Positions 1 through 64,000 of a stretch of DNA of 64,000 nt are shown here, in pieces. The notes beneath the pieces were generated by a model. The model worked only from the letters and a program-made list of their open reading frames with translations. It did not search any database and had not been told where the DNA came from. Made by a program: the position numbers and the translations under genes. Every line of letters begins with the position of its first letter. The first letter of the stretch is position 1. This DNA comes from Fimbriimonadaceae bacterium (lineage in GTDB: Bacteria; Armatimonadota; Fimbriimonadia; Fimbriimonadales; Fimbriimonadaceae), in NCBI GenBank assembly GCA_019187105.1, contig JABAQM010000001.1, forward strand, positions 2,510,734 to 2,574,733, given 5' to 3'.

Positions 1-1180
1 TTCCTGCCGGAAAGGTCGCCCGTACGAGATCCATCCCATCCAGCCCCGACTTAAGACGGCCTCTTACGTCGCTGACGATGTGCATGACATGGCTGTAACG
101 CTCGATCGTCATCAGCTCATTGACGGTGACAGTGCCGTATTCGCAGACGCGCCCCAGGTCGTTGCGACCCAGATCGACGAGCATGATGTGCTCGGCGCGC
201 TCCTTCTGATCGTCGAGGAGGTCCTCGGCAAGCCGTCGATCTTCTTCATCGGTCATGCCACGCGCACGAGTGCCGGCGATGGGCCGCACCCTTGCTTCGC
301 GGTCTTGGAGGCTCACCAGGATCTCCGGCGAGGCGCCGATCAGATCGAAGTCGCCGAATCTGAGCAGGTACATGTAAGGCGAAGGGTTTAACGAGCGGAG
401 GGCTCGGTAGAGCGTAACCGGGTGGCAGTCGGTTGGTGTTGAGAACCGCTGGCTGTAGACCATCTGGATGCCATCCCCCGCTGTGATGTAATCGATGATG
501 CGGCGGACGTCGGCCTCAAACTTGTCGCGCGTCATGTTCGACGTCACCAGCTGTGTCTGCTCGCTTCGCGATGGCATATGGGGGAGTGGGTTCTGAATCC
601 GGGTCGTGAGCCTCTCGATCTCCCGACACCCCCTCTCGTAACCTTCGGCAGTGGGTTGACAGAGAGCGATCAGCAGGATCGAATTGCGAGCATGGTCGAA
701 GACCACCACCGAGTCGCAGATCATCATCGCAAGATCATCGGTTCCGAGGTCATCGGATGGAGCGTGGGGCAAGCACTCAAAAAAGCGAACAAGGTCATAC
801 CCGAGCATGCCGACGGCGCCTCCGGTGAATCTGGGAAGCCCTTGCGTGGGAACCTCGCGCAAGCCTTCCAATTCCTCGCGGAGGAGGTCGAGGGGGTCCC
901 TGGTTGGTGGCAGTGTCGACGATGCCTCACCTTGGCGGTCGATCACGCGAACCTCGCGGTCTCGGGTCCGAAGGAGTTTGCGGGGCCTTACACCCAGCAT
1001 CGAATAGCGAGCAAGCTGCTCGCCGCCGGTTACCGACTCCAAAAGGAAGCTGTACGGCTCGTCGTGGGCGACCTTCCAATAAGCGCTGAGTGGAGTTTCG
1101 AGATCGGCAAGAACCTTATGGACGAGGGGAATCAGGAGATCACCTTGGGCCCGTGCCAAAAACTCCTCCAGCGAAAGCAT
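1..1180 (-). CDS. trpE: Anthranilate synthase component I, C-terminus beyond the window
   Basis: Catalyses chorismate plus ammonia or glutamine to anthranilate, the first committed step of tryptophan synthesis, with a TrpG partner not seen here. I translated 393 open codons running off the left edge; roughly the last 100 residues of the family are missing. Near residue 46 is a SFLLES motif matching the tryptophan feedback pocket. Near residue 140 is GAVGMLGYD, near 338 LVDLGRNDLGRV, and near 367 HIVSDVRG, all hallmarks of the chorismate-binding domain. GRNDLG and the intact feedback motif favour TrpE over PabB. The start at 1180 has no Shine-Dalgarno sequence, but TAGAAT ends 7 bases upstream, suggesting a leaderless message. 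It is divergent from yggS. trpB lies 14 kb away, so the trp genes are scattered. Confidence 0.9.
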   Translation of the reverse strand, partial: MLSLEEFLARAQGDLLIPLVHKVLADLETPLSAYWKVAHDEPYSFLLESVTGGEQLARYSMLGVRPRKLLRTRDREVRVIDRQGEASSTLPPTRDPLDLLREELEGLREVPTQGLPRFTGGAVGMLGYDLVRFFECLPHAPSDDLGTDDLAMMICDSVVVFDHARNSILLIALCQPTAEGYERGCREIERLTTRIQNPLPHMPSRSEQTQLVTSNMTRDKFEADVRRIIDYITAGDGIQMVYSQRFSTPTDCHPVTLYRALRSLNPSPYMYLLRFGDFDLIGASPEILVSLQDREARVRPIAGTRARGMTDEEDRRLAEDLLDDQKERAEHIMLVDLGRNDLGRVCEYGTVTVNELMTIERYSHVMHIVSDVRGRLKSGLDGMDLVRATFPAG

Positions 1181-1187
1181 CTCTGGA

Positions 1188-1193
1188 ATTCTA
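1188..1193 (-). promoter_or_regulatory. -10 box TAGAAT before trpE
   Basis: TAGAAT reads toward trpE and ends 7 bases before its ATG. A -10 at this distance puts the transcript start at or next to the start codon. No clear -35 is visible. Confidence 0.5.
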
Positions 1194-1214
1194 TCCGCGG
1201 TTAGCGCATCATCA

Positions 1215-1874
1215 TTGTCGATGTCGATTGCCGATCGGATTGCCAGGATCGAAGACCGGATTGATGCGGCGTGCCGCTCGGTGGGACGCGAACGGTCCGA
1301 AATCACGTTGGTCGCGGTGTCGAAAACCCACACGCTAGCGAGCATCATTCAGGCTTATGTTTGTGGACTTAGACATTTCGGAGAGAGCCGGTGGCAGGAA
1401 GCGGAAGAAAAGCTGGAATCCGCTCCGGAAGACATCATCTGGCACTTTATCGGGCCGCTGCAATCCAATAAAGTAAAAAAAGTTGCCCAGAAGTTTAAGT
1501 TTATTCACGCAATCGAAAGTGCCAACCAAGTGCGGGAACTTTCAAAAATTGACCGAATAGTTAACGTTTTCATCGAAGTCAACATCGCTGCTGAGCCTCA
1601 AAAGTCTGGGGTTTTAGCGGAAGGCCTTGACGAAATCGTAGAAATGGTCTTACAATGTAGGCAGGCAAATCTTCGGGGCCTGATGACAATCGGTCCAGCT
1701 GAAGCCGACACGGAGCAAATGCGAAAGTATTTTCGTGAGCTCAAGGACTTGTCGGCCAGGCTACCGGGCGATCGCTGGCTCAGTATGGGGATGAGCGGAG
1801 ACTTCGACGTGGCGATCCAGGAAGGAGCCACCCACGTTCGAGTCGGCTCATCCATCTTCGGAGATCGACCTTAA
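1215..1874 (+). CDS. yggS: PLP homeostasis protein, YggS/PLPBP family
   Basis: Small PLP-binding protein with an alanine-racemase-like TIM barrel and no known enzymatic activity; it buffers pyridoxal phosphate. The 219 residues match the usual family length. The PLP lysine is in LVAVSKTH near residue 37. FGESRWQEAEEKL, HFIGPLQSNK, a central GLMTIGP and the C-terminal MGMSGDFDVAIQEGATHVRVG with SSIFG are family signatures. ATGs at 1215 and 1221 are both possible starts. It sits 24 bases upstream of sepF, the ylmE-ylmF order seen in many Gram-positive and related phyla, so co-transcription is likely. The middle of the gene (about 1480-1620) looks more AT-rich than its surroundings. Confidence 0.93.
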   Translation: MSMSIADRIARIEDRIDAACRSVGRERSEITLVAVSKTHTLASIIQAYVCGLRHFGESRWQEAEEKLESAPEDIIWHFIGPLQSNKVKKVAQKFKFIHAIESANQVRELSKIDRIVNVFIEVNIAAEPQKSGVLAEGLDEIVEMVLQCRQANLRGLMTIGPAEADTEQMRKYFRELKDLSARLPGDRWLSMGMSGDFDVAIQEGATHVRVGSSIFGDRP

Positions 1875-1898
1875 AAATCTAAGGATGGACGACAAATC

Positions 1899-2306
1899 AT
1901 GGACGATCTGCAAACCCTCGAACGGCCGGGGCTGTTTACTCGCTTAGCCGGATTCTGGAACCGCAACCAAGACATTGAAGAAGACTGGGACGAGCCCATG
2001 GCCGGTTCACCGGTCGCCAGGTCTTCGACCTACCGCTATCAGGTGACGATCCGACGTCAGATCGTGTCGTTCCAAGATGCCGTCGCCGCTGCTGACGGCT
2101 TGAAGCGCGGAGAGCAGCAAATTTTGAATCTCACGATGGCGGATATGAGCCTTCGCGAGAAGATCAAGGACTTCATGTGCGGCGTCAACTACGCCCAAGA
2201 AGGCTCGTGGGAGGAGATTGGCGACAATATCTTCCTGCTCGCTCCTGCCTTTGCCATGGTCGACGTCGCTCCGGCGTCACCCCGCATGGCAGCGGCTCGA
2301 AACTAA
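1899..2306 (+). CDS. sepF: Cell division protein SepF
   Basis: SepF anchors FtsZ to the membrane at the division septum. The 135-residue protein has a short N-terminal segment that could be the membrane helix, an acidic linker (EEDWDEP), and a C-terminal SepF core from about residue 45. In the core, LNLTMADM and the GVNYAQEG...IGDNIFLLAP stretch match the conserved strand-helix pattern that binds FtsZ. It directly follows yggS, a partnership typical of organisms with SepF in place of, or beside, FtsA/ZipA. A hairpin terminator follows at 2339. The ATG at 1899 is the only good start. Confidence 0.9.
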   Translation: MDDLQTLERPGLFTRLAGFWNRNQDIEEDWDEPMAGSPVARSSTYRYQVTIRRQIVSFQDAVAAADGLKRGEQQILNLTMADMSLREKIKDFMCGVNYAQEGSWEEIGDNIFLLAPAFAMVDVAPASPRMAAARN

Positions 2307-2338
2307 GCACCAAGACTTCCTTTCTGCGGCGCAAACCT

Positions 2339-2364
2339 GGCCCCCTCCTCCCTGGGGGCCTTTT
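2339..2364 (+). terminator. Rho-independent terminator after sepF
   Basis: A perfect 7-bp stem, GGCCCCC pairing with GGGGGCC across an 8-base loop, is followed by TTTT. It lies 33 bases after the sepF stop and should end the yggS-sepF transcript. Confidence 0.8.
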
Positions 2365-2484
2365 CGGTGACGGGCGCCCTTTTGGCATAGCTGTTTGCGA
2401 CCCGTTGCAACAGATTTCCATCTTCCTTGCTCCTACAGCATTGACCAAGGGAAGCCTATCGCTTCCTATCGAGTAAGGAACAAC

Positions 2485-3270
2485 ATGAAATATCCACTAA
2501 TCTTTGTCGCTACCGCCTTATCGGCGGCCTCTTACGCCCAGTCCGGGTGGTGGACCGATCATACAGAGCTAACCGAAGTTATGCTCGAAGCTCAAGCCCA
2601 TTCCGCCACTCGCTTAGCGCTTATGGCAGGTACGGACGCACTTGAGACGTTCGATATCCAGACCTATCTGGATACCGACAACCGCTTCTTTGTCATAGAA
2701 TCGGTCGGAGGCTCCTCTTACCTCGATCGTAGCCTTCAAATGCAGCTGATTGGGAGCTACGATGCCGATACCGACCGATATAACTGGGCAACGAATACGA
2801 TTTGGGGGGAGGATAGCTACAACGGCACCGGCTGGCTAAAGTTCGACCGATTTCGAGGCGACGATGTCAAAAGTTCATCCGAAGAAAAGATTGGGGATGA
2901 GTCGGGAACGGTAAGCAGCAAGGAATACAAAGAACGGAAGGACAAAAACGGCAATGCGACCGGCTTTGTCGATAGTAAAGGTACGTTTCACTATAAGAAG
3001 AAGTATTACGACTACGACACCAAAACGTATAAGTACCGCGATACCTTTGAACAGGTGAACGACGATTACGAAGCCGGAAATGGTTGTGGAAAATGGAAGT
3101 TCGGAAAGTCTGCAGGGACGTTCGGGGTGTCGCTTAATATCACAAATCCTTCATGGAACGGCCCGGGGTACGGGTCTGTAGAAATCGGCGAGACCGTGGT
3201 GCCGGAACCGGCCACCCTTTGTGCCCTTGGAATTGGAGCTGCTGCCCTGTTACGAAAGCGACGAAAGTAA
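2485..3270 (+). CDS. Secreted PEP-CTERM protein of unknown function
   Basis: The 261-residue protein has an N-terminal signal peptide (MKYPLIFVATALSAASYAQ) and a C-terminal PEP-CTERM sorting tag: VPEPATLCALG, a hydrophobic helix and the basic end RKRRK. Such tags are processed by an exosortase, which is not encoded in this window. The middle is rich in Lys, Asp and Tyr and resembles no family I know. I chose ATG 2485 over the longer open frame beginning at 2395, because AAGGA lies 5 bases upstream and the signal peptide begins exactly there. The gene stands alone between two terminators. Confidence 0.85.
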   Translation: MKYPLIFVATALSAASYAQSGWWTDHTELTEVMLEAQAHSATRLALMAGTDALETFDIQTYLDTDNRFFVIESVGGSSYLDRSLQMQLIGSYDADTDRYNWATNTIWGEDSYNGTGWLKFDRFRGDDVKSSSEEKIGDESGTVSSKEYKERKDKNGNATGFVDSKGTFHYKKKYYDYDTKTYKYRDTFEQVNDDYEAGNGCGKWKFGKSAGTFGVSLNITNPSWNGPGYGSVEIGETVVPEPATLCALGIGAAALLRKRRK

Positions 3271-3287
3271 GCTATCGTCTGCTGAGA

Positions 3288-3312
3288 GCCCCCGGCCAAC
3301 TGGCGGGGGCTT
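3288..3312. terminator. Terminator between converging genes
   Basis: GCCCCCG pairs perfectly with CGGGGGC over a 9-base loop, 17 bases past the stop of the PEP-CTERM gene. The converging FG-GAP gene ends at 3328, so the hairpin could serve both strands; the T-run on either side is weak. Confidence 0.6.
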
Positions 3313-3327
3313 CAATGCTTCCGTACG

Positions 3328-4746
3328 TTAACCCTGTTGAAGATAGATCCAGATCTTGTCGGCGATCTCGTCGAGCAAGGTCAGATCAACATCACCGTCG
3401 CCGTCGAGATCGTGAAGCGTCGTGCAGCTACCGGCTTGCTCCGCCGGCAGCGTGAGCTTGTTCGCAAACGTGCCGTTACCTTGGTTCCTCCAGAGCGAGA
3501 AGTTGGAGGCGCCGTAGTTCGCGACGGCAAGGTCGAGCCAACCGTCGCCATTGTAATCGCCGAAATCGACGGCAATGGGAAAGACCCCGGTGGAGTAGCT
3601 CGTGCCAGCGCCAAGCTTGCCGGCCTTGTCGTTCATCGCCACGCCAACGGCAGAACCATTCGATAGGGCCGCCGCCGCATCGACATACCCGTCCCCATTG
3701 GCATCCCCCCAGGCAATCATCCAGGGGCGCGATCCGATCTGGCTTAGTGTCGGGGCGGAAAACCCTCCGTTACCGTTGCCGAGCAGGACGGCGAGCTGGT
3801 TGCTCGAATAGCCACCCACGACGAGGTCGAAGATCCCGTCGTTGTTCATGTCGCAGGCGCCGACGGCGGTTTCACCGCTCATTCCGCCGTCGATCACGGT
3901 CGAGGCCCCGAAGGTTCCGTCGCCGTTATTCAGCCGCATCGTGAGGTTGCTGCTGCCACGGTTCGCGGTCACGATGTCCATATCGCCGTCGCATTCCACA
4001 TCGAGCAAAGCGAGGCCGCGCGGCTGGGTGCCCATCGGATATCGGACTTGTGGCTGGAACGTGCCGTTGCCATTGCCAAAGAAGACGGAGACGTCGTTGT
4101 CGAGAATATTGGCGACGACCATATCGAGTTTGCCGTCGAAGTTCAGATCCGCTGGCTCGTTCGGGCTGCAATTCCGCCCCGCGGGATAGAACTGGGCGGT
4201 CGTGAAGTTCGCGGCCCCGTCATTCAGGAATACACAGGCGTTCTGAGTCGACTCGTTCGTCACGAAGAGGTCGCAATCGCCGTCGCCGTCTTGGTCTCCA
4301 CCATAGGCGCCGTATGGCGTCACGCCGGGAATGAGCGTCGCGTGCTTGGTGAACTGAACGCTACTGGCCCGCGAGGCGACCCAGAAGCAGGAGGTAAAGC
4401 CCTTGGCCAGGTACGTCCCCTTTTGGGACCGCAGGCCCTTGGCAACGCTCACGAACACGACTTCGGCCGGGCTGAGCGGCCGATTGGGTTGAAAATGGAG
4501 CGTTCTGCCCCCATTGTGCCATTGCGTCTGCCCGGTGATCATAGCGCTCCACTTGCCAAAGATCGACAAGGTGTGCGCGTTGATGGAGTTGGAGTCCACG
4601 GGCTGGTTGAACGTGATCTCGATGGCAGCATTGCGGGGAACATTGAGACGGTTCTGGGTCGGACTCACGGATACGACGCGGAAAGGGACGGGCTGAACCT
4701 GCTGGGGGAGGACAAAAACGCTGACAAGTGCGGCAACCAACGGCAT
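3328..4746 (-). CDS. Secreted FG-GAP/VCBS repeat protein with N-terminal Ig-like domain
   Basis: The 472-residue predicted exported protein has a hydrophobic N-terminus (MPLVAALVSVFVLP). Residues of about 20-120 resemble the SbsA-type Ig-like domain (VSPTQNRLNVPRNAAIEITFNQPV, broken here by reading only its pattern of P-x-N-A-x-I-x-x-x-F-x-x-P-V). After this come at least seven calcium-binding-type repeats such as DQDGDGDCD, DANGDGYVD, DYNGDGWLD and DLDGDGDVD, predicting a seven-bladed FG-GAP beta-propeller. Such propellers mediate adhesion or ligand binding; the ligand is unknown. No neighbour hints at a role. Large open frames on the opposite strand are shadows caused by the repetitive codon pattern. 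Confidence 0.85.
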   Translation of the reverse strand: MPLVAALVSVFVLPQQVQPVPFRVVSVSPTQNRLNVPRNAAIEITFNQPVDSNSINAHTLSIFGKWSAMITGQTQWHNGGRTLHFQPNRPLSPAEVVFVSVAKGLRSQKGTYLAKGFTSCFWVASRASSVQFTKHATLIPGVTPYGAYGGDQDGDGDCDLFVTNESTQNACVFLNDGAANFTTAQFYPAGRNCSPNEPADLNFDGKLDMVVANILDNDVSVFFGNGNGTFQPQVRYPMGTQPRGLALLDVECDGDMDIVTANRGSSNLTMRLNNGDGTFGASTVIDGGMSGETAVGACDMNNDGIFDLVVGGYSSNQLAVLLGNGNGGFSAPTLSQIGSRPWMIAWGDANGDGYVDAAAALSNGSAVGVAMNDKAGKLGAGTSYSTGVFPIAVDFGDYNGDGWLDLAVANYGASNFSLWRNQGNGTFANKLTLPAEQAGSCTTLHDLDGDGDVDLTLLDEIADKIWIYLQQG

Positions 4747-5100
4747 GGACTAAGTATATGACACCCTATTGGCACGGCAGGGCAAACGAGATGAGCGGTG
4801 AACAAGTCGAGGCACAGGGCGGGAGCCAGAGCCATTTCAAGTTAACACGCCTCTCGCCCATGATCCTGATCTTGGAGTAAGGAAACGACTGGTAAGGTGC
4901 TGCGGAGCGGGGTACTTCCGATGGTCCGAATAGCAGTGCCTAGCGCCACCTCCTACGTTCTCAGGGTGTCGTTGAACGGCGCCGGGTCGGTCTACGAGAA
5001 CGAGGTGCGGCGGGAGAATTATGTACAAATCCAGCAATAAGAAAGGTAAAGCACCCCGACCGTTAACCCGACTCTTAATCTTGGGGAGATTCGAACTGCC
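4747..5100. other. Intergenic region, no gene recognised
   Basis: About 350 bases between a divergent pair. Open frames crossing it lack family signatures and start sites. It should hold the promoters for the FG-GAP gene (minus) and the 5101 gene (plus), but I could not pick a convincing -35/-10 pair. Confidence 0.5.
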
Positions 5101-5412
5101 ATGACGGTCAAAGAGATTCTCGCTAAATGCCGAACCAACGAGAGGCGCGCACAGGAACTCCGGCAACGGCTGCCAACCTCGCTCAGCCGAACTCATTCAC
5201 AGCGCGACCGGCACATGCTTGTTTGGCTTCCTTCCAAGTTGGATATGTGCATCGAAGCCTGCCGGGAACTTCTGCGAGCGTACGAGCGCAAGGTCGATCT
5301 CGGGCATGCGTCCCTCAGTGACGTGGTTTACGCGACCTCTGAACTTGCCAGCATCGAAATCGAGTGGGATACCATCGAGACTTGGCTGAAGGGACTCGAC
5401 CAAGCCGCTTGA
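5101..5412 (+). CDS. Small protein of unknown function
   Basis: The 103-residue protein is predicted to be soluble and mostly helical, rich in Arg, Glu and Leu, with no signal peptide or membrane segment. I do not recognise a family. It is supported as a gene by GGGGAG 12 bases before ATG 5101 and by its tight coupling to the next gene: its TGA stop overlaps the TTG start of the phosphotransferase at 5409. It may therefore work with that enzyme. Confidence 0.6.
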   Translation: MTVKEILAKCRTNERRAQELRQRLPTSLSRTHSQRDRHMLVWLPSKLDMCIEACRELLRAYERKVDLGHASLSDVVYATSELASIEIEWDTIETWLKGLDQAA

Positions 5413-6386
5413 CAGAGACAGAACCGTACGACCGTCTGAACCTGGCCGGGCAAGTACGCCGTTTGAGATCGGCGGCAATCAAACTTCTAGCCGAAGATGG
5501 ATTCCGCGTGAAATCCTGTCGAGTCATTCGGCACCAGCACAATACGACGTTTCGCGTAGAGAGCTATAGCGCAGACCGCCTCTTCCTTCGCGTTTCGCGC
5601 CAGGTCGATCGCACTCCTCAAGCTATCCGTTCGGAGATGGAGTGGCTTGCGCTGCTTGCAGATGAAGGTTTCCCGGTCGCCGAGCCACTGGTTTGGAGCG
5701 ACGGTGAACCCCTGCGCCCCTTCGAGCATCCATCCTGCGGCGAACCCCGAATTGTCACGAAGTTTGCTTGGAGGGAGGGCAAGCGCGTTCGCCGCCCCTC
5801 TGCGGATCAGTGGAGACGAATCGGAGGCGTCCTCGCCCAGCTCCATAACCACGCCGAGGCCAGACCGTTCCTTGGCGAAGGCCGATGGACAACCGACGCC
5901 ATGGTGGGCAACCATGACGATCCTGAAGCCGCCGCCCGAGAGGTTGTGGATGCGCTCGGCGCCGAAGCCTGGACCGTGCTCGCAAGGGTTCGTGATGCCT
6001 ATATGGCGTTACGGCCGGATCTGGGGAAGCCGATTCTCATCCACGCCGACCTTCACCAAGGCAATGTTCTCTTCCAAGGCGATTCGATGACCGTGGTCGA
6101 CTTCGATGACTGTGGGCGGGCTCCGATACCGTTCGACTTCTCGATCCCCATCGATGGAATGAGGGAAGTCGGAATGCCCGAGATGCGGGCGCCGTTTCTT
6201 GAGGGCTATCGGACCATTCGCGACCTTCCGCCAAATCTGGAAGAGCGTTTGCCGACACTACTCCGGCATCGGCTTGGGCAGGTGATCGTATGGATTATCG
6301 GTGAGCGACGCAATCCCGGCTTTGTCTCTTGGTGGGAGGCTTGGTGTCGCGAGCGGTTGTCGGCTCTCGCTGCGGAGACATCCTGA
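5409..6386 (+). CDS. Aminoglycoside-phosphotransferase-like kinase (APH/HSK2 fold)
   Basis: Phosphotransferase-family enzyme of unknown substrate. The catalytic loop HADLHQGNVL begins at residue 212 and the metal-binding VVDFDD follows about 20 residues later, so the active site is intact. HLK-type hydrophobic packing and a C-terminal W-rich helix fit the family; length is 325 residues. Start choice: an ATG at 5364 would overlap the upstream gene by 49 bases, whereas TTG 5409 overlaps its stop as TTGA and has AAGGG upstream, so TTG is preferred. Relatives act on homoserine, choline, fructosamine or aminoglycosides; I would not assume antibiotic resistance. Confidence 0.85.
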   Translation: MTETEPYDRLNLAGQVRRLRSAAIKLLAEDGFRVKSCRVIRHQHNTTFRVESYSADRLFLRVSRQVDRTPQAIRSEMEWLALLADEGFPVAEPLVWSDGEPLRPFEHPSCGEPRIVTKFAWREGKRVRRPSADQWRRIGGVLAQLHNHAEARPFLGEGRWTTDAMVGNHDDPEAAAREVVDALGAEAWTVLARVRDAYMALRPDLGKPILIHADLHQGNVLFQGDSMTVVDFDDCGRAPIPFDFSIPIDGMREVGMPEMRAPFLEGYRTIRDLPPNLEERLPTLLRHRLGQVIVWIIGERRNPGFVSWWEAWCRERLSALAAETS

Positions 6387-6505
6387 GAATAGAGTCTCTG
6401 CTCAGCGCCGGGTGAGAGTGCGTCAAGGATATCGAGATCGTCCAGTAGACCGTCAGGAGCGAACTAAGAGCGGCCACCTTTCGAGGATAACTCTCCGCCC
6501 CGGTA

Positions 6506-6511
6506 TAGAAT
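6506..6511 (+). promoter_or_regulatory. -10 box TAGAAT before the 6518 sigma gene
   Basis: TAGAAT ends 6 bases before the GTG start, with no Shine-Dalgarno sequence, predicting a leaderless message. Confidence 0.45.
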
Positions 6512-6517
6512 CTCGCC

Positions 6518-7018
6518 GTGGACGCCGCGACATTCGACCGCGTACTCCGTGAACACAAGGATTCGGTCTATCGGCAAATGGTACGAGTTTGTCAGCACCG
6601 CGAGGACGCAGAAGATGCCCTTGCTCAAGCTATCCTGCTGGCGTTTCGCGCTGCCGACCAACTTGAATCCGAGGCGGCTTTTCGCTCATGGATCGGGACG
6701 ATCGGCAAGCGCGTCTGTACGCGGATGCGGAGCCACCCGGGCATTCTACAGGCGTTGGAGTTTGCAGACGATCGTGGCATGGTCAGCGACGTGTCCGATG
6801 AAATGGACCTGGCCGTGCTGAAGGGATGCGTCATTCAGGCGTACGAAGAGTTGCCACCGATCTACCGGGACGTGTATCGGCTTGCCGAATTGGAGGAACA
6901 CTCCGTTCGGGAAACTGCCGAACGACTGGACCTCACTGAAGCGGCTACGAAGTCACGGCTCCTTAGAGCAAGGGAACTGATGCGGAATCGTCTTGACGGC
7001 TCGATATGTGGCTCCTGA
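6518..7018 (+). CDS. ECF-type RNA polymerase sigma factor without linked anti-sigma gene
   Basis: The 166-residue sigma-70 family protein has region 2 at about residues 10-75 (SVYRQMVRVCQHREDAEDALAQA-type pattern) and region 4 at about 105-160, with LPPIYRDVYRLAELEEHSVRETAERL as helix-turn-helix core (pattern only). It directs RNA polymerase to a small set of promoters. Start is GTG 6518. Unlike the other two ECF genes here, no anti-sigma factor follows. The next gene, a TauE exporter, begins 35 bases later, so the sigma factor might be co-transcribed with, or control, the sulfur operon; that is inference. Confidence 0.88.
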   Translation: MDAATFDRVLREHKDSVYRQMVRVCQHREDAEDALAQAILLAFRAADQLESEAAFRSWIGTIGKRVCTRMRSHPGILQALEFADDRGMVSDVSDEMDLAVLKGCVIQAYEELPPIYRDVYRLAELEEHSVRETAERLDLTEAATKSRLLRARELMRNRLDGSICGS

Positions 7019-7053
7019 ATCGATCCGGAGACCCGAGCCCTCCTAAGACTTAG

Positions 7054-7812
7054 ATGGCTTGGGCTGCGGTCGCCGTAATGGGCGTCGTTTTGGGATTGCT
7101 TGGTGGCGGCGGAGGCATTTTGACCGTTCCGATTCTGGTCGGTCTGTTTGGAATGACGCCGATCCAGGCTACCGGCATGTCGCTGGCAGTGGTTGGGATG
7201 GTGTCGCTGGCGGGAGCAGCGCAGGGCGTTGTTCGGGGCGAGGCCGATCTTCGCGCTGCGTTGGCCCTGGCCGTTCCCGCCATGGCCGGCGCCTTTGTGG
7301 CTCGTGCAGTATTGGTTCCGCTGATTCCAGAACAGGTAGGTCGCTTCAAAGGCGAGGATCTGCTGCTTCCCGTCTTTGCAGTGATCCTGGTTGTCGTCGG
7401 GATCAGGATGCTGACCGATGTCAGGGAGGCACGCCCGGCCCGCAAAGGTGCCCTCTACATCGGCTTGGTCGGCTTCTCGATCGGACTCCTAAGCGGCTGC
7501 CTCGGCGCGGGTGGTGGCTTCCTCATCGTTCCTGCCCTGACCTTGGCCGTCGGTCTTGACATCAGGCGGGCCATCCCGACCTCGCTTGTCGTGATCGCCT
7601 TGCAGTCCCTTGCCGGATTTGCCGCCGAGCTGCAGCGGGAGTTGGACTGGATGCTCCTCGCGCTGATCATCGCGGTCGCGATGCTGGGCATGGTCGTGGG
7701 CGTGCTACTCCGCCAAAGGGTCGACCAGGCAAGATTAAGGACCGCGTTCGCGACTCTGCTATTCTTGGTGGCGACTTGGATGGCGGCCGACTTTGGTTTG
7801 AATCGTTTTTAA
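7054..7812 (+). CDS. TauE/SafE-family sulfite or sulfonate exporter
   Basis: Integral membrane protein of 252 residues with about eight hydrophobic helices. The duplicated glycine-rich motifs LGLLGGGGGILTVP near residue 13 and LSGCLGAGGGFLIVP near 150 are the hallmark of the family, which exports sulfite, sulfonates or related anions. It opens a three-gene run with a rhodanese (22-base gap) and a persulfide-dioxygenase-like enzyme. Together these make a pathway that oxidises persulfide sulfur to sulfite and then removes the sulfite; the gene order supports that role more than sequence alone. Confidence 0.9.
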   Translation: MAWAAVAVMGVVLGLLGGGGGILTVPILVGLFGMTPIQATGMSLAVVGMVSLAGAAQGVVRGEADLRAALALAVPAMAGAFVARAVLVPLIPEQVGRFKGEDLLLPVFAVILVVVGIRMLTDVREARPARKGALYIGLVGFSIGLLSGCLGAGGGFLIVPALTLAVGLDIRRAIPTSLVVIALQSLAGFAAELQRELDWMLLALIIAVAMLGMVVGVLLRQRVDQARLRTAFATLLFLVATWMAADFGLNRF

Positions 7813-7834
7813 GCGGACCGGTCTCTTAATCTTC

Positions 7835-8380
7835 ATGACTCAGCAAATCACCGTTCAAGACCTTGAACGCCTTATTGATTCTGATCCTCGCCTGACATTG
7901 GTGGACGTGCGGTCGGCAGATGAGTACGCAGCCGGCCATGTACCACAGGCGATGAACATTCCTTTGGAGGAAGCGGATGCCCGAATAAACGACCTCGGAA
8001 GCGGTCCGGTCGCCCTGCTCTGCCAAAGCGGAAACCGGGCAGGTATGGCTTGCGAGCTGCTACGCGAGCACCATCCCAATCTCTTGGTCGTTGAAGGCGG
8101 CACCGATGCCTGGGTGCAGGCCGGTAAGCCGGTTGTTGCGTCAACTGCGGCGCGCTGGTCGCTGGAGCGACAAGTGAGGTTCGGCGCCGGTCTTATGGTG
8201 CTCGCGGGAACGCTGCTTTCGCTACTCCACCATCCTGCGTGGATAAGCCTGGCCATCTTCGTCGGTGCGGGACTGACGTTCGCCGGTCTGACCAACATTT
8301 GCGGCATGGCGTTTTTGTTAGCCAAGTTGCCGTGGAACCGCCAAGCATCTCCTAAACTAAAGCAGCAGGTGACGGCATGA
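7835..8380 (+). CDS. Rhodanese with C-terminal DUF2892-like membrane anchor
   Basis: Residues 1-105 form a rhodanese domain that carries sulfane sulfur on a cysteine; the active loop is CQSGNRAG near residue 68. LVDVRSADEYAAGHVPQAMNIP is the usual substrate-side pattern (described, conserved D-V-R and G-H-x-P). Residues of about 115-170 contain two hydrophobic helices with the DUF2892 look (YgaP-type), so the enzyme is likely held on the inner face of the membrane. The stop overlaps the next start as ATGA (8377-8380), implying translational coupling to the metallo-beta-lactamase enzyme that would accept its persulfide. Confidence 0.9.
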   Translation: MTQQITVQDLERLIDSDPRLTLVDVRSADEYAAGHVPQAMNIPLEEADARINDLGSGPVALLCQSGNRAGMACELLREHHPNLLVVEGGTDAWVQAGKPVVASTAARWSLERQVRFGAGLMVLAGTLLSLLHHPAWISLAIFVGAGLTFAGLTNICGMAFLLAKLPWNRQASPKLKQQVTA

Positions 8381-9750
8381 TAATCCGCTATTTTTACGAT
8401 CTGAAACTCGCACAGGCCAGCTATCTGGTCGGTTGCGGCGCGACGGGACAGGCAATCGTGATCGATCCGCTGCGGGATATCAAGGCGTATCTGCACATGG
8501 CCGACGATTTGGGGCTGACGATAACTGCCGTCACCGAAACCCATATCCATGCCGATTACCTGTCCGGAACCAGAGAACTCTCGGCAGCCACCGGGGCGGT
8601 CATGTACCTGAGCGACGAGGGTGGCGAGGATTGGAAGTATGAGTTTGTCGCCGATCCCTTGGTGAAGCTCGTCAGGGACGGCGATGTTATCCGCATCGGC
8701 AACCTGTCGCTCAAGGTTATGCATACGCCTGGTCACACGCCCGAACACATCGTGTTCGTGCTGACCGATCATCCCGCGAGCGAATTGCCCCACTCGATTT
8801 TCACTGGCGACTTCATCTTCGTCGGCGATGTCGGGAGGCCCGATCTCCTCGAGCGTGCGGCCAGCTTCGAAGGAACGATGGTCAAGGGGGCGAGGACCCT
8901 CTTCCAATCTCTCCGCAGGCTCGACGAGTTCCCCGATTCGTTGCTGTTGTGGCCGGCTCACGGAGCGGGATCGGCCTGCGGCAAATCGCTTGGCGGAAGC
9001 CCGGTTTCGTCGCTTGGTTATGAGCGACGGACGAACTGGGCTCTTCTAATGACTAGCGAAGACAAGTTCGTCGATGAAGTCTTATCTGGCCAACCCGAAC
9101 CGCCTGTTTACTTCAAGGAGATGAAGTTCCGTAACAAGCAGGGTCCAGCGATACTGGGGTCGATGCCCAGGGTGAGCCAGGTCGCTTTGCCGGGCGATCT
9201 TCCGATCGTCGATGTTCGTGACGGCGACACCGTGCGGTCGGGATTCCTCCCCGGATCGATCGTGATTCCGAGCGGCGGTGGGCTGACCAACTGGTCAGGC
9301 TGGATGCTCCCCTATGATCGCCCAGTCGTACTTCTCGCCGACTCCCAGCAACAGGCCGACACAGCGGCGAGGGATATGGCGACGGTCGGGCTCGACATCG
9401 TTCAAGGTTGGCTTCATCCGTCCGCGTTCCCGGCCGCTTCGTTCCGGCCGATACCGGCGGTACCGACTTCGGAGCTAACGGCAGATGACGTCGTCTTGGA
9501 CATCCGTGGCATCAACGAGTGGCGAGAGGTTCGGCTTGGCCGCGCTTCGCACATCCCCTTGGGATACCTGCGGAGCCGCGTTGCCGAGCTACCCAGAGAC
9601 AAGCGCATCGTCGTCCACTGCGCATCCGGCGGACGCGCCCCAACTGGGATCTCCGTGCTGGCCCAGGAAGGCTTCAATCGAGTTGCGGAGCTTGCTGGCG
9701 GGTTCGATGCCCTTGAGCGGGACCTTGCAAGCGAACTTGTCCGCGCTTAG
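8377..9750 (+). CDS. Persulfide-dioxygenase-like metallo-hydrolase with two rhodanese domains
   Basis: The N-terminal 250 residues are a metallo-beta-lactamase domain: THIHADYLSG gives the metal ligands, HTPGHTPEH the next histidine, FTGDFIFVGDVGR the bridging aspartate and WPAHGAGSACG the last histidine. This arrangement matches ETHE1/BLH-type persulfide dioxygenases, which oxidise persulfide to sulfite. Two rhodanese domains follow. The first (about 265-345) lacks an active cysteine and is probably structural. The second (about 365-450) has VVHCASGGRA and is probably active. Start ATG overlaps the upstream stop; a terminator follows at 9767. Confidence 0.9.
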   Translation: MIIRYFYDLKLAQASYLVGCGATGQAIVIDPLRDIKAYLHMADDLGLTITAVTETHIHADYLSGTRELSAATGAVMYLSDEGGEDWKYEFVADPLVKLVRDGDVIRIGNLSLKVMHTPGHTPEHIVFVLTDHPASELPHSIFTGDFIFVGDVGRPDLLERAASFEGTMVKGARTLFQSLRRLDEFPDSLLLWPAHGAGSACGKSLGGSPVSSLGYERRTNWALLMTSEDKFVDEVLSGQPEPPVYFKEMKFRNKQGPAILGSMPRVSQVALPGDLPIVDVRDGDTVRSGFLPGSIVIPSGGGLTNWSGWMLPYDRPVVLLADSQQQADTAARDMATVGLDIVQGWLHPSAFPAASFRPIPAVPTSELTADDVVLDIRGINEWREVRLGRASHIPLGYLRSRVAELPRDKRIVVHCASGGRAPTGISVLAQEGFNRVAELAGGFDALERDLASELVRA

Positions 9751-9766
9751 CCCCTGCTAAGAGATT

Positions 9767-9793
9767 AAAACCCCGCCCATTGGGCGGGGTTTT
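9767..9793. terminator. Bidirectional terminator
   Basis: AAAACCCCGCCC pairs with GGGCGGGGTTTT, giving a GC stem flanked by A- and T-tracts on both strands. It ends the sulfur operon and also the converging CHRD gene at 9811. Confidence 0.9.
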
Positions 9794-9810
9794 GTGTGTT
9801 TGCCTGTAGG

Positions 9811-10704
9811 TTAGTGAAGCGGGAAAGCTTGCTTCATCGGCTTCAGCTGACCGCGAATCTCACCATTCGGATAGCGCTGGGTCATGATGTTGACGTACAG
9901 CCTGCCGGCCAACAAGTCCTTGGTGTATTGAAAGTTAAAAGGCAGGTTCTCAAGCATCAGGGAGCAAGAGTTGTGTCCAGTCGGTACGAACATTTGGCCG
10001 GGGGCGATGTCCGCGATCGGAGTTCCTTGCTGACCCTTCAGTCCTCGATAGAGTCGGGCGCCGATGATCTGATCGCGAGAGATTCCCATCACCCCCATCG
10101 TAACTCCGAAGGTCTGGCTGGAGTAGGTGTAGTCGAAAATCAGGTTGGCGTGCGCGGTTGAATCATTCGGTGGAACGTTATTGGGTCCGGTCATTACCGT
10201 GCTTGCATAGATACAGTCGTACGGATTTACGATGTGCTTGCCAACGAACACGAAGTTGTACTTCGTAACTTGGTCCCAGTCGAACGTGCTTTCAGTGAGG
10301 TCGAACGTCAGCTTGGCCGCAAAGACGTCGGCATGGTCCCCGTGACGGACAGGGCCACCATTCCAATTTTTTTCGTGACCGTTGCCTTGGGCAAAGTTCT
10401 CGGCATTGACATCGAAGTTGCCCATCACCCAAACGCGATTTGCCGCCTCAAAGTGGGGAGCAATGAGATGTCGTGCCGTCCAGCCGAAACCGAAGCTGTC
10501 GTCCACGCTATCGTCTTCCCAAACGTTCGTATTGACCTCCCAGTTGGCGGCGTTATTGAATTGGTCGGCGCCATCGACATCCACCCCAAGTTCATCGGCG
10601 ATAACTTGTCGGAAACTCCATGTGGTGTCCGTATAGGTGTGAACGGCAGCTTGACTAAAGGTTGTTGTTGCGAGTAACGAGAAGATTAGGCTAGTAGTTT
10701 TCAT
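9811..10704 (-). CDS. Secreted protein with C-terminal CHRD-like domain
   Basis: The 297-residue exported protein has a signal peptide (MKTTSLIFSLLATTTFSQA). The last 110 residues, ending LLAGRLYVNIMTQRYPNGEIRGQL in pattern (G-x-L-Y-V-N-x-x-T and P-x-G-E-I-R-G-Q), match the CHRD domain, a beta-structure first noted in chordin. Function in bacteria is unknown. The start is ATG 10704, preceded by GGAAGGAAGACGAA; a longer frame to 10749 lacks such support and would bury the signal peptide. The N-terminal 170 residues match nothing I know. Confidence 0.85.
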   Translation of the reverse strand: MKTTSLIFSLLATTTFSQAAVHTYTDTTWSFRQVIADELGVDVDGADQFNNAANWEVNTNVWEDDSVDDSFGFGWTARHLIAPHFEAANRVWVMGNFDVNAENFAQGNGHEKNWNGGPVRHGDHADVFAAKLTFDLTESTFDWDQVTKYNFVFVGKHIVNPYDCIYASTVMTGPNNVPPNDSTAHANLIFDYTYSSQTFGVTMGVMGISRDQIIGARLYRGLKGQQGTPIADIAPGQMFVPTGHNSCSLMLENLPFNFQYTKDLLAGRLYVNIMTQRYPNGEIRGQLKPMKQAFPLH

Positions 10705-10841
10705 TTCGTCTTCCTTCCTGGATCGCTTTTTCAAGTGATCCGTAGCCACATGGGCGCGGTAGGACGGCGAAGTGTTGCAGAATTCGAAAAATGCGGAACT
10801 AAAGGGTGAGCCGAACTGTTAGCCGCAGGATGTCGGGACGG

Positions 10842-12308
10842 CTAATTGAGTTGGAACTCAGGCATCGCGATAAACGCGCGGAAAAACTCCCGGAACAATG
10901 GCGCAGCATCAGCCGGCGTCTTCAGTGCACCTACCCCTCCTTGAGCCGCAACCACTTTCTCGAGCAGGGCTGCTTTCTCGGGCACGGACGGCACGTCGAA
11001 GCGGTCCATCAGGCGGCGTACGAGATCGGCGTCGCTGGTTGGCGGCTGCGGCTGTTTGAGTGCGGTGAGGAGGAAGGCCGCCAATGGCTGGTCCTTGGCT
11101 CCTGCTGGGAAGATGAGGTCCCCGAACTTCATGCGCTCGGCCATGTTCGATGAACTGACCCACGCCCTTCCCCATTCCCAACCTCCCACATTCGGCGGGT
11201 AGAGGAGGAGCATGCCTTGCTTATACATCGTGCCCAGGACCAGGCCGCCTGCGTCGCGAGCCGGCTTGGCGAGTGGCGTATTGTAGGCTGGGTTTTGGCC
11301 CCGAAGAATCAGCACGGTGTCGCGCAACCCGAACTGGCGGGCAAGCGCCACCGAAAAGTCGAGGGGCGACTTGTGCTGTTTGCGGACGACTTCCTCGTTC
11401 CAGAATTCTGGGGAGCGGGCAATCGCCCATAGCACTGGCCGGATCTCGTGGCGAGAGTCTGTGAATATCTTGGCCAAGCGATCGACAACGGCATTTGAAG
11501 CGGGCACGCCTGCGAAGAAGTACCACAGCTTGGAAACGATGAACCGCGACGTTTCCGGCCGGCGAACGAGCAAGGTAAGGAGCTGGTCGCCGTCGAATCG
11601 GGCGGTTTGGCCGAGGACGGTCTTCTCGCCGCTGTCGTGAAGATCCGGCGTTAAGCAAAACGCAATCATTGGCCGATTTGCCGCCATCATCTCGCGAGCG
11701 GTCTGCTGCAGCTTCTCCGCACCAGGTTCGAAAACCAGATACCGGTTGCCCCAGCCTGTAAAGCACCGCGCTGCCTCTTGAATATCCCTTTCTGAGTAGC
11801 CCTTGCCCATCGTGAAAAGCTCCAACACTTCCCGCGCGAAATTCTCATTGGGCATGCCCGCATAGCTGGCGTCGGTGTCCAGCCATCGGATCATCGCGGG
11901 CTCCTTGCTGACCCCCTTGAGCAAGGTTTCGAAACTGCCGGCGCCGTGCTGGCGCAGTGTTCCGATGTACGCGATCATGGCGGGGCCAAACTCGATCTTC
12001 TCCGCGCTGACGGCGAAATGGTCGTGCCAGAACAAGGTGAGTTTCTCTTGCAGCGGCCGCTTGGTCAGCAGAAACCGTAGCGCCCACCAGGTAGCCGATC
12101 GGAACGGGTCGAGATAGACCTCTTTCGTGCCCTCGTCGAAGCACAGTTCCCAGGGGCTGATCGGAAAGCCCTCATCGACGCTGTCGTAGTCGATCAGCTT
12201 CTTGAGAGTGCCCTCGAGACCAAGCGACTCATATTGGGCCATTTCGACGGCGCCTGCACCGAGTCCGAACCGGCGCAAGGCATGGGCAATCTTTTCGCGT
12301 TCCGTCAT
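10842..12308 (-). CDS. DUF1800 family protein
   Basis: The 488-residue protein shows the DUF1800 pattern throughout: HALRRFGLGA near residue 8, LTLFWHDHFAVS near 92, GMPNENFAREVLELFTMG near 150 (pattern), and a C-terminal PPNVGGWEWGR with a late small helix. The role of the family is unknown; it is common in Planctomycetota, Armatimonadota and soil Proteobacteria, usually next to a DUF1501 gene. No DUF1501 gene is present here, so the usual partner is absent or elsewhere. No signal peptide is visible. AGAGGAA precedes ATG 12308. Confidence 0.9.
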   Translation of the reverse strand: MTEREKIAHALRRFGLGAGAVEMAQYESLGLEGTLKKLIDYDSVDEGFPISPWELCFDEGTKEVYLDPFRSATWWALRFLLTKRPLQEKLTLFWHDHFAVSAEKIEFGPAMIAYIGTLRQHGAGSFETLLKGVSKEPAMIRWLDTDASYAGMPNENFAREVLELFTMGKGYSERDIQEAARCFTGWGNRYLVFEPGAEKLQQTAREMMAANRPMIAFCLTPDLHDSGEKTVLGQTARFDGDQLLTLLVRRPETSRFIVSKLWYFFAGVPASNAVVDRLAKIFTDSRHEIRPVLWAIARSPEFWNEEVVRKQHKSPLDFSVALARQFGLRDTVLILRGQNPAYNTPLAKPARDAGGLVLGTMYKQGMLLLYPPNVGGWEWGRAWVSSSNMAERMKFGDLIFPAGAKDQPLAAFLLTALKQPQPPTSDADLVRRLMDRFDVPSVPEKAALLEKVVAAQGGVGALKTPADAAPLFREFFRAFIAMPEFQLN

Positions 12309-12653
12309 TGAATTCCTCTTTGCTCCATCATACGATAACGGGTAGTCCGGGGAGTCAAGAGGGATTGGCGACCGGTGGTTGCGAGCCCTCGCAACTTAAG
12401 AAGGGCAAGCCGAGGAAATCTCCGTTCCACCGCAATTTTCAGCTCCGACGGAACTAGGATGCGCATGGATCCGTTCCAAGATTTAAGTCGAATTCGGCGA
12501 TTCACGCCGGAGCGGGGGACCCAGAAATTGGGGTGTATCCAATGGATTGGAGGAGTACTTTCGGCTCTAACCCGGCAGCTAACCTCGCAGACGCATCGAA
12601 AGAGAATGTGACCGCATTCTCCCTGTCCTTATTGCACGGCAAGGAGGAAACCA
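12309..12653. other. Intergenic region, no gene recognised
   Basis: About 345 bases between divergent genes. Short open frames here lack ribosome binding sites and family features. AAGGAGG at 12641-12647 belongs to the next gene. Confidence 0.5.
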
Positions 12654-13052
12654 TTGCGATTGCTCGACAAAGTAGAACGCTCCTTTATTGCGAAGGTGGT
12701 CGAGGACACTCGATCACTCATGGATAGCAGCAAACCGGTGTTTGTAAAGGTTGCTTGGCTTCAACTGCAGGCGGCCCGGCAGGGCCAGCGGATCGAAGGC
12801 TTGCGCCGGCTGCAGATTCGAATGGGGTTGGACGAGACGAAGAAGTCTAAAGTCGATGAGCTCATCGACCTGCGCGCCAAGGTGATGGGTTATCTCCGGG
12901 CGACGGCAAAGTTCTTGGTACATGCCGAAAGCCATCCGAACACCCTTCGGCAACCACCAAGTTTGTACGCGATGCCTTATTGGCAGCCCGCCGCCGCGCT
13001 GTCCACGCAGCCGGAGCATCCCGAATACCCCTTCATGGAATATTCGTCGTAA
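12654..13052 (+). CDS. Small protein of unknown function, TTG start
   Basis: The 132-residue, basic, mainly helical protein has no signal peptide; residues 1-95 are Arg/Lys/Leu-rich and the tail is Pro-rich with several Tyr and Gln. I know no family. The start is TTG 12654: a consensus AAGGAGG ends 6 bases before it, one of the best ribosome binding sites in the window, which also argues that the frame is real. The PAP2 gene begins 18 bases after the stop but carries its own promoter-like box. Confidence 0.6.
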   Translation: MRLLDKVERSFIAKVVEDTRSLMDSSKPVFVKVAWLQLQAARQGQRIEGLRRLQIRMGLDETKKSKVDELIDLRAKVMGYLRATAKFLVHAESHPNTLRQPPSLYAMPYWQPAAALSTQPEHPEYPFMEYSS

Positions 13053-13057
13053 CCGGG

Positions 13058-13063
13058 CATAAT
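13058..13063 (+). promoter_or_regulatory. -10 box CATAAT before the PAP2 gene
   Basis: CATAAT ends 7 bases before ATG 13071 and there is no Shine-Dalgarno sequence between them; predicted leaderless start. Confidence 0.4.
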
Positions 13064-13070
13064 CCTTCGC

Positions 13071-13652
13071 ATGCAGGCCCTGGATCGGGCGATCTTTCGA
13101 TGGATCAACCAGTGGTCCGATTGGCTCGCTCCGATCTTCCGGTTCTTTAGCGAAGGCAACAAGTGGACCTCGGTCCGCATCGCCCTGGCCGCGCTCCTGA
13201 TCTACCTTGTCTGGAGGCCGGCGACCAGGGCGGCGGCCATTCTGGCGATGCTGTCGTGGCCGGTGGCTAACGCCTGCACCGATGTCCTTAAAGCGGCCCT
13301 GCCCACCTACCGGCCGAGCGATCCAAGGTCCGGAATGTCGGATATCGTTTTTAGAGTCGATCCCCTCGACAGCTTTGGGACCGCTTCTGCCCACAGCGCG
13401 AACATGATGGCGGTGGCTGTGGTCTTCCTTCTGCTTGCCCGCCCCTGGGGATGGCCGTGGCTCGCGGTGGCGATCCTTACCGGGCTCTCACGGATCTACG
13501 TTGGCGTTCACTTCCCATTTCAGGTGCTTTTTGGATGGCTGGTTGGCGGCTTCTGCGGCTGGGTTCTCGTGCAATGCTTCCATGCCTGGAAGCGGCTGCG
13601 GGAGGGCCAGGAGGAAGTGGCTGACGATCCCGAGCATTCTGCCGTATGCTAG
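13071..13652 (+). CDS. PAP2-family phosphatase with altered third motif
   Basis: Membrane phosphatase of the type-2 phosphatidic acid phosphatase fold, 193 residues with about five or six helices. Motif 1 is KAALPTYRP near residue 82, motif 2 is TASAHSAN near 108 (SAH where SGH is usual), and motif 3 is SRIYVGVHFPFQVLFGW near 143. The arginine and histidine of motif 3 are kept, but the aspartate normally four residues after the histidine is Gln. The nucleophile system may still work, with a weakened relay. Substrates could be undecaprenyl pyrophosphate or other lipid phosphates. Confidence 0.85.
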   Translation: MQALDRAIFRWINQWSDWLAPIFRFFSEGNKWTSVRIALAALLIYLVWRPATRAAAILAMLSWPVANACTDVLKAALPTYRPSDPRSGMSDIVFRVDPLDSFGTASAHSANMMAVAVVFLLLARPWGWPWLAVAILTGLSRIYVGVHFPFQVLFGWLVGGFCGWVLVQCFHAWKRLREGQEEVADDPEHSAVC

Positions 13653-13662
13653 CGTTCGCAAC

Positions 13663-14319
13663 ATGGTAATCGCCTTCGCTTTGACCGTCCTTGGTTGCTG
13701 GCAGGTTTCCGAAGTGCCCAAGCTGCCCGATGCGAAAATGATCCGGATGGGACGGTCCAAGTGGTTTGACTACTACACGTCGAGGGCGGGGTCTTCCACG
13801 ATGGCCATGTGCGACGCCGAGTCCTTCTATGGGGAGGCCGTGCGTCGTACCAACGACAAGACGCTTGCTCGCCATCCTACCAAGATGAGGCGGTTCGTCG
13901 GCTCGACCCGCACGCTGCTGACGAACTACCGCAATTCGCTAATCGAATTGGGCAGCATCTTTTCAGGCGGGGGCACGATGTGGAACCCGGTCTATGCCGG
14001 AACGATGGCCGATGTGGAAGAGGTGGTGGCGAAGATCCTGGACCCGAAAGCGAAGGCAATGACGAAAAGGGATGCTCCGACAGTCGTCAAAGCGCTCGCT
14101 GCCTGGCGTCCGAAGCTCGAGCATAACCGGGAAGATGTCGACCACTCGCGTGAGATGACGGGCGGTTATGACCGAGGCCTCAAGTGCCTGGCGATAGCCG
14201 ATACCAATCTGGCAGCGATTTCCGAAGTTACCAAGAACCAGAGCAAGCGCGTGGCCGAGCTCGTGTTCGAGTTCTGCCACGAGCAGACGAAGCTGCCAAA
14301 CGTTGCGGTAGGGGACTAG
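13663..14319 (+). CDS. Secreted protein of unknown function
   Basis: The 218-residue protein begins with a short signal-like segment (MVIAFALTVLGCWQVSE), then a basic, helical body with several Thr/Lys/Arg-rich stretches. I recognise no domain. The frame is open far upstream, inside the PAP2 gene, but the ATG at 13663 gives the only sensible N-terminus. It ends 4 bases into the converging aminotransferase gene, so the two genes overlap tail to tail. Confidence 0.6.
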   Translation: MVIAFALTVLGCWQVSEVPKLPDAKMIRMGRSKWFDYYTSRAGSSTMAMCDAESFYGEAVRRTNDKTLARHPTKMRRFVGSTRTLLTNYRNSLIELGSIFSGGGTMWNPVYAGTMADVEEVVAKILDPKAKAMTKRDAPTVVKALAAWRPKLEHNREDVDHSREMTGGYDRGLKCLAIADTNLAAISEVTKNQSKRVAELVFEFCHEQTKLPNVAVGD

Positions 14320-15578
14320 AGCAGGGCGGCGATAAGGTCACCCGTTTCCGCGACCGCTTCGGTGACCACATCCACCGCTTGGTCGATCATCGCTTCGGTC
14401 ACGATCAGCGCCGGTTCGAGCCGAATCACCCGCCGATTATTCAAGGTGTAGGCGGCAACGACGCCCCGCTTCACCATCTGTGCAATAACCAACTCGCCGA
14501 CGTCGTCCATCGTGAATTCGATTCCCGTGATAAGACCCTTGCCGCGCACACCGCTCACCAGATCGGGGTGGCGCTGTTTAACTCCCTCGAGACCGGCTAG
14601 AAGCCGCTCGCCGAGGATACGGGACCGTTCGACGAGACCCTCGTCTTCGATCACCTGGAGGGTGATTATTCCTGCCGTGCAGGCGAGCGGATTTCCACCA
14701 AAGGTGCTGGTGTGGAGGAGGGGGTTCTCGCTGAAGATCGCGTCCCAGACGGCTGGCGTTCCCATCGTGGCGCCGATCGGCATGATGCCTCCTCCAAGCG
14801 CTTTGGCCATGGTGAGGATATCGGGACGGATGCCGTCGTGGTCGCATCCAAACCACAAGCCCGTACGACCGATTCCGGTCTGCACCTCGTCGACGATCAT
14901 CAGCGCCCCAACGGCGTCGCAACGCCTCCGGATTGCCGCCAAGTAGCCGCTTGGAGCAATGTGGATTCCACCTTCGCCCTGGATGGTCTCGATTATGACG
15001 GCTGCCACGGAATCGTCGATCGCCAGTTCCATGGCCGCCGTGTCACCGTAGGGTACGAACCGCGCGCCCGGCATGAGGGGTTCGAACTTCTTTCGATACT
15101 TTTCCCGCCCCGTTACCGAAAGCGCCCCGATTGTCTTTCCGTGGTAGCCGCCCTCGGTGCTGACGATATGGGGTCGACCGGTGGCGCCCTTGGCGAACTT
15201 CAATGCCGCTTCAACTGCTTCGGTGCCCGAATTGCTAAAGAACGTGAAGCGCAGGTCTCCAGGCGAGATGTCCGCTAGTCGTTCGGCCAGTTCCCCGGCT
15301 GCTGCACAGAAGAAGGTCTTTCCACTTAATGGCATTTGGTCCATTTGCCGCTTGACCGCTTCGACAACTTTTGGATGCCGGTGGCCGAGGCTGAACACGC
15401 CGTAGCCGCCGAGGAAGTCCAGGTATTGGCGGCCCTCGTGATCCCAAATGTGGCAGCCTTCGGCGCGGACTTCGACGCCGAATCCGGCAAAGCTCATCAG
15501 CCTGGCGAGGTAGGGATTGACGAATTCGGCATATTGCCGGACGACCCTCTGGTGGAGGGCGTCCCCGGAAATCTGCAT
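14316..15578 (-). CDS. Class III PLP aminotransferase (ornithine/acetylornithine/putrescine type)
   Basis: PLP enzyme of 420 residues. FFSNSGTEAVEAALKFAK near residue 112 (pattern), GGYHGKTIGALSVTG near 142, the PLP-ring contact IVDEVQTGIGRTG near 228, and the Schiff-base lysine in MAKALGGG near 257 are all present. C-terminal VRGKGLITGIEF and RLEPALIVT also fit. Class III enzymes move an omega-amino group to 2-oxoglutarate. Substrate could be N-acetylornithine, ornithine or putrescine; the N-terminal extension of about 25 residues before the core resembles the putrescine/ornithine subgroup. No arginine genes are adjacent. Confidence 0.88.
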   Translation of the reverse strand: MQISGDALHQRVVRQYAEFVNPYLARLMSFAGFGVEVRAEGCHIWDHEGRQYLDFLGGYGVFSLGHRHPKVVEAVKRQMDQMPLSGKTFFCAAAGELAERLADISPGDLRFTFFSNSGTEAVEAALKFAKGATGRPHIVSTEGGYHGKTIGALSVTGREKYRKKFEPLMPGARFVPYGDTAAMELAIDDSVAAVIIETIQGEGGIHIAPSGYLAAIRRRCDAVGALMIVDEVQTGIGRTGLWFGCDHDGIRPDILTMAKALGGGIMPIGATMGTPAVWDAIFSENPLLHTSTFGGNPLACTAGIITLQVIEDEGLVERSRILGERLLAGLEGVKQRHPDLVSGVRGKGLITGIEFTMDDVGELVIAQMVKRGVVAAYTLNNRRVIRLEPALIVTEAMIDQAVDVVTEAVAETGDLIAALL

Positions 15579-15584
15579 GGTTCG

Positions 15585-15590
15585 AGTATA
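15585..15590 (-). promoter_or_regulatory. -10 box TATACT before the aminotransferase gene
   Basis: TATACT on the minus strand ends 6 bases before ATG 15578, without a Shine-Dalgarno sequence; predicted leaderless start. Confidence 0.5.
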
Positions 15591-15618
15591 GCCAAGGCAG
15601 GCTTCGGCGGCGATTCCG

Positions 15619-15624
15619 TAGAAT
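15619..15624 (+). promoter_or_regulatory. -10 box TAGAAT before trpB
   Basis: TAGAAT ends 7 bases before ATG 15632. The same hexamer at the same distance precedes trpE, so the two trp genes share a promoter layout. Confidence 0.5.
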
Positions 15625-15631
15625 CTAGGGA

Positions 15632-16810
15632 ATGGCGATCCGACCCGACATGCGTGGCCGCTTCGGCGAATATGGGGGTCGCTATGTGCCTGAAACCCTC
15701 ATACCCGCGCTAGACGAACTCAGCGCGGAGTTTGACAAGGCTTGGGGCGAACCGCATTTTCGAGCGCAGCTTGATGGCTTGCTCCAGAACTATGTGGGTC
15801 GGCCAACCCCGCTGTCCAGCCTTCCGCGACTATCTGAAAAGACCGGATACCAAATTGCAGCGAAGCGCGAAGACCTGTGCCACACCGGCTCCCATAAGAT
15901 CAACAACGCGCTTGGACAGGCCCTGCTCGCGGTACGCATGGGGAAGCGTCGGATCATCGCCGAAACCGGCGCCGGACAACACGGGGTTGCGACCGCCACC
16001 GTGTGCGCCATGATGGGACTTGACTGCGTTGTCTACATGGGCGAGGAGGATTGTGCCCGACAGCAGTTGAACGTGTTTCGGATGAAGCTTCTCGGCGCCG
16101 AGGTCCGGCCGGTCTCGAGCGGTACGAAGACGTTGAAGGATGCCCTTAATGAAGCGCTTCGGGACTGGGTTACGAACGTTCGGGATACGCACTATATCAT
16201 CGGATCAGTCGCCGGGCCCCACCCATATCCGTTTATGGTCCGTGAATTCCACTCCGTTATCGGGCGTGAATGCCGTCGCCAGGCGGTGGAGCTTTGGGGC
16301 CAGCTTCCAGACGCAGGATTAGCGTGCGTCGGCGGCGGTTCGAACGCGATCGGTTTTTTCCATGGCTTTCTCGCGGACGAGGTGCGGCTTTTTGGCGTGG
16401 AAGCAGGGGGACATGGGGTCGAGAGCGGCAACCACGCCGCGCCGCTAACCGCGGGATCGCCCGGGGTTCTCCATGGTGCTTATAGCTACTTGATGCAGGA
16501 TGAGCATGGGCAAGTTATGCCGACCCATTCGGTTTCGGCGGGCCTGGACTATCCCGGTGTGGGGCCTGAACATAGCTTCTTGCGAGACGCCGGCAGGGTC
16601 GGGTACCTGGCTGCAACCGATGAAGAGGCTTTGGTCGCCTTCCGCTTGCTAGCCGAGACCGAGGGCCTGATTCCAGCATTCGAGTCCGCCCACGCGTTTG
16701 CCCCCTTGCTCAGGGAAGGCTTTCTCCCCGCCGGTTCCCGGGTTGTCGTAAACCTCAGCGGCCGTGGCGACAAGGACATGGAGATGGCGGCGAAAATGCT
16801 GAAGCTTTAA
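15632..16810 (+). CDS. trpB: Tryptophan synthase beta chain
   Basis: Joins indole, passed from TrpA, with L-serine to give tryptophan, using PLP. The 392 residues are the normal length. The N-terminal [14 protein letters not shown], the PLP lysine in HTGSHKINN near residue 87, the GAGQHG active loop near 111, GGGSNAIG near 232 binding the phosphate of PLP, and LSGRGDKD near the end all match classical TrpB1. [10 protein letters not shown] has Cys and Ser where Asn and Ala are common. No trpA is adjacent, so the partner must be encoded elsewhere. Confidence 0.97.
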
Positions 16811-17721
16811 GTGCGTCGACGCCGCAATCTTAGAGCTGCGAAACCACATGCCAACGTGGCGATGGTTGCGGGTTCGGGTACCGCGTCACACGACTTCATG
16901 ATCCAGTCGTTGTAGTCGGCGAGGTGTACGTCGGTCCATACCGATCCGCTTGGCACGTACTCGTGCCCGCCATCATCCTTAAAGAACTGGGCTCCGGAAT
17001 GGACCCCGACGAGCTTCCACGAGTCGCCAACGAGCTGGAATGTCGGTCCACCGGAGTCGCCCGGAAACAGATAGGACGAGCCATAACGGTTGCGTCCGTC
17101 ACGAGTGAAGTAAAGCCGGCCCTCGAGGCCGACAAACTGGTACGTCTTTGTCCCGTCCTTCTTTGTACGGTCGTAGGCCGGGTTGATCGAGGTCTTGGCA
17201 TTGTCCCACGAGCGATAGGTGCCGTATTTTTCGTCGCTGTAGTAGGCGCCGGCGATGTAGTCGACCGATGCTCCCGGACCAAAGCCGGCTTGAACGACGC
17301 GGACATCCTTGTCGAGTTTGGAGATGACGTGATTGCCGAGTTTCGGCAGTTCGCTTAGCTTCTTGAATCGCACGCCAAGCATCGCGAGGTCCAGGAATGT
17401 ATCCTTGCCGTCTTTCTTGCCCGTCTTCGGGCCGTCGATCCGGATGGTCGCGTCGAGGCTCAGTCCACCGCCTCCCGCATTGCCAAAGCCGACCTTCATA
17501 CCGGAAACATGATCGGCGGTCAGAACACACATCCAGCCGGCAGAATCCTTGTTCCCAGGGTCGTCGAGCTTCAGGCGATAGACGACGCCCGACCCACTGT
17601 CGCCGATACGAACGGCGGAGTTGAAGATTTCGAGCGGCAGCTCGATGTCCTTGTCGACGTTTTTCCCGTTTTCGAACTTGTAGCGGCCGATGGCGCCGCT
17701 AGCGGACGCTGCAACCGCCAA
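16807..17721 (-). CDS. Secreted trypsin-like serine protease with PEP-CTERM tag; N-terminus uncertain
   Basis: The catalytic triad of a chymotrypsin-fold protease can be read: His in VLTADHV near residue 70, Asp in FLDLAMLGV near 110, and Ser in [10 protein letters not shown] near 222. The C-terminus is a PEP-CTERM tag ([17 protein letters not shown], then RLRRRRT), so the enzyme should be anchored at the cell surface by an exosortase. The first available start in frame is TTG 17721, but it removes the basic part of a good signal peptide that continues upstream in frame ([16 protein letters not shown]) to a stop without ATG, GTG or TTG. A matching ATG at 17760 is one frame off. The N-terminus may be frameshifted or use an unusual start. 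Length from 17721 is 304 residues. Confidence 0.8.
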
Positions 17722-17809
17722 GGCAAGAACTGAGACCGCTTTCCTGGCATTTGCCTTCCATTGTACAAACCAGTTTCAGGAAATCGATCGTGAACACTGC
17801 CGGCGGGGG

Positions 17810-17815
17810 TATGGT
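17810..17815 (+). promoter_or_regulatory. -10-like box TATGGT before the 17823 gene
   Basis: TATGGT ends 7 bases before ATG 17823, the spacing seen at other predicted leaderless genes here. Confidence 0.3.
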
Positions 17816-17822
17816 TCTGTTC

Positions 17823-18194
17823 ATGGCGCATCGATGGCTACGCCCTCTGGTTATCCTCGTCCTCTGCTTCACTTCAGCACTCGCTTTCAGCCAGTCCGAC
17901 CCCAAGACGGAAAAGGCGCAAATCGCGAAGCTTGAGAAGTCGTACGTAGCTGCAAAGTCGGTCGTGACGAAGGGCAAGAGCGAAAAGACGCTCAAGGCCT
18001 ATACGACGGCTGCGCTTGCTTATGCCGACGCCGTAATGTATGCCGGATCGCTGCCACCCAAGGACAAGTATCCGAAATCTCTGAAGGTTTATCGCGAGGT
18101 CCTGACTTACGACCCAAAGAACAAGAAGGCCAAGGAGAACAAGAACATGATCGAGCAGATCTACAAGTCCATGGGCAGGCCGATTCCAAAGTAG
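17823..18194 (+). CDS. Small secreted protein, possibly TPR-like
   Basis: The 123-residue protein has a clear signal peptide (MAHRWLRPLVILVLCFTSALAFSQ). The mature part is Lys-rich and helical, with an A-L-A-Y-A-D-A and Y-R-E-V-L-x-Y-D-P-K-N-K-K-A-K-E-N pattern near the C-terminus that resembles one tetratricopeptide repeat. ATG 17823 is preferred over 17751 and 17811 because the signal peptide starts there and a -10-like box sits 7 bases upstream. Three bases separate its stop from the start of the next membrane protein, suggesting an operon. Confidence 0.65.
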   Translation: MAHRWLRPLVILVLCFTSALAFSQSDPKTEKAQIAKLEKSYVAAKSVVTKGKSEKTLKAYTTAALAYADAVMYAGSLPPKDKYPKSLKVYREVLTYDPKNKKAKENKNMIEQIYKSMGRPIPK

Positions 18195-18197
18195 TCT

Positions 18198-20015
18198 TTG
18201 AACGCGGATTTCGACGCCCGCATTCGTCGGTTTTCGCTTCAAGTCGCGGTTGCGGCTTGCCTCGTTTCTCTGCTACCCACACTGGTCGGATGGCTCACGA
18301 CGCCACCCGGCCAGCAGTTTCTGGGACATCCCTATAATCTCGACGACCACATGGTTTACAGCGCCTGGATGCGGCAGGCGATGGACGGCAGGCTCCTGTT
18401 TGACAACCGCTTTTCGGTCGAACCGCAGCCGGGCCTGACCGTTCACCTCTATTTCCTGGTACTTGGCTGGCTGGCAAAGGTCATTGGCCTCGTGGGTGCC
18501 GCGACGCTTGGAAGAGTGGGCTTCACCTTCTTGTTTGTGATGCTGCTGGCCAAGTTCTGCTCGCGCCTCACCGAGGACGTTTTCATCGCAAAGCTGATGA
18601 TCACGCTAACCATGGTCGGGGGAGGCATTGGCTTTCTTGTCTGGCAGCCGTTCGGCGTCGATGTCCCGCCGGGCTCGGTTGCCGATCGCTTGTTGCAGGG
18701 TGGCCTTCCAATAGACGTGTGGCAGCCAGAGGCATTCGTCTTTCCATCGCTGCTCACAAACGGGCTGTTCATGGTCAGCCTTTGCCTCATCCTTGGAATC
18801 TTCATTGCCGTTCTCGATGCACGGGAAGGTTGGCGGCCGGTCGCTTTCGGCGGACTCATGATGCTCATCCTGATGAACATCCACAGCTACGATGTCCTCT
18901 TGATTGCGCTCGTGCTGGTCGCCTTCCTGGTCACCCAGGTCGTGGCGAAAAGTGCGACGATCGGCTGGGTGGCGCGCTCGGTGGTGATCGGTTTATGTGC
19001 GATCCCGGCAGCTGCCTGGTTCCTGTATGTCCTAAAGAACGATCCGGTTTTTCAAGCCAGGGCGGCGACGGAGACTTATTCCCGAGGCTTTCGGGCGACC
19101 TTCGCCGGGTTGCTTCCGCAAGTCGCGCTTGCCTTGATTGGCTTCGCGGGCGCCATGGTCGGAAGGAAGGGCCTGGTCCGAGTGGTTCCCGCAGTTCTCT
19201 TGATTACCGGTCTTGTCGCGCTGGCCCGGCCCGCAGAAAACGCGTACTGGATGCAGTTTGCTGCTTGGGGCGCTGTGTACTCGCTGGCGATCTTTGCGTC
19301 GGCATCGCTCGCGACTGAGCGTCCAGCGCTGAATCTTGTTACCGCCTGGGCGCTGGTGGGGTTGGTGGCGCCTTACTTCCCAGGTCTATACCAAAGGAAG
19401 TTGGCGATGGGATTGTCCATTCCCTGGTGCATACTGGCCGCCGTCGGGATTGCCTGGGCGGTGATGCGCATCGACCGCGGGGCTAGAAACCTTGCCACTG
19501 CGCTCGGCATTCTCGTCATTTCCGGTAGCTCGATGCTCTGGCTCCAGCGAATGCTGAAGCTGGTTAGAGACAACGTTTCGAATACCACCGTGCACGCATT
19601 GTTCATGCCGCGCGATGTGGTCGCGTCAGTCGACGTCCTTAATCGGGAAAGGAAGAGGGTGGTTGTTATCGCGCCTCCGGGGGTCCCTGCTCCGACGGAG
19701 GTCACGGGAGAATTCGCCAGCCCGCTTCTACCCGACTGGAACCCGGTCTTGGCCGGGCTTACCGGCGCTTACGCTTACGCCGGTCACTGGAGCGAGACCG
19801 TTGACTACGCCGACAAGCGAACCGAAGTGGTGACAGCTCTGTATGACCCGGCGCAGTCGAGCACCGTTCGGCAGGCGTTCTTGGATCGGGTCAAGCCCGA
19901 CTACATCCTCGGCCTCAAGCCGGAAGCGAGTCAAGGGACGCTTTTCGACGTTCGTGGGTTGGGCGAGGTGGTCGTCGACGGATCGACCTACGTTCTGGTC
20001 AAGCTACGGCGCTAG
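18198..20015 (+). CDS. Large polytopic membrane protein, possibly GT-C glycosyltransferase-like
   Basis: The 605-residue protein has about ten to twelve hydrophobic helices and a soluble C-terminal region of about 150 residues. The first predicted outer loop carries an LDDH motif (near residue 50), the place where GT-C glycosyltransferases have their catalytic acidic pair, and the overall plan fits that class. I see no firm family signature, so sugar transfer is a guess. The start is TTG 18198, 3 bases after the previous stop. It ends tail to tail with, and overlaps by 4 bases, the VanW gene. Confidence 0.65.
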   Translation: MNADFDARIRRFSLQVAVAACLVSLLPTLVGWLTTPPGQQFLGHPYNLDDHMVYSAWMRQAMDGRLLFDNRFSVEPQPGLTVHLYFLVLGWLAKVIGLVGAATLGRVGFTFLFVMLLAKFCSRLTEDVFIAKLMITLTMVGGGIGFLVWQPFGVDVPPGSVADRLLQGGLPIDVWQPEAFVFPSLLTNGLFMVSLCLILGIFIAVLDAREGWRPVAFGGLMMLILMNIHSYDVLLIALVLVAFLVTQVVAKSATIGWVARSVVIGLCAIPAAAWFLYVLKNDPVFQARAATETYSRGFRATFAGLLPQVALALIGFAGAMVGRKGLVRVVPAVLLITGLVALARPAENAYWMQFAAWGAVYSLAIFASASLATERPALNLVTAWALVGLVAPYFPGLYQRKLAMGLSIPWCILAAVGIAWAVMRIDRGARNLATALGILVISGSSMLWLQRMLKLVRDNVSNTTVHALFMPRDVVASVDVLNRERKRVVVIAPPGVPAPTEVTGEFASPLLPDWNPVLAGLTGAYAYAGHWSETVDYADKRTEVVTALYDPAQSSTVRQAFLDRVKPDYILGLKPEASQGTLFDVRGLGEVVVDGSTYVLVKLRR

Positions 20016-21454
20016 TTGCCTTCGTCCGTCGGCGGAACCGGAACTTCTTCTGGCGTGGGCTCTCCACCCTCGATGGGCTCCTCGGCCACCTGAGTTGGCG
20101 GGGAAGCTTTCATATTCTTGGCGATGATACGAACGGCGCCGGCATAGTAGCTTTGTCCGAGCGGTTCGCGGGCGACCAGCTTGCCGTCGCGATACACCAG
20201 CCGGGTCGATACGCAGCTGTGGCCAGAGCTGCCCTTTTCGGTCACCAGCGTCTTGCCGTAAGGGAGGGAGCCGTTGTGCTCGAACTTGACGCCCCGCGAC
20301 CAAGAGCGGTGGCCGCTCGTTACGATCTTGACGCTCAGGCTCGGATCTTTCTTGCCAAGGATGGTGAAAGTCAGTTTGCCGGGGCTGTACTGGCAAGAGA
20401 CTGCGATCGGCGTATCCAAGTTGTTCTCAAAGACAAGATCGTGGCTGCCGTAGTCGACGGTGGCGTCCCGTCCAAGAGGGACATAGGGAACCGGCATCGA
20501 GTGGTTGGACCGTTGAACAATTTTCAGATTGCTCAGAAGTGCCGCGTTGTAAAGTGTGGTGCTTACCTGGCAAATGCCACCACCAACGTCAAAGTCGTGC
20601 CGACCATTCTTGTAGACGCCCGCGATCTTAAACCCGCTCTTTTGCGTGCGACGACCGACGGTGTCGTTGAAGCTGAACCGATCTCCCGGCATCAGTACGA
20701 CGCCATCGAGGATCGACGATGCAAGCTTGATATTCGCGCAGCGGGTGACTTTTCCGGTCGAAAACCGAGTGGAGTAGCTGGTGCGCACTTCATTGATCGA
20801 GTCGAGGGCAGCGTCCGGAACCCGCTTTGGCGCTTCCGTTATCGGCAGCTGTCCCTTTCCTCCCGTCTCGAGGGCCTGAAGCACCGTCTCCTGCAACCGT
20901 TCGACGTCGAGCTCGAAGCCGGCTGACTCTCGTTGCCGAATGAACTGCCTGCCGTCGTACTTCACCAGTGCCTTGCGAGGCGATTCAACTTGATCGTTGA
21001 CAAACGCCACCAGTGATTTGGACTTCTTGGCGTCCCACTTGAACTGGATCGGATACGACTTCGGCGGAGCGGCATCGATGCCGACGCTGCGGCTAACCAT
21101 CTCCCAAAAGTCTTCGAGGGCAACTTGTGCGGCGGTAGCCTCGTCATCGACGGCCAAGCCCAGACCGACCGGCGTGGTTGTAGCGGGCTGGTTTTTCAGC
21201 ACGGAACTTGTCAGGGTTAGTGGGGCAGACTTCTCCATTTCCCACCAAACGCGAAGCTTTTTCTTGGCTTCTTCGCGAGTCAATCCGCCAACATCGACCT
21301 TCCCAAACGCGATATTTGGCCGGATAACCGGTTCATAGCGGGCAGCAATAAGCGTCAAGGCGGCGACTGCTAAGCCAATGGGTGCAAACCCGTACACAAG
21401 GGCGTTCTTGAAGCGCTTCTTCGATGCCGGCCGTGGCGTTTCCGTCGATGTCAT
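20012..21454 (-). CDS. VanW family protein with N-terminal peptidoglycan-binding-like region
   Basis: The 480-residue protein begins with a cytoplasmic basic stretch and one membrane helix (residues of about 20-42), so it should face outside. Residues 50-200 fit the YoaR/PG_binding_4-type pattern. The VanW domain follows: RFSTGKVTRCANIKLA near residue 232 (pattern), MPGDRFSFNDTVGRRT, VGGGICQVSTTLYNAAL and RSNHSMPVPYVPLGRDATVDYG, which are all typical. The tail is Pro/Glu-rich. VanW proteins are linked to the envelope, but their biochemical role is unknown. The name does not imply vancomycin resistance here; no other van genes are present. Confidence 0.9.
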   Translation of the reverse strand: MTSTETPRPASKKRFKNALVYGFAPIGLAVAALTLIAARYEPVIRPNIAFGKVDVGGLTREEAKKKLRVWWEMEKSAPLTLTSSVLKNQPATTTPVGLGLAVDDEATAAQVALEDFWEMVSRSVGIDAAPPKSYPIQFKWDAKKSKSLVAFVNDQVESPRKALVKYDGRQFIRQRESAGFELDVERLQETVLQALETGGKGQLPITEAPKRVPDAALDSINEVRTSYSTRFSTGKVTRCANIKLASSILDGVVLMPGDRFSFNDTVGRRTQKSGFKIAGVYKNGRHDFDVGGGICQVSTTLYNAALLSNLKIVQRSNHSMPVPYVPLGRDATVDYGSHDLVFENNLDTPIAVSCQYSPGKLTFTILGKKDPSLSVKIVTSGHRSWSRGVKFEHNGSLPYGKTLVTEKGSSGHSCVSTRLVYRDGKLVAREPLGQSYYAGAVRIIAKNMKASPPTQVAEEPIEGGEPTPEEVPVPPTDEGN

Positions 21455-21568
21455 CCCTATGAGTTATTATGACTTGCGAGGTTGAACTCTCGATCCTAAA
21501 ACCAGGCAATTTCCTGTGCCATTCATACAAAGTTGACTGCCTGATGTGCGATTGGGAATCGGAACCCC

Positions 21569-21574
21569 TATAAT
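21569..21574 (+). promoter_or_regulatory. -10 box TATAAT before pseudopilin 1
   Basis: A consensus TATAAT lies 14 bases before ATG 21589, so the leader would be about 8 bases and begin at the GGAAGGA ribosome binding site. No clear -35. Confidence 0.6.
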
Positions 21575-21588
21575 GGGGACGGAAGGAC

Positions 21589-22452
<864 letters not shown>

Positions 22453-22460
22453 TTGCGCCT

Positions 22461-22466
22461 TATAAT
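22461..22466 (+). promoter_or_regulatory. -10 box TATAAT before pseudopilin 2
   Basis: Consensus TATAAT 9 bases after the stop of pseudopilin 1 and 18 bases before ATG 22485. It suggests gene 2 has its own promoter. The leader would be about 11 bases. Confidence 0.55.
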
Positions 22467-22484
22467 GGTCTGGGAAGGAAGTCC

Positions 22485-23342
<858 letters not shown>

Positions 23343-23383
23343 CCAATCGCCAGTTTCTTGGCATCCTGAGCGAATTTCTCGCT

Positions 23384-23389
23384 TATAAT
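23384..23389 (+). promoter_or_regulatory. -10 box TATAAT before pseudopilin 3
   Basis: CGCTTATAATAG lies 30 bases before ATG 23419. The same block, with its downstream leader, recurs before pseudopilin 4. Confidence 0.6.
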
Positions 23390-23418
23390 AGACCTATCCG
23401 TTTCATTTGGAGTCAATA

Positions 23419-24276
23419 ATGGGCCGAACCAAGAGGGCATTTACTCTCATCGAACTTCTTGTCGTCATTGCGATCATTGCCATCTTGGCCGCGATCCTGT
23501 TCCCAGTCTTTGCGCAGGCAAAAGAGTCCGCAAAGATGACCGGTTCTCTGAGCAACATCAAGCAAGCCACGCTCGGTGTTCTCATGTACGCCGGCGACAA
23601 CAACGACAAAATTCCGCGCCACGATAACAATGGCTCGTGCTTCTATCGCGAGAATCCATGCGCGACGCCTGACTGGGGCGACGCGAGGAATGACAGCCGC
23701 GACCCTGAGGCCCGGCCGATGTTTATGAACGTCTGCTACCCCTACATCAAGAACTGGGACATGATGTATTCGGTCAACGTCGGCAAGACGCAGTGGCAGG
23801 CGGCCGTGGGCCGCGGCAACTACAACGGGATTCGATGGGGCGGGGCCTACGACAAGAAGCGTGAGGATGTGTATTACGGCATCCTCGGCTACTGGTCTGT
23901 CAACCTCAACTTGATCGAGTGGGGAGCTCACGGTGCCATCGGAACGGTGGAGCGACCGGGCGAGATCGTGTTGCTGGCCGAATCCGTGTGGGACACCAAC
24001 ATCAGCCCGAGCTACGCGGTTGGCAACACGGCGGTGTGGCCGCATATGCGGAACACCACCTGCGACTCTGGCGATGGCAACGGCTGGACCTGGTACCCCA
24101 ATCGGGCCCAGGGCACCAAGGTCGGCAACGACAATATGGTCACTCGCAAGGGGATGGCGAACATCTCCTACGTGGACGGCCACTCAAAGGTACGCAAATA
24201 CTCTGACTTGGAGCGTTGTGACTTCTTCACCAACGCCAACGTTTGGGCTTATACGTTCTGGGACTATCGATACTGA
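23419..24276 (+). CDS. Pseudopilin-like protein 3
   Basis: The 285-residue paralog with leader MGRTKRA then FTLIELLVV. Nearly identical along its whole length to protein 4 (shared QAAVGRG, FNGIRWGGAYDKKRED or NYNGIRW, NISPSYAVGNTAVWPHM or DISPSY, and KVRKYSDLERCDFFTN), so the two arose by a recent duplication. Cysteines are conserved with the other copies. TTGGAG lies 5 bases before ATG 23419. A hairpin with UUCG loop follows at 24297. Confidence 0.9.
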   Translation: MGRTKRAFTLIELLVVIAIIAILAAILFPVFAQAKESAKMTGSLSNIKQATLGVLMYAGDNNDKIPRHDNNGSCFYRENPCATPDWGDARNDSRDPEARPMFMNVCYPYIKNWDMMYSVNVGKTQWQAAVGRGNYNGIRWGGAYDKKREDVYYGILGYWSVNLNLIEWGAHGAIGTVERPGEIVLLAESVWDTNISPSYAVGNTAVWPHMRNTTCDSGDGNGWTWYPNRAQGTKVGNDNMVTRKGMANISYVDGHSKVRKYSDLERCDFFTNANVWAYTFWDYRY

Positions 24277-24296
24277 TCGAGCGCGTCCCAAGGGCT

Positions 24297-24327
24297 GGCC
24301 TCGGATTTCGATCCGAGGCCATTTCTG
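24297..24327 (+). terminator. Hairpin terminator after pseudopilin 3
   Basis: GGCCTCGGAT and ATCCGAGGCC form a perfect 10-bp stem closed by a TTCG tetraloop, followed by ATTTCTGTTT. It separates genes 3 and 4 into different transcripts. Confidence 0.8.
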
Positions 24328-24428
24328 TTTCGGGACTTGCTGGCCGGGACCCGAGTGTGCCCGCCCGCACCCGGATGGAACCACTCTAAATCCGAGCTAA
24401 ACGTTTCGGTGATGCTCATTTTTTCGCA

Positions 24429-24434
24429 TATAAT
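24429..24434 (+). promoter_or_regulatory. -10 box TATAAT before pseudopilin 4
   Basis: CGCATATAATAG lies 30 bases before TTG 24465. A weak -35 candidate TTCGGT at 24405 is 18 bases upstream. The leader CATCCGTATCATCTGGAG parallels that of gene 3. Confidence 0.6.
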
Positions 24435-24464
24435 AGGACGCATCCGTATCATCTGGAGGCAATC

Positions 24465-25322
24465 TTGCGCCGTAATTCTAGGGCTTTCACCTTAATCGAG
24501 CTACTCGTCGTGATCGCAATCATCGCGATCCTCGCCGCGATCCTCTTCCCGGTCTTTGCACAGGCAAAAGAATCTGCGAAGATGACAGGCTCGCTTAGCA
24601 ACATCAAGCAGGCTTCACTTGGCGTGCTCATGTACGCAGGCGACAACAACGACAAAATTCCGCGCCATGACAATAACGGCTCCTGCTTGTATCGGCAGAA
24701 CCCATGCGCGACGCCTGACTGGGGCGATGCGAGGAACGACAGCCGCGACCCTGAGGCTCGGCCGATGTTTATGAACGTCTGCTATCCCTACATCAAGAAC
24801 TGGGACATGATGTACTCGGTCAACATCGGTAAGACCCAGTGGCAGGCAGCCGTTGGACGCGGCGACTTCAACGGCATTCGATGGGGCGGGGCCTACGACA
24901 AGAAGCGCGAGGATGTGTATTACGGCATCCTCGGAATGTGGGCGGTCAATCTGAACTTGGTTGAGTGGGGCGCCCATGGGGCCATCGGCACTGTGGAGCG
25001 ACCGGGCGAGATCGTGATGCTCGCAGAATCCGTTTGGGACACCGACATCAGCCCGAGCTACGCGGTTGGCAACACGGCAGTGTGGCCGCATATGCGGAAC
25101 ACCTCTTGCGATCCCGGCGATGGCAACGGCTGGACCTGGTACCCCAATCGGGCCCAAGGGACAAAGGTCGGTAACGACAACATGGTCACCCGCAAGGGCC
25201 TGGCGAATGTTGTCTATGTCGATGGCCACTCGAAGGTGCGCAAATACTCTGACTTGGAGCGATGCGACTTCTTTACCAACGCCAACGTATGGGCATATAC
25301 GTTCTGGGATTATCGGTACTAA
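24465..25322 (+). CDS. Pseudopilin-like protein 4, TTG start
   Basis: The 285-residue near-twin of protein 3 with leader MRRNSRA then FTLIELLVV. The start is TTG 24465, with CTGGAG 5 bases upstream. The only ATG-free difference from gene 3 at the start codon suggests weaker translation of this copy. Differences from protein 3 cluster in a few positions (for example GDFNGIRW for GNYNGIRW, GMWAVNLNLVEW for GYWSVNLNLIEW, and LANVVYVDGH for MANISYVDGH). A strong terminator follows. Confidence 0.9.
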   Translation: MRRNSRAFTLIELLVVIAIIAILAAILFPVFAQAKESAKMTGSLSNIKQASLGVLMYAGDNNDKIPRHDNNGSCLYRQNPCATPDWGDARNDSRDPEARPMFMNVCYPYIKNWDMMYSVNIGKTQWQAAVGRGDFNGIRWGGAYDKKREDVYYGILGMWAVNLNLVEWGAHGAIGTVERPGEIVMLAESVWDTDISPSYAVGNTAVWPHMRNTSCDPGDGNGWTWYPNRAQGTKVGNDNMVTRKGLANVVYVDGHSKVRKYSDLERCDFFTNANVWAYTFWDYRY

Positions 25323-25346
25323 GCGAGTCCTGAGGTCTCAAACGGG

Positions 25347-25384
25347 GCTGGCCCCGGACTTTGGTCCGGGGCCAGCTTGTTTAT
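25347..25384 (+). terminator. Strong terminator after pseudopilin 4
   Basis: GCTGGCCCCGGAC pairs with GTCCGGGGCCAGC, a perfect 13-bp stem with a 4-base loop, followed by TTGTTTAT. It overlaps the last bases of the converging transglycosylase gene. Confidence 0.85.
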
Positions 25385-26364
25385 CATTGACCGGAAAGAG
25401 CCCGATAGGTTGCGATGACTTTTTTCACGTAATTCTGGGTCTCGCGATAGGGCGGCACGCCACCGTGACGACGTACAGCGCCTCCACCCGCATTGTAGGC
25501 AGCCAAGGCGAGTACGAGTGACTCGAAGCCGTCACCCCCGGTCTGGTTGTAGTACTTTTCGAGATGCCCGCGGACGAGCCTTACCGTTCCGAACAGGTTG
25601 TCCACTGAGTCGTAAGCGTTGTTAACACCCATCGATTTCGCCGTGCTGGGCATCAGCTGGCCGAGACCCATCGCTCCCTTCCGGCTTGTCGCGTTCGGAT
25701 TGAACCCGCTCTCCACGAGCACCATCGCCATAACCAGGCGGGCATCGACGCCGTAGCGGATGCTGAAACCGATTACGGCGTGAGCGATTCGGATTGCCTC
25801 TTCGTTTGAGAGTCGTGGGTTCCGTTTCTTTATGAATGCCGCGTAGTAGGGCAAGACTTCCGACGTCGGCAACTGCAGATTGCGTGTTGCCTTTGGACGT
25901 CCGATCGGTCCGCTCAAACGGTTCGGTGCCGGACGAATCGTTTCCGGGGTCTTAGGGCGCGTGGCCTCCTCGTGGTTTGCCACTTTGTGTTCGGGAGCGG
26001 CACCAACAAGAACGGCCCGCAGATCCCCGGCCTCGTGCGGTCGGTGCGCACGGATGATCAGGCGAGCAGGAACCTCGTTGCCCATAAGCCAATCCGGCGC
26101 AGGCTGGGCCTCCACGAAGAGGTCGTCACCGCCGGTCGACTCTAAGATCAGCGTGGCAGAGTCCCCACTCTTCACGTGGCCCTTCACCGATCCCTGAACC
26201 TCCAACACGCGCGTGCCGACCATGGTTTCCAGGGCAGCTACGCTGCTGTGCTGGCTGATGCCGTAGCGCTTCCGCAGCTTCAAGTAATCGGAAAACGTCT
26301 GGGCGAACGTGACGTTGGTCAGGCAAAGTGCGACGAGCCCAATCGATAAGCGCGTTGTTAGCAT
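25384..26364 (-). CDS. Secreted lytic transglycosylase (SLT domain)
   Basis: Cleaves peptidoglycan glycan strands. The 326-residue protein has a signal peptide ([22 protein letters not shown]), a middle region of unknown type, and a C-terminal SLT/GEWL domain from about residue 190. The catalytic glutamate is in [13 protein letters not shown] near residue 223; [18 protein letters not shown] follows, then [13 protein letters not shown] and [12 protein letters not shown], the complete family pattern. GACAAT ends 7 bases before the ATG, a possible leaderless start. The tRNA-Ser gene on the same strand lies just upstream. Confidence 0.93.
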
Positions 26365-26381
26365 CCTGTTGATTGTCGGGC

Positions 26382-26472
26382 TGGCGGAGAGATCGGGATT
26401 CGAACCCGAGAAGGGAAATTATCCCTTACCCACTTAGCAGGCGGGCGCTTTCGTCCACTCAGCCATCTCTCC
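26382..26472 (-). tRNA. tRNA-Ser (GCU anticodon)
   Basis: On the minus strand the acceptor stem GGAGAGA pairs with TCTCTCC; the discriminator is G and CCA is encoded. The anticodon GCT is at 26436-26438, in loop CTGCTAA. A long variable arm (AAGGGATAATTTCCCTT) marks a class II tRNA, as expected for serine, and TTCGAAT lies in the T-loop. Length is 91 bases. Confidence 0.95.
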
Positions 26473-26537
26473 GCGTTCGACGGAGTTTACCCATCGTTTG
26501 GATCGGCACTTTATCGATCATGCCGTAGGATCGTAGG

Positions 26538-26543
26538 TACAAT
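26538..26543 (+). promoter_or_regulatory. -10 box TACAAT before nuoA
   Basis: TACAAT ends 7 bases before ATG 26551 with no Shine-Dalgarno sequence; predicted leaderless start. Confidence 0.5.
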
Positions 26544-26550
26544 CGACCCG

Positions 26551-27048
26551 ATGAACGGCGACTTTATGCCGATTCTTATCCTCATCGGCGTCGCCGCGCT
26601 GCTCTGTACGGCGATGGTCACGCTCAGTTGGGTTTTGGGCCCAAAGAAGGTGACACCGTACAAGGCTAGTCCCTACGAATGCGGCGTCCAGCCTTCGGGA
26701 AGCGCTCGCGAACGGTTTCCGATCAAGTTTTATCTCGTCGCCATGCTCTTTATCCTCTTCGACATCGAAGTGGTGTTTCTGTGGAGCTGGCTAACGACCT
26801 TCAAGAATCCCGGCATGGGTTCGCCACAGGCCGACCTGGCCTATCAGACATTCAGCTTTTGGGCAGTGATGATCTACATGCTGCTCTGGATCGTCGGCGA
26901 CGCTTACGTCTTGCGGATCAACGCTATCGACTGGGACGAGGCAACTTCGCTCGCCCCCGAGAAGCTCGGCGGCCCGGTTGCCGAGGCGACTCCCGAACAA
27001 GCTGGCTGGCAACCGATGCCGCAGCCTGTTCCAGGAGGAAAGGGTTGA
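26551..27048 (+). CDS. nuoA: NADH-quinone oxidoreductase subunit A
   Basis: Membrane subunit of complex I. The 165 residues include three helices (about 7-28, 65-85 and 98-118). The loop [24 protein letters not shown] near residue 38 (pattern Y-E-C-G, the A/D-switch cysteine region) and [15 protein letters not shown] near 72 are family signatures. The C-terminal 40 residues, Pro/Ala/Glu-rich, extend beyond most NuoA proteins. The stop overlaps the nuoC start as TTGA. In most genomes nuoB comes next; here it is missing. Confidence 0.95.
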
Positions 27049-27638
27049 GCGCAGCCGCGGAGCGCTTGGATGTCAAGCGCATCGCCGAACACGTGCCTGG
27101 CGCCATTCTCAAAATTAAGGAGTACCGGGGCGACGTCTTTGTTTGCGTACGTAAGGAGCGTCTGCGTGACGTAATCAGCCTCCTTAAGGACGACCCTGAG
27201 CTCGACTACCGATATTTCAGCGAGTGTTTGGGCGTCGATTACAGCGCCTGGCAGCATGAGCGCGACTTGCCGAACCGCTTCGAGGTCGTCTACAACCTCA
27301 TGTCAATGAAATCCTACGACCGCCTCTTTATCAAGGTCGGGGTCGACGACGGTGAAGAGATCGATACGATCAAGGACATTTTCCTTGGCTCGGAGTACCC
27401 GGAGCGCGAGATCAATGACCTGTTCGGCATCGTTTTCAAAGGCAACGTCCATGAAGGACGATTCCTTATGCCGGACGACTGGGTTGGGTTCCCGCTTCGC
27501 AAGGAATACCCCTTGGGCGGTGAGGACGTCTCGTTCGACCAGGACACCCTCGGCCCAGCCGTTGAGGATATCTCGATGCCGCACGCCGGCGAAAGCTTTG
27601 AAGGCAAAACCGGCTCGGAAGACGTCTCCGGGCGTTAG
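27045..27638 (+). CDS. nuoC: NADH-quinone oxidoreductase subunit C, TTG start
   Basis: Peripheral-arm subunit of complex I, 197 residues, near the 30-kDa-subunit family. [11 protein letters not shown] near residue 64, [10 protein letters not shown] near 83, and the signature [15 protein letters not shown] near 124 (E-R-E-x-x-D-x-x-G-I-x-F) followed by [13 protein letters not shown] confirm it. The start is TTG 27045, 8 bases after AGGAGG and overlapping the nuoA stop; the open frame extends far upstream inside nuoA but has no other supported start. nuoD does not follow; rpsU comes next. Confidence 0.95.
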
Positions 27639-27657
27639 GTCAGCTCGCTCGATACGC

Positions 27658-27686
27658 TTGCCCTCTTGACCTGCCGATGGTATAAT
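27658..27686 (+). promoter_or_regulatory. Promoter of rpsU
   Basis: TTGCCC at 27658-27663 and TATAAT at 27681-27686, exactly 17 bases apart: a textbook housekeeping sigma promoter. The leader to the TTG start is about 15 bases and contains GAGGAA. Confidence 0.8.
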
Positions 27687-27708
27687 GTAGCCTAGAGGAA
27701 CCGGCCTT

Positions 27709-27882
27709 TTGATTTACGTAGTCGTCCAACCCAATGAGTCCATCGATAGTGCCCTGAAGCGCTTTAACCTGAAGCTTCAGCAGAGCGGCTTGCTTCGCGA
27801 AGTGAAGGAGCATGCTCACTACGAAAAGCCCAGTGAAAAACGTCGCCGAATGAAGCGAAGACGCGTCGGCGGCCGACCGTAA
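27709..27882 (+). CDS. rpsU: 30S ribosomal protein S21, TTG start
   Basis: The 57-residue protein of the small ribosomal subunit. It reads IYVVVQPNESIDSALKRF after the start, then a Lys/Arg-rich helix (LLREVKEHAHYEKPSEKRRRM) and basic end, which is the bS21 pattern. The start is TTG 27709 with GAGGAA 8 bases upstream, and the protein ends at TAA 27880-27882. It has its own promoter and terminator, so it is a single-gene transcript. Proximity to the 7TM-HD/ybeY cluster is common. Confidence 0.93.
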   Translation: MIYVVVQPNESIDSALKRFNLKLQQSGLLREVKEHAHYEKPSEKRRRMKRRRVGGRP

Positions 27883-27894
27883 CTCACTCTCTCT

Positions 27895-27932
27895 AGCCTG
27901 GACAAGGCATCAACCTGTCCAGGCTTCTTTTA
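27895..27932 (+). terminator. Terminator after rpsU
   Basis: AGCCTGGACA pairs with TGTCCAGGCT over an 11-base loop, followed by TCTTTTA. The start codon of the next gene (27932) lies at the very end of the T-tract, so read-through or a separate promoter must supply that gene. Confidence 0.85.
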
Positions 27933-29443
27933 TGCAAGAAGTCGTTAAGAACATAGCCAAAATATCGGGCTTGGCTTCAAAGGACTTCCGCAATCGGTTG
28001 ATCCGGGCGACGCTGCTCACCCTTCTCGGCGCGGGGATCGGCGCGCTGCTGCTGTTCCACCGGCCGTGGCCGTGGGAAAGCCTGACCTTCGTCGGCATGG
28101 TCCTGGTCTCGGTCAGCGCCGTCGTGCTGGTCCGCTACCACCTGCAGCATTCCGAGCATCCGACACTCGAACCCCATATCCTGCAGCGAATTGTATGGCT
28201 GAACGCCATCCTGGCCATCCTCGGGATCCAGCTGCAAAACTACCTATTGGGAACGGCCGAGCTGCAAGGCAGTGGGTTTCTGGTAGCTGGGCCGATCGTT
28301 GCCATGACGATGCTGGTGTCGGCGCTCGCCGGTCCATCGATCGCGGTTTTCACCCAGACGGTCGTCGTTTTCCTGCTCTCCCTCTCCCGAGCCACCCCTG
28401 TCGATATGATGGGTGCGTCTTGGCTTGCCGGGGCGGTTGCGGCCCATGCGGTCAATCCCCTCAAGCGCCGAAGCGACCTCTTGCGAGCGGCAACGGTCCA
28501 GTCGCTTGCAATGGCTCTGCTCGGCGCCTGTATCTCGGCGATCTCGACAGACGATGCAAGACTGGTTCTGGAAAGTGCGGGATGGGCTGCTTTGGCCGGC
28601 ATTGGCGCGACCTCTATCTTCTGGCTGCTCGTGGGCGGGGAAGAGCGGTTATTCGGCATTGTCTCCGACTGGACGCTCCTGGAGCTGTGCAGCCCGGACC
28701 ATCCCCTAATCAGGGAGTTGTGCCTGCGGGCGCCTGGGACCTATGCCCATAGCGTTATGGTTGGGCAGCTTGCGGAGTCGGCGGCGAGAGAGATCGGCGC
28801 CAATCCCATCCTGTGCCGAGCCATGGCTTACTTCCACGACGTCGGCAAGATCCAGCGACCCAGCTTCTTCGTCGAGAACCAGGTAGGTGAGAATCCTCAC
28901 GACACGCTTTCGCCCAGCCTCAGTGCGAACATAATCGCCGCCCACGTTCGCGACGGGCTGGAGCTCGCGAGGGAGTATGGATTGCCGCAGACCTTGCGCG
29001 ATGCGATTGCGGAGCACCACGGCACCACGCTGATCGCTTACTTCTATGACCGGGCGCGCAACCAAGCCGGAGGCGAGGAAGCTGTTCTCGAGCAGTTTTT
29101 CCGTTATGAGGGACCAAAGCCGCAAACCAAGGAGACGGCGATCCTGATGCTCGCCGATACCGTCGAGGCGGCAAGCCGAACGATTCCTCGGAGCAACACA
29201 GAATTGCTCGAATCGACCGTTTGGCGTCTCGTCGATGATCGCCGGGCAGACGGTCAGCTGGACCAATGCGACCTGACGCTCAACGAGCTACAAGTCATCC
29301 AGCGGGCATTCGTTCACGCCATGGGCGCGCTAAGACACGACCGAGTCGCCTATCCTGAACAAGAAAGCAATGTCCCCAGCATCGAAACGGCGAATCTTCG
29401 TGTACAACGAATCGCACAAGCGGATTCCGACCTTGGCGATTAA
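27932..29443 (+). CDS. 7TM-HD family phosphohydrolase (PgpH-type, shortened)
   Basis: Membrane HD-domain protein of 503 residues. Residues 25-240 hold about seven hydrophobic helices; the HD domain follows, with TYAHSVMVGQLAE near residue 270 (metal His), AYFHDVGKI near 298 (HD pair), HDTLSPSLSANIIAAHV near 325 and AEHHGTT near 358. Relatives such as PgpH degrade cyclic di-AMP. The usual large N-terminal extracellular domain of PgpH is absent here. It opens a cluster with ybeY, dgkA-PAP2 and a CBS hemolysin, a conserved order in many phyla. The end overlaps ybeY by 74 bases. Confidence 0.9.
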   Translation: MQEVVKNIAKISGLASKDFRNRLIRATLLTLLGAGIGALLLFHRPWPWESLTFVGMVLVSVSAVVLVRYHLQHSEHPTLEPHILQRIVWLNAILAILGIQLQNYLLGTAELQGSGFLVAGPIVAMTMLVSALAGPSIAVFTQTVVVFLLSLSRATPVDMMGASWLAGAVAAHAVNPLKRRSDLLRAATVQSLAMALLGACISAISTDDARLVLESAGWAALAGIGATSIFWLLVGGEERLFGIVSDWTLLELCSPDHPLIRELCLRAPGTYAHSVMVGQLAESAAREIGANPILCRAMAYFHDVGKIQRPSFFVENQVGENPHDTLSPSLSANIIAAHVRDGLELAREYGLPQTLRDAIAEHHGTTLIAYFYDRARNQAGGEEAVLEQFFRYEGPKPQTKETAILMLADTVEAASRTIPRSNTELLESTVWRLVDDRRADGQLDQCDLTLNELQVIQRAFVHAMGALRHDRVAYPEQESNVPSIETANLRVQRIAQADSDLGD

Positions 29444-29852
29444 ACAGGCGATGCACTCCTTGCTCGACTACCACAACGCTCCTGATGGGGATGTTTCGGT
29501 GGCAATCGTGGGCAACGAAAAGATCCGGGAGCTCAATCGAACCTACCGGGAGCTCGACGAGCCCACCGACGTGTTAACTTTCACCGAGAAGCGAGAATTT
29601 CTCCACGAACCCCTCGGAGAAATCGTCATATCCTATGATATGGCTCGACAGCAGGCTGCGGCGCGGGGCGCCGCCACCGACCACGAGCTGATCTGCCTAA
29701 CGATTCATGGTGGTCTCCACCTTCTAGGATTCGATGATTCGACCGATAATGAACGGGACGAGATGATTCGTTCAATGAACGATCATCTGCGCCGCCTCGA
29801 AATGGAGACTGACGAAAACTGGAGCTCGCTACCCCATGGAGGGTGTGCTTGA
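29370..29852 (+). CDS. ybeY: Endoribonuclease YbeY with altered zinc site
   Basis: Zinc-dependent RNase needed for 16S rRNA 3'-end maturation and ribosome quality control. The 160-residue protein has LNRTYRELDEPTDVLTF near residue 52 (pattern) and LGEIVIS near 83, both typical. The zinc motif reads HGGLHLLGFDD near 114: the usual third histidine (H-x3-H-x5-H in HGxLHLxGYDH) is replaced by Asp. The metal could still bind through the Asp. The start ATG lies 74 bases inside the upstream gene, with AAGAAAG before it. Confidence 0.92.
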   Translation: MSPASKRRIFVYNESHKRIPTLAIKQAMHSLLDYHNAPDGDVSVAIVGNEKIRELNRTYRELDEPTDVLTFTEKREFLHEPLGEIVISYDMARQQAAARGAATDHELICLTIHGGLHLLGFDDSTDNERDEMIRSMNDHLRRLEMETDENWSSLPHGGCA

Positions 29853-30568
29853 GCGTCGCCGAACGCCGAGATTTCGTCGCCCCGTTCAGAGTCGCTATGA
29901 GCGGCTTGGTCCACACGTTCCGCACCCAGCGGCACATGAGGATCCATCTCTATATCACGCTCATCGTGGTGCTGGGAGCGATGCTTCTGAACCTGCGGAT
30001 CCGCGAGATTCTGGTTCTGCTTTTCATGGTGAACTTCGTTCTGGTTGCGGAGATGTTTAACAGCGCGATCGAAGCCACCGTGGACCTTGTCTCGCCAACT
30101 TACAATCCTCTGGCGAAGTTCGCCAAGGACATTGCCGCCGGAGCCGTCCTGATCACGACGATCATGGCTATTGTGGTGGGAGCGCTGATCGCACTCGGCG
30201 ACGATACTTGGGAGCGCATCAAGATCAGTCTTACCGCAGAGACGCTCGGAATTCCGGTTGCCACACGACTGGTTGTCGCCATTCCCATCATTCTGGTTCT
30301 CGTCGTTATCGGGAAGGGACTTGGCAAGCGGGGACAGGTCCTCAAGGGCGGGCTGGTCAGCGGCCACGCGGCCTTTGCCTTCTTCTTTGCCGGCGCAATC
30401 GTGTTCCTCAGCGACCAGGCCATCGTTGCCGCCTTGGCCATTCTGCTTGCGGCGATTGTCGCGCAAAGCCGCTGGGAAGCCAAGATACATTCGGTTTTCG
30501 AGTTGACGTTGGGAGCAACCGTGGGCTCACTGGTCGCGGTACTCCTCTTTGCCCTCACCCCGAAATGA
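29849..30568 (+). CDS. Undecaprenol/diacylglycerol kinase fused to PAP2 phosphatase
   Basis: The N-terminal half is a DgkA-type kinase: three helices with AEMFNSAIEATVDLVSP near residue 65 (pattern E-x-x-N-S/T-A-I-E) and AKDIAAGAVL near 94. The C-terminal half (from about 150) is a PAP2-like phosphatase with GGLVSGHAAFAF near 170 and SRWEAKIHSVFELTLG near 208. The two could phosphorylate and dephosphorylate undecaprenol in one protein. Start TTG 29849 overlaps the ybeY stop (TTGA) and has GGAGGG 5 bases upstream; GTG 29843 is an alternative. Length 239 residues. Confidence 0.88.
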   Translation: MSVAERRDFVAPFRVAMSGLVHTFRTQRHMRIHLYITLIVVLGAMLLNLRIREILVLLFMVNFVLVAEMFNSAIEATVDLVSPTYNPLAKFAKDIAAGAVLITTIMAIVVGALIALGDDTWERIKISLTAETLGIPVATRLVVAIPIILVLVVIGKGLGKRGQVLKGGLVSGHAAFAFFFAGAIVFLSDQAIVAALAILLAAIVAQSRWEAKIHSVFELTLGATVGSLVAVLLFALTPK

Positions 30569-30581
30569 TGATGTCGTCCGA

Positions 30582-32024
30582 ATGAAAACCGAGCCCCCAG
30601 AACGTCTCCGGCCAACCGGCCGCGTATCACCCTTTCCTGGCCTTGCTGCCGTAGCCATCGTCTTGGCGATGCCCATCTTTGCCTTTGCCGCAGTGGGGGA
30701 CGCTCAGGCGATCGGGATCGAATCCGAATCGTGGCTTTGGCCCTCCCTTCTTGGGTTTGTGCTCTCGATCGGTCTTAATGCGCTGGCTACGGCCTCCGTA
30801 ACCGCATTTGAACTCGTCAGGCCAGCCCACCAAAAGCTGTTCGACAAGGAGAGCCGGGAATACCGGCGGCTCGACCGGATCATCTGTCAGCGCGGCTCCT
30901 TCGTGGCGGCCAGCCAATTGGCCGGTCATACGTTCCGGGCCTGGCTGATGTTGTTCAGCTTCCTCCCCTCGCCGTACCTCGCCGCCCAGATCGTCGGCGG
31001 GCAGCCCTCGTGGCTGCAGATCATCGGTACGGCGATCGTGATCAGTATTGTCGCCACGATTGCCAATCTCGCGGTGGGAGAAATCGCACCGCGAGGTTAT
31101 GCGGCCAGCCGGCCCGCTCGGGCGGCAACGCTGCTGTATCCGTTCGGCGCGGTCATGGTGCCTATTTTTGGCCCGATTGGGAGCGTTCTTGTTCGGATCG
31201 GAGGTTTGATTACCAGTCGGTTCGGAGTAAAGGCCGCCTTCATTCTTGCCAACGAAACGGAGGAGGAGATCAAGATCCTGGTCGAGAGCGCCGAGCAGAA
31301 GGGCGAGATTGAGACCGAGGAGCGGCAGCTGCTTCACAGCGTGTTTGAATTCGGCGATACCATCGTCAGGGAAGTCATGACGCCCCGCGTCGACATGGAC
31401 GCGATGCCAATCGAGAGCGAGCCGATCGAGGTCTTGACTCTCATCAGGGAATCGGGCCACTCCCGCATACCTCTCTACGAGGGAACCGACGACCAGATCC
31501 TCGGCATCATTCATGCCAAAGACCTGCTGATGTCGATGCTGCAAGAGGGGGACGGCGTTTCGCTCCGGAAGCTGATGCGGCCAGCCATGTTCGTGCCAGA
31601 AAACAAGCCACTCAGCGATCTGATGCGCGAAATGCGACAGAACCGAAGCCAGATGGCCGTGGTCCAGGACGAGTTCGGTGGAACCGCCGGCATTGTGACG
31701 ATCGAGGACATCGTCGAGGAACTGGTCGGTGACATCGTCGACGAATACGATGTCGAGGAGCCCGAGCTGATCAAGAATGGCGCGGGCTACATCGTTAGCG
31801 GGAAGGCCAATCTCTACGACGTCAACGAGGAAATTGGCTCCTCGTTCCATAGCGACCAGTTCGATACCCTTGGCGGTTATGTCTTCGGGCTCTTTGGCCG
31901 CCAGCCTCGGCTCGATGAGAGCATCGAGGCCGATGGCTACCGATTCAATGTCAAGGAGACCGATGGACGCCGGGTCGGCAAGCTGTATGTCGAACCTCTG
32001 CCTGAGACGGAGAGCGTCGCGTAA
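30582..32024 (+). CDS. CNNM/CorC-type transporter-like protein with CBS domains
   Basis: The 480-residue hemolysin-C family protein, thought to move or sense divalent cations. Residues of about 15-200 form the DUF21 membrane domain with three or four helices. ETEERQLLHSVFEFGDTIVREVMTPR near residue 250 (pattern) links to two CBS domains (about 265-385), followed by VVQDEFGGTAGIVTIEDIVEELVG (pattern) and a C-terminal CorC/HlyC domain (about 400-475). ATG 30582 is chosen over a TTG at 30549 inside the previous gene. It ends the cluster that starts with the 7TM-HD gene. Confidence 0.92.
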   Translation: MKTEPPERLRPTGRVSPFPGLAAVAIVLAMPIFAFAAVGDAQAIGIESESWLWPSLLGFVLSIGLNALATASVTAFELVRPAHQKLFDKESREYRRLDRIICQRGSFVAASQLAGHTFRAWLMLFSFLPSPYLAAQIVGGQPSWLQIIGTAIVISIVATIANLAVGEIAPRGYAASRPARAATLLYPFGAVMVPIFGPIGSVLVRIGGLITSRFGVKAAFILANETEEEIKILVESAEQKGEIETEERQLLHSVFEFGDTIVREVMTPRVDMDAMPIESEPIEVLTLIRESGHSRIPLYEGTDDQILGIIHAKDLLMSMLQEGDGVSLRKLMRPAMFVPENKPLSDLMREMRQNRSQMAVVQDEFGGTAGIVTIEDIVEELVGDIVDEYDVEEPELIKNGAGYIVSGKANLYDVNEEIGSSFHSDQFDTLGGYVFGLFGRQPRLDESIEADGYRFNVKETDGRRVGKLYVEPLPETESVA

Positions 32025-32032
32025 CCCTCAGC

Positions 32033-32038
32033 CATACT
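32033..32038 (+). promoter_or_regulatory. -10-like box CATACT before the 32046 gene
   Basis: CATACT ends 7 bases before ATG 32046. A GGAAGG between them could also serve as ribosome binding site, so this one is ambiguous. Confidence 0.35.
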
Positions 32039-32045
32039 GGAAGGC

Positions 32046-32792
32046 ATGAAAATCGGCGTACAACTCTACACGGTCCGCGACGACATGCACAAGTCGCCCG
32101 TAGACACCCTCAATGCCTTGGGAAAGATGGGGTACCGGTACGTCGAAACGGCGGGTTTCGCCGGTAAGTCTGCGAAGGAATTCAGCGGTTGGCTCCAAGA
32201 CGCCGGCCTAAAGGCAAGCGGTATGCACGTGGGGATCGAGGCGTGCGAGAAGGAGCTCAATCAGATTCTCGACGATGCCGCCGTGCTCGATTGTCCCTAC
32301 ATCATCGTCCCTTGGATCCCTGAAGCGGTTTATAAGGATGGGTGGGACCTGGCGGGGCAGCGCCTCGAGAAGATAGGAGAAAAGGTTGCGGTGGCGGGTC
32401 GTGAATTCGCCTATCACAACCATAGCTTCGAATTTGTCGACGTGAAGGGAAAGTCCGGTTTCGAGATTCTGTTTTCTGCGGCCTGTCCGGACTGCCTCGT
32501 GGCCCAGATCGACCTGTGGTGGGCTTATTGTGGGATGAAAGACCCCGCCGGTCTCGTCAAGAAGTTTGGCGAACGAACAAAGCTCGTGCATCTGAAGGAT
32601 GGCAAATCCTGCAGCGAGGACGTCCATGCGGCGGCGGGCGACGGAGTCATGCCTTGGGATGCCGTACTGGATGCTTGCCGCAAGGCAAAAGTCGACTATG
32701 GAATCGTGGAGCTTGATACGAGCCCCTGCAAGCCACTCGATTCCGTGGACAAGTCCCTTCGGTTCTTCCGATCCAAAGGATTCCGAGACTGA
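32046..32792 (+). CDS. Sugar phosphate isomerase/epimerase, TIM barrel
   Basis: Xylose-isomerase-like protein of 248 residues, AP endonuclease 2 superfamily. MKIGVQLYTVRDDM at the start, FAYHNHSFEF near residue 120 (metal His), a D-x-W-W motif (QIDLWWAYCG) near 157, KLVHLKDGK near 180 (His and Asp/Lys) and a late E in GIVELDT near 222 give the expected metal-binding set. It likely isomerises or epimerises a sugar or inositol derivative; the substrate cannot be told. The next gene converges and ends at 32793. Confidence 0.88.
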   Translation: MKIGVQLYTVRDDMHKSPVDTLNALGKMGYRYVETAGFAGKSAKEFSGWLQDAGLKASGMHVGIEACEKELNQILDDAAVLDCPYIIVPWIPEAVYKDGWDLAGQRLEKIGEKVAVAGREFAYHNHSFEFVDVKGKSGFEILFSAACPDCLVAQIDLWWAYCGMKDPAGLVKKFGERTKLVHLKDGKSCSEDVHAAAGDGVMPWDAVLDACRKAKVDYGIVELDTSPCKPLDSVDKSLRFFRSKGFRD

Positions 32793-33896
32793 TCAGGCGA
32801 GCTCGGCACTTGAGACGCTTTCCGGTTCGATTGCCTTCTTGAAGTGCTGCTCGAAGATGACCATTTCGCTACGATGCTTCGCAACGTAATCTGTCACGGC
32901 CTTGAGGTTATGGGCCCCTTTGGTTCGGACGAGGTCCCACTCCCAGAGGGTATGAAGGCACAGAGACTTTGGCGCCTCTTCCGATCGGAAGCCGTTGCTG
33001 TCGTTGTACCAATCAGCCTTGACGCCGGTGACCGACGTGTGCTTCATCCGGTGTTGGCTCAGGTAGCACTCGAATCCGAGCCGGTCGAGGGCAGGGCCAA
33101 GATAAGGATGTGGCCGGTTGAAAGGCGGGATGTAGGTGAGGATTTCCCGTTGGAAGATGTCCTCAAGCCGTTCCATGCCGATCGTCAGTTTCTCCATGAC
33201 GACTTCGGGATGATCGCCCCTGAACTCGGACTGCCACATCGGTGAAACCAAGTTCTTGAAGCGATAGACGAGTCGGCCAAGCGGCCGATTGACTCGCTTA
33301 TTGTAAACGTCGCCCGACCGACGCAGTTCTCCAGATAGCTTCCAGTAGTTGTGGTCGAAGCCATGAAGGCAGGGGATGATGTATCGCAGAGAGGAAAGGA
33401 ACGAAACGGCTTGACGGTCAAGCAAGCCAGGCGAAATGCCCAAATGGTAGGTCACGCCGGCGGCTTCAAAATGTTCGAGGATCGCGTTGACCTCGACCAT
33501 ATCCTTCAACTTGGGCCGGATGCCGGTAGGGTAGTCGTCAATGCGCAGCGTCGGTACGGGGAGCTTCCCTCGCCATACGCCAAGTCGCACGCTAAGTCCT
33601 TCGTCGATTCGGATGCGACCCTCGAAATCAAACGGGTCGCTGGTTCGAAGGGCCGTGTCCGGCTGAATCACCACGACCCATGGGTGTCGGAACCGCAAGT
33701 CATGTACGAACGGCTCTCCGGCGAGCGGAGCGGTAACCACGGGTATGCCCCGGGACATCTGGGACAGACCTTTCCGCCTTTGCGCTTCGTCGATGGGTTC
33801 AAAAATCGCCGGCTCGCCATTAGCCATCGAGGTCCAGGCCGTTAGCGAGGACAAAATGCCGGCAACTCGCCGGGCGAGCCCTGATGAGATATTCAT
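32793..33896 (-). CDS. Polysaccharide-deacetylase-like protein (DUF2334/NodB-type)
   Basis: The 367-residue protein has TLRIDDYPTG near residue 115, the double Asp of the NodB metal site, then LHGFDHNYW near 177 with the metal histidine, and TYIPPFNRPHPYLGPALDRLG near 268 (pattern P-P-F-x-R-x-x), which corresponds to the later catalytic block. This matches the DUF2334 or short polysaccharide-deacetylase group acting on cell-surface glycans. ATG 33896 has GAGGTG 3 bases upstream; earlier ATGs extend it without support. No clear signal peptide. Confidence 0.7.
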   Translation of the reverse strand: MNISSGLARRVAGILSSLTAWTSMANGEPAIFEPIDEAQRRKGLSQMSRGIPVVTAPLAGEPFVHDLRFRHPWVVVIQPDTALRTSDPFDFEGRIRIDEGLSVRLGVWRGKLPVPTLRIDDYPTGIRPKLKDMVEVNAILEHFEAAGVTYHLGISPGLLDRQAVSFLSSLRYIIPCLHGFDHNYWKLSGELRRSGDVYNKRVNRPLGRLVYRFKNLVSPMWQSEFRGDHPEVVMEKLTIGMERLEDIFQREILTYIPPFNRPHPYLGPALDRLGFECYLSQHRMKHTSVTGVKADWYNDSNGFRSEEAPKSLCLHTLWEWDLVRTKGAHNLKAVTDYVAKHRSEMVIFEQHFKKAIEPESVSSAELA

Positions 33897-34398
33897 CAGC
33901 ACCTCGGGACCTCCCGCATGACGCATGGGTTCATCTGTTCGGATGGTTTGCAGCCGGTTTGGTCGTGGTTCGCCCAACTAATTTCCTTTCCTCGCAAAGT
34001 GAATGGCGCGTGGACCGCCACGGACCACAAACCCATTGCCCTCATCACCGTGCCCATCCACGTTGCCGTGGTTTCCCTCTGGGGCGGCTCCCACGCGACG
34101 ACATGCGACCCGCGACTAATTTATACATCAAGAATCGGCGCAGTGTGTCGTTGCGGGTGTCAACACACCGAAATCCTAGTATTCGTGCCTCAGCTCGGGC
34201 ACAGTATTATGAGGGGACTGCGCCGGTGAAGTATATAAGTATGCTAAGGGCAAGCTGGCGAGACTTGCTCCCGTCTGATACCTCGTTAACCTAGACCCAT
34301 AGTCGAAGCCCGGAGCTTTTTGCGGCTCGTTTCGCTTGCTTCTGGGTATGGTCACGTTTCAGGCTTCGCAACGAAAACCAGCGACCTGACATTAGGAT
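33897..34398. other. Intergenic region, no gene recognised
   Basis: About 500 bases between divergent genes. Two overlapping plus-strand open frames (around 33884-34294) have no start signals and atypical composition. It should contain the mntR promoter; ACATTAGGAT directly abuts ATG 34399 but I cannot define a -10 with confidence. Confidence 0.45.
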
Positions 34399-34806
34399 AT
34401 GCCCGACAATCGCTTCGCTCGTACCCGACAAGACCACAGTCGCGAGACCGCCGAAGATTACGCGGAGCTCATCGATAGTCTCATTGCCGAGAAGGGTGAA
34501 GCGCGGTCGGTGGACTTGGCCGAACGCCTAGGGGTGAGCCAGGTGACCGTTGGCAAGACAATCCAGCGACTCATTCGCGAAGGAGTGGTCATCCAAGAGC
34601 CCTATCGGAGCATCTTCCTAACCGAGCAGGGCAAGCGCCTCGCCGACGAGTCGAGGGAACGGCATCATCTCGTGCTCCAGTTCTTGCTTAAGCTCGGCGT
34701 GCCCGAAGGTGTCGCCGAAGCAGACGCGGAAGGCATCGAGCACCACGTCAGCAGCTCGACCCTGGACGCGATGCGCGCGTTTCTTGCCGCAAGAAAGAAA
34801 GCCTAA
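34399..34806 (+). CDS. mntR: Manganese-responsive regulator MntR (DtxR family)
   Basis: The 135-residue metalloregulator. Residues 15-80 form the winged helix: EDYAELIDSLIAEKGEARSVDLAERLGVSQVTVGKTI is the helix-turn-helix pattern of the proteobacterial-type MntR. PYRSIFLTEQG follows in the wing. The C-terminal half, with RHHLVLQFLLKLGVP and the DAEGIEHHVS motif near residue 113, carries the metal ligands (Asp, Glu, His). It usually represses Mn importers; no transporter gene is next to it. The SH3-like domain of DtxR is absent, as normal for MntR. Confidence 0.92.
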   Translation: MPDNRFARTRQDHSRETAEDYAELIDSLIAEKGEARSVDLAERLGVSQVTVGKTIQRLIREGVVIQEPYRSIFLTEQGKRLADESRERHHLVLQFLLKLGVPEGVAEADAEGIEHHVSSSTLDAMRAFLAARKKA

Positions 34807-34824
34807 GAAAACAAGCCATTCTGG

Positions 34825-34830
34825 TAAGAT
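34825..34830 (+). promoter_or_regulatory. -10 box TAAGAT before the Lrp-type gene
   Basis: TAAGAT ends 6 bases before GTG 34837, no Shine-Dalgarno sequence; predicted leaderless start. Confidence 0.45.
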
Positions 34831-34836
34831 CGTTTT

Positions 34837-35301
34837 GTGCGGGTGCGTCTGGATGAACTGGATCTGAAGATTCTTAGGATTCTACAAGAGGACGGCAGAG
34901 TGACCAATGCTGACTTGGCCAGAATGATCGGCCTGTCCCCGCCCAGTGCGCTCCAACGGGTGCGTAAGCTCGAAGAGCTGCGTTTGGTGAAGGGTTACGT
35001 GGCCCTGTTAAGTCCAGAAAGGCTGGGCTACGGCCTAACCGTATTCGCCCAGGTTTCGCTTGCTCTCCACCAGGACAAGGCCATCGAGCGCTTCAAGCGG
35101 GAAGTCGGCGAGATTCCACAAGTGATTGAGGCCTACAACGTGAGCGGGGAATTCGACTACCTCCTAAAAATCGTAGTCGAAGATATGCGCGCCTACGAGA
35201 CTCTCATTAGGGAAAGGCTCTCCACGATCAAGGGCCTCAGCAAGATTCAGAGCTGCTTCGTGCTTTCGGCGGCGAAGCAGACGACCAAACTCCCTCTGTA
35301 A
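34837..35301 (+). CDS. Lrp/AsnC family transcriptional regulator
   Basis: The 154-residue protein with GTG start. Residues 4-55 are the helix-turn-helix (LDELDLKILRILQEDGR, then NADLARMIGLSPPSALQRVRKLE as recognition part). Residues of about 65-148 form the RAM ligand-binding domain, with VIEAYNVSGEFDYLLKI near 100 and the late C-F-V-L pattern. Such proteins usually sense an amino acid and assemble into octamers. The neighbouring acetyltransferase starts 10 bases later but has its own -10 box. Confidence 0.93.
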   Translation: MRVRLDELDLKILRILQEDGRVTNADLARMIGLSPPSALQRVRKLEELRLVKGYVALLSPERLGYGLTVFAQVSLALHQDKAIERFKREVGEIPQVIEAYNVSGEFDYLLKIVVEDMRAYETLIRERLSTIKGLSKIQSCFVLSAAKQTTKLPL

Positions 35302-35304
35302 ACT
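35299..35304 (+). promoter_or_regulatory. -10 box TAAACT before the acetyltransferase gene
   Basis: TAAACT, overlapping the Lrp stop, ends 6 bases before ATG 35311; predicted leaderless start. Confidence 0.4.
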
Positions 35305-35310
35305 CGCCTC

Positions 35311-36459
35311 ATGGGAATCGTCGTTCGGCGGTATCGAGAGGACGACCGGGAGACGTATGCCCAAGTGCATGGAGACGTCTACCGGGACGGCACGCCGCTT
35401 CGCCCCGATGAGGCGATCGAGAAGGAGGGCGACATGCTCGCCTTTGTTGCCGAGTGCGACGGAGAGGTCGTCGGCGGTTACCGGCAGTTGGAAGCAACAT
35501 TTTCGTGGAACGGCCAAGGCCTTTGGGGCGCCGGCATTGCAGGGGTCGCCGTCAGTCCAGCTGCTCGTCGTCAAGGCGTTGGCGCCGCGCTCATGGAAGA
35601 CTCCGTGCGACAGATGAAGGACGAAGGGCGAGTGCTTGCCGCTCTCTATCCTTTTCGATCGAGCTTCTATCAGCGGTTCGGCTATGAGAATTGTGGCTGC
35701 AAGCTGAAGATCACCTGTCCCCAGCACCGGATGCCCAGGGGGGACGAGTCCTTCGATTCCCGCCGGCTTACGATCGCAGACGTGGAGGAGTTGGATGCGT
35801 GTCACAAACGCCATGCCGCCCGATACAACGGGATCTGGCTTCGCACTCACATCCAGTGGGCAGAGGAACTCGCTTCACCGCGCCGAATCTTCGGAATCGG
35901 CAAGCCTGTTAAGGGCTACCTATTTTTCGACAAGGATGCCGGCTTTTGGGTGCCTGGCAACTTGGGCGAGTTGGTTTGGGATTCAGCCGAAGCGTATGAA
36001 GGGCTGCTCGGCTTGATGCGGAGTGTTGCGATCAACAAATCCGCCTTAAGCTGGAACGAGCCCAGCGACTCGCCCTTTGTCGCTTCCTACTTGGAGCAGG
36101 GGGTTGCCGTGGAAGTGGAGCGGCCCGTCATGTACCGGCTGTTGGATGTCGTGGCCGGTTTGTCGCGCCTGCGAACCGACCGGCAGTTATCGTTTTGCTT
36201 CCAGGTCCATGATCACAACCTCCCAGAGAACTCGGGCGAGTGGCGTGTGGAAAGCGGTCCCGATCGCTGCGAGGTCACACGCGGAGGCTCCCCGGACTTC
36301 CGACTCGACATTCGCCGTCTAACTCAGGCGTTCATGGGAGAGCCTGCCCTGGATCAGCTTCTTGGCCAAGGCGCGGTTGAAGTTCTGAATCCTCCTGGAG
36401 CACGATCGGCTGTGGAAGCACTGCCGCACCGACCGGTTTATTGCATCGACCAGTTCTGA
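35311..36459 (+). CDS. Eis-like GNAT N-acetyltransferase
   Basis: The 382-residue protein has the three-part Eis layout. An N-terminal GNAT domain carries the acetyl-CoA loop GVAVSPAARRQGVGAALM near residue 73 (V-x-P-x-x-R-x-x-G-x-G). A second GNAT-like domain lies in the middle (about 160-285). A C-terminal sterol-carrier-like (SCP2) domain of about 100 residues ends at CIDQF; family enzymes use the terminal carboxylate and an aromatic residue in catalysis. Relatives acetylate aminoglycosides or protein lysines, but the natural substrate here is unknown. Confidence 0.88.
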   Translation: MGIVVRRYREDDRETYAQVHGDVYRDGTPLRPDEAIEKEGDMLAFVAECDGEVVGGYRQLEATFSWNGQGLWGAGIAGVAVSPAARRQGVGAALMEDSVRQMKDEGRVLAALYPFRSSFYQRFGYENCGCKLKITCPQHRMPRGDESFDSRRLTIADVEELDACHKRHAARYNGIWLRTHIQWAEELASPRRIFGIGKPVKGYLFFDKDAGFWVPGNLGELVWDSAEAYEGLLGLMRSVAINKSALSWNEPSDSPFVASYLEQGVAVEVERPVMYRLLDVVAGLSRLRTDRQLSFCFQVHDHNLPENSGEWRVESGPDRCEVTRGGSPDFRLDIRRLTQAFMGEPALDQLLGQGAVEVLNPPGARSAVEALPHRPVYCIDQF

Positions 36460-36467
36460 TCCAAGCA

Positions 36468-36626
36468 TTACTCGCTTGCAAGAAAAAGTGCACAGATCGC
36501 CATGAGGGCGGGAAACACGCAGGTTTGAATGCCCCAAGTCTGGTAGCACCACAGGCCGGTTCCGGCTAGTGCCAGGCTGCAGGTGAGGGCAAGAACACGC
36601 CCTCCGATCGCTTCAGTTCTCCTCAT
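36468..36626 (-). CDS. Possible small membrane protein
   Basis: The 52-codon frame on the minus strand encodes a basic N-terminus (MRRTEAIGGR), then two hydrophobic segments (VLALTCSLALAGTGLW and FPALMAICALFLA) and an Asp/Glu-poor end. Its composition is that of a real double-spanning mini-protein, but there is no good ribosome binding site before ATG 36626. It ends 8 bases from the converging acetyltransferase gene. I know no family. Confidence 0.4.
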   Translation of the reverse strand: MRRTEAIGGRVLALTCSLALAGTGLWCYQTWGIQTCVFPALMAICALFLASE

Positions 36627-36675
36627 CACGCATGGAGAACGCCGGGGCTACTTTGCGGTGTCGGCGGAATTTTTC

Positions 36676-36702
36676 CCGACACCTGGAGAAGCTCGCCACG
36701 TT
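36676..36702 (+). promoter_or_regulatory. Predicted ECF promoter of sigma/anti-sigma module A
   Basis: CCGACACCT at 36676-36684 and CGTT at 36699-36702, 14 bases apart, with AATTTTTC just upstream. The same two blocks at the same spacing occur at 38441-38467 before the secreted protein gene. Typical of -35 and -10 elements read by an ECF sigma factor; it predicts autoregulation of the 36750 gene. GTGTCGG at 36658 also forms a 7-bp inverted repeat with CCGACAC. Confidence 0.65.
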
Positions 36703-36749
36703 AAGCTTGTGGACTGGATCCATCCCAAGGGGGGAGGAAGGACGAAACG

Positions 36750-37223
36750 TTGGAAGGAGACTGGACGCATCTCGCACCGCTAAGGCCGCGCCTCATGCGG
36801 CTGGCGACGAGGTTATGCCTGGGAAACCTTGAGGAAGCCGATGACCTTTGTCAAGAAACGCTTGTCCGAACGATACGGTATGTGGACCGGGCAACTCCGC
36901 AAGCTTTGTGGAATATCGCAGCTACCGTTCTTCGCCATGTATCGACAGATCGCTTTCGTCTATCCGCTCGCGTGCAAAACGACGACCAACTGGAGGACAA
37001 GGTGAGCTTTTCCATCGAGGACGAACTGCAGCGCCGCGAATTGCTCAGGAGGATCGATGGACTACCCCTTGATCAGCGAGAGCTTATTACCTATGTTTAT
37101 GCCGAAGGACATTCTCTTGAGGAAGCTTCCGAGCACTTCAAATGCACCCAAGAGGCCATCAAACAGCGTCTTAAGCGGCTGCGACAGAAGCTCCAAACCG
37201 CACTGCAGGAGGTTCCGGCATGA
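36750..37223 (+). CDS. ECF-type sigma factor, module A, TTG start
   Basis: The 157-residue sigma-70 family protein. Region 2 occupies about residues 8-70 (ADDLCQETLVRTIRYVDR as its core pattern) and region 4 about 95-150 (LPLDQRELITYVYAEGHSLEEASEHF, then AIKQRLKRLRQKL as recognition helix). The start is TTG 36750 after GGGAGGAAGGA. The stop overlaps the anti-sigma start as ATGA (37220-37223), so both are made together. The predicted ECF promoter 48 bases upstream recurs before 38505. Confidence 0.9.
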   Translation: MEGDWTHLAPLRPRLMRLATRLCLGNLEEADDLCQETLVRTIRYVDRATPQALWNIAATVLRHVSTDRFRLSARVQNDDQLEDKVSFSIEDELQRRELLRRIDGLPLDQRELITYVYAEGHSLEEASEHFKCTQEAIKQRLKRLRQKLQTALQEVPA

Positions 37224-38428
37224 GGTGTGAAGACTTCCGAAGTGCGCTGAACGACGCGTTTGATTTGGTCGATCCGGAAGTTTTGGGTCCGCTCCAAGAA
37301 CATGCCCGCTCCTGTCCAGCCTGCGAGGCCCTGCTGACGGAGCGCTTGCGGTTCGAACGAACGCTGACGGTGGCCATGCTTCAGCCTGCGAAGCAGCCGA
37401 AGCCCGTTACCGCAGGTCCTCGGGTCTGGTTGAGATACGCTGCCGTTGCGGCAATGACAGTGCTTGGAGTCCTGGCCGGCCATCGATATGGCGTCGCAGA
37501 CCTTGAGAAATCAAAGGACGACGCGATTCAGCGTGTACTGAACAAGGTGGTTCCGCCGGTCTCGGCGGCCGATGTCCCAACGTATTCAAGCCTACTGAGG
37601 CTTCCCGGTCTAGGAAACGATGACTCCGAGTTGTCCGGATGGATGGGTAAGGAAAACGCGCCGCTGCCAAGGGGCCCGATCGATTGGGCGAAACTGGATC
37701 CTCCTTCGAAGGACTTCGTAATGATCGATCCCAAGGTCGGACTCTCTCGCCCGGGATCGATCAAGCTGTTGCAACGCCACTATGGTGGAACCGCGCGACG
37801 AAAGGTCGCCATACCGCTGGGTCCCGGCTCGCAAATCCGGCTGTCCTGCTGGGTCTATTGTCCGTTCGGGGGCTCGATGCAGAACAAGCACCTGAGCATC
37901 GGGATTGCCGGGGGTGATGGTTCGGGGGCAAAGTTCGGGAACAGCGTGAATATATTCAACGCGAATCCCAACTGGCAGCCGTATTGGATTGATACATCCA
38001 TCCCTCAGGCCATAAGCGAATTCGAAATCGCATTCTCGACCGGATCGGGCAACGGCGAATTCAAGGGCTACGACTGGGCGTGCTGGGTCGACGACATTGC
38101 GATCGAGGTTATTGCCTCGTATCCAATAAAAATTGTCACCGTTTCCGACCATCATCTTGACATCGACATTGTTGCACCTGGCGTAAAGTTCGCGGGCCTT
38201 CGGGCGATTAGTTCCCGGCAAGGATTTTCCGACGTGATCGTGAGTCCGCTGCCGGGCAAGGAAAATCGATATCGTATCAAGTCCGTGGCGGTCATTGAGG
38301 AGCTGCGATCACCCAATCCCTTTACAGGGAGAGAATCGCCACTGGGGATTCGCGGTAAAGCAACGATCGGCTCCCAGACGGTCAATTTTTCCGGCGGAGC
38401 CGTACTTGGGCAGCGAGAGGGCCAGTAA
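37220..38428 (+). CDS. Anti-sigma factor with extracytoplasmic sensor domain, module A
   Basis: The 402-residue membrane protein. Residues 1-45 form a ZAS-like zinc anti-sigma domain: EHARSCPACEALL gives H-x3-C-x2-C near residue 28. A single helix (about 73-90, YAAVAAMTVLGVLAGHRYG) follows. The outer 300 residues are beta-rich; LSCWVYCPFGG and WIDTSIPQAISEFEIAFSTGSGNGEFKGYDWACWVDD (pattern) resemble a carbohydrate-binding jelly-roll fold, but I cannot name a family. The layout suggests it holds the sigma factor inactive until the outer domain senses a ligand. Confidence 0.75.
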   Translation: MRCEDFRSALNDAFDLVDPEVLGPLQEHARSCPACEALLTERLRFERTLTVAMLQPAKQPKPVTAGPRVWLRYAAVAAMTVLGVLAGHRYGVADLEKSKDDAIQRVLNKVVPPVSAADVPTYSSLLRLPGLGNDDSELSGWMGKENAPLPRGPIDWAKLDPPSKDFVMIDPKVGLSRPGSIKLLQRHYGGTARRKVAIPLGPGSQIRLSCWVYCPFGGSMQNKHLSIGIAGGDGSGAKFGNSVNIFNANPNWQPYWIDTSIPQAISEFEIAFSTGSGNGEFKGYDWACWVDDIAIEVIASYPIKIVTVSDHHLDIDIVAPGVKFAGLRAISSRQGFSDVIVSPLPGKENRYRIKSVAVIEELRSPNPFTGRESPLGIRGKATIGSQTVNFSGGAVLGQREGQ

Positions 38429-38440
38429 TCGACTAATTTT

Positions 38441-38467
38441 CCGACACCTTCTATCTGCCTCTCCGTT
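38441..38467 (+). promoter_or_regulatory. Predicted ECF promoter of the 38505 gene
   Basis: CCGACACCT at 38441-38449 and CGTT at 38464-38467 with the same 14-base spacing and preceding AATTTT as the element before the sigma gene. A start about 7 bases after CGTT gives a leader near 30 bases that includes AAGGAGGA. Confidence 0.65.
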
Positions 38468-38504
38468 TTCCGAATGTCCCGATTTGAGGACGCAAGGAGG
38501 AGAG

Positions 38505-40160
38505 ATGAAGGGTAATAGAATTCGAAACTCAAAGCGAGGTGCGATAGTTCTCGCGATTACGCTTGCGGTTGTGATGGCGCCTCTGCCATCGGGCGCGGAT
38601 TACCGCATAGGCGGTATCGATGGATTTCAGGGCTGGAGTTGGACGGGCGGAGGACAAGCGGCATTTCGGGGCGCCCTGAAGAACCCGGTTAATTTCGGGC
38701 CAAGCGGCAAAGTTAAGACGGCCGTGGCAGACTTCGAACTTCTGGATGTAAACCCCGCGAGTCTGGCATTGGTCGATTGTTTCGTTGCTCCGGCTGACCT
38801 TGATAGCCGGTACACCCAACAAGACCTCCTCAACATTGAGCAGTTCTTCCTGAACGGCGGCGACCTCTTGCTAATGAACGATGGTGCAAGTTACGACGCG
38901 ATCGGTTCGTTCTTGGGAGTGCCGAGCTCTCAGAATGACTTGACCGATACAACTGGATCCGGAAAGCCACTCTTTTCTGGACCGTTTGGCACCGTGTCCG
39001 CCGTCAAGCACCAAGGTCTCAACGGTCTACTGGCTGCAGACGATGTTTTGGCAAAGGGAGGTGCCGTGATCGGCTCGAATGGAGGAGGTCCAACGATCGC
39101 CCTTTGGCCACGCAATCGCTACGCTCCAGGGGCGGGTGCCCTGATTATTGTGAGCGACGTGGATGCCGTGGCGAGCCCAGGAAATGGCTATCAGGGTGGC
39201 ATGGCCAACTACCAGTCGATGAACCCAAACGCCGTGATGGCGCTGAATGCGGTCGCTACGCTGATCCTAAAGCACCCGTCATCTGGTGCGGTTGGCAATG
39301 CGCAAGCATTAGTCGGCGAACTGACACTTCAGGCGATCAAGCCCGGTAATCGGCATCGTTCCGATCCACGGCGGTTCGACGCCACGATGCTTATTAATTG
39401 TTCCGAGCCGGGGATCGCAGAGATCCTGTTTGAAATCGACGGACTGCCGAAGGGTGAAGTCAAGCGGATGATGCTATCAATAGGTCAAACGGAACTAGAC
39501 GTCCCTCTGCCGGTTGTTCCACAGGGCGCCCATTTCATAACCGTCATCATAAGAGGAAGAAACGCCAAGTCAGACGTATGCATTTCGTATGCCGCCCAAT
39601 ATGATCCCAACACACAGGGGGTGCCGCTAGCTAACCACTCCGGTTGGTTTGCCTGGCAAGGTCTCTGCGTCGGAATGAGCTATACATCTCTCCGCCGATA
39701 CAACGGTCAGGTTTCCGACAGTATTTGGAACGATCCCTTACAGCTAGATTCCTACGTTCAGGTTACGGATGCTTGGGTGAAATTGAACCCACTATTCCTG
39801 GCTAAGGAACTTGAGATGTTCGCAGTAGACCTTGCATCTCGAGAAGGCTATCTGCTGGACCAAATCCGGCAACTCCGTCTGGCTCTGACTGCCAACACGC
39901 CGGGGTGCCTGGCGCTTGGCAACACCGAGGACGTCGGTGCTACTCGTCACTGTGTGGTGGCACACGCCCTTTTCGATTTGGGCGGCGGGAATTACCAGCT
40001 CGGTATCTACGATCCCAACTACGGTCCGATTCCCGGACGCGACGAGAACGTAGTCCAGCGAGTCTACACGTCGTCCGATGCCAATGGCCTTGGTGCCAAT
40101 CTGGATTCCCAGGGAGGATCGGGTTCGTTCGACTTCTTCGGCTTTCTCCCCAACCTTTAG
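38505..40160 (+). CDS. Secreted protein with possible papain-like cysteine peptidase domain
   Basis: The 551-residue exported protein begins with a long signal peptide (residues 1-33, basic then IVLAITLAVVMAPLPSGA). Residues 35-260 resemble no family I know, with NGGDLLLMNDGASYD near 127 (ThuA or DUF4350-like flavour). The C-terminal 170 residues carry WQGLCVGMSY near 387, RHCVVAHALFDLG near 486 and LGIYDPNYG near 505, the Cys, His and Asp/Asn order of predicted papain-fold peptidases. AAGGAGG precedes ATG 38505. Module position makes it the likely target of the 36750 sigma factor. Confidence 0.7.
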   Translation: MKGNRIRNSKRGAIVLAITLAVVMAPLPSGADYRIGGIDGFQGWSWTGGGQAAFRGALKNPVNFGPSGKVKTAVADFELLDVNPASLALVDCFVAPADLDSRYTQQDLLNIEQFFLNGGDLLLMNDGASYDAIGSFLGVPSSQNDLTDTTGSGKPLFSGPFGTVSAVKHQGLNGLLAADDVLAKGGAVIGSNGGGPTIALWPRNRYAPGAGALIIVSDVDAVASPGNGYQGGMANYQSMNPNAVMALNAVATLILKHPSSGAVGNAQALVGELTLQAIKPGNRHRSDPRRFDATMLINCSEPGIAEILFEIDGLPKGEVKRMMLSIGQTELDVPLPVVPQGAHFITVIIRGRNAKSDVCISYAAQYDPNTQGVPLANHSGWFAWQGLCVGMSYTSLRRYNGQVSDSIWNDPLQLDSYVQVTDAWVKLNPLFLAKELEMFAVDLASREGYLLDQIRQLRLALTANTPGCLALGNTEDVGATRHCVVAHALFDLGGGNYQLGIYDPNYGPIPGRDENVVQRVYTSSDANGLGANLDSQGGSGSFDFFGFLPNL

Positions 40161-40165
40161 CTTAA

Positions 40166-40190
40166 CCCCGGCCAATGGCCGGGGCGCCTT
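40166..40190. terminator. Terminator between converging genes
   Basis: CCCCGGCC pairs with GGCCGGGG around a short AAT loop, 5 bases after the stop of the 38505 gene and just before the M24 peptidase end. The T-run is short. Confidence 0.65.
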
Positions 40191-41294
40191 CTAACCGACC
40201 ACCAGGATCTCGCTCGCGGGCTCGGCGTTCAGGCTGCGATAGCCATCCGGAGTAGCCGTGACGATGTTCTCAACACGAACGCCGAACTTGCCGGGCAGAT
40301 AGATTCCGGGCTCGACGCTAAAACAGTGTCCGGGCTCCAAGGGCAAGGTGTTGCCGGCAATGATATAGGGCTCCTCGTGCCCCTTCATTCCGATGCCATG
40401 GCCGGTGCGATGGAAGAAGAATTCGCCATAGCCGGCGTCCTCGATGACCCGGCGGGCGGCCTGATCGACGCTTTGGCAGGCCGTGCCTGGTCGTATCGCT
40501 TCTCGACCGGCCATGTGGGAACGGTAAACGATGTCGTAAACCTTCCTGGCTTCGTCACCGGCTTCCCCGACCGCAACGGTCCTCGTGATGTCGCTCTGAT
40601 AACCGCAGTAGCTGCAGCCGAAGTCGAGGATGAGCACGTGCCCGCGCTCGATCACGCTCTCGTCACTGACGTGATGCGGCTCGGCGGCATTCGGACCGGT
40701 TGCTGCGATGCAGAACGTGGGCTTGCCGCCGCGGCGTTGCATCTCCTCAAGGATGATGCGTTCCACCTCAAGCTCGGTCAGGCCCACTCGAATTCTCGGC
40801 ACGATCGCCTCGAAGGTATCGTCGGCTATGTCAGCCGCCTTCTGCATCATCGCAATCTCGTCGGCGTCCTTGACCCGCATGAGCTTCGAAAGGATTTCGT
40901 GCCCGGGTCTGAAAAGGGCAGCCGGGAGAACGGCCTGCATCTCAAGAAGCATCTTGGCCTGCAGGTCGTCGTCGACCGCGATGACGCTTGACCGCAGCTT
41001 CCAGTCTTCCGTCAGCGCCCGGAAATGGGAAAGGGGATCCTCACCGTCTCGCCACGACCGGACATCCTCGAGTCCGCTTCGGGATGCCTGTGAAGCGGAG
41101 AGAGCGGGGCAGATCATACGGCGCCTTCCATCCTGATGAAGGGCAAGGATGAGGAAGCGCTCGCCGCCGCTCTCGTGAAAGCCGGTCAGGTACCCCATCG
41201 TGATGGGAGATGCGGCAAGGTAGGCATCGACTCCGGCGTCCTTAAGCAGAGGAGCGAATCGATCGAGGCGCGCGAGTCCAGTTGCAGTCGACAT
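40191..41294 (-). CDS. Xaa-Pro aminopeptidase/dipeptidase (M24B)
   Basis: Two-metal peptidase that removes residues before proline. The 367-residue protein has an N-terminal creatinase-like domain (1-130) and a pita-bread domain. The metal ligands can be read: Asp in LILDFGCSY near residue 224, Asp in GYQSDITRTV near 235, His in TGHGIGMKGHE near 300, Glu in SVEPGIYLPG near 331 and Glu in VRVENIV near 346. ATG 41294 starts just before the family's usual N-terminus; a longer frame to 41339 lacks support. It is divergent from the M15 peptidase gene. Confidence 0.93.
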   Translation of the reverse strand: MSTATGLARLDRFAPLLKDAGVDAYLAASPITMGYLTGFHESGGERFLILALHQDGRRRMICPALSASQASRSGLEDVRSWRDGEDPLSHFRALTEDWKLRSSVIAVDDDLQAKMLLEMQAVLPAALFRPGHEILSKLMRVKDADEIAMMQKAADIADDTFEAIVPRIRVGLTELEVERIILEEMQRRGGKPTFCIAATGPNAAEPHHVSDESVIERGHVLILDFGCSYCGYQSDITRTVAVGEAGDEARKVYDIVYRSHMAGREAIRPGTACQSVDQAARRVIEDAGYGEFFFHRTGHGIGMKGHEEPYIIAGNTLPLEPGHCFSVEPGIYLPGKFGVRVENIVTATPDGYRSLNAEPASEILVVG

Positions 41295-41331
41295 AGGCAA
41301 TTTCAATCTAGCATAAGGGGCAAGTCTCAAA

Positions 41332-41865
41332 ATGGTCAATGTCGTCGTTGCGCTCTTCCTCAGCGGTCAGGTCAATCCCCCTGACCGCGTCCTGAGCCAA
41401 ATCACCGACCTGACCATTTCCTATTGGTCCTTCGATAAGAAGACCGAATCGGGCCTCCTGCAGGTTCATTGCAAGGTGGCAAGCGAGGTAAGGGAGATCT
41501 TCGAGGAGCTCCACCGCGCAAGATTCCCCATCCACTCCATCCGTCCCATGGCCGAGTTCGGTTGGTCGGATGACGAATCCATGGAGTCCAACAACACGTC
41601 TGGCTTCTGCTGGCGAACGATCAAGGGCTCGAAAAAGCTCTCCGACCATGCCTTCGGGCTTGCCATCGACATCAATCCCCGTCTCAACCCCCACGTCGAT
41701 GCTCGGGGCATCCCGCTTTCGCCCGGGTCCTATCAGAAAAGGACGCCGGGAACGATTTTCGCATCAGGGCCGGTGGTTAGGGCTTTTGAGCGCCGGGGCT
41801 GGCAATGGGGCGGCCGGTGGAAGTCGTCAAAGGACTTTATGCACTTTAGCCGCCGGATATACTGA
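41332..41865 (+). CDS. M15-family D-alanyl-D-alanine carboxypeptidase-like protein
   Basis: The 177-residue protein with a weak hydrophobic N-terminus (MVNVVVALFLSG). Zinc ligands of the M15 family are present: His and Asp in KLSDHAFGLAIDINP near residue 104 and His in SSKDFMHF near 170. IRPMAEFGWSDDESMESNNTSGFCWRT near 70 (pattern) gives the substrate-side Arg and Asn-rich loop of VanY/endolysin relatives. It likely cuts peptide cross-links of peptidoglycan. tRNA-Gln follows 11 bases after the stop. Confidence 0.85.
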   Translation: MVNVVVALFLSGQVNPPDRVLSQITDLTISYWSFDKKTESGLLQVHCKVASEVREIFEELHRARFPIHSIRPMAEFGWSDDESMESNNTSGFCWRTIKGSKKLSDHAFGLAIDINPRLNPHVDARGIPLSPGSYQKRTPGTIFASGPVVRAFERRGWQWGGRWKSSKDFMHFSRRIY

Positions 41866-41876
41866 TAATCCCTTGC

Positions 41877-41950
41877 TGGCGGATCGTCTAATGGCAGGAC
41901 AACGGTTTTTGGTGCCGTATGTCTAGGTTCGAATCCTAGTCCGCCAGCCA
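41877..41950 (+). tRNA. tRNA-Gln (UUG anticodon)
   Basis: Acceptor TGGCGGA pairs with TCCGCCA; discriminator G and CCA are encoded. The anticodon loop TTTTGGT presents TTG for glutamine. TTCGAAT in the T-loop and the AATGGCA D-loop are normal. Length 74 bases. Confidence 0.95.
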
Positions 41951-41956
41951 CCGATT

Positions 41957-44203
41957 TTAGGGTTCCCGTTCCTCCCACTTCTTCAACAACACTTCGTCAA
42001 CCCTTCGAGTTGGAAGCGCAAAGTAGTCGCCGAGATAGCGTTTCAACCGTTCCTTCCCTAACTCTGTCTTTCCTGAATAGTAGAGTGCTTGCGCAATGAG
42101 CCGATCGCGTTCGCCGGAGGCAACCGGCCAGCCGCCGGTAATGCGCTCGGCACAGTGTAGTGCCCTAAAAGCATGTTGCTTCGCCAGTGCTGCAGGAGCC
42201 GCTTCTGCGACGATAAGATGCACGGAAGCAGCGCCAGGGAAGTCGCCTTGATTCGCTAGCTCAGCGGCAAGCTCCGTTGCGCCTCGACTGGCCAACTCCC
42301 ATCGCCGGGTCCGCAAGAGGAGCATGATTCGAGCCTGTTTGCCCAGGGGACCAAGGGTCTGGGCTTCGGAGAGTGTTTGCTGAACCTTCTCCCAGTCACC
42401 CATTTCGGCATAGTGAAGTGCGACGAGTTCCAGGTTTCCGCACGAATCGATCAGCATCTGGCCCTCTCTGGTCTGGCCGCGGTCCATCAATCTCCGCGCG
42501 ATCCACAGACGATGGGGCTGGGACAGCATGATAGCCTCCCCGTCCTTCAAGAGCTTGTCGAGGATCGGGTCCGCGGCCTCCCAGTTACCGAGGATGGGGC
42601 CTGCAATCGAAGCCCACAACACACGAGCAGCGGGAACTTCGGGAAGGGACTTCGCTACCCATGATGCAAGGCCGGCAATATCCTCCCAATCGGCTTCGGA
42701 TCGGGCGACAATTCGAAGTGCGGCGATGATTCGCTCGTACGTGACGTAATCGCGTCGGTCACGCAGTGCCGCCTCGACGGATGCGAACAGTTCTTCATCG
42801 CTGATGGCAGAAGCTTCGAGCTTTCGAATGGCAAGGTGAAGTGCTTGCGCTGGCGTTGGAAACTTAGCTTGCAACAGCTCCAGCCATTTCACGCTTTCTT
42901 TTCGATGGGTTTGGGATCGGAAGCCAGCCTCCGAGCACACCCTCCAAAGCCGTTGCTGCTGCCAGGGATCTCGCGCTTTTGCAGCCTCCGGTGCCGCAAT
43001 CGCGTAGGCAACCCTCCACAACGTGTGGTCGTCGGCTTGATTGGCTCGTTCCAACAGGAGCTCACTGAGTGTCGTTTTCTGAAGCGCAGTCAGCTCGATC
43101 CATTCTTGCGCGTAGACGTCTTGGTCTAGCGCAGTAATCACCGCAGCCTCGAAGTCGCCGCCGGCGATGGTCGCCAGATTTCTTGCCTCCGTCGTGCCGA
43201 GCAGGGAACCGGCAGTCTCCAGGACGCTTCGCGCCTGATTCGCGGAGAACGAATCTCTGAGCCCTGCCGTCCAATAGCGAACCCATTCTGAAGCCCTTGT
43301 CCGATCGGTAGCTGCGATGGCTATGGTGGTTTCGAGGAGGTCCTCCTGAGTCGGATTGGCAATGAACTTCAGAACCAGGGCTTCGGTTGTAGCGCCGAAA
43401 GAGTCAGCTTTCGCATTGCCGATCTCCTCGACAAGCTTGCCACCCCTCAATAGCAGGTAAGCGCCAGGACGAATGGCCGCATTGTCGAGCAGATCAAATT
43501 CACCCTCGGCGTTGAGGGTGCGACCGGCGCCAACGCTCCAGGATTGGGCGCCTTGATAAGCTTGGACTTTCGATTCGCTGACACGAAGGCCGTCACTGGC
43601 ATCTACGCTGTAGCGGGTGCCGAGTGCGACATACTCGCGCCCCTGGCACAGGATTCGAACCTTGTTCCGGCTGTCCTTGGCCTCATCGACGAGGACGTTG
43701 CCAACCAGGAGTTCCAAAGCGTTGCCCGGTCGCAGTCGAAACATCGTAACCACACCGGTCGCAACGACATTCGAGTCACCCAACTTGAGACGGACATCAC
43801 CGGAGGCGAGCACGATCTGGCTGGTGGGCATAGCGGAATTGACCGCGATCTGCTCATTCTCGGCGAATGCTTTGCCGCTCAGCAGAAGCGAATCCGGACT
43901 TGCATGACGGCTTTGACAAATTGCGAAAACGGCGACGCAGGCAGCGACTGCCGGGACAGCGAATTGCCACAACATGCGGCGAGGCACGCGGCTCTGATGG
44001 ATTTGCTCTTGGACTCGTTGTGGAACCGGATCGATGTCGATGCACTCTTTGATATGGCGCGTGACTGGTTCAAGGAGGGCTTCAAGCTTGGCGCCGCAGT
44101 CGGCACAGCTTTGGCAGTGAATCTCGACCGCTGATGCTTGCTGAGTGTCGAGCTTGCCGTCAACATAGGCCAGCAAATCACAATCTCGGCATTGAATTCT
44201 CAT
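41957..44203 (-). CDS. Large anti-sigma-like protein: zinc-finger, FecR-like and helical repeat regions, module B
   Basis: The 748-residue membrane protein. Residues 1-45 hold a cysteine-rich zinc-finger pattern (IQCRDCD, then H-C-x2-C-x2-C), typical of an anti-sigma domain. A helix lies at about 77-95 (LWQFAVPAVAACVAVFAIC). Residues of about 115-230 look FecR-like (LASGDVRLKLGDSN, VTMFRLRPGNALELLVGNV). The last 450 residues are Ala/Leu/Glu-rich helical repeats of the TPR kind. ATG 44203 overlaps the sigma stop as ATGA and follows GGGGAAGC; the longer frame to 44281 lies inside the sigma gene. Such a fusion is far larger than common anti-sigma factors. Confidence 0.75.
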   Translation of the reverse strand: MRIQCRDCDLLAYVDGKLDTQQASAVEIHCQSCADCGAKLEALLEPVTRHIKECIDIDPVPQRVQEQIHQSRVPRRMLWQFAVPAVAACVAVFAICQSRHASPDSLLLSGKAFAENEQIAVNSAMPTSQIVLASGDVRLKLGDSNVVATGVVTMFRLRPGNALELLVGNVLVDEAKDSRNKVRILCQGREYVALGTRYSVDASDGLRVSESKVQAYQGAQSWSVGAGRTLNAEGEFDLLDNAAIRPGAYLLLRGGKLVEEIGNAKADSFGATTEALVLKFIANPTQEDLLETTIAIAATDRTRASEWVRYWTAGLRDSFSANQARSVLETAGSLLGTTEARNLATIAGGDFEAAVITALDQDVYAQEWIELTALQKTTLSELLLERANQADDHTLWRVAYAIAAPEAAKARDPWQQQRLWRVCSEAGFRSQTHRKESVKWLELLQAKFPTPAQALHLAIRKLEASAISDEELFASVEAALRDRRDYVTYERIIAALRIVARSEADWEDIAGLASWVAKSLPEVPAARVLWASIAGPILGNWEAADPILDKLLKDGEAIMLSQPHRLWIARRLMDRGQTREGQMLIDSCGNLELVALHYAEMGDWEKVQQTLSEAQTLGPLGKQARIMLLLRTRRWELASRGATELAAELANQGDFPGAASVHLIVAEAAPAALAKQHAFRALHCAERITGGWPVASGERDRLIAQALYYSGKTELGKERLKRYLGDYFALPTRRVDEVLLKKWEEREP

Positions 44204-44715
44204 CGAGCTTCCCCCAGTATCTGGGTTGCGTCCGGCGGAGGGACTTCGGCCCAGTTGCGCAGCCGCACCAGGGCCCGCCAAACCCAGGATTTGACCGTTC
44301 CGACCGGCACCCGAAGGATGGCGGCAGTCTCTTCATCCGTGAACTCAAGGGCGACACGCAGCCAGACGGCTTCTCGCTGCTGATCGGGCAACGTCGCCAG
44401 CGCCTGGCGGACGAAGTACTTGTCGACGGCGGAGTCGTCGGCGAGAGTTGAGCCTATGGCTTGATCCAGTTCGAATTCTGTGTCCGGCATTTGCACTTCT
44501 CGTCGCTTCTTCTTCTGCTCTTCTGTCCGATTGGCGACATTTCGAGCGATCGTCATGAGCCACGTTCGTTCTGAGCTTTGCCACCTGAACGTGGATAGGC
44601 CTCTGTGGGCCCGGCGGAAGGTCTCGACGGTAGCGTCCTCGGCGTCATCCGGTCCGAGTCGCAGGCGCAAGTAGTTGTAGACAAATTGCGAGTGGTTCTC
44701 GAATTGCCTTTCCAT
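44200..44715 (-). CDS. ECF-type sigma factor, module B
   Basis: The 171-residue sigma-70 family protein: region 2 at about residues 10-75 (DDAEDATVETFRRAHRGLSTFR as core, then ERTWLMTIARNVANR) and region 4 at about 115-160 (LPDQQREAVWLRVALEFTDEETAAIL, then VPVGTVKSWVWRALVRLRNW). I start it at ATG 44715 (MERQFENHSQ), not at the longer frame from 44772, since the predicted -10 element lies at 44756-44761 and transcription would begin near 44749. Coupled to its anti-sigma gene by a 4-base overlap. Confidence 0.9.
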   Translation of the reverse strand: MERQFENHSQFVYNYLRLRLGPDDAEDATVETFRRAHRGLSTFRWQSSERTWLMTIARNVANRTEEQKKKRREVQMPDTEFELDQAIGSTLADDSAVDKYFVRQALATLPDQQREAVWLRVALEFTDEETAAILRVPVGTVKSWVWRALVRLRNWAEVPPPDATQILGEAR

Positions 44716-44755
44716 CAACTGTCCCGCAGGTCTGTTTCGCGACCTTCGTACTATG

Positions 44756-44784
44756 TTGATCCACGCCACCAAAGCGTTGGTTGC
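44756..44784 (-). promoter_or_regulatory. Predicted ECF promoter of module B sigma gene
   Basis: On the minus strand GCAACCA and TGGATCAA are separated by 14 bases. The same layout occurs on the plus strand at 44813-44841; the two 29-base elements match at 22 positions without a gap and point away from each other. The leader to ATG 44715 would be about 34 bases. Confidence 0.65.
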
Positions 44785-44812
44785 GCTGGGCGAAGTTTTT
44801 CAGCGCATGACC

Positions 44813-44841
44813 GCAACCATTGGTTTGTTTACCTGGATCAA
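44813..44841 (+). promoter_or_regulatory. Predicted ECF promoter of the 44885 operon
   Basis: GCAACCA and TGGATCAA with 14 bases between, the divergent partner of the element at 44756-44784. A start about 7 bases downstream gives a leader of about 37 bases that ends in AAGGAG before ATG 44885. Confidence 0.65.
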
Positions 44842-44884
44842 GACCTGCGAGGGCTGGCTGATCAAGGCCAGCGAAGGAGAATAC

Positions 44885-46042
44885 ATGAGGAAATTAGCCC
44901 AGTTCACGCGGTTCCTTTCTTTGGTAATCGTGATGTTCGCGATCGCGGGTGCAAACTGCCCCCCATCGCCTCATTCAGAACGAGAGGAGACCGCCAAAAC
45001 TGCTAGCAATGTCCACGAGCTATCGGCGGGAACCGTTGCGAGGAGAATCGACGACGTAACATACGAATTGCAGGAAGCTATCGCGAGCCTTAAGGTGGGG
45101 GACGTGGTCTTTGCGAAGCAACTAATAGGTGTCCCCGAAGGCTTTGCTATCAAGGTTGAGAAGATTGATTCTGGCCGCAGTAATACTACGATAAGTGGTT
45201 CGAAGGCAAACCTGCTGGATATTTTCTCCGAACTCTATGTAAACAAGAAGAATCTGGTTATTATGCCGCCAGGCGAGATGCGTGGCAGTACACCTGAAGA
45301 GTTTCACATTCCTGTCAGCTGGAGCCTTAGCGATGACGATGGCGATGCTCTAAGGTTTGATGGATCAGTACGCTTCAAGATTCGACTGGACATCTTGATC
45401 GATGCCGTGTTGCTGGACTTGAAAGAGTTTGACTTCAAGACAAAAGTGGACGTCGCATTTGACGGTAACATCACGCACAACTCACCGCTGTCGTTTGATA
45501 TCAACAAGCTCAAAGTATGGGAGAGTCCCCCTCTTGGTATCATCAATTGCGGTCCCTTGGCACTCGTTCCTACCATAAAGTTTAACATAAAGGCGAACGG
45601 AAAGCTTAATGTGGGGTCCGGAATCAACGTCACGGCCACGTTGCGTTCGATCTGTGGCCTGCAATTAAAGGGAGGAAGCTGGCGAGCCTATGGCGATACA
45701 GAACCGACATTCACGGTTGGTAATCCCGTGGTTTACGCGAACGCTAAAGGAGCGCTTACGTTACTGAACCCAGAATTGAGCTTTAAGTGCCTGCCAGTTA
45801 ATGCCGAACTGTATATAGGCGCGGATTTGCCAGAATTCCAGTACGAATTGGAAGCGATCTCCCAGCCCAGATCGGTGCGCTTTGACTTAGATGCGATGTT
45901 CACGGCTGAAGTTGGGATGGATGCAAACATCTTTGGCGAAAAGTTTAAGTGGAAATCGGACCCATTTGTGTTTCGTAGCATGCCCATCATTGATGGCGAG
46001 ATCACGAACGCCGACGGCGAAATAGGAGTGGACATAAAGTGA
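44885..46042 (+). CDS. Secreted protein of unknown function, module B
   Basis: The 385-residue protein has a signal-type N-terminus (MRKLAQFTRFLSLVIVMFAIAGANC). The mature part is beta-rich with repeated hydrophobic/charged alternation (for example GSVRFKIRLDILIDAVLLDLKEF pattern) and several cysteines near the middle; I recognise no domain. AAGGAG lies before ATG 44885; the longer frame starting at 44753 would cross the predicted promoter. Composition is clearly more AT-rich than the surrounding genes. Its stop overlaps the start of the lipoprotein gene as GTGA. Confidence 0.7.
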   Translation: MRKLAQFTRFLSLVIVMFAIAGANCPPSPHSEREETAKTASNVHELSAGTVARRIDDVTYELQEAIASLKVGDVVFAKQLIGVPEGFAIKVEKIDSGRSNTTISGSKANLLDIFSELYVNKKNLVIMPPGEMRGSTPEEFHIPVSWSLSDDDGDALRFDGSVRFKIRLDILIDAVLLDLKEFDFKTKVDVAFDGNITHNSPLSFDINKLKVWESPPLGIINCGPLALVPTIKFNIKANGKLNVGSGINVTATLRSICGLQLKGGSWRAYGDTEPTFTVGNPVVYANAKGALTLLNPELSFKCLPVNAELYIGADLPEFQYELEAISQPRSVRFDLDAMFTAEVGMDANIFGEKFKWKSDPFVFRSMPIIDGEITNADGEIGVDIK

Positions 46043-48057
46043 GTACTCATTCAGCCTGTAAAACAGGAATGTGGCGCGTCCTCAGAGCGGCTGTTGCGAT
46101 CGGAGCCAGTGCATGGATGCTGTCTGGGTGCGGAGGCTCTGGAGGAGCATCTACCCAAACGGAGACGTCGGACATCGTCATCGAGATCCAGTGGCCCGAG
46201 CAGAGTCGTCTCATCCCAGAAGCTTCCCAAAGCATCAGGGTATCGGCTATAGGGAATGGATCTCTTCGATCCGAAACCGTGGTTCCACGGCCCTCCGGGG
46301 GAGAAGGAACAACAACTACGAATCTGACCAACCTGCCGGCGGGTCCGGTGCGAGTAACAGCTACAGCGCATCCCACCGCAGATGGCACCGGTGTAACACA
46401 AGCCGGCGCTGAGACGCTTGTTACCCTTGCCTCAGGTGAGAAGAGGTCCGTGGCCCTGACTCTCGCTTCAACGATTGAAAGGCTTGAGGTTCAGCCGAAG
46501 ACTGTATTGCTTGATCTGGGTGCGTCGAAAACCCTGGTCATGACCGCCCTGAGTCGGGACAACGAGATCGTTCTGTTATCCAGCAATAAGATCCAGTGGT
46601 CGATTGTTGGTCCTGGTATTGTGACCTTGAGCGCAGCCGGAGGTTCAGCTATTGTCACTGCCAAAGAGCCCGGCAGCACCTCGATCCGCGTCCTCGAAAC
46701 CGAATCGGGTGTGTCCGTAACGGCGAATGTCGTTGCGGGTGGCGGAGACATCACCATTGACCCTCCTGGGTGGACGATGGGAAGCGGTAGTACTAAGAGC
46801 TTCAAGGCGACCGCTAAAACGGGCGAGCAAAGCTTCACTTGGGAAGTGGTCGAAGGAAGCGGCACGCTCGTTGATAAGAGCTCGAATCCCGTTAGCTTTC
46901 GATCCGGACCCGTCGAAGGAACGGCCATCCTGAGAGCGACGCAGACCGCCACAGGCAAGACGGGTACAGCCCTGATTCAAGTCGTGAACAAGGCCGTTGT
47001 CATCAATGGGGCCCCGTTTGTTCTGAATCCAGGCGAATCTCGAACCGTTAGCGCCACCGTACTTGGGTCGGGGGACCAGCGCGTGACCTGGACGGGATCG
47101 GGCGTGACGTTTAGTCAGGCGGACGGAAATCCGACCACGATAACGGCAGGAAGCCAGACCGGATCGTATTCGATCCGTGCGACCAGTGTCGCCCATGGAA
47201 TGATCGACGATGCCCCGGTTACCATCACCGGTGGGAATGAAACTGTCGTGGTGATCGATCCTGCCACGGCGTCCATTCGCAAGCTGGAAACATTCAAGTT
47301 CAAAGCAGTCGTAACCGGGCTGAGCGATACGAGTGTCACCTGGCGGATCGAACCCACTGCTGGGGCCTCCATCGATGCTTCCGGTAAATTCATCGCCACA
47401 AATCAAATCGGAGAGTGGCGAGTGATGGCCAAGGCAAAAGACGGGACCGAGTGTGCAGTTCCTTCGAAGATCTACGTTACCGCCGAACCTCATGACCTTA
47501 GTGTTGAATCGTCGCCAGGGGGTGTCGCCATCCAAGTAAGTCGTGCCGACGTGCAGGGTGAGAAAGATGGAACCACTTGGTTCAAGCGAAGATATACCTA
47601 CCTTGAACCGGTAACCTTGACCGCCCCTTATAAAATCTCCAATGGTAAGACTTATTTCGATCGCTGGATTTTAGTTGACGAACAAGGAAGGGTTGAGAAA
47701 ACAAGCACAGCCATAGTCGTTCCTATGGCAGGGAATACTACGGCTACTGCCAACTATGTTCCTGCTTGCGAAGTGACCGTTAAGTGCATAAACACTGATG
47801 GTAACGCAATTAATGATCCGCGCATAACCGTCGACAAGGCCGATCTTGACGGTCTGACTCAATGCACAGGATTTGGCACTTTCTATTACAGGATCTTCAA
47901 TTCGAATCCTCAGACAGTTCGGTTCACGGCTCAGGCCAGTGTCGGTGGACGAGCCTTTAAAGAATGGAAAGTTGACGATCAATTTAAAGGTACTGGGCTC
48001 AACCTAGATCTTAAAATCGATAGCAGTGCCAAGTTCGTTACGGCAGTCTACCAATGA
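46039..48057 (+). CDS. Lipoprotein with bacterial Ig-like repeats, module B
   Basis: The 672-residue protein with GTG start coupled to the upstream gene. A lipobox LSGCGG near residue 30 gives a lipidated cysteine. The body shows several BIG2-like repeats, such as PKTVLLDLGASKTL, PPGWTMGSGSTKSFKATAKTG, GAPFVLNPGESRTVSATV and PATASIRKLETFKFKAVVTG (each the start of a repeat). The end looks like a divergent bacterial-repeat domain (FDRWILVDEQGRVEKTS, ATANYVP). Probably an adhesin or scaffold at the surface, made with the 44885 protein under module B control. Confidence 0.75.
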   Translation: MSTHSACKTGMWRVLRAAVAIGASAWMLSGCGGSGGASTQTETSDIVIEIQWPEQSRLIPEASQSIRVSAIGNGSLRSETVVPRPSGGEGTTTTNLTNLPAGPVRVTATAHPTADGTGVTQAGAETLVTLASGEKRSVALTLASTIERLEVQPKTVLLDLGASKTLVMTALSRDNEIVLLSSNKIQWSIVGPGIVTLSAAGGSAIVTAKEPGSTSIRVLETESGVSVTANVVAGGGDITIDPPGWTMGSGSTKSFKATAKTGEQSFTWEVVEGSGTLVDKSSNPVSFRSGPVEGTAILRATQTATGKTGTALIQVVNKAVVINGAPFVLNPGESRTVSATVLGSGDQRVTWTGSGVTFSQADGNPTTITAGSQTGSYSIRATSVAHGMIDDAPVTITGGNETVVVIDPATASIRKLETFKFKAVVTGLSDTSVTWRIEPTAGASIDASGKFIATNQIGEWRVMAKAKDGTECAVPSKIYVTAEPHDLSVESSPGGVAIQVSRADVQGEKDGTTWFKRRYTYLEPVTLTAPYKISNGKTYFDRWILVDEQGRVEKTSTAIVVPMAGNTTATANYVPACEVTVKCINTDGNAINDPRITVDKADLDGLTQCTGFGTFYYRIFNSNPQTVRFTAQASVGGRAFKEWKVDDQFKGTGLNLDLKIDSSAKFVTAVYQ

Positions 48058-48099
48058 GTCCTTGACTGCCTCAAACTCATGATGGGGCAGGATAGTTCC

Positions 48100-48927
48100 T
48101 CATTTTAACCACTCAGGCAGCAGCCTCTGCAGCTCTCCCACCGTCTCCCGAAAGCGACGGTGGGACCAGCCGATGGCTTGCAGTTCCCGCAGCACTCCCT
48201 TCCGGGTCGTCGACGTAAACCTATGCTCCGAGAAGTGGAACCACGACGTCCAGATCTTCTCTGGCCGCAGTTCGCGAATCCGCGAGGCGAAAGCCTCGAC
48301 ATCCCGGATCGGCAGCATCGGCGAGATTGACACGCCGACCGGGATGCCGGCGGCCCTGACCCGCGAAAGAGCCCGCCATCGGCTTTCCAAGGTTGGGGCG
48401 GTCGGCTCGAACCGGGCGCGCATCTCCTCGTCGTCGGTCGAGATCGTCATGTTCACCCGGCAGCTTCGAAGCCGCGAAAGCACATCGACATCCCGCGCCA
48501 CGATAGGTGACCGCGTCTGCACGATTACTCGCGGCTGAGGATCGACCGTTGTCAAGAACTCGATGAGTGACCGCGTCAGCTCGATCCGACGCTCCACCGG
48601 TTGGTAGGGATCGGTCACCGAACCGACGAAAATCGACTTGCCGGCCAGCTTGCCATGCCGCTTTAGAAGGGAGAGCGCATTGGACTTCACGCCAACCCAG
48701 TGGCCCCATTCGCGCGCCCGCCGCTCATCGGGCTCGAAGGCTACGGCATAGCAATACGAGCACCCGAACTGGCAGCCGCGATAGGGATTGAGCGAGTAAT
48801 CATAGCCCGAAATGGAACCCATCCCCTGGTTGAGGATCGACTTTGCATCGTGGTACTCGACCTGAGCCCAGCCGACGCGATCGGGCCGATCATCCATCCA
48901 CAGGGCGGGCTGCAAAGCAGTAGACAT
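48100..48927 (-). CDS. Radical SAM protein, SplB/Rv2578c type
   Basis: The 275-residue protein has the 4Fe-4S motif in NPYRGCQFGCSYCYA near residue 47 (C-x3-C-x2-C), with SGYDYSLNPYRGC just before. FVGSVTDPYQPVE near 101 and MTISTDDEEMRARFEP near 160 fit the spore-photoproduct-lyase-like family seen in Rv2578c. These proteins are of unknown reaction; some repair DNA lesions. TATAGT ends 6 bases before the ATG, predicting a leaderless message. Confidence 0.9.
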   Translation of the reverse strand: MSTALQPALWMDDRPDRVGWAQVEYHDAKSILNQGMGSISGYDYSLNPYRGCQFGCSYCYAVAFEPDERRAREWGHWVGVKSNALSLLKRHGKLAGKSIFVGSVTDPYQPVERRIELTRSLIEFLTTVDPQPRVIVQTRSPIVARDVDVLSRLRSCRVNMTISTDDEEMRARFEPTAPTLESRWRALSRVRAAGIPVGVSISPMLPIRDVEAFASRIRELRPEKIWTSWFHFSEHRFTSTTRKGVLRELQAIGWSHRRFRETVGELQRLLPEWLK

Positions 48928-48933
48928 ATATAT

Positions 48934-48939
48934 ACTATA
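48934..48939 (-). promoter_or_regulatory. -10 box TATAGT before the radical SAM gene
   Basis: TATAGT followed by ATATAT and then the ATG at 48927; spacing 6 bases, no Shine-Dalgarno sequence. Confidence 0.5.
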
Positions 48940-48970
48940 CGCTCTGCTCGCGCAAGAGGGATCAGGAAAA

Positions 48971-49783
48971 TCAGTGAGGGGCCGAAGGGCCGGGCATAGT
49001 GGTTGCCACCATCTGAATCCCCTCCTCGGTTACGATTCCGCATTCGCTGCCTTCGGCGGTCACCGCCATCTCGACGATGCTGCCGTCGAACCGGATCAGG
49101 GGATGATAGAAGCGAGCCGCTGCGCGGGCGTCGCCGGTCAAGTAATGGGCGATCAGGGAGCGGCGAAAGCGGTCTGGCGACCGGTTAGGGCCGCTGCCAT
49201 GGATCAGGCTGCCATGGAAAAAAAGCACATCTCCCGCCTTCATCAGGACCGGCTCGGGCGTATAACCCTCCGGCACTGGGATGGTTTGCGACGTGAAGCT
49301 TTGCGTCGTGTCGGCCGGGATGTGGCAGAGGAGCGGCAGCTCGTGGGAACCTGGAACGACCTGCAGGCATCCATTCTCCTCGTCGCAATCGTCGATCGCA
49401 AGCCAAGCCGCAACGCAGGTTCCGGGCTCGGCTCGAAGATAGTGCTGGTCCTGGTGCAGCGCTTGTCCGCGTCCTCCCGGAGGCTTGAAATAGAACATCG
49501 TTTGCGCGCCAACGGGCTCTTCATCCAGGAAGCCGATCATGATGTCGCGTAGCCGCAAATCCAGTAGGAAGCTTAGGCTCAGCGAATCGGTGCGGTGGGG
49601 ATGGATGATGCGAGGATATTGGGCGAGCGGGTCGCGGCCGGAGGGGTCGACGCGGTCGAAGTCTTCTCGATCGGCCCGGGCGTTCCAGGCCATGAAGTGT
49701 TCGCGGATGGCAGCGACCTTTTCCCGGCCATAAACTCCTTTCGCAAGCAGGTATCCACGCTTCTGCCATAGCTCTCGACTCAC
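48971..49783 (-). CDS. Phytanoyl-CoA dioxygenase (PhyH) family protein
   Basis: Fe(II)/2-oxoglutarate oxygenase fold, 270 residues. The facial triad is His and Asp in ALHQDQHY near residue 108 and a distal His in SLIHGSGPN near 193; the Arg in RRSLIAHYL near 208 would bind 2-oxoglutarate. NGCLQVVPGSHELP is also typical. The start is GTG 49783. The substrate is unknown; PhyH proteins hydroxylate a wide range of small molecules. It is divergent from the fucose-isomerase-like gene. Confidence 0.9.
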   Translation of the reverse strand: MSRELWQKRGYLLAKGVYGREKVAAIREHFMAWNARADREDFDRVDPSGRDPLAQYPRIIHPHRTDSLSLSFLLDLRLRDIMIGFLDEEPVGAQTMFYFKPPGGRGQALHQDQHYLRAEPGTCVAAWLAIDDCDEENGCLQVVPGSHELPLLCHIPADTTQSFTSQTIPVPEGYTPEPVLMKAGDVLFFHGSLIHGSGPNRSPDRFRRSLIAHYLTGDARAAARFYHPLIRFDGSIVEMAVTAEGSECGIVTEEGIQMVATTMPGPSAPH

Positions 49784-49789
49784 AGTTCA

Positions 49790-49795
49790 ATAATA
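49790..49795 (-). promoter_or_regulatory. -10 box TATTAT before the PhyH gene
   Basis: TATTAT ends 6 bases before GTG 49783, without a Shine-Dalgarno sequence; predicted leaderless start. Confidence 0.5.
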
Positions 49796-49862
49796 ACGCA
49801 GCCACCGTTGCGGCGACGCCTCGTTGTTTCGGACGCCGGAGGAATAAACTACGGCCAGCCTT

Positions 49863-51269
49863 ATGCGTAAGACCACACTCGGCGTCATCATCGGCAACCG
49901 CGGATTCTTTCCCACCCACCTGTGTGATCAGGGAAGGAAGACGATCCTCCAAGTCCTGGGTGAGGAAGGCTTCGATGTCGTCGTCCTTGGTGAAAGCGAC
50001 AGCCCTTACGGCTCGATCGAATCCCTTGCCGAAGCCCGCAAGTGTGGGGAGTTGTTCGACGCAAATCGCCATCGAATCGACGGCATCCTGGTCACGCTGC
50101 CCAATTTTGGCGACGAGCGGGCAGTAGCCAACGCGATTCGGTTCTCCGGACTCGACGTTCCCGTTCTAATTCATGCCTTTGGCGATGATGCAAAGCGAAT
50201 GACGTTGGCGGATCGACGCGACAGCTTCTGCGGCAAGATGTCGGTCTGTAACAACCTGCGCCAATACGGGATCCCGTATTCGCTGACCACCCTCCACACC
50301 GTCGATCCGATGTCCCAGTCGTTTCGAAACGACCTCGGCAAGTTCCGCTCCATTTGCAGCGTCGTCGGTGGTTTGCGCAAGGCAAGAATCGGCGCGATCG
50401 GCGCGAGGCCGGCGGCGTTCAATACCGTGCGTTACAGCGAGAAGCTCTTCGAACAGTCGGGGATCACCGTGGAGACGCTCGACCTTTCCGAAGCGCTTGG
50501 CTGGGCCAACAAGATGGGCGCCGGCGATGCCCCGGTGCAACAGAAAATCGACCGCATCCGCGCCTATACGTCAACCGATGGCGTGCCCGACGAGAGCCTG
50601 AACAAGATGGCCCGGCTGGGTGTGGCGATCGACAACTGGGTGGCAGAGCGCCAGCTGGATGCAACAGCCATTCAGTGCTGGACGGCGCTGGAAGAGTTCT
50701 ACGGCGTCGTTCCGTGCACGCTGATGTCGATGATGTCGGACTCGTTGATGGCGAGTGCTTGCGAGACGGACGTCGCCGGCACGGTTTCGATGTACGCCCT
50801 CAACCTCGCCTCCGGACAACCGTCGGCCCTGCTCGACTGGAATAATAACTTCGGCGACGACCCTGATAAGGCCGTGGTCTTCCACTGTTCCAACCTGCCC
50901 AAGTCGGTTTTCGCCGAGCAGAAGATGGACTTCCAGGAGATCATCGCCGGTTCGGTGGGCAAGGAGAGCACCTACGGCACGATCGTGGGCCGGATGAAGG
51001 CTGGTCCCTTCACCTTCTGTCGGGTTTCCACCGACGATCTCACGGGAACGATCTGTGCCTATGTGGGAGAGGGAGAAGCGACCAACGACCTGCTGAACAC
51101 GTTCGGCGGGTTCGGGGTCGTCAGGGTCGAGCGGCTGCAGGATCTGCTGCAGTACATCTGTGAAGCCGGCTTCGAGCACCACGTTGCCGGAAACTATTCC
51201 CAGACGGCCGATGCCGTTGCCGAAGCGTTCGACAAGTACCTAGGATGGGATGTGTATCACCACGCCTAG
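49863..51269 (+). CDS. L-fucose/L-arabinose isomerase family protein
   Basis: The 468-residue protein with the isomerase fold: an N-terminal Rossmann-like domain (GVIIGNRGFFPTHL, DGILVTLPNFGDE, VPVLIHAFGDDAK) and a C-terminal domain where MASACETDVAGTVSMYAL near residue 298 (pattern A-C-E-x-D) supplies the metal-binding acidic residues. The last His-rich stretch (GFEHHVAGNYS) matches the active-site end. The group interconverts aldoses and ketoses such as fucose/fuculose. The converging homogentisate dioxygenase overlaps its end by 4 bases. Confidence 0.85.
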   Translation: MRKTTLGVIIGNRGFFPTHLCDQGRKTILQVLGEEGFDVVVLGESDSPYGSIESLAEARKCGELFDANRHRIDGILVTLPNFGDERAVANAIRFSGLDVPVLIHAFGDDAKRMTLADRRDSFCGKMSVCNNLRQYGIPYSLTTLHTVDPMSQSFRNDLGKFRSICSVVGGLRKARIGAIGARPAAFNTVRYSEKLFEQSGITVETLDLSEALGWANKMGAGDAPVQQKIDRIRAYTSTDGVPDESLNKMARLGVAIDNWVAERQLDATAIQCWTALEEFYGVVPCTLMSMMSDSLMASACETDVAGTVSMYALNLASGQPSALLDWNNNFGDDPDKAVVFHCSNLPKSVFAEQKMDFQEIIAGSVGKESTYGTIVGRMKAGPFTFCRVSTDDLTGTICAYVGEGEATNDLLNTFGGFGVVRVERLQDLLQYICEAGFEHHVAGNYSQTADAVAEAFDKYLGWDVYHHA

Positions 51270-52423
51270 CCCGTCTGCCAACTCTTCCAGTAATTCGGGT
51301 CTTCGATCTCCAAGGCTTCCTTCGTCAATCTGAGCGGGTAGTACGTGTCGAGCATGACGGCAAGCTCTTCGGTGCGGGTTGCGCCGAGGGAGGCCTCCAC
51401 GGCGCCCGGCTGCGGACCGTGGGGGATCCCCAGCGGGTGGATCGTTATCGACCCTTCCTGAATGCCCTTTCGGGAGCCGAACTTGTCGTTGCAGTAATAG
51501 AGGATCTCGTCTGAATCGACGTTGCTGTGGTTGTAAGGGATCGGGACCGCTTCGGGATGGAAATCGAGAAGGCGCGGGCAGAACGAGCAAATCACGAAGT
51601 TGTGACCTTGGAAGGTCTGGTGGATCGGCGGCGGCATATGGAGCTTGCCGGTGATCGGCGAGAAGTCGTGAATGCTGAAGGCATACGGATACACATAGCC
51701 ATCCCAGCCGACGATGTCGCACGGATGGAAGCGATAGGTATAGCGGGTTAGGCGGCCCCGCGCCTTGACGTCCACGTAGAAGTCACCCTTCTCATCGTGG
51801 GTATTGAGTTCGGTCGGTGGGCGAAAGTCGCGCTCATGGTAGGGAGCGTGCTCGAGCATCTGGCCAAAGTCGTTCCGATAGCGGCGTGGAATTTCGACCG
51901 GTCCATGGCTCTCGATTGCGAGCATGTGAACGGGAAGGCTGTCGAATCGAATACGCCAAATCGTGCCGCGCGGAATGATGAGGTAGTCGCCTTGCACGAA
52001 CGGCACGTCGCCGAACATCGTTTCCAGCGTGCCCTCCCCGTTGTGGATGAAAAGAATCTCATCCATCTCCGCGTTCTTGAAGTAATCCTCCATCTGGTCG
52101 GCAACGTGGACCTGGTTCCAAACCACATCGTTATTGCCCATGAGAGGTACGCGACCGCTCACCGCATTGCCCTTGGCAGGCATCTTGCCCGTGAGAAGGT
52201 GGCGGTGCCGCAGCGGCTCGGAATCGAGGAATGTCGGTGCGAAAGTCCCCCGGTCCTCCCACCCCTTGACCTCGGTCGGGAGGTTTATGTGGTGCATGAT
52301 CGTCATCGGTCCGCTAAACCCGTGGGTGCTGAAGAGCTCTTCGGGATAGAGGTTGCCCTCCGGGCTGCGGAATTGGATGTGCCTCGTCTTGGGCAGATTG
52401 CCGAGTCGATGGTAACGGGACAT
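51266..52423 (-). CDS. hmgA: Homogentisate 1,2-dioxygenase
   Basis: Opens the ring of homogentisate in tyrosine and phenylalanine breakdown. The 385 residues form a double cupin. The iron ligands lie in PYNHSNVDSDEILYYC near residue 297 (His and Glu region) and HPLGIPHGPQPG near 325 (His), a block unique to the family. N-terminal MHHINLPTEVKGWE is also typical. Bacterial enzymes are often 430 residues; this is the shorter form found in several phyla. The fumarylacetoacetase and isomerase genes are not nearby. Confidence 0.9.
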   Translation of the reverse strand: MSRYHRLGNLPKTRHIQFRSPEGNLYPEELFSTHGFSGPMTIMHHINLPTEVKGWEDRGTFAPTFLDSEPLRHRHLLTGKMPAKGNAVSGRVPLMGNNDVVWNQVHVADQMEDYFKNAEMDEILFIHNGEGTLETMFGDVPFVQGDYLIIPRGTIWRIRFDSLPVHMLAIESHGPVEIPRRYRNDFGQMLEHAPYHERDFRPPTELNTHDEKGDFYVDVKARGRLTRYTYRFHPCDIVGWDGYVYPYAFSIHDFSPITGKLHMPPPIHQTFQGHNFVICSFCPRLLDFHPEAVPIPYNHSNVDSDEILYYCNDKFGSRKGIQEGSITIHPLGIPHGPQPGAVEASLGATRTEELAVMLDTYYPLRLTKEALEIEDPNYWKSWQTG

Positions 52424-52499
52424 GCTGGCGGAAGTTTACTTGGCCGTCCTGGTAGCCTGACAGGGACAAGCGCGGATCGCAACGATTACTTGAGAACGG

Positions 52500-53078
52500 A
52501 TGGATGTGACAGAGAGCGTAGCAGGGACTTCAATGGAACTCGCAGCCATCTTGCGGGACGAGGCTATCCGGGTTATCTCGGCGAACAGAAGCGGGTCACG
52601 GCCACCTGGGACGGAGAACTTGGCGACGATTGGACTTCGTGTTTTCCGATTGGCGCTGGATCTGGCCCACGCGGGCCACATATCCGACAAGGAGGCCGAA
52701 AACCTTATCGCGGCGTCCGCTTCCTTCGCCGGCGAATATCTGCTGGATGCTAATGTGGCAGAAGCGGAGTCGTTGCTCGAACGGACGAAGGTAACCGGCG
52801 ATCCCACAGCCGTCTTTCACTGTCTGCGAATCCTTGCCGAAAGTCCAAGATTGAGGGCATCAGCTTTAATTCAAATGACATTGCTTGAGCTCGAAGGCGG
52901 GCTGCTGGATCGCCGGGATTCGTATTTGATGTGCATATTGAGCGATAGTGAATCAATGCCGATGGGCGTGGAAACGGCTATGGAAGTAGCTCAGCATCTT
53001 AGCAACCACGAAGTTAGGTTCTCGACAGCCGAGACGCAACAAGCCGCTGAATTCCTGGTTCGACGTCTGCTGAGATAA
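52500..53078 (+). CDS. Protein of unknown function
   Basis: The 192-residue, mainly helical, Ala/Leu/Glu-rich protein without signal peptide or membrane segment. The repeats of about 30 residues (LATIGLRVFRLALDLAH, AVFHCLRILAE, SALIQMTLLELEG, AMEVAQHLSNHEV) could form a helical-repeat scaffold, but I cannot assign a family. ATG 52500 has no ribosome binding site; ATG 52533 is another option. It lies just before the cobalamin riboswitch and is probably not part of that operon. Confidence 0.5.
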   Translation: MDVTESVAGTSMELAAILRDEAIRVISANRSGSRPPGTENLATIGLRVFRLALDLAHAGHISDKEAENLIAASASFAGEYLLDANVAEAESLLERTKVTGDPTAVFHCLRILAESPRLRASALIQMTLLELEGGLLDRRDSYLMCILSDSESMPMGVETAMEVAQHLSNHEVRFSTAETQQAAEFLVRRLLR

Positions 53079-53127
53079 GTGGACTACCCAACGTGGATCT
53101 CCTGAGGATTGGGTAACGTCTCATTGA

Positions 53128-53222
53128 AAGCATTGGCTCACTTTTCTGGTGAGCGAAAACGGGGGAAGTCCGGCGAAAGTCCGGCACTGTGCCGCAACGG
53201 TTAAAGTCCGAATGCCCGCGAT
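53128..53222 (+). ncRNA. Cobalamin (B12) riboswitch aptamer
   Basis: The conserved core is easy to read: GGGAAGTCCGG, GAAAGTCCGGCACTGTGCCG, then GCAACGGT, and the B12 box AAGTCCGAATGCCCGC at 53205-53220. Upstream, GCTCAC (53136) pairs with GTGAGC (53149), and GCATT at 53130 can pair with AATGC at 53211 to close the aptamer. The ligand is a cobalamin. The expression platform continues to the start codon at 53339. Confidence 0.93.
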
Positions 53223-53285
53223 GCGAATGTCGGTTGGATGGCTCACGAGCATGAGCGGACGCGACACGGGCAGCACCCCGGTTGC

Positions 53286-53330
53286 ACCTCCTTATGCCGT
53301 TGGCATCCTCGTGGACGAAACGACGGAGGT
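53286..53330 (+). promoter_or_regulatory. Predicted ribosome-binding-site sequestration by the riboswitch
   Basis: ACCTCC at 53286-53291 is the exact complement of the ribosome binding site GGAGGT at 53325-53330, 9 bases before ATG 53339. Pairing would block translation when B12 is bound. No T-tract terminator is seen, so control at translation is more likely than attenuation. Confidence 0.55.
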
Positions 53331-53338
53331 CGAACGGA

Positions 53339-54034
53339 ATGAAACAACGGGGCTTTACGCTCCTTGAACTGTTGGTTGTAACGGGCATCGTCGCGGTGCT
53401 CTCGGGAATGCTCTTTCCGGTCTTCGCCAAGGCCAAAGACACTGCAAAGGCAGCAGAGTGCCTGTCGAATGTGCGACAGGTCGGCGTCGCATGGCACCTC
53501 TATGCGAATGACGCGGATGAACGGGCGTGCCTAAGCTACTACTACCTCGATAACTTCTCGCGCGAGATCGCTTGGGATTTCGAGTTGCGTTGGGATGATC
53601 CCGAGCGTCCAGAGACAAAACCGGGGCTGTTGGCGCGCTATGCCCGGGAGGGCCGGTTGCACCGGTGCCCGACCTTTCACGGCGAGCGATGGGGACGCCC
53701 TCATACGGGGATGGCCTACAACGTGTCATTCATCGGCGGAGACGTCCTCTCCGGTCGGAGGGAGGCGGCGGTGGGGTCGATCGGCGACCCCGCCGGCACC
53801 GCGCTATTTGCCGATGCGGGCTTCGGCAATCCGGTGGCGGGACACAACTACCTTCGGTCCCCGAGCGACCCCTTCTTCGGCATTGGAACGGTCCACTTTC
53901 GCCACGGTCGCGGGGCAAACGTCGCCTTCGCCGATGGACACACCAAACGATGGAGTCTGCGCTTTTTCGAGAAGGATAGCGAGCCGGGAACCGGCGCCCT
54001 CAGTGCGGACGATTCCGCCTACGACCTGGAATAA
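53339..54034 (+). CDS. B12-controlled pseudopilin-like protein
   Basis: The 231-residue protein with leader MKQRG and FTLLELLVVTGIVAVLSG helix: cleavage after Gly and Glu at +5 as in type II secretion pseudopilins. The head follows the short DUF1559-like plan, with CLSNVRQVGVAWHLYANDADE near residue 41 (pattern), PGDTALF-type core and the end FRHGRGANVAFADGHTKRW near 190. It is the first gene behind the cobalamin riboswitch; GGAGGT is its ribosome binding site. 12 bases separate it from the DUF4465-like gene. Confidence 0.88.
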   Translation: MKQRGFTLLELLVVTGIVAVLSGMLFPVFAKAKDTAKAAECLSNVRQVGVAWHLYANDADERACLSYYYLDNFSREIAWDFELRWDDPERPETKPGLLARYAREGRLHRCPTFHGERWGRPHTGMAYNVSFIGGDVLSGRREAAVGSIGDPAGTALFADAGFGNPVAGHNYLRSPSDPFFGIGTVHFRHGRGANVAFADGHTKRWSLRFFEKDSEPGTGALSADDSAYDLE

Positions 54035-54045
54035 GGAGATGATTA

Positions 54046-54801
54046 GTGAATAAATTTGTACTTGGCTTTGGCGCAGCTTTGGTAACGGCTGCTGGATATG
54101 GACAGGTTGTCGACTTTGAAGATGTAACGCTTGGTGCGGGGAACTACTACAACGGCAACGACGGCGCCGGCGGCTTCGTCTCCAGAGCGGCCGCTTTCAA
54201 TAACACTTACGATACGAACTGGGACTTTTGGGGCGGCTGGGCGGCTTCGAGGGTCGTCGACACGACCACCGAGGGTTTTGGAAACCAGTACGCATCGTTC
54301 GCCGGCGGTGGTCTTGCAAGCGCGCAATACGGGGTGGCATTCAACTCTTTTCGGGGGGAAGCCGTCGTCGGCCTGCCGGCGGCTCCGGTTGGCCTCTGGC
54401 TGTCCAATACAACGTACGCGGCCCTGTCGATGAGGAACGGGGACGGCTTCGCCAAGAAGTTCGGCGGAACGAGCGGTAATGACCCTGACTGGTTCCGGTT
54501 GACCATCTTCGGCATGGATGGAGCGGGCCAGCAAACCGGAGCGGAGGAGGTCTATCTGGCGGACTTTCGCTTTGCCGACAATGACCTCGACTACATTCTC
54601 GATGAATGGAAATGGGTCGACCTGACCACCTTGGGCAACGCGATCAGGCTGGAATTCCGGCTCGAGTCCAGCGATGTTGGCCAATTCGGCATCAATACTC
54701 CGACCTACTTCTCGATCGACGACATCCACTTGGTTCCGGAGCCAATGACTGTCGTTGCGTTGGGTGTTGGTTTCGCCGCCTGCCTGAGGAGGCGGCGATG
54801 A
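54046..54801 (+). CDS. DUF4465-like PEP-CTERM surface protein, B12 operon
   Basis: The 251-residue exported protein with GTG start after AAGGAG. The signal peptide (NKFVLGFGAALVTAAGYGQ) is followed by VDFEDVTLGAGNYYNG, a G-G-F pattern, and NTYDTNWDFWGGWAASR (N-x-Y-D-x-x-W-x-x-W-x-G-x-A-x-S), close to the DUF4465 family, whose members I recall near B12 uptake genes in Bacteroidota. The C-terminus is a PEP-CTERM tag (VPEPMTVVALGVGFAA and RRRR). A role in binding cobalamin at the surface is inference from the riboswitch. The next gene overlaps as ATGA. Confidence 0.8.
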   Translation: MNKFVLGFGAALVTAAGYGQVVDFEDVTLGAGNYYNGNDGAGGFVSRAAAFNNTYDTNWDFWGGWAASRVVDTTTEGFGNQYASFAGGGLASAQYGVAFNSFRGEAVVGLPAAPVGLWLSNTTYAALSMRNGDGFAKKFGGTSGNDPDWFRLTIFGMDGAGQQTGAEEVYLADFRFADNDLDYILDEWKWVDLTTLGNAIRLEFRLESSDVGQFGINTPTYFSIDDIHLVPEPMTVVALGVGFAACLRRRR

Positions 54802-55502
54802 GGTTTGTCCTCGCGCTTTTGTCTCTTTCCTCGGTGGCTCGGGCTGCCGGTCCTTACGATGCTCACGGGATCCCTGCCAGCAGCCCCAGCTTCAGAGGGT
54901 GGGCGACCGGAGTGGTTCAACTTTCCCGTGGTCCTCAGCGCATCGACGACCCCTTTTCGCCTCCCGCCACCTACGGCGAGGCGAGTTGGGCTCTCGGTGC
55001 GCCCGGAGGCACCTACGACGTCGTCAGCCTCGGCGATGGCGGTTCGGTAACCTTATCATTCGATGGGCTTATCGTCGACAGGCCTGGTCCTGACTTCGCC
55101 GTGTTCGAAAACGGCTTTTGGTCCGGGGTCCGCGTCTTTGCCGAACTGGCGTTTGTCGAAGTGAGCGCCGACGGGCTTAACTTTGTCCGATTTCCGAGCG
55201 TGTCGCTGACTCAGGTCGCGGAACAAGTTCCCGCCTTCGGCACTCTGGAACCGACCGAAATCTATAACCTGGCCGGTAAGCATGGGCAGCTTGAGGGCAC
55301 TCCCTTCGACCTGAAGGAGGCAGGCCTTCGGTCGGCCCGCTACGTGAGGGTCGTCGACGCGGTCGGTTCGCTCCAGTCGGCTTTCCGCCGGCTGGATTCG
55401 CGCGGAATGCCGATCAACGATCCCTGGACCACGCCGTTTTCGACGGGAGGATTCGACCTGGATGCGATTGGCGTGATCCATTCGCTGCGCAAAGGGCCCT
55501 GA
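54798..55502 (+). CDS. Secreted protein of the B12 operon, discoidin-like
   Basis: The 234-residue exported protein (signal peptide MRFVLALLSLSSVARAA). GAPGGTYDVVSLGDGGSVTLSFDG near residue 73 (pattern), PDFAVFENGF near 104, LAFVEVSADGLNFVRFP near 121 and YNLAGKHGQLEGTPFDL near 158 match a group of unnamed cell-surface proteins with a lectin-like beta-sandwich. I recall these also sitting behind B12 riboswitches in other phyla, unverified. ATG overlaps the upstream stop and follows GAGGAGG. It closes the riboswitch operon; no terminator is obvious. Confidence 0.75.
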   Translation: MRFVLALLSLSSVARAAGPYDAHGIPASSPSFRGWATGVVQLSRGPQRIDDPFSPPATYGEASWALGAPGGTYDVVSLGDGGSVTLSFDGLIVDRPGPDFAVFENGFWSGVRVFAELAFVEVSADGLNFVRFPSVSLTQVAEQVPAFGTLEPTEIYNLAGKHGQLEGTPFDLKEAGLRSARYVRVVDAVGSLQSAFRRLDSRGMPINDPWTTPFSTGGFDLDAIGVIHSLRKGP

Positions 55503-55592
55503 CAGGTCAATCTTTACAAAAAAATCAAGAATGGTTCCAGCCCGGCAATTTTGTCAAGCTGCGGCGTTTTGATTCGGCGAAAACTCTAGGCA

Positions 55593-56351
55593 ATGCGCCG
55601 TGCATTCACCTTGATCGAGCTGCTCGTGGTCATCGCCATCATTGCCATTCTGGCCGCCATTCTTTTCCCCGTCTTCTCCCAGGCAAAGGTTGCCTCAAAG
55701 AAGACTGCATCCGTCTCCAACCTGCGGCAAATCGGGTTCGCGATCATGATGTATGCGGAGGACAATAGTGGCTACCCGCAGCACAGCAGCCCCTCCTGGT
55801 GGAACCCTCGGATCCGATGGACCGATCGGGTTTTTCCGTACGCGAAGTCCGAGGACATCTTCATCGCTCCGAACGCGCCGCTGGACATTTATGGAAAGGT
55901 GTGGGCCCACAACCAGCAGAAGAAGTACGGAGGCTATGGCTTCAACTTCCAGTACCTTGGTAACGCGCGGGAGCTGCTGCCCCTGCTACCCTTCACGGCC
56001 CGCGATACAGATGTCGAAAGGGTTGCCCAGACCGTTGTGGTTGCCGATACACGCGGCGTCCGCCGCGACAACGGCTCAGTCAGTGGCGGCGAGTACGTGA
56101 TCGATCCCCCGTTGCCGAGCGAGCGGGGTAGCGGCAAGACGAGCGGTTACTACGGCGACGGGAGCGAGTGTGGTTCGGGGGCGACCGGCTGTCGATCCAC
56201 GCCCGACGAGCGGCATGCTCGACGGGTCGCCATCGCCTACGCCGACGGCCACGCCGGCACCATGGCGCTGGCCAGAATGGACGACTTCAACGGCGATGGC
56301 CGACCCGATAACGGATGGTGGAACGGGCACGCGGACGCGGAACGAAGGTAG
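55593..56351 (+). CDS. Pseudopilin-like protein 6
   Basis: The 252-residue protein with leader MRRA then FTLIELLVVIAIIAILAAI. The head starts FPVFSQAKVASKKTASVSNLRQIG, then WWNPRIRWTDRVFPYAKSEDIF, and ends with YADGHAGTMALARMDDFNGDGRPDNGWW: the D-G-H motif of DUF1559-like proteins. Distinct from the tandem four in head sequence. It starts 90 bases after the B12 operon; AAAACT ends 7 bases before ATG 55593, so it may have its own promoter instead of being under riboswitch control. Confidence 0.88.
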   Translation: MRRAFTLIELLVVIAIIAILAAILFPVFSQAKVASKKTASVSNLRQIGFAIMMYAEDNSGYPQHSSPSWWNPRIRWTDRVFPYAKSEDIFIAPNAPLDIYGKVWAHNQQKKYGGYGFNFQYLGNARELLPLLPFTARDTDVERVAQTVVVADTRGVRRDNGSVSGGEYVIDPPLPSERGSGKTSGYYGDGSECGSGATGCRSTPDERHARRVAIAYADGHAGTMALARMDDFNGDGRPDNGWWNGHADAERR

Positions 56352-56365
56352 CGGCGGTCGTCTCG

Positions 56366-57355
56366 TTATCTCCGCGTCGAAAGGTAGGCGAACAGGGCCA
56401 CAAGGCCCAGCAGCGCGTACTGTATCAGCCGTGTTGTGGCTGGGGTCCAGAGGTCATCTAGCCGGAAAACGTACGAAGCAACGACTGTAAGGATGGTTAC
56501 TCCCAGGGCGATCCATGTCCAACTCGATTTTCCTCTTCTGTTCGCTGTTTCGTTCTCCGAAAACCGGTCGATGAGGTGATCCACGATAGCCTTCGGGGGA
56601 CGCGGATTACCCAATCCGGGCGCCACCAGCGACCACACAACCAGACTCAAGCCGTGCTTGCCTTCTGCGGTTCCCAGGAGCCGAATCTTCGCGGTGTGTT
56701 CCGGGAACGACTCCAGTGCCTGAGCGGCCGTGTCGGACAGCAGCACGTGACCGGAATCGCCCACGTCCATGATTCGCTTGGCCCGTATCATCGCATCCCC
56801 GACGATGTCGATGCGACCGTTGATGTCTCGGACGACGTGTCCGGGGCCGCAATGAATACCCATTCGGAGCTTTAGGGTCGGGTGGGGGCGAATCGCACGA
56901 TCGATCTCCATCGCGCATTGGAACGGCGCGTCGATTCCGGAGAAGAACACCAGCGCCATGCCATCTCCTACCGGCCTGCACACCAGGTTATTTTGGTCGG
57001 TCGCTGCTCGAAAGGATTCGGTGTTGCTAACGATGCTGTTCAGTTCACTGCTTACGCTTAGCTGCTCCGCTGGCGCTAGTTTGGACGATCCCACGATATC
57101 GAGAAAGAGAATGTAGACGTCGGCCGAATCGGCCCGTGAGAGCAGAAGCGCCTGAACGTCAGCGCGTTTGACTCTGGGGTACATCGCCAAAAACTCGTCG
57201 ATGCTGTGCCCCTGCATCAGGTGTTCGTCGAGCATCGCGATTGGCACGTGGGTATCGGGAAATCGCTCGACCCCCTCGTTTCCTCTCTGAAAGATGGAAG
57301 GCTCGCCGCCGCTCATCGCGCTTGCGCGAATGGTACCTTGCCCCATCCGGCGCAA
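56366..57355 (-). CDS. DUF433-like domain fused to class III nucleotidyl cyclase-like domain and membrane tail
   Basis: The 329-residue protein in three parts. Residues 35-75 resemble DUF433 (MQGHSIDEFLAMYPRVKRADVQALL pattern), a small DNA-associated domain common in antitoxins. Residues 78-250 form a class III cyclase domain: LFLDIVGSSKL gives the first metal Asp, PVGDGMALVF the second, MGIHCGP follows. The loop GDAMIRAKRI lacks the usual catalytic Asn, so activity is doubtful. Two C-terminal helices (about 282-302 and 310-325) anchor it. TTG 57355 or ATG 57346 may start it. Confidence 0.75.
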   Translation of the reverse strand: MRRMGQGTIRASAMSGGEPSIFQRGNEGVERFPDTHVPIAMLDEHLMQGHSIDEFLAMYPRVKRADVQALLLSRADSADVYILFLDIVGSSKLAPAEQLSVSSELNSIVSNTESFRAATDQNNLVCRPVGDGMALVFFSGIDAPFQCAMEIDRAIRPHPTLKLRMGIHCGPGHVVRDINGRIDIVGDAMIRAKRIMDVGDSGHVLLSDTAAQALESFPEHTAKIRLLGTAEGKHGLSLVVWSLVAPGLGNPRPPKAIVDHLIDRFSENETANRRGKSSWTWIALGVTILTVVASYVFRLDDLWTPATTRLIQYALLGLVALFAYLSTRR

Positions 57356-57428
57356 ATCTCTCGGCGTAGGACCGCGCCGATGGAATCGCTCGCTTAATCC
57401 AAGGATCGCGTACGGGAGTTGGCTTAAC

Positions 57429-57468
57429 GAGGGGGCGGAGCTTGCGAAAGCGCAAGCTCCGCCCCCTC
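57429..57468. repeat. Perfect 40-base palindrome downstream of the cytochrome c gene
   Basis: GAGGGGGCGGAGCTTGCG and its exact complement flank an AAAG loop, an 18-bp stem. It begins 17 bases after the stop of the minus-strand cytochrome gene and so could be its terminator, though no T-tract follows. Confidence 0.8.
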
Positions 57469-57484
57469 AAAGTTTCGGCGTTGT

Positions 57485-58054
57485 CTAGCCGGGCATGGGT
57501 GCCGGCTGTGATTTAGGGCAATTGTTCTTGATTGGCTTCAGAGTCATTAGGTACGCGAAGATCGCCTTGATGTCCTCGGAGGTGAGGTGCTTGTAAGCGT
57601 GCATCGGCATCGGCGGCAAGACCATCCGGTTTTCCTTCCAGTGCTTTCCGCTTCGCCAGCTTTTCACCAACTCGTCGGCCGTCTTCTTACCGATTCCGGT
57701 TTCGCGATCCGGCGTCAGGTTGCCTGCGACAGACAGCCCGAAGGGGCCTGCGAACGCAGTTGCAGTTGGCGCGATCGTGGCTAGGTTGCCCTTCTCCAGC
57801 ATGGAAGGGTCCCAGGTTGGCAGCGGAGCCCCGGCAGGGTGACCGGAAAATTCGCGTCCCTTGATCGGCTGTCCCTTGTCGTTGTAGGGAGAGTGGCAGT
57901 CGCCACAGCCCATGACGGTCACCAAATACTTTCCGCGGGCAACGGCTTTCGAGGGCTTTGCTTTCTCGGTGGGCGTGAAGCCGACAATTGCCGTGCCGAG
58001 GACGACGATGCCCAGGGCCATGGCGGCCAGGCGGGTTGCAGAATTCCTTCTCAT
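57485..58054 (-). CDS. Secreted or anchored c-type cytochrome
   Basis: The 189-residue protein with an N-terminal hydrophobic segment (ALGIVVLGTAIVGF). One haem site, GCGDCHSPY near residue 50 (C-x2-C-H), with a candidate Met ligand in LPPMPMHAYK near 148. RGKYLVTVMGCGDCH and AGNLTPDRETGIG match small cytochromes associated with alcohol or sorbitol dehydrogenases. It carries electrons outside the cytoplasmic membrane; no dehydrogenase lies next to it. polA starts upstream on the same strand, with 14 bases between. Confidence 0.9.
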   Translation of the reverse strand: MRRNSATRLAAMALGIVVLGTAIVGFTPTEKAKPSKAVARGKYLVTVMGCGDCHSPYNDKGQPIKGREFSGHPAGAPLPTWDPSMLEKGNLATIAPTATAFAGPFGLSVAGNLTPDRETGIGKKTADELVKSWRSGKHWKENRMVLPPMPMHAYKHLTSEDIKAIFAYLMTLKPIKNNCPKSQPAPMPG

Positions 58055-58068
58055 CTCAATCGGCTACC

Positions 58069-60684
58069 TTACCCAACCGGAACGTGCCGTTCGGTTTCCG
58101 TCATCTCGCTCCAGTTCTCGCCGAGCTTGGCGTCGACCTCTACGGGCACGGAGAGCGGCAGGGCTTGCTCCATCAACTCCCGAATCGGCTCGATGTCCCG
58201 CTCGTCCCGCTCCGGCATTTCAAAAAGGAGCTCGTCGTGCACCTGCAGCAGCATCGACGTATGGCTTGAGCGGAGGCGCTGGTGGATCTTGATCATTGCC
58301 AGCTTGATCATGTCGCTGGCCGATCCTTGCATCGGTGCGTTGACCGCTTGTCGCTCGGCATAGAGTCTTTCGTTGCGCTTGGGAGCGTGAATATCGGGGA
58401 AGTAACGACGACGACCGACCAGGGTGGTGTTGAAGCCTTTCGCACGGGCTTCCTCGATCAGGCTCGTCGTGAAGTTCTTGATCTTGGGAAAGCGCTCGTA
58501 GTACTGATCGATCAGCGCTTGGGCTTCCGATAGGCTGAACGCCTCGCCAAGCTGCTGCTTCAATCCATAGCCCGTCACGCCGTAGAGGACGGCGTAGTTG
58601 AGGGTCTTGGCCCGCCCCCGCATCTCCTTGCTCACCTCCTCCTGAGGAACGCCGAACATGAGCGAGGCGGTGACGCGGTGGACGTCGACCCGGTGGCTAA
58701 AGGCGTCCACGAGCGCATCGTCCTGGCAGTAGTGGGCCAGCAGCCGCAGCTCGATCTGGGAGTAGTCGAAGGAGGCGAGCTTGGCGCCCGGGGGCGCGAT
58801 GAACGCCTTTCGAATCTCCCGGCCAAGCTCGGTCCGGATCGGGATGTTCTGGAGGTTAGGGTCGTTGCTGCTCAGTCGCCCGGTCGCCGCCCCAGTCTGG
58901 TTATAAGTCGTATGTATCCGACCGTCCCGTCCGATCATCTTGGGCAGAGAGTCGGCGTAGGTGTTCTTCAGCTTCGTAAGCTCACGCCAGTTGAGAACGT
59001 CGGCTGCGATCGGATTGTCGTTCACGAGTTCCTGGAGCACTTCGGCGCCGGTCGCGTACCCGGTCTTGGTCTTCTTTTGGCTGGGAAGGCCGAGCTTGTC
59101 GAAGAGCACCTCGCCAAGCTGTTTTGGAGAGCCGATCACAAACTCCTGCCCGGCTTGCTCGAATATCCTCGCGGCCATCTTGTCGATTTCCGCCGAGAGG
59201 GTTCCCGAAAGGGTCGAGAGGTGTTGGGGGTCGACGGCCACCCCCATCATCTCCATCTGGCTGAGGATCGGAACGAGCGGCAGCTCAATATCCTCAAGCA
59301 CCTTGAGCTGGCTTTCCTTTTCCAAGCGAATCCGCATAGCCGGCTGCAACAGAGCGAGGCCAACCGCCTCCCCCTTGTGGGTGTTCGGCTGTTCCACGTC
59401 CAGGTATCCCTGGATCAGGTCGCGCAAGACGGGATTGGCGCGGTTTGATTGGAGCACGAAGCCGGCAAGGCTTGTATCGAAGCCCGGCACCGCGTCGATG
59501 CCGAGGCGCTTCCAGATCGGCTTCGCGTCGTGCAAGATCGCGCTGGCGGGAAGTTCGGTTACCAAACGGTCGGCGGCTTCGCCGGACGTCTCCCTGACCT
59601 CATGTCCGACCGCCACCCAGGCCATGGACGTTGGGCCGTCTTCGAACATGGAGGGCTGGCCCGTAACCGAGCCATAGAGGACCGAGAACGGCTTTCCCGC
59701 AATCCATGCCTGAAGGTCCGCGAACGACTCCGTCCGGCCCAGGTCGTTCACTCGCAGGCTTTCCTGGACGTCGGAGGCGACCGGCTCGTCCCGAACCGCA
59801 CCATCCAGATAGGGTCCAAGCACCAGAGACAGCCGGCGCAGGTGGTTCTTCATTTCAAACGATTCGAGGATCGCTGCGGCTTGCTCGAGCTGCTCGGTGG
59901 TTAGAACGAACGGATTGAAGTCGTACTCGACCGGCACGTTGCAGTCGATCGTCGCCAGCCACTTCGACTTCATCATCTGTTCGATGTTTGGCTCGATCTT
60001 CTTGCGGAACTTCTCCTCGACCTCGTCGATTCGCTCGGCGATGGTTTCGACCGAACCGAATTCGAGGATCAGCTTCGTGGCCGACTTTTCGCCGATGCCC
60101 GGTACGCCGGGAATGTTGTCGCTGGTGTCGCCGACTAGGGCCTTATAGTCGGCGATATGCTCGGGGCCGAAGCCATACCGCGCCACAACGGCCTCCACAT
60201 CATAAGTAACCGTGTCGGTTACGCCCACCTTGTTCGTCAGAACCGATATGCAGGGGTCGACGAGCTGAAGGGAATCCAAGTCGCCGGTAACGATCGTCGT
60301 GTGGTATCCACTGGCCTCGGCCTTTCTCGCGATCGTGCCCACCACGTCATCGGCTTCGTAACCGACGACTTCGAGGCTCGGGATGCCGAGGGCGGCGATC
60401 AAGTCCCGCGAGACGATGAGCTGGCTGATCAATTCCGGCGCGGTTTCTCGGCGGGTGCCCTTGTACTCGGCGTATTCGACGTCGCGAAAAGTCTGGCCGG
60501 GAGCATCGAGAGCCACGACGATAGCGTCGGGACGCACCTTCTCGAGAAGCACGAACAGCATCCCCACGAAACCATAGAGGGCATTGGTCGGGCGACCGTC
60601 GGTGGTGCTCATGAATCGGGTCGCGTAAAACGCCCGAAACATCAGCGAATAGCCATCGATAATCACCAGCCGTTTGGCTTCCAC
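58069..60684 (-). CDS. polA: DNA polymerase I, proofreading domain degenerate
   Basis: The 871-residue repair and replication polymerase. The 5'-3' exonuclease spans 1-290 (GYSLMFRAFYA, EADDVVGTIARKAE, GDLDSLQL, DNIPGVPGIGEKSATKL). The middle 310-470 is a 3'-5' exonuclease fold whose first catalytic Asp-x-Glu is absent (WVAVGHE at that place), so proofreading is probably lost, as in Taq polymerase. The polymerase domain has DYSQIELRLLAH near 645, RGRAKTLNYAVLYG near 693 and LQVHDELLFE near 820. GTG 60684 starts it; TAAGGT ends 6 bases upstream. Confidence 0.96.
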   Translation of the reverse strand: MEAKRLVIIDGYSLMFRAFYATRFMSTTDGRPTNALYGFVGMLFVLLEKVRPDAIVVALDAPGQTFRDVEYAEYKGTRRETAPELISQLIVSRDLIAALGIPSLEVVGYEADDVVGTIARKAEASGYHTTIVTGDLDSLQLVDPCISVLTNKVGVTDTVTYDVEAVVARYGFGPEHIADYKALVGDTSDNIPGVPGIGEKSATKLILEFGSVETIAERIDEVEEKFRKKIEPNIEQMMKSKWLATIDCNVPVEYDFNPFVLTTEQLEQAAAILESFEMKNHLRRLSLVLGPYLDGAVRDEPVASDVQESLRVNDLGRTESFADLQAWIAGKPFSVLYGSVTGQPSMFEDGPTSMAWVAVGHEVRETSGEAADRLVTELPASAILHDAKPIWKRLGIDAVPGFDTSLAGFVLQSNRANPVLRDLIQGYLDVEQPNTHKGEAVGLALLQPAMRIRLEKESQLKVLEDIELPLVPILSQMEMMGVAVDPQHLSTLSGTLSAEIDKMAARIFEQAGQEFVIGSPKQLGEVLFDKLGLPSQKKTKTGYATGAEVLQELVNDNPIAADVLNWRELTKLKNTYADSLPKMIGRDGRIHTTYNQTGAATGRLSSNDPNLQNIPIRTELGREIRKAFIAPPGAKLASFDYSQIELRLLAHYCQDDALVDAFSHRVDVHRVTASLMFGVPQEEVSKEMRGRAKTLNYAVLYGVTGYGLKQQLGEAFSLSEAQALIDQYYERFPKIKNFTTSLIEEARAKGFNTTLVGRRRYFPDIHAPKRNERLYAERQAVNAPMQGSASDMIKLAMIKIHQRLRSSHTSMLLQVHDELLFEMPERDERDIEPIRELMEQALPLSVPVEVDAKLGENWSEMTETERHVPVG

Positions 60685-60690
60685 GAATCA

Positions 60691-60696
60691 ACCTTA
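60691..60696 (-). promoter_or_regulatory. -10 box TAAGGT before polA
   Basis: TAAGGT on the minus strand ends 6 bases before GTG 60684, no Shine-Dalgarno sequence; predicted leaderless start. Confidence 0.5.
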
Positions 60697-60740
60697 CCGC
60701 CTCCTTTCAGGCTGTGCAGGCCCAAGTTGAGGTTCGCCCG

Positions 60741-60783
60741 CCAAGAGAATCCTCTTGGCGATTTTGCAAACTCGCTGTATAAT
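60741..60783 (+). promoter_or_regulatory. Promoter with overlapping inverted repeat
   Basis: TTGGCG (60755-60760) and TATAAT (60778-60783) are 17 bases apart, a strong housekeeping promoter. CCAAGAG and CTCTTGG, 4 bases apart at 60741-60758, form a perfect inverted repeat whose right arm covers the -35: a likely operator. Transcription would start near 60790. Confidence 0.75.
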
Positions 60784-60789
60784 TTCCCT

Positions 60790-61030
60790 GTGGGGACGTG
60801 TCGAAAGGGGATCTTCAATCGTCTCCCTTTACAGCGACGTTCGAGGCCTGGGGAGGAGGATTTGAACTCAAATCGTGGCATTGCCGCAACACTAGTTCAA
60901 ACAGCAGGAATCTGCTGGAATCGGTCCGCTGCATTTTTTCGTCGTATCCGTTTTTATGGCCGCCGGAACGGCCCGCAGACAATTTATCCGGCTCATTGTC
61001 GAGCCGAATGAACTCGGTTGAGGTAGCTGA
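60790..61030 (+). other. Long untranslated leader or small RNA, type unknown
   Basis: About 240 bases between a strong promoter and the TfoX-like gene. Possible hairpins: GGGGACG (60792) with CGTCTCC (60820), GATTTGA with TCAAATC, and CAGCAG with CTGCTG (60902-60917); a run of six T follows at 60934. An open frame here has no ribosome binding site. It could be an independent RNA of about 150 bases or a structured leader. I cannot match it to a known family. Confidence 0.35.
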
Positions 61031-61363
61031 ATGGTATATCGACCACTTCGTTATGAACAGATGATGAAGGCGGCGGAAGGGTTTGACGTCCGCGCCCGCA
61101 GAATGGCGAATGGCATGGGTGTCTATACGGGCGACAAGATGTTCGCCTATCTGGTGGGTGAGGACATCGGCCTGAAGCTCTCCGAGCTGGACCGCTCCGA
61201 AGCGCTCAATATGCCCGGCGCCGAGCTGCTTCGCACCGATCCGACCGCAGAACCGATGCGCGAATACGTGCGCATGCCCAAGGAAATCCTCGACAACTAC
61301 GACAACTTCCTGTTTTGGGTACAAAAGAGCGCGGCATACGCACGCAGCAAATCCGTCCATTAA
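61031..61363 (+). CDS. TfoX N-terminal-domain-like protein
   Basis: The 110-residue protein resembles the TfoX/Sxy N-terminal domain, with FDVRARRMANGMGVYTGDKMFAYLVGEDIGLKLSE as the leading pattern (R-R-M-x-x-G-x-G-V-Y, then F-A-x-L-V and L-K-L) and a late YVRMPKEILD...WVQKSAAYA stretch. TfoX regulates competence in gammaproteobacteria, but single-domain relatives are widespread and of unknown role. GAGGT lies 8 bases before ATG 61031. A terminator follows. Confidence 0.7.
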   Translation: MVYRPLRYEQMMKAAEGFDVRARRMANGMGVYTGDKMFAYLVGEDIGLKLSELDRSEALNMPGAELLRTDPTAEPMREYVRMPKEILDNYDNFLFWVQKSAAYARSKSVH

Positions 61364-61386
61364 GAGGGGTCGAGGACGCAACGACG

Positions 61387-61425
61387 CGCCCAAGGTCGTG
61401 ATCGCCTTGGGCGTTTGCATTTTTA
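61387..61425 (+). terminator. Terminator before pfkA
   Basis: CGCCCAAGG pairs with CCTTGGGCG over a 9-base loop, followed by TTTGCATTTTT. Ends the TfoX-like transcript 24 bases after its stop. Confidence 0.85.
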
Positions 61426-61438
61426 GCGGGTCACGAAC

Positions 61439-62401
61439 ATGCAACGGATTGCAGTCATCACGAGCGGGGGCGATTCACCGGGGATGAACGCTGCCATCCG
61501 CGGCGTCGTCCGAACCACCATCTCCCGCGGGGCCGACGTCATTGGGTTCCTCCATGGCTACCGCGGCATTATCGCCAACGAAGTGATGCCCCTCGACTCC
61601 AAGTCGGTCAGCGGCGTCATCACCGCCGGCGGCACGATCCTGCGCACGGCCCGCAGCCGCGAATTCATGACCCAGGAAGGCAGGCTCCAGGCGATGGACC
61701 ACCTGCGCGAGAACGAGATCGAAGGGCTCATCGTCATCGGCGGAGACGGCTCGCTTACCGGCGCGAGGACGCTCTGGGAAGAGTTCCAGTTCCCGGTCAT
61801 GGGCGTTCCCGGCTCGATCGACAACGACATCAGCGGCACCGACTATTCGATCGGCTTCGACACCGCCGTCAACACCGCGCTCGAGGCCGTGGACAAGGTT
61901 CGCGACACCGCGTATTCGCATGAGCGGGTCTTCGTGATCGAGGTCATGGGGAGGCACAACGGCTTTATTGCACTGGAGGTCGGCCTCGCCGGCGGCGCCG
62001 AGTCGATCCTCATCCCCGAAGTGCCGTACTCGTTGCTCGAGGTTTGCGACCGGATGCGATCGACCCACGCGAAAGGGAAGCGCAGCAGCATCATCATCGT
62101 GGCCGAAGGGGCCGCCCGCGCCAGCGACATCCGCGACTTCATTCAGAAGAACACCGGGTTCGAAGCCCGCTACATGGTCCTCGGCCACATCCAGCGGGGC
62201 GGCAGCCCGACCGCGTTCGACCGGGTGCTTGCGCTGCGGCTCGGCTCGTTCGCCGCCAACCGTCTGCTCAGCGGCTTCTCGGGCGAAATGGTTGGGGTGG
62301 ATGGCGGCAAGCTCGTAGCCCACCCGCTCAGCTACGTCCTCAGCTCCGAACGCACCGTCGATCCGGAAAAGCTGCTGCTCGTCGAAGCGATGGCGGTCTG
62401 A
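61439..62401 (+). CDS. pfkA: ATP-dependent 6-phosphofructokinase
   Basis: Phosphorylates fructose 6-phosphate in glycolysis. The 320 residues match the E. coli-like length. ITSGGDSPGMNAAIRG at the start, GGDGSLTGA near residue 102 with the Gly that favours ATP over pyrophosphate, GVPGSIDNDISGTD near 122 with the catalytic Asp, EVMGRHNG near 166 and GHIQRGGSP near 248 binding substrate are all present. The start ATG 61439 lies right after a terminator, so its promoter must be within or before that hairpin. No other glycolytic genes are near. Confidence 0.96.
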   Translation: MQRIAVITSGGDSPGMNAAIRGVVRTTISRGADVIGFLHGYRGIIANEVMPLDSKSVSGVITAGGTILRTARSREFMTQEGRLQAMDHLRENEIEGLIVIGGDGSLTGARTLWEEFQFPVMGVPGSIDNDISGTDYSIGFDTAVNTALEAVDKVRDTAYSHERVFVIEVMGRHNGFIALEVGLAGGAESILIPEVPYSLLEVCDRMRSTHAKGKRSSIIIVAEGAARASDIRDFIQKNTGFEARYMVLGHIQRGGSPTAFDRVLALRLGSFAANRLLSGFSGEMVGVDGGKLVAHPLSYVLSSERTVDPEKLLLVEAMAV

Positions 62402-62483
62402 GCCATCGTTGCCCATTACTGTGCAAGAAGTCGTCCGAAAGGTATCGTTATTCGGACATTTGGTTCCGAAGGAAGAGAAATCT

Positions 62484-62580
62484 GTTCGAACTTTTAGGAA
62501 TTCCATTCGAGAGGTGAAGGATTCCGTTCGAGCTTTTAGGAAATCTTTTCGAAGCGAAAAGGCTTTAGTTCGAGCTTTGG
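62484..62580. repeat. 42-base imperfect tandem repeat
   Basis: Two full units (62484-62525 and 62526-62567) and a partial third all begin GTTCGA(A/G)CTTT; a degenerate copy may precede. The plus-strand frame 62409-62612 (67 codons from TTG) would read 14-residue units SVRTFRNSIREVKD and SVRAFRKSFRSEKA, a basic amphipathic helix. There is no ribosome binding site, and the minus strand is also open, so coding is uncertain. Confidence 0.6.
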
Positions 62581-62727
62581 AGAAGAAAGTCGCCCAAGAT
62601 TTCTTCGCTTGAGCAACTTCCTTCTCTTCTTGGGCCACTTTTGGGGCAAAGGTTCAGCCAGATTTGGAAGAAGTGGGCACAGATTGGGAGGAAAACCGAA
62701 CCCTTACGCCCCCACAAAACCTGGAGC

Positions 62728-62882
62728 GCAGGCGTCCCGCCTGCCTGCGGATCCCTGGAAAGCGGGGCTCTGCCGAGCCATGATGCCTGATTTCTGCGAC
62801 CCGTTCAGGGTCGGCTATCGTATCGGATTCCAACCCCGGGTCGAATGACCCGGGGCTAAGTTCTGGCACCGCTTCGCGGTGC
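62728..62882. repeat. REP-like cluster of four perfect hairpins
   Basis: GCAGGCG/CGCCTGC at 62728-62744, CGACCC/GGGTCG at 62797-62813, CCCCGGGTC/GACCCGGGG with GAAT loop at 62834-62855, and GCACCGC/GCGGTGC at 62866-62882. Such CCCGGG-type extragenic palindromes are scattered in many copies in Planctomycetota-like genomes; only one cluster is in this window. Confidence 0.65.
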
Positions 62883-63066
62883 AGCCGGAATCCCCGAGTC
62901 GAAATCGGCCGTTCTATGATGGATGCGAGAACGCTTCGCGCCCTGGTTAGCTTTGCGAACCCGGAGCAACCAGGAACAGGAAGGAGGGATGGAGAAGGGA
63001 AGTCGAATGGCCAACCACACCCCGGCCACCCGCCCGATACCTTTCACACATCCATAAAGCAGCGCC

Positions 63067-63094
63067 TTAAACCGACGTAGAAGCATCATATAAT
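63067..63094 (+). promoter_or_regulatory. Promoter candidate before the right-edge gene
   Basis: TTAAAC (63067-63072) and consensus TATAAT (63089-63094), 16 bases apart, 61 bases before ATG 63156. Confidence 0.5.
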
Positions 63095-63155
63095 GCAAGC
63101 GTGAAGTCATCGATCGTTGGAAAGCTGATGTCGCGATCAGAGGTGCCGGAATAGT

Positions 63156-64000
63156 ATGGCGACCGCATCCTGGGAAGGTCCATTCTTTTGGAACGATAAC
63201 TCGGTAACGCCGGGCGATCCGCCATCTAGCGGCGATCTCGCGAACCTGGACAAGTGCTACATCCCGGTTCACATGTCGCATGTCTATGACGGCACCAAGC
63301 CGTACTTGCTGGTGTGGCAGTACGGCTCTGGATCTGAGGGGCACCAGACCCCGGAAGCGCGGCTCTGGGATATCAACGCTCGGACTTGGGACTCCAACGT
63401 ACCCTTCTCGTACGCGAATCTCTTTTGCACCGGAACCTGTCAGCTCAACGATGGATCGCTAGCCTGCGCGGGCGGACACATCGACAACGGCTACGGCGCG
63501 GACGAGATGATCATTTTCAATCCCGTTGCCAAGACGTGGACGCGAAAGGCGGTCGGTCGTCGGGGGCGGTGGTATCCGACGGCGATCGAAGTCCGCGTCA
63601 ACGAGGGCGGAACGTGGAAGTACAAGGTGTTTGTGCATGCCGGAACCGTTGTCGCGACCGGCGACATGGACGTGGACAACGTCCGAATCCCCCAACTGAA
63701 CACGTTCCCGAGTAACTCCTGGACCCCACCCAGGGACACTGAAACTGGAGTTCTCGATGAAGATCCCAACGTTCGGCACTACTACCCTCACCTGTACATC
63801 ATGCCGGACGGCCGAATCTTCAAGGCCGGAACCGAATATCAAACGCAGTATTACGACATTGCCGATAACGCCTGGGAAGGCTCGGCCACCTTCCTGACCT
63901 CGGATACCGACTACGCAAGCGGGGCTATGTACGAGCCTGGCAAGATCATGCGCTGCGGCGGTCGGAGCCCAGCGATAGCCACCACGGGTCGGTTTGATCA
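63156..64000 (+). CDS. Galactose-oxidase/kelch-like protein, C-terminus beyond the window
   Basis: At least 281 residues, open to the right edge. The order is kelch-like: CYIPVHMSHVYDG, LFCTGTCQLNDGSLACAGGH near residue 89, TWTRKAVGRRGRWYPTAIEV near 127, then RHYYPHLYIMPDGRIFKAG near 206. In galactose and glyoxal oxidases the Cys in an F-C-x-G pattern is crosslinked to a Tyr to form the copper radical site; FCTG fits, but the remaining ligands lie outside the window. No signal peptide is seen at ATG 63156; an in-frame stop lies 30 bases upstream. It might be a sugar- or aldehyde-oxidising enzyme or a surface protein. Confidence 0.75.
   Translation, partial: MATASWEGPFFWNDNSVTPGDPPSSGDLANLDKCYIPVHMSHVYDGTKPYLLVWQYGSGSEGHQTPEARLWDINARTWDSNVPFSYANLFCTGTCQLNDGSLACAGGHIDNGYGADEMIIFNPVAKTWTRKAVGRRGRWYPTAIEVRVNEGGTWKYKVFVHAGTVVATGDMDVDNVRIPQLNTFPSNSWTPPRDTETGVLDEDPNVRHYYPHLYIMPDGRIFKAGTEYQTQYYDIADNAWEGSATFLTSDTDYASGAMYEPGKIMRCGGRSPAIATTGRFD

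What the first reader, a model, noticed from the sequence alone, without database searches (positions are those of the whole stretch)
36668..40160. ECF module A with matching promoters at the sigma gene and one secreted target
CCGACACCT-N14-CGTT occurs before both the sigma gene (36676-36702) and the 38505 gene (38441-38467), with the same spacing and the same AATTTT upstream. This is what an autoregulated ECF sigma factor and its target should look like. The anti-sigma protein has a large outer domain that looks sugar-binding, and the target has a possible cysteine peptidase domain, so a cell may sense a surface ligand and secrete one effector.
Basis: partly seen in the sequence, partly recalled or inferred. 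Interest (0 to 1): 0.75.

Follow-up and report, generated by a model that had tools for sequence, protein, structure and literature searches.

The report
Self-activating sigma factor switch with targets
A bacterium of the phylum Armatimonadota carries a small gene switch (a sigma factor, its membrane-bound inhibitor with a sugar-binding-like outer domain, and a secreted protein) whose matching start signals are conserved in related bacteria, so the predicted self-activating circuit is very probably real, though of an ordinary kind.

Summary
In detail: CCGACACCT-N14-CGTT occurs exactly twice in the window, before the ECF sigma gene and before the 38505 gene (chance 0.03). The AATTTT is offset by 2 bp between the sites and is not conserved. 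All three other genomes that encode this sigma subfamily carry CCGACACCT-N14-CGTA upstream of the sigma gene, while the 16 next-closest ECF genes lack it. In the four carriers 8 of 10 exact hits have the 14-base spacer, against 9 of 81 elsewhere in the family. So the module most likely has a two-way promoter, the 38441 target promoter and at least one distant candidate. The anti-sigma is a zinc-type, single-helix membrane protein; its outer domain has a carbohydrate-binding-module fold (two relatives hit CBM_4_9; the model matches CBM16/CBM4). Sugar binding is unproven. The cysteine-peptidase idea for the target could not be confirmed; that protein is an orphan. This is a well-supported new member of an ordinary kind of regulatory module, with an unusual -35 element and sensor.

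The parts
36676..36702 (+). sigma-gene promoter CCGACACCT-N14-CGTT (-35 and -10)
   Evidence: orthologous sigma genes have CCGACACCT-N14-CGTA
36638..36664 (-). divergent promoter-like site CCGACACCG-N14-CGTT, back-to-back with the sigma promoter
36657..36683 (.). inverted repeat GGTGTCGG-N11-CCGACACC formed by the two facing -35 elements
   Evidence: sequence; site found
36468..36626 (-). small ORF, 52 aa, hydrophobic (one clear membrane segment, residues 32-50, and a weaker one); ATG 12 nt after the last base of the divergent -10. Coding status not proven
36750..37223 (+). ECF sigma factor, 157 aa (region 2 and region 4 only), start TTG after GGGAGGAAGG
   Evidence: Sigma70_r2, Sigma70_r4_2; TIGR02937 5e-19
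37220..38428 (+). anti-sigma factor, 402 aa: N-terminal C3...H28-x3-C32-x2-C35 zinc-type domain, one membrane helix about 69-87, outer beta-sandwich (about 120-300) of carbohydrate-binding-module fold, C-terminal domain
   Evidence: overlaps the sigma stop codon
38441..38467 (+). target promoter CCGACACCT-N14-CGTT
38505..40160 (+). target: secreted protein, 551 aa, signal peptide (hydrophobic 13-31), no confirmed domain; orphan in the phylum
40166..40184 (+). GC-rich hairpin CCCCGGCC-AAT-GGCCGGGG after the target gene; likely transcript end

Best explanation
This is an autoregulated ECF sigma factor module. The sigma factor recognises CCGACACCT-N14-CGTW. In the resting cell it is held by the anti-sigma protein, whose zinc-type N-terminal domain faces the cytoplasm and whose carbohydrate-binding-module-like domain faces outward. 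When the outer domain meets its ligand, the anti-sigma is inactivated (most likely by regulated proteolysis, as for other membrane anti-sigmas). The freed sigma then transcribes its own operon from 36676, probably a small membrane protein divergently from 36664, and the secreted 38505 protein from 38441, plus one or two distant genes. Shown: the motif, its spacing, position and conservation at orthologous sigma genes; domain architecture. Inferred: that this sigma binds the motif, that transcription starts there, the topology, the ligand class, and the release step. The confidence given is for the sigma-promoter circuit; for glycan sensing it is about 0.6.
For: Motif at both genes. Sigma orthologues in G018, G094 and G095 (E 5e-95 to 2e-99, then a gap to 5e-20) all have CCGACACCT-N14-CGTA upstream of the sigma gene; the 16 next-closest ECF genes have no site with fewer than 3 mismatches. 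In carrier genomes 8 of 10 hits have spacer 14 against 9 of 81 in other family genomes (Fisher 1e-5, or 0.004 with the sigma promoters left out). Carrier sites lie 37-135 nt before start codons; the other-genome N14 sites fall mainly inside long reading frames. The -10 is CGTT at all sites of this genome and CGTA at all sites of the other genus, as expected if each set is read by its own sigma. The -35-reading segment EAxKQRLKRxR is nearly identical among the four sigmas. Anti-sigma motif H-x3-C-x2-C invariant in six family members; zf-HC2 in 3 and CBM_4_9 in 2 of six; weak profile hits to RsiW and DdvA; model residues 120-300 match CBM16/CBM4 (Foldseek E about 2e-5; Z about 10).
Against: No transcript data. 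The -35 lacks the AAC common in ECF promoters (PMC8103513). Genome-wide the bare string is near chance. The model of the anti-sigma is of modest confidence (mean pLDDT 48.5), and the window protein itself has no Pfam hit. The target gene is absent from the other carriers, so its promoter cannot be tested by conservation. G020 has one such site without the sigma orthologue.
Confidence: 0.85

Rival explanations
1. The motif is the operator of a DNA-binding regulator (the sigma promoter contains a GGTGTCGG-N11-CCGACACC inverted repeat) and not a sigma -35 element.
For: The inverted repeat is real.
Against: The target site and the G018/G094, L001, L053 and L058 sites have one half only, always with CGTW exactly 14 bases on, and the repeat is explained by two facing -35/-10 pairs.
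Confidence: 0.06
2. The sigma gene is autoregulated, but 38505 is transcribed mainly by read-through from the sigma operon, and its own motif is minor or non-functional.
For: Only 76 bp separate the genes on one strand, no terminator-like site was found between them, and a hairpin follows 38505.
Against: A perfect 13-base match with exact spacing 37 nt before the start codon is very unlikely by chance; the spacers differ, so it is not a copied stretch.
Confidence: 0.1
3. The sigma is not its own activator: the shared motif is read by another sigma of the cell.
For: G020 has one intergenic CCGACACCT-N14-CGTATAAT site although it lacks this sigma.
Against: Enrichment and placement follow the presence of this sigma; module B in the same window lacks the motif.
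Confidence: 0.06
4. The outer domain of the anti-sigma is a protein- or envelope-sensing beta-sandwich, not a sugar sensor (an alternative for the input step only).
For: The same fold occurs in proteins that do not bind sugars (one search also lists meprin and viral capsid domains); binding residues were not tested.
Against: Two family members match Pfam CBM_4_9 at up to 4e-6, and CBM16, CBM4 and CBM61 are among the best fold matches.
Confidence: 0.35

Closest known systems
Canonical autoregulated ECF sigma / class I zinc-type membrane anti-sigma pairs, e.g. SigW/RsiW
   Same: Two-domain sigma, overlapping anti-sigma gene with H-x3-C-x2-C domain and one membrane helix, matching bipartite promoter at sigma and target genes
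   Different: -35 is CCGACACCT instead of an AAC type; outer domain is a large CBM-like sandwich; very small regulon
SigI/RsgI biomass-sensing systems of Clostridium thermocellum (PMC6056542, PMC12203970)
   Same: Works like it: membrane anti-sigma with an outer carbohydrate-binding module, self-regulated operon, -10 of CG type with a specific -35
   Different: Sigma is an ECF, not SigI; N-terminal part is a zinc-type domain; no RsgI domain was recognised
ECF52 sigma factors of Actinobacteria (PMC5826349)
   Same: Zinc finger, membrane segment and carbohydrate-binding module coupled to an ECF sigma
   Different: Parts are fused in one protein in ECF52; here sigma and anti-sigma are separate genes, in another phylum
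ECF41 (PMC3426412)
   Same: Non-AAC -35 (TGTCACA), -10 CGTC, about 16-base spacing, single adjacent target
   Different: ECF41 has a C-terminal regulatory extension; -35 sequence differs

Membership tests
ECF (group IV) sigma factor | Only regions 2 and 4, short linker | tested here: met
   Pfam: region 2 at 11-72, region 4 at 95-148 of 157 aa
ECF (group IV) sigma factor | Co-encoded anti-sigma and positive autoregulation (typical, not strictly defining) | tested here: inconclusive
   Co-encoded: met, gene overlap 37220-37223. Promoter motif conserved at the sigma gene in four genomes, but autoregulation itself is inferred, not measured
ECF (group IV) sigma factor | AAC -35 and CGT -10 (typical, not defining) | tested here: inconclusive
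   -10 CGTT/CGTA fits; -35 is CCGACACCT without AAC
Class I anti-sigma, zinc type | N-terminal helical domain with H-x3-C-x2-C | tested here: met
   Invariant C3, H28, C32, C35 in six family members; helices predicted; zf-HC2 in 3 of 6
Class I anti-sigma, membrane-bound | One membrane helix between inner and outer domains | tested here: met
   Hydropathy peak 69-87, mean 1.63 (borderline), and predicted helix 68-87
Carbohydrate-binding module (CBM_4_9-like) | Sequence match to the family | tested here: inconclusive
   Two of six family members match (best 4e-6); the window protein itself does not
Carbohydrate-binding module (CBM_4_9-like) | Jelly-roll fold | tested here: met
   Model residues about 120-300, Z about 10 to CBM16 and CBM4; model confidence modest
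Carbohydrate-binding module (CBM_4_9-like) | Sugar binding | not testable with these tools
   No binding data can be had from sequence
SigI/RsgI | SigI-type sigma and RsgI N-terminal domain | tested here: not met
   Pfam gives ECF domains for the sigma, and zf-HC2 but no RsgI domain for the anti-sigma family
ECF52 | Sigma, zinc finger, membrane segment and CBM in one chain | tested here: not met
   Two separate overlapping genes in all four genomes
Papain-like cysteine peptidase (target protein) | Family match or fold with Cys-His-Asp site | tested here: inconclusive
   No Pfam, NCBIfam or PDB match; structure prediction failed (pLDDT 31)
One of the 157 ECF groups (2021 classification) | Match to a group model | not tested
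   The group models are not among the libraries at hand

The most novel reading that the evidence does not exclude
A previously undescribed ECF sigma subfamily of Armatimonadota, reading CCGACACCT-N14-CGTW through a two-way promoter, senses glycans through a separately encoded zinc-type anti-sigma with a CBM domain, and keeps its own promoter while replacing nearly all its targets between genera.
Probability: 0.35. Interest if true: 0.55.

Novelty: new member of a known kind. Interest (0 to 1): 0.42.

Why it matters
It gives a predicted, testable sigma-promoter pair with a defined -35, -10 and spacing in a phylum for which I found no paper on ECF regulation in the held library, and a sensor whose likely ligand class (glycans) is suggested by its fold. 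The two genera with CGTT and CGTA -10 boxes are a natural experiment on how sigma region 2 and its promoters change together. The small and changing target set shows how an ECF switch can keep its own loop while swapping outputs.

Tried and rejected
Exact-motif count as the sole test: near chance genome-wide, so it was replaced by orthologue and spacing tests. AATTTT as part of the promoter: rejected, offset differs and it is not conserved. One-mismatch and relaxed-core scans: most extra hits lie in genes; kept only the divergent site and one weak candidate, atGACACCT-N14-CGTT before a prepilin-like gene (G000:C1:933590, minus; L173). Anti-sigma in genome contigs by single sequence: none; with the alignment two, both already found. 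Structure of the target: failed. Target C-terminal domain in 291 Armatimonadota genomes: no homologue. sigma70-type promoters or Rfam RNAs in the two upstream regions: none.

Full report
Observation. CCGACACCT-N14-CGTT is present at 36676-36702 and 38441-38467, and nowhere else in the window; 0.03 hits are expected. In the whole genome (3.3 Mb) there are three exact hits with spacers of 12-16, and the reversed control gives two. So the bare string proves little genome-wide; what matters is that two of three hits stand just before a sigma gene and the gene after its anti-sigma. The two spacers agree at only 2 of 14 bases, so this is not a duplicated stretch. AATTTT is near both, but 2 bp off register, and is absent from the other carrier sites.

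Genes. The sigma (36750-37223) has Sigma70 regions 2 and 4 only and matches the ECF superfamily model at 5e-19. The anti-sigma (37220-38428) overlaps it by four bases. Six members in one family of Armatimonadota share C3, H28, C32 and C35, i.e. H-x3-C-x2-C, plus an outer domain with conserved GG, NK and DWAxWxDD. Three of six match zf-HC2 and two match CBM_4_9. A model from a shallow alignment places a beta-sandwich at about 180-300, and its best fold matches include CBM16, CBM61 and CBM4 (Foldseek E about 2e-5; Z about 10 over residues 120-300). Phage tail fibres, meprins and viral capsid proteins match about as well, so the fold alone does not prove sugar binding. The target (38505-40160) has a signal peptide, no family match, no full-length homologue in 85 genomes of the family, and its C-terminal part has none in 291 genomes of the phylum.

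Orthologues. A profile of the sigma finds four members at 1e-69 to 1e-99, then a gap to 5e-20. The three others (G018, which by length and position is the record CP054189.1; G094; G095; one genus, same family) each have the sigma followed by the CBM-type anti-sigma, and CCGACACCT-N14-CGTA upstream of the sigma gene. The G018 and G094 sites are near-identical copies and count once. The 16 next-closest ECF genes have no such site. G017 and G020 have the CBM-type anti-sigma but next to a different sigma, and no site there. So the motif follows this sigma, not the anti-sigma. The sigma segment that should read the -35 is nearly the same in all four (EAxKQRLKRxR).

Spacing and position. Across 85 genomes of the family, hits with spacers 12, 13, 14, 15 and 16 number 21, 21, 9, 13 and 17 in the 81 non-carriers, but 8 of 10 are N14 in the four carriers (Fisher 1e-5; 5e-5 with the G018/G094 copy merged; 0.004 with the sigma promoters left out). 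The carrier N14 sites lie in gaps before start codons: besides the sigma genes and 38505, they precede a 291-aa Ser/Thr/Lys-rich protein (L001), a PQQ-type beta-propeller protein with a hydrophobic N terminus (L053) and a 360-aa protein (L058). The N14 sites in non-carriers are mostly inside long frames. All sites in this genome read CGTT; all in the other genus read CGTA. My gap calls rest on reading frames, not on annotation, and opposite-strand frames overlap some of the sites.

Divergent site. Allowing one mismatch adds CCGACACCG-N14-CGTT at 36664-36638 on the minus strand. Its -35 faces away from that of the sigma promoter, giving the inverted repeat GGTGTCGG-N11-CCGACACC (36657-36683). 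Twelve bases after its -10 starts a 52-codon frame for a hydrophobic protein (36626-36468). In G095 the sigma promoter also has an abutting inverted GACACC-N15-CGT about 40 bases before a TTG start, preceded by GGAGGA, of a secreted WD40-type protein (domains). This suggests a two-way promoter in two genera. It is a weaker claim than the main one, and the small frame may not be a gene.

Mechanism. Resting: sigma bound to the inner zinc-type domain. Signal: outer CBM-like domain meets a ligand. Release: probably regulated proteolysis; I did not search for the proteases. Output: sigma operon, 38505, perhaps the small membrane protein and the L001 gene. The hairpin at 40166-40184 would end transcription after 38505. 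Because no terminator-like site lies between anti-sigma and target, read-through from the sigma promoter may add to 38505 expression.

Comparison. ECF hallmarks are from PMC8103513: AAC/CGT boxes, two domains, co-transcribed anti-sigma, autoregulation; only the domain layout is defining now. A non-AAC -35 with an adjacent single target is known for ECF41 (PMC3426412). Anti-sigmas with outer CBMs are known for SigI/RsgI (PMC6056542, PMC12203970), and an ECF-zinc finger-membrane-CBM fusion for ECF52 (PMC5826349). H-x3-C-x2-C as the zinc signature is from PMC7406223. The module works like these but is a member of neither RsgI nor ECF52. I found no paper on ECF systems of Armatimonadetes in the held library, which is not proof that none exists. 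I could not test it against the 157-group ECF classification.

Noticed in passing
L001 1685-2959 (minus), own genome C1 near 1,313,800-1,315,100: A sigma-70 type factor with regions 2, 3 and 4 fused to a GGDEF (diguanylate cyclase) domain (Pfam 9e-21), just upstream of the third motif site. A sigma factor directly joined to a c-di-GMP-type domain looks unusual.
   Followed up: partly
window 35311-36459 and L048 6972-8129: An Eis-like GNAT acetyltransferase gene (Acetyltransf_9 + SCP2_2) lies next to the module here, and a 37% identical one lies about 1.4 kb from the CBM-type anti-sigma in G020.
   Followed up: partly
window 41957-44772 (minus): A second ECF sigma and anti-sigma pair (zf-HC2 and FecR-like traces) divergent from secreted proteins at 44753-48057; it lacks the CCGACACCT motif.
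   Followed up: no
L051 1293-1319 (G020): CCGACACCT-N14-CGTATAAT, 42 nt before a secreted ORF, in a genome without this sigma; may be chance or another ECF.
   Followed up: no
L173 (own genome C1:933590-933614, minus): atGACACCT-N14-CGTT 19 nt before a prepilin-like gene with a good ribosome-binding site; possible weak extra target.
   Followed up: no
L048 4380-5543 and L049 6011-7267: The same CBM-type anti-sigma outer domain is paired with unrelated ECF sigmas in G020 and G017, suggesting partner exchange.
   Followed up: partly

Follow-up and report, generated by a model that had tools for sequence, protein, structure and literature searches.

ECF sigma factors that drive their own operon together with a neighbouring or divergent one are known from three reports (PMC8103513, PMC3426412, PMC6180224). 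In the EcfG general stress response, PMC8103513 describes promoters of the same sigma factor that drive both the ECF operon (nepR-ecfG) and a divergent unit (phyR), which is the arrangement proposed here. For ECF41, a bipartite promoter with a spacer of 16 +/- 1 bases is found before the sigma gene and its partner gene, as at the present locus, and the neighbouring gene is named as the sole target (PMC3426412). Our literature search turned up no work that deals with promoters of sigma factors in Armatimonadota, nor any on sigma factors of Fimbriimonadales.

The locus described here lies in a stretch of 64,000 nucleotides from a Fimbriimonadaceae bacterium of the phylum Armatimonadota (the window; all positions refer to it unless another locus is named). 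At the level of sequence, it is a clear example for this phylum of a sigma factor that changes in step with its two putative promoters, and the reading proposed for it predicts start sites and control for a two-gene operon of exported proteins without known function.

Genes flanking the element pair

The gene at 44200-44715 (minus strand) encodes a protein of 171 aa with matches to Sigma70_r2 (residues 5-63) and Sigma70_r4_2 (residues 102-152), both above the Pfam cut-off, and to TIGR02937, also above cut-off. With sigma2 and sigma4 domains only, the predicted product is classed as an ECF (group IV) sigma factor. Its ATG start at 44715 is backed by alignment with two relatives. The next gene on the same strand (41957-44203) overlaps the sigma stop codon through ATGA and encodes a protein of 748 aa that is a probable membrane anti-sigma factor; its anti-sigma, zf-HC2 (E 0.021) and FecR (E 0.03) matches are all weak, and its relative in genome G050 passes the zf-HC2 cut-off. 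A tRNA gene (41877-41947, plus strand) stops some 10 bases away from where this gene ends. Elsewhere in the window, a c-di-AMP riboswitch (12476-12609, plus strand; RF00379, 73.3 bits) and an AdoCbl-II cobalamin riboswitch (53150-53224, plus strand; RF01689, 46.3 bits) were found.

On the other side, the first gene of the divergent operon (44885-46042, plus strand) encodes a protein of 385 aa. AAGGAG stands immediately 5' of the ATG at 44885, and a signal-peptide-like stretch, recognised by eye, begins at this start. The protein has no match to a known family and its predicted fold is unusable (mean pLDDT of 34.5). The second gene (46039-48057, plus strand) overlaps the first by 4 bases and encodes a probable lipoprotein of 672 aa with weak family matches only.

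The element pair at 44756-44841

Two predicted ECF-type promoters, each of the form GCAACCA-N14-TGGATCAA, lie between the divergent genes. Copy 1 (44756-44784, minus strand) points toward the sigma/anti-sigma genes and copy 2 (44813-44841, plus strand) toward the divergent secreted-protein operon, with the -35 blocks facing each other across a gap of 28 bases (44785-44812). The copies are identical at 22 of 29 positions, which comprise all 15 block positions and 7 of the 14 spacer positions. The original prediction had placed two inverted elements here with this identity and separation, and pattern search reproduced it exactly. It had also proposed start codons at 44715 and 44885 with leaders of 34-37 bases, and these hold: the -10 block ends 40 bases from the first ATG and 43 bases from the second, so that leaders of about 34-37 bases follow if the transcript starts some 6-7 bases beyond the block.

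The exact pattern occurs twice in the genome (3,307,380 bases), both times at this locus, and there is no third copy; a genome-wide search had been proposed as a check, and across these 3.3 Mb it returned the present locus only. The expected count is 0.00 in shuffled windows, none of which contained the pattern. Small dyads are visible within the window copies (AACCATTGGTT and ACCAA-N4-TTGGT), and no sigma-70-type site was found in 44600-44980.

If up to 3 mismatches are allowed, the genome has many single matches (141 versus 42 in the reversed control). A wider regulon was sought among 29 of the 141 loci (L033-L061) with a cut-off of 100 aa for reading frames, 4 of them rechecked more finely, and no convincing promoter was recognised. 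One match overlaps the start codon of a reading frame of 298 aa, and the match at L039, a doubtful candidate, falls within short frames some 350 bases ahead of a gene. Coding sequence would be the simplest explanation for the surplus of matches relative to the control. As a separate observation, made by eye, several other ECF genes of Armatimonadota (L010, L012 and L014 among them) carry TTTGAAC upstream of the sigma start, which suggests another class of self-regulated ECF promoter.

Relatives of the sigma and anti-sigma genes

A first search with the sigma protein covered 61 genomes, namely the window's own (G000) and 60 relatives, and its top match outside the own genome was in G044 (E 3.8e-37, 47% identity). 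Across 291 genomes of the phylum this remains the top match, with 128 bits versus 79 for the next. The sigma factor of G050 scores 64 bits in a single-sequence search, yet is 46% identical when aligned to the window sigma, the low score being due to an insertion in the G050 protein. Matches to the 748-aa protein occur in 6 of the 291 genomes besides its own, and in G044 and G050 its relatives are in two pieces each, adjoining a sigma gene.

A profile built from the three sigma factors gives 277-307 bits to its members and 96 bits to the next protein; as the three built the profile, what it tells us is solely that no further members exist among the proteins searched. When 84,980 species genomes were scanned, the same two relatives were found again (QEUM01000018.1 and JADFGT010000123.1, with identical sites), and the remaining matches were distant ECFs among the best 80 of 125 loci. 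A scan with the window sigma protein alone found no relative. Mobile carriage was also considered: viral_contigs contained no relative, and the plasmid matches were distant ECFs, none of which reached 60% identity; among the 8 matches listed, the highest value was 38.7%. In a tree of 69 ECFs, the window, G044 and G050 proteins group together with an ultrafast bootstrap of 93 and an SH-aLRT of 34, a value that leaves the grouping not firm by itself; a locus of G020 is their next sister (98/74). A conserved tryptophan of region 4.2 was tried as a mark of the group and dropped, as it is also present in other ECFs of the order; its regular expression matched 27 of 138 control loci only, false matches included.

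Conservation of the outward pair

The original prediction would have been refuted by lack of conservation in orthologous loci, and both of those found, in G044 and G050, carry an outward-facing pair in the interval that separates the start of the sigma gene from the gene upstream of it. In G044 the sigma-side site is GCAACCG-N14-TGGGTCAC and the outward site GCATCCA-N14-TGGGTCAC; in G050 they are GCATCCA-N13-TGGATTAA and GCAATCA-N14-TGGATTTA, respectively. The gap between paired sites is 28 bases in the window, 37 in G044 and 55 in G050, and the distance from the sigma-side block to the sigma ATG is nearly constant (40, 40 and 42 bases). On the outward side, the block lies 43 bases before the start codon in the window and 71 in G050.

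Dinucleotide shuffles of the G044 and G050 regions, searched with the window motif at up to 3 mismatches, gave any match in 27/3000 and 53/3000 cases and an outward pair in 0/3000 for each relative. Likewise, 138 control ECF loci (961,397 bases, some loci overlapping or repeated, those of the window/G044/G050 sigma family having been removed first) contained 78 single matches and no outward pair. A degenerate element, derived from the six sites themselves, occurs twice in G044 and twice in G050, always at the locus, and four times in G000, two at the locus and two inside reading frames. These comparisons concern three genomes, a small sample.

The degenerate element was not found in the sister locus of G020. 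By eye, this locus (L081 3741-3904, G020:C58) shows inverted AACTCGCAAT followed by SCCCAC in both directions with equal spacing, which might be a G020 form of the pair. When 73 loci were tested for self-similarity with no motif given beforehand, the pair in the window alone stood out (15/15); G044 scored 13 (a score common to 8 of the 73 loci), G050 scored 11 and G020 scored 12. Since the G020 score is not above background, a fourth pair there was not accepted, and it is only a lead.

Across the three loci the blocks are conserved and the spacers poorly so, with spacers of equal length agreeing at 2-7 of 14 positions. The -10 block is TGGATCAA twice in the window, TGGGTCAC twice in G044, and TGGATTAA and TGGATTTA in G050. 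It differs at 0, 0 and 1 positions within genomes and at 1-4 positions between them, and the true pairing has the smallest sum of the 15 possible pairings of the six sites (1, with 3 for the next). Conserved blocks with variable spacers and a -10 version private to each genome are expected if one protein reads both sites. Sixteen bases separate the 6-base -35 block from the GGATC-like block in five of the six sites, and 15 in the other, a spacing typical of ECF promoters (16 +/- 1 in ECF41; PMC3426412). AAC is present in the -35 block of three of the six sites (both in the window and the sigma-side site of G044), with ATC or AAT in the others, and CGT is present in none of the -10 blocks, which have GGATC, GGGTC or GGATT instead; these are therefore not canonical AAC/CGT promoters.

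The divergent products differ between genomes: 385 and 672 aa in the window, and at least 1200 aa with a Big_7 domain in G050. In G044 (L079 4205-4297) no protein gene lies downstream of the outward copy. A tRNA-Thr gene, which closely precedes the pair of putative sigma promoters, and a gene for an M42-type peptidase run in the opposite direction. A weak terminator-like hairpin (L079 4275-4287) stands about 40 bases past the outward site, one of 2 found in 441 bases where 0.5 are expected, and with a hairpin so close this copy could possibly yield a short RNA.

Discussion

The elements are very probably divergent promoters of the ECF sigma factor whose gene occupies 44200-44715; this factor would act under anti-sigma control on its own operon and on the operon to the right, with this locus as its recognisable regulon. 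The original prediction that one ECF sigma factor drives both directions gains support from the outward pairs in both relatives, from the -10 version shared within each genome and from the restriction of the element, outside reading frames, to this locus. The sigma factor would bind promoters formed by a -35 block GCAACC, a 16-base spacer and a -10 block GGATCAA, once a presumed signal causes the probable membrane anti-sigma factor (41957-44203) to release it, and both directions would then be transcribed. Leftward, it would transcribe its own sigma/anti-sigma operon, a positive feedback with a built-in shut-off; the element stands before the sigma gene in three of three loci, which implies positive autoregulation as far as sequence can tell. 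Rightward, transcription would cover the two genes at 44885-48057, whose products are predicted to be exported. As far as sequence reveals it, the regulon would then consist of one locus.

It is improbable that the elements are instead operators of a separate DNA-binding regulator. Inverted site pairs can be operators and the window copies do hold small dyads, but these dyads are absent from G044 and G050, and the sigma/anti-sigma genes are the only regulator pair common to all three loci. The asymmetric blocks, the 16-base spacing and the near-constant distance to the sigma ATG also fit a promoter. We give equally little credence to the sigma-side copy being the sole working promoter, with the outward copy a relic or a regulator of the sigma promoter and the right operon transcribed from elsewhere. 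The retention of the outward copy in G044 with no protein gene downstream would agree with this, as would the unlikeness of the divergent genes between genomes. Nonetheless, the outward copy precedes a start codon by 43 bases in the window and by 71 in G050, the region 44600-44980 offered no sigma-70-type site, and the outward -10 block of G044 is identical to that of its partner. Chance similarity or a dispersed repeat, to which the abundance of single matches might point, has a negligible probability given that exact copies occur only here, that outward pairs recur in three loci and that the shuffles produced none.

A broader idea may be put forward tentatively, although we consider it rather unlikely: the sigma/anti-sigma genes with an outward promoter would form a portable one-locus switch, its outward side serving as a socket for unlike exported-protein genes or, in G044, a short RNA, and the sigma factor and its promoters would drift together to a non-CGT code private to each genome.

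Arrangements of this kind are well known, and two distant relatives lend the present one unusually strong support at the level of sequence. In EcfG the divergent gene encodes an anti-anti-sigma regulator within a global regulon, whereas here the divergent genes encode exported-looking proteins and a single locus makes up the recognisable regulon. RpoE7-EcfR7 of Sinorhizobium meliloti (ECF16), a further comparable system, belongs to another phylum and has other target genes. ECF41 factors have TGTCACA/CGTC promoters and a C-terminal regulatory extension, in contrast to the GCAACC/GGATC blocks, the 171-aa sigma factor and the adjacent anti-sigma gene found here. Membership in ECF41 was considered and rejected, the -35 block of the window being GCAACCA and not TGTCACA; with sigma4 ending near residue 152 of 171, there is also no space for the ECF41 C-terminal domain. 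A similar GCAACC -35 block may already have been described for ECF promoters elsewhere. The general design is thus known, and what is new at this locus is its own block sequences.

What the first reader, a model, noticed from the sequence alone, without database searches (positions are those of the whole stretch)
53128..55502. B12 riboswitch controlling a surface-protein operon without a transporter
A clear cobalamin riboswitch precedes three tightly packed genes: a pseudopilin, a DUF4465-like PEP-CTERM protein and a secreted discoidin-like protein. None is a known B12 enzyme or transporter. Repression by B12 implies a role in getting it, or in replacing a B12-dependent process. The combination suggests a surface capture system in which a pseudopilus-type subunit and exosortase-anchored proteins present cobalamin. 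DUF4465 near B12 loci in Bacteroidota is from memory.
Basis: partly seen in the sequence, partly recalled or inferred. Interest (0 to 1): 0.82.

Follow-up and report, generated by a model that had tools for sequence, protein, structure and literature searches.

The report
B12-controlled pilin and B12-capture operon
A vitamin B12 sensor in the RNA controls three genes, two of which belong to known or likely families of surface B12-binding proteins and one of which makes a pilus-type subunit, and the same set recurs in three bacterial phyla in place of the usual outer-membrane B12 pump, which suggests a different way of catching, and perhaps importing, this vitamin.

Summary
A cobalamin aptamer (Rfam AdoCbl-II, 46.3 bits) lies at 53150-53224, the only one found in the genome, followed by a prepilin, a DUF4465 PEP-CTERM protein and a discoidin-fold secreted protein ("P3"). 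DUF4465 is a published B12-binding family (BtuJ); both B12-contacting tyrosines align here. P3 is a remote BtuH-domain relative: BtuG1's BtuH domain is the best hit by profile (E 1e-4) and by structure (E 2e-5). All six of 291 searched genomes of this phylum that have DUF4465 keep riboswitch-pilin-DUF4465-P3. The set recurs in Planctomycetota and Verrucomicrobiota: 29 pilin-containing loci, 25 with a B12 riboswitch; 24 of 26 loci with both DUF4465 and P3 have an adjacent pilin. Pilin and BtuB never share a locus (29 with pilin, 42 with BtuB, of 125). This genome has no TonB plug domain and no corrin-ring methylases, but has MetH and a BtuC-like permease. Best reading: a B12-starvation surface-capture module in which a dedicated pilin works beside the binding proteins where BtuB is missing. 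Capture is well supported; the pilin's role, and any TonB-free import, are inferred.

The parts
53150..53224 (+). AdoCbl-II (class II cobalamin) riboswitch aptamer
   Evidence: RF01689 46.3 bits, E 5.4e-8; also found upstream of the homologous operons
53225..53338 (+). Probable expression platform: ACCTCC at about 53285-53290 can pair with the ribosome-binding GGAGGT at about 53324-53329
   Evidence: Six-base complement here, seven-base complement (CGACCTC/GAGGTCG) in L005 and L006; no terminator found in the leader; minimum-energy fold not better than shuffles. Inference only.
53339..54034 (+). H-X9-DG type prepilin (pseudopilin-like), 231 aa
   Evidence: PF07963 1.7e-7, TIGR04294 just under cut-off; 56-59% identical to the pilins of five homologous operons
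54046..54801 (+). DUF4465 (BtuJ family) B12-binding protein with signal peptide and PEP-CTERM tail, 251 aa
   Evidence: PF14717 1e-49; PDB 9hmu E 1e-23, 9fct, 9i2l; Y124 and Y221 at the two B12-contact tyrosine positions (PMC13398666)
54798..55502 (+). P3: secreted discoidin-fold protein, remote relative of the BtuH domain, 234 aa; PEP-CTERM tail missing in this copy only
   Evidence: Profile hit to 8blw_B residues 373-472 (E 1e-4); Foldseek first hit 8blw_B E 2.2e-5; relatives in B12 loci

Best explanation
The operon is a cobamide-capture module made when B12 is scarce. When B12 is plentiful the AdoCbl-II riboswitch binds it and lowers expression, probably by hiding the ribosome-binding site. 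When B12 is scarce, two exported proteins appear at the cell surface: a DUF4465/BtuJ-family protein that grips cobalamin with the conserved tyrosines of its DE and HI loops, and P3, a BtuH-like protein with a discoidin fold. The prepilin made with them is a dedicated subunit of a type IV pilus or type II-like pseudopilus that works with these proteins, either holding them out from the cell or helping to move them or their cargo across the outer membrane. Captured cobamide must reach an inner-membrane BtuC-type transporter and then MetH. The cell has no recognisable TonB-dependent receptor to do the outer-membrane step, and in other bacteria the pilin is found where BtuB is absent from the locus. 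Shown computationally: riboswitch, families, conserved operon, exclusion of BtuB, missing plug domain. Inferred: repression by B12, binding by this DUF4465 (likely) and by P3 (plausible), and the pilin's role.
For: Riboswitch. DUF4465 match and B12-bound homologues (PMC13398666), tyrosines aligned. P3 to BtuH domain of BtuG1 by profile and by fold from a pLDDT 92.9 model. P3 relatives sit beside BtuG-type, BtuB and BtuF genes in Bacteroidota. 29 distinct loci in three phyla carry the pilin next to P3, 25 of them behind a B12 riboswitch; 24 of 26 loci with DUF4465 and P3 have the pilin, and one of the two exceptions has BtuB instead. DUF4465 and P3 are fused in several loci. Pilin followed by BtuF in L209, and by a FecCD permease in L043. 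Pilin density is low, 22-85 genes per genome; only 1 of 26 ordinary PEP-CTERM loci of this phylum has a pilin nearby against 6 of 6 here. No plug domain in the genome; one BtuC-like permease, MetH, no corrin methylases.
Against: No experiment. The pilin's globular part matches no known B12 binder and its model is only fair (pLDDT 77.5). Pilin lineages differ between the phyla, so its exact job may differ. Structural superposition of P3 on BtuG1 is weak by TM-score (0.44), and the BtuH2 structure 7BIZ is not among the 50 hits shown. 18 loci in the same groups have P3 with neither pilin nor BtuB within the stretch fetched. Two Armatimonadota with the operon (G130, G131) do have one or two plug-domain proteins.
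Confidence: 0.7

Rival explanations
1. The pilin is a dedicated secretion helper: a pseudopilin of a type II-like system that exports the two binding proteins. It has no part in B12 binding or import; B12 crosses the outer membrane by another route such as a porin.
For: Prepilins of this class resemble GspG/GspH at the N-terminus; the position in the operon varies, as expected for an accessory; different pilin lineages are used in different groups.
Against: Ordinary PEP-CTERM genes of the same phylum are not accompanied by pilins (1 of 26). An export role does not by itself predict the exclusion of BtuB (0 shared loci), although BtuB-type loci could use lipoprotein or T9SS export instead.
Confidence: 0.25
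2. The operon is for attachment: under B12 starvation the cell makes a pilus and discoidin-like adhesins to stick to B12-producing neighbours or particles.
For: Pilin plus discoidin/CBM32-like fold; B12 is usually supplied by neighbours (general knowledge).
Against: DUF4465 is a B12-binding family and its B12-contact residues are kept; P3's closest fold and profile hit is a B12-binding domain, not a sugar binder; neighbours include BtuF, BtuC, BtuB and BtuG genes.
Confidence: 0.12
3. The pilin is a chance neighbour in a genome rich in pilins.
For: Prepilins are numerous (46 in this genome, six in this window), and another pilin lies just downstream at 55593-56351.
Against: Conserved at 56-59% identity in all six genomes of the family with DUF4465 and present in 24 of 26 DUF4465+P3 loci across three phyla.
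Confidence: 0.03
4. The genes replace a B12-dependent process when B12 is missing.
For: Riboswitches sometimes control B12-independent isoenzymes such as MetE (general knowledge).
Against: None of the three is an enzyme by any match; two are in B12-binding families.
Confidence: 0.02

Closest known systems
BtuJ1/BtuJ2 (DUF4465, IPR027828) of Bacteroides thetaiotaomicron and D5EK51 of Coraliomargarita akajimensis
   Same: Same Pfam family; the B. thetaiotaomicron genes are riboswitch-controlled too; secreted; same two B12-contact tyrosines (PMC13398666, PMC12751083)
   Different: PEP-CTERM tail instead of the lipid anchor of BtuJ; no BtuB, BtuG or BtuCDF in the operon; Armatimonadota is not among the clades listed in that paper
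BtuH (C-terminal domain of BtuH2; BtuH domain of BtuG1, PDB 8blw)
   Same: P3's first hit by profile and by fold; same genomic setting of surface B12-binding proteins (PMC8941943, PMC10404256)
   Different: Remote (profile E 1e-4; about 12% identity in the structural alignment); P3 lacks the PKD domains of BtuH2; B12 binding by P3 is untested
Bacteroides BtuBG/BtuH/BtuJ uptake loci
   Same: B12 riboswitch, several surface B12-binding proteins
   Different: Those loci are usually built around the TonB-dependent receptor BtuB; here the locus has a prepilin and the genome has no plug domain
H-X9-DG / DUF1559 prepilins (TIGR04294, PF07596) and T2SS pseudopilins
   Same: N-terminal methylation motif, long N-terminal helix, H-X9-DG C-terminal motif
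   Different: Under B12 control and tied to B12-binding proteins; in Armatimonadota and in most of the other loci it forms clades apart from the other pilins sampled

Membership tests
Cobalamin riboswitch (AdoCbl-II, RF01689) | Match above the curated score | tested here: met
   46.3 against 36.5 bits
Cobalamin riboswitch (AdoCbl-II, RF01689) | Gene expression changes with cobalamin | not testable with these tools
   Needs a reporter or RNA measurement
DUF4465 / BtuJ B12-binding family | Whole-domain Pfam match | tested here: met
   PF14717 positions 2-176 of 176, E 1e-49
DUF4465 / BtuJ B12-binding family | Conserved HI-loop (NTPAY) and DE-loop tyrosines | tested here: met
   GINTPTYF (Y221) and NTTYAALSM (Y124), both invariant in four homologues; motif from PMC13398666
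DUF4465 / BtuJ B12-binding family | Binds B12 | not testable with these tools
   Eight other members bind (PMC13398666)
BtuH domain family (for P3) | Sequence homology to the BtuH domain | tested here: met
   Profile A6 to 8blw_B 373-472, E 1e-4, the only hit better than E 1.1; remote and covering the N-terminal half of the domain
BtuH domain family (for P3) | Same fold | tested here: inconclusive
   Foldseek first hit 8blw_B, E 2.2e-5, probability 1.00, but TM 0.44; 7BIZ not in the top 50
BtuH domain family (for P3) | Binds B12 | not testable with these tools
   Needs purified protein
BtuB-type TonB-dependent B12 uptake locus | BtuB in the locus or genome | tested here: not met
   No PF07715 match in the 99.55% complete genome, none in the locus
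Type IV pilin / pseudopilin | Prepilin cleavage/methylation motif and N-terminal hydrophobic helix | tested here: met
   PF07963 31.0 bits; TIGR02532 26.9 bits; helix 8-58 in the model
Type IV pilin / pseudopilin | Assembled into a filament | not testable with these tools
   Assembly ATPases and secretin were not searched

The most novel reading that the evidence does not exclude
Bacteria of three phyla that lack BtuB take up cobamides through a TonB-independent route in which a B12-regulated (pseudo)pilus moves B12 bound to BtuJ- and BtuH-like surface proteins across the outer membrane, comparable in principle to DNA uptake by competence pili.
Probability: 0.22. Interest if true: 0.95.

Novelty: new variant of a known kind. 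Interest (0 to 1): 0.78.

Why it matters
B12 is too large for ordinary porins, and the textbook way across the outer membrane is BtuB driven by TonB. Here are bacteria that need B12, appear unable to make it, and lack any recognisable TonB receptor, yet carry a B12-regulated set of capture proteins with a dedicated pilin. This makes a specific question testable: how does B12 enter cells without BtuB? It also extends the BtuJ and BtuH protein kinds to Armatimonadota and suggests a function for a pilin class that is very abundant in Planctomycetota, Verrucomicrobiota and Armatimonadota.

Tried and rejected
Chance neighbourhood of the pilin: rejected by conservation in six genomes, three phyla and the PEP-CTERM control. 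The downstream pilin at 55593-56351 as an operon member: set aside, since the relatives L114 and L115 do not keep it. One common origin of all B12-locus pilins: not supported; the tree needs at least two gains or losses of the label. A literature precedent for B12-regulated pilins: none found in the held library. Single-sequence PDB search with P3: nothing; only family profiles reached BtuG1. RNA folding of the leader gave no significant structure.

Full report
Observation. The window holds an AdoCbl-II cobalamin aptamer at 53150-53224, 46.3 bits against a gathering score of 36.5. No other cobalamin aptamer was found in the genome. Three genes follow on the same strand: a prepilin at 53339-54034, a DUF4465 protein with a PEP-CTERM tail at 54046-54801, and a secreted protein, here called P3, at 54798-55502, whose start overlaps the previous stop as ATGA. 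In the leader, ACCTCC can pair with the ribosome-binding GGAGGT; two related leaders have a seven-base version. No terminator was found there, so control at translation is the likelier mode, but this is inference.

Who carries it. The window lies in a 3.3 Mb genome, 99.55% complete. Of 291 genomes of the phylum searched, six have DUF4465. All six have the same order: riboswitch, pilin, DUF4465, P3. In one (G130) the riboswitch is below the curated score, 30.7 bits, E 0.0024. The pilins are 56-59% identical to that of the window, the DUF4465 and P3 proteins about 47-59%.

DUF4465. This family is a known B12 binder: eight distantly related members bind B12, and crystal structures show the contact tyrosines in the DE and HI loops, the latter in an NTPAY motif (PMC13398666; PMC12751083). 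The window protein matches those structures (9hmu E 1e-23, 9fct, 9i2l). It has tyrosine at both positions: NTTYAALSM and GINTPTYF. The clades listed in that paper do not include Armatimonadota.

P3. It has no Pfam family. A search of genome contigs found at least 547 relatives, the best mostly in Bacteroidota, with some in Verrucomicrobiota and Planctomycetota. In the 80 best loci its commonest neighbours are BtuG-type DUF5074 propellers, BtuB-like TonB receptors and BtuF-like binding proteins. A profile of 33 P3 sequences has as best PDB match the BtuH domain of BtuG1 (8blw_B, E 0.005). A broader profile gives E 1e-4, with nothing else better than E 1.1. An AlphaFold2 model (pLDDT 92.9) has the same chain as its first Foldseek match among 350,542 chains (E 2.2e-5, probability 1.00), followed mostly by discoidin and CBM32-type folds. 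TM-scores are modest, and BtuH2 itself (7BIZ) is not among the 50 rows shown. BtuG1 is described as carrying a fused BtuH domain (PMC10404256), and BtuH binds B12 through that domain (PMC8941943). P3 is therefore best seen as a remote BtuH relative; its own binding is untested.

The pilin. The same combination was found outside the phylum. P3 searches in about 390 genomes each of Planctomycetota and Verrucomicrobiota, with regions fetched around 40 of the hits and eight loci, gave, together with the Armatimonadota, 29 distinct loci in which a prepilin lies beside P3. Of these, 25 have a B12 riboswitch. Of 26 loci with both DUF4465 and P3, 24 have the pilin; of the other two, one (L230) has BtuB in the operon. 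The gene order varies: pilin first in Armatimonadota and in L049, L108 and L205, last in the others. DUF4465 and P3 are fused in six loci and in the giant protein of L049. In L209 the gene after the pilin is a BtuF-like binding protein, and in L043 a FecCD permease follows the pilin. Within the fetched stretches no locus has both a pilin and a BtuB-type receptor: of 125 distinct loci, 29 have the pilin, 42 have BtuB, none has both. Fisher's test gives 0.003 within these groups and 1e-6 pooled with Bacteroidota, without correction for relatedness.

Controls. Prepilin genes number 22 to 85 per genome, 46 in this one, so a chance neighbour is unlikely although not rare. Among 26 other PEP-CTERM loci of the phylum, one has a pilin within about 1.5 kb; among the six B12 operons, all do. 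In a tree with 36 other pilins the B12-locus pilins cluster far more than shuffled labels, in three groups: Armatimonadota; most Planctomycetota together with Verrucomicrobiota; and three Planctomycetota of the DUF1559 type that lie among other DUF1559 pilins. This suggests that pilins joined B12 operons more than once, which strengthens the case for a functional link. Background pilins were sampled thinly, so the tree is a guide only.

The rest of the pathway. The genome has no TonB plug domain. The same is true of seven of the 13 other genomes tested with this operon type, while G130 and G131 have one or two plug-domain proteins. It has one BtuC-like FecCD permease, the C-terminal half of a split MetH with B12-binding and activation domains, a B12-type radical SAM protein and a MerR-B12 regulator. 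The only tetrapyrrole-methylase-family protein found lies in an open frame that looks, by eye, like the rRNA methylase RsmI, so the cell seems unable to build the corrin ring. It thus needs cobamides from outside and lacks the standard outer-membrane door.

Mechanism. The first steps are well grounded: B12 scarcity, riboswitch release, display of BtuJ-like and BtuH-like proteins. The pilin's part is not known. Three options remain: it carries or presents the binding proteins, it exports them, or it takes part in moving B12 inward. The exclusion of BtuB favours a role tied to the outer-membrane step, but a difference in export systems could also produce it, because Bacteroidota P3 proteins carry T9SS-type tails while those of Armatimonadota, Verrucomicrobiota and Planctomycetota carry PEP-CTERM or dockerin-like tails.

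Limits. Planctomycetota and Verrucomicrobiota genomes from the genome search are unnamed; their phylum is that of the named record used as centre. The sample was drawn with P3 of the window's family, so it favours loci like this one. Stretches were 5-9 kb (up to 20 kb for genome contigs), so distant BtuB genes are not excluded by the locus tally; the plug-domain searches cover whole genomes only for 14 of them. Some of these are draft genomes of unstated completeness. The PDB and Foldseek links for P3 are remote. Nothing here measures binding, expression or uptake.

Noticed in passing
window 12476-12609: A strong c-di-AMP riboswitch (RF00379, 73.3 bits); the nearest long plus-strand frame downstream begins at 13071 and looks, by eye, like a PAP2-type phosphatase.
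   Followed up: no
window 21589-25322: Four tandem, closely similar prepilin genes in a row, the last two nearly identical: recent duplications.
   Followed up: partly
window 55593-56351: Another H-X9-DG pilin 90 bases after P3, not kept behind the operon in relatives L114 and L115; probably a separate gene.
   Followed up: partly
window 55480-55502: P3 of this genome has lost the PEP-CTERM tail that its five closest relatives keep.
   Followed up: partly
L035 8778-9959; L108 9060-9935; L088 6341-8320: An unnamed surface-protein family (pattern FWIGEGESEVVFIVNW / WGFRW) is a frequent partner of P3 in B12 loci (29 of 80 loci) and has no Pfam domain besides the sorting tail: possibly another B12-handling family.
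   Followed up: partly
L040 8975-9946; L062 10801-11847; L227 2958-3980: Secreted propeller-like proteins (PEP-CTERM tails in L040 and L062) stand next to P3 and the pilin in loci without DUF4465: possible BtuG-like substitutes.
   Followed up: no
window 54798-55502: P3 has a weak match (E 4e-5, below cut-off) to the Leptospira LIC_13355 lipoprotein family, which may therefore be a BtuH-like B12 protein.
   Followed up: no
L126 8082-9074: The genome's only strong FecCD permease gene, closest to BtuC models, stands without recognisable BtuD or BtuF genes beside it and without a B12 riboswitch.
   Followed up: partly
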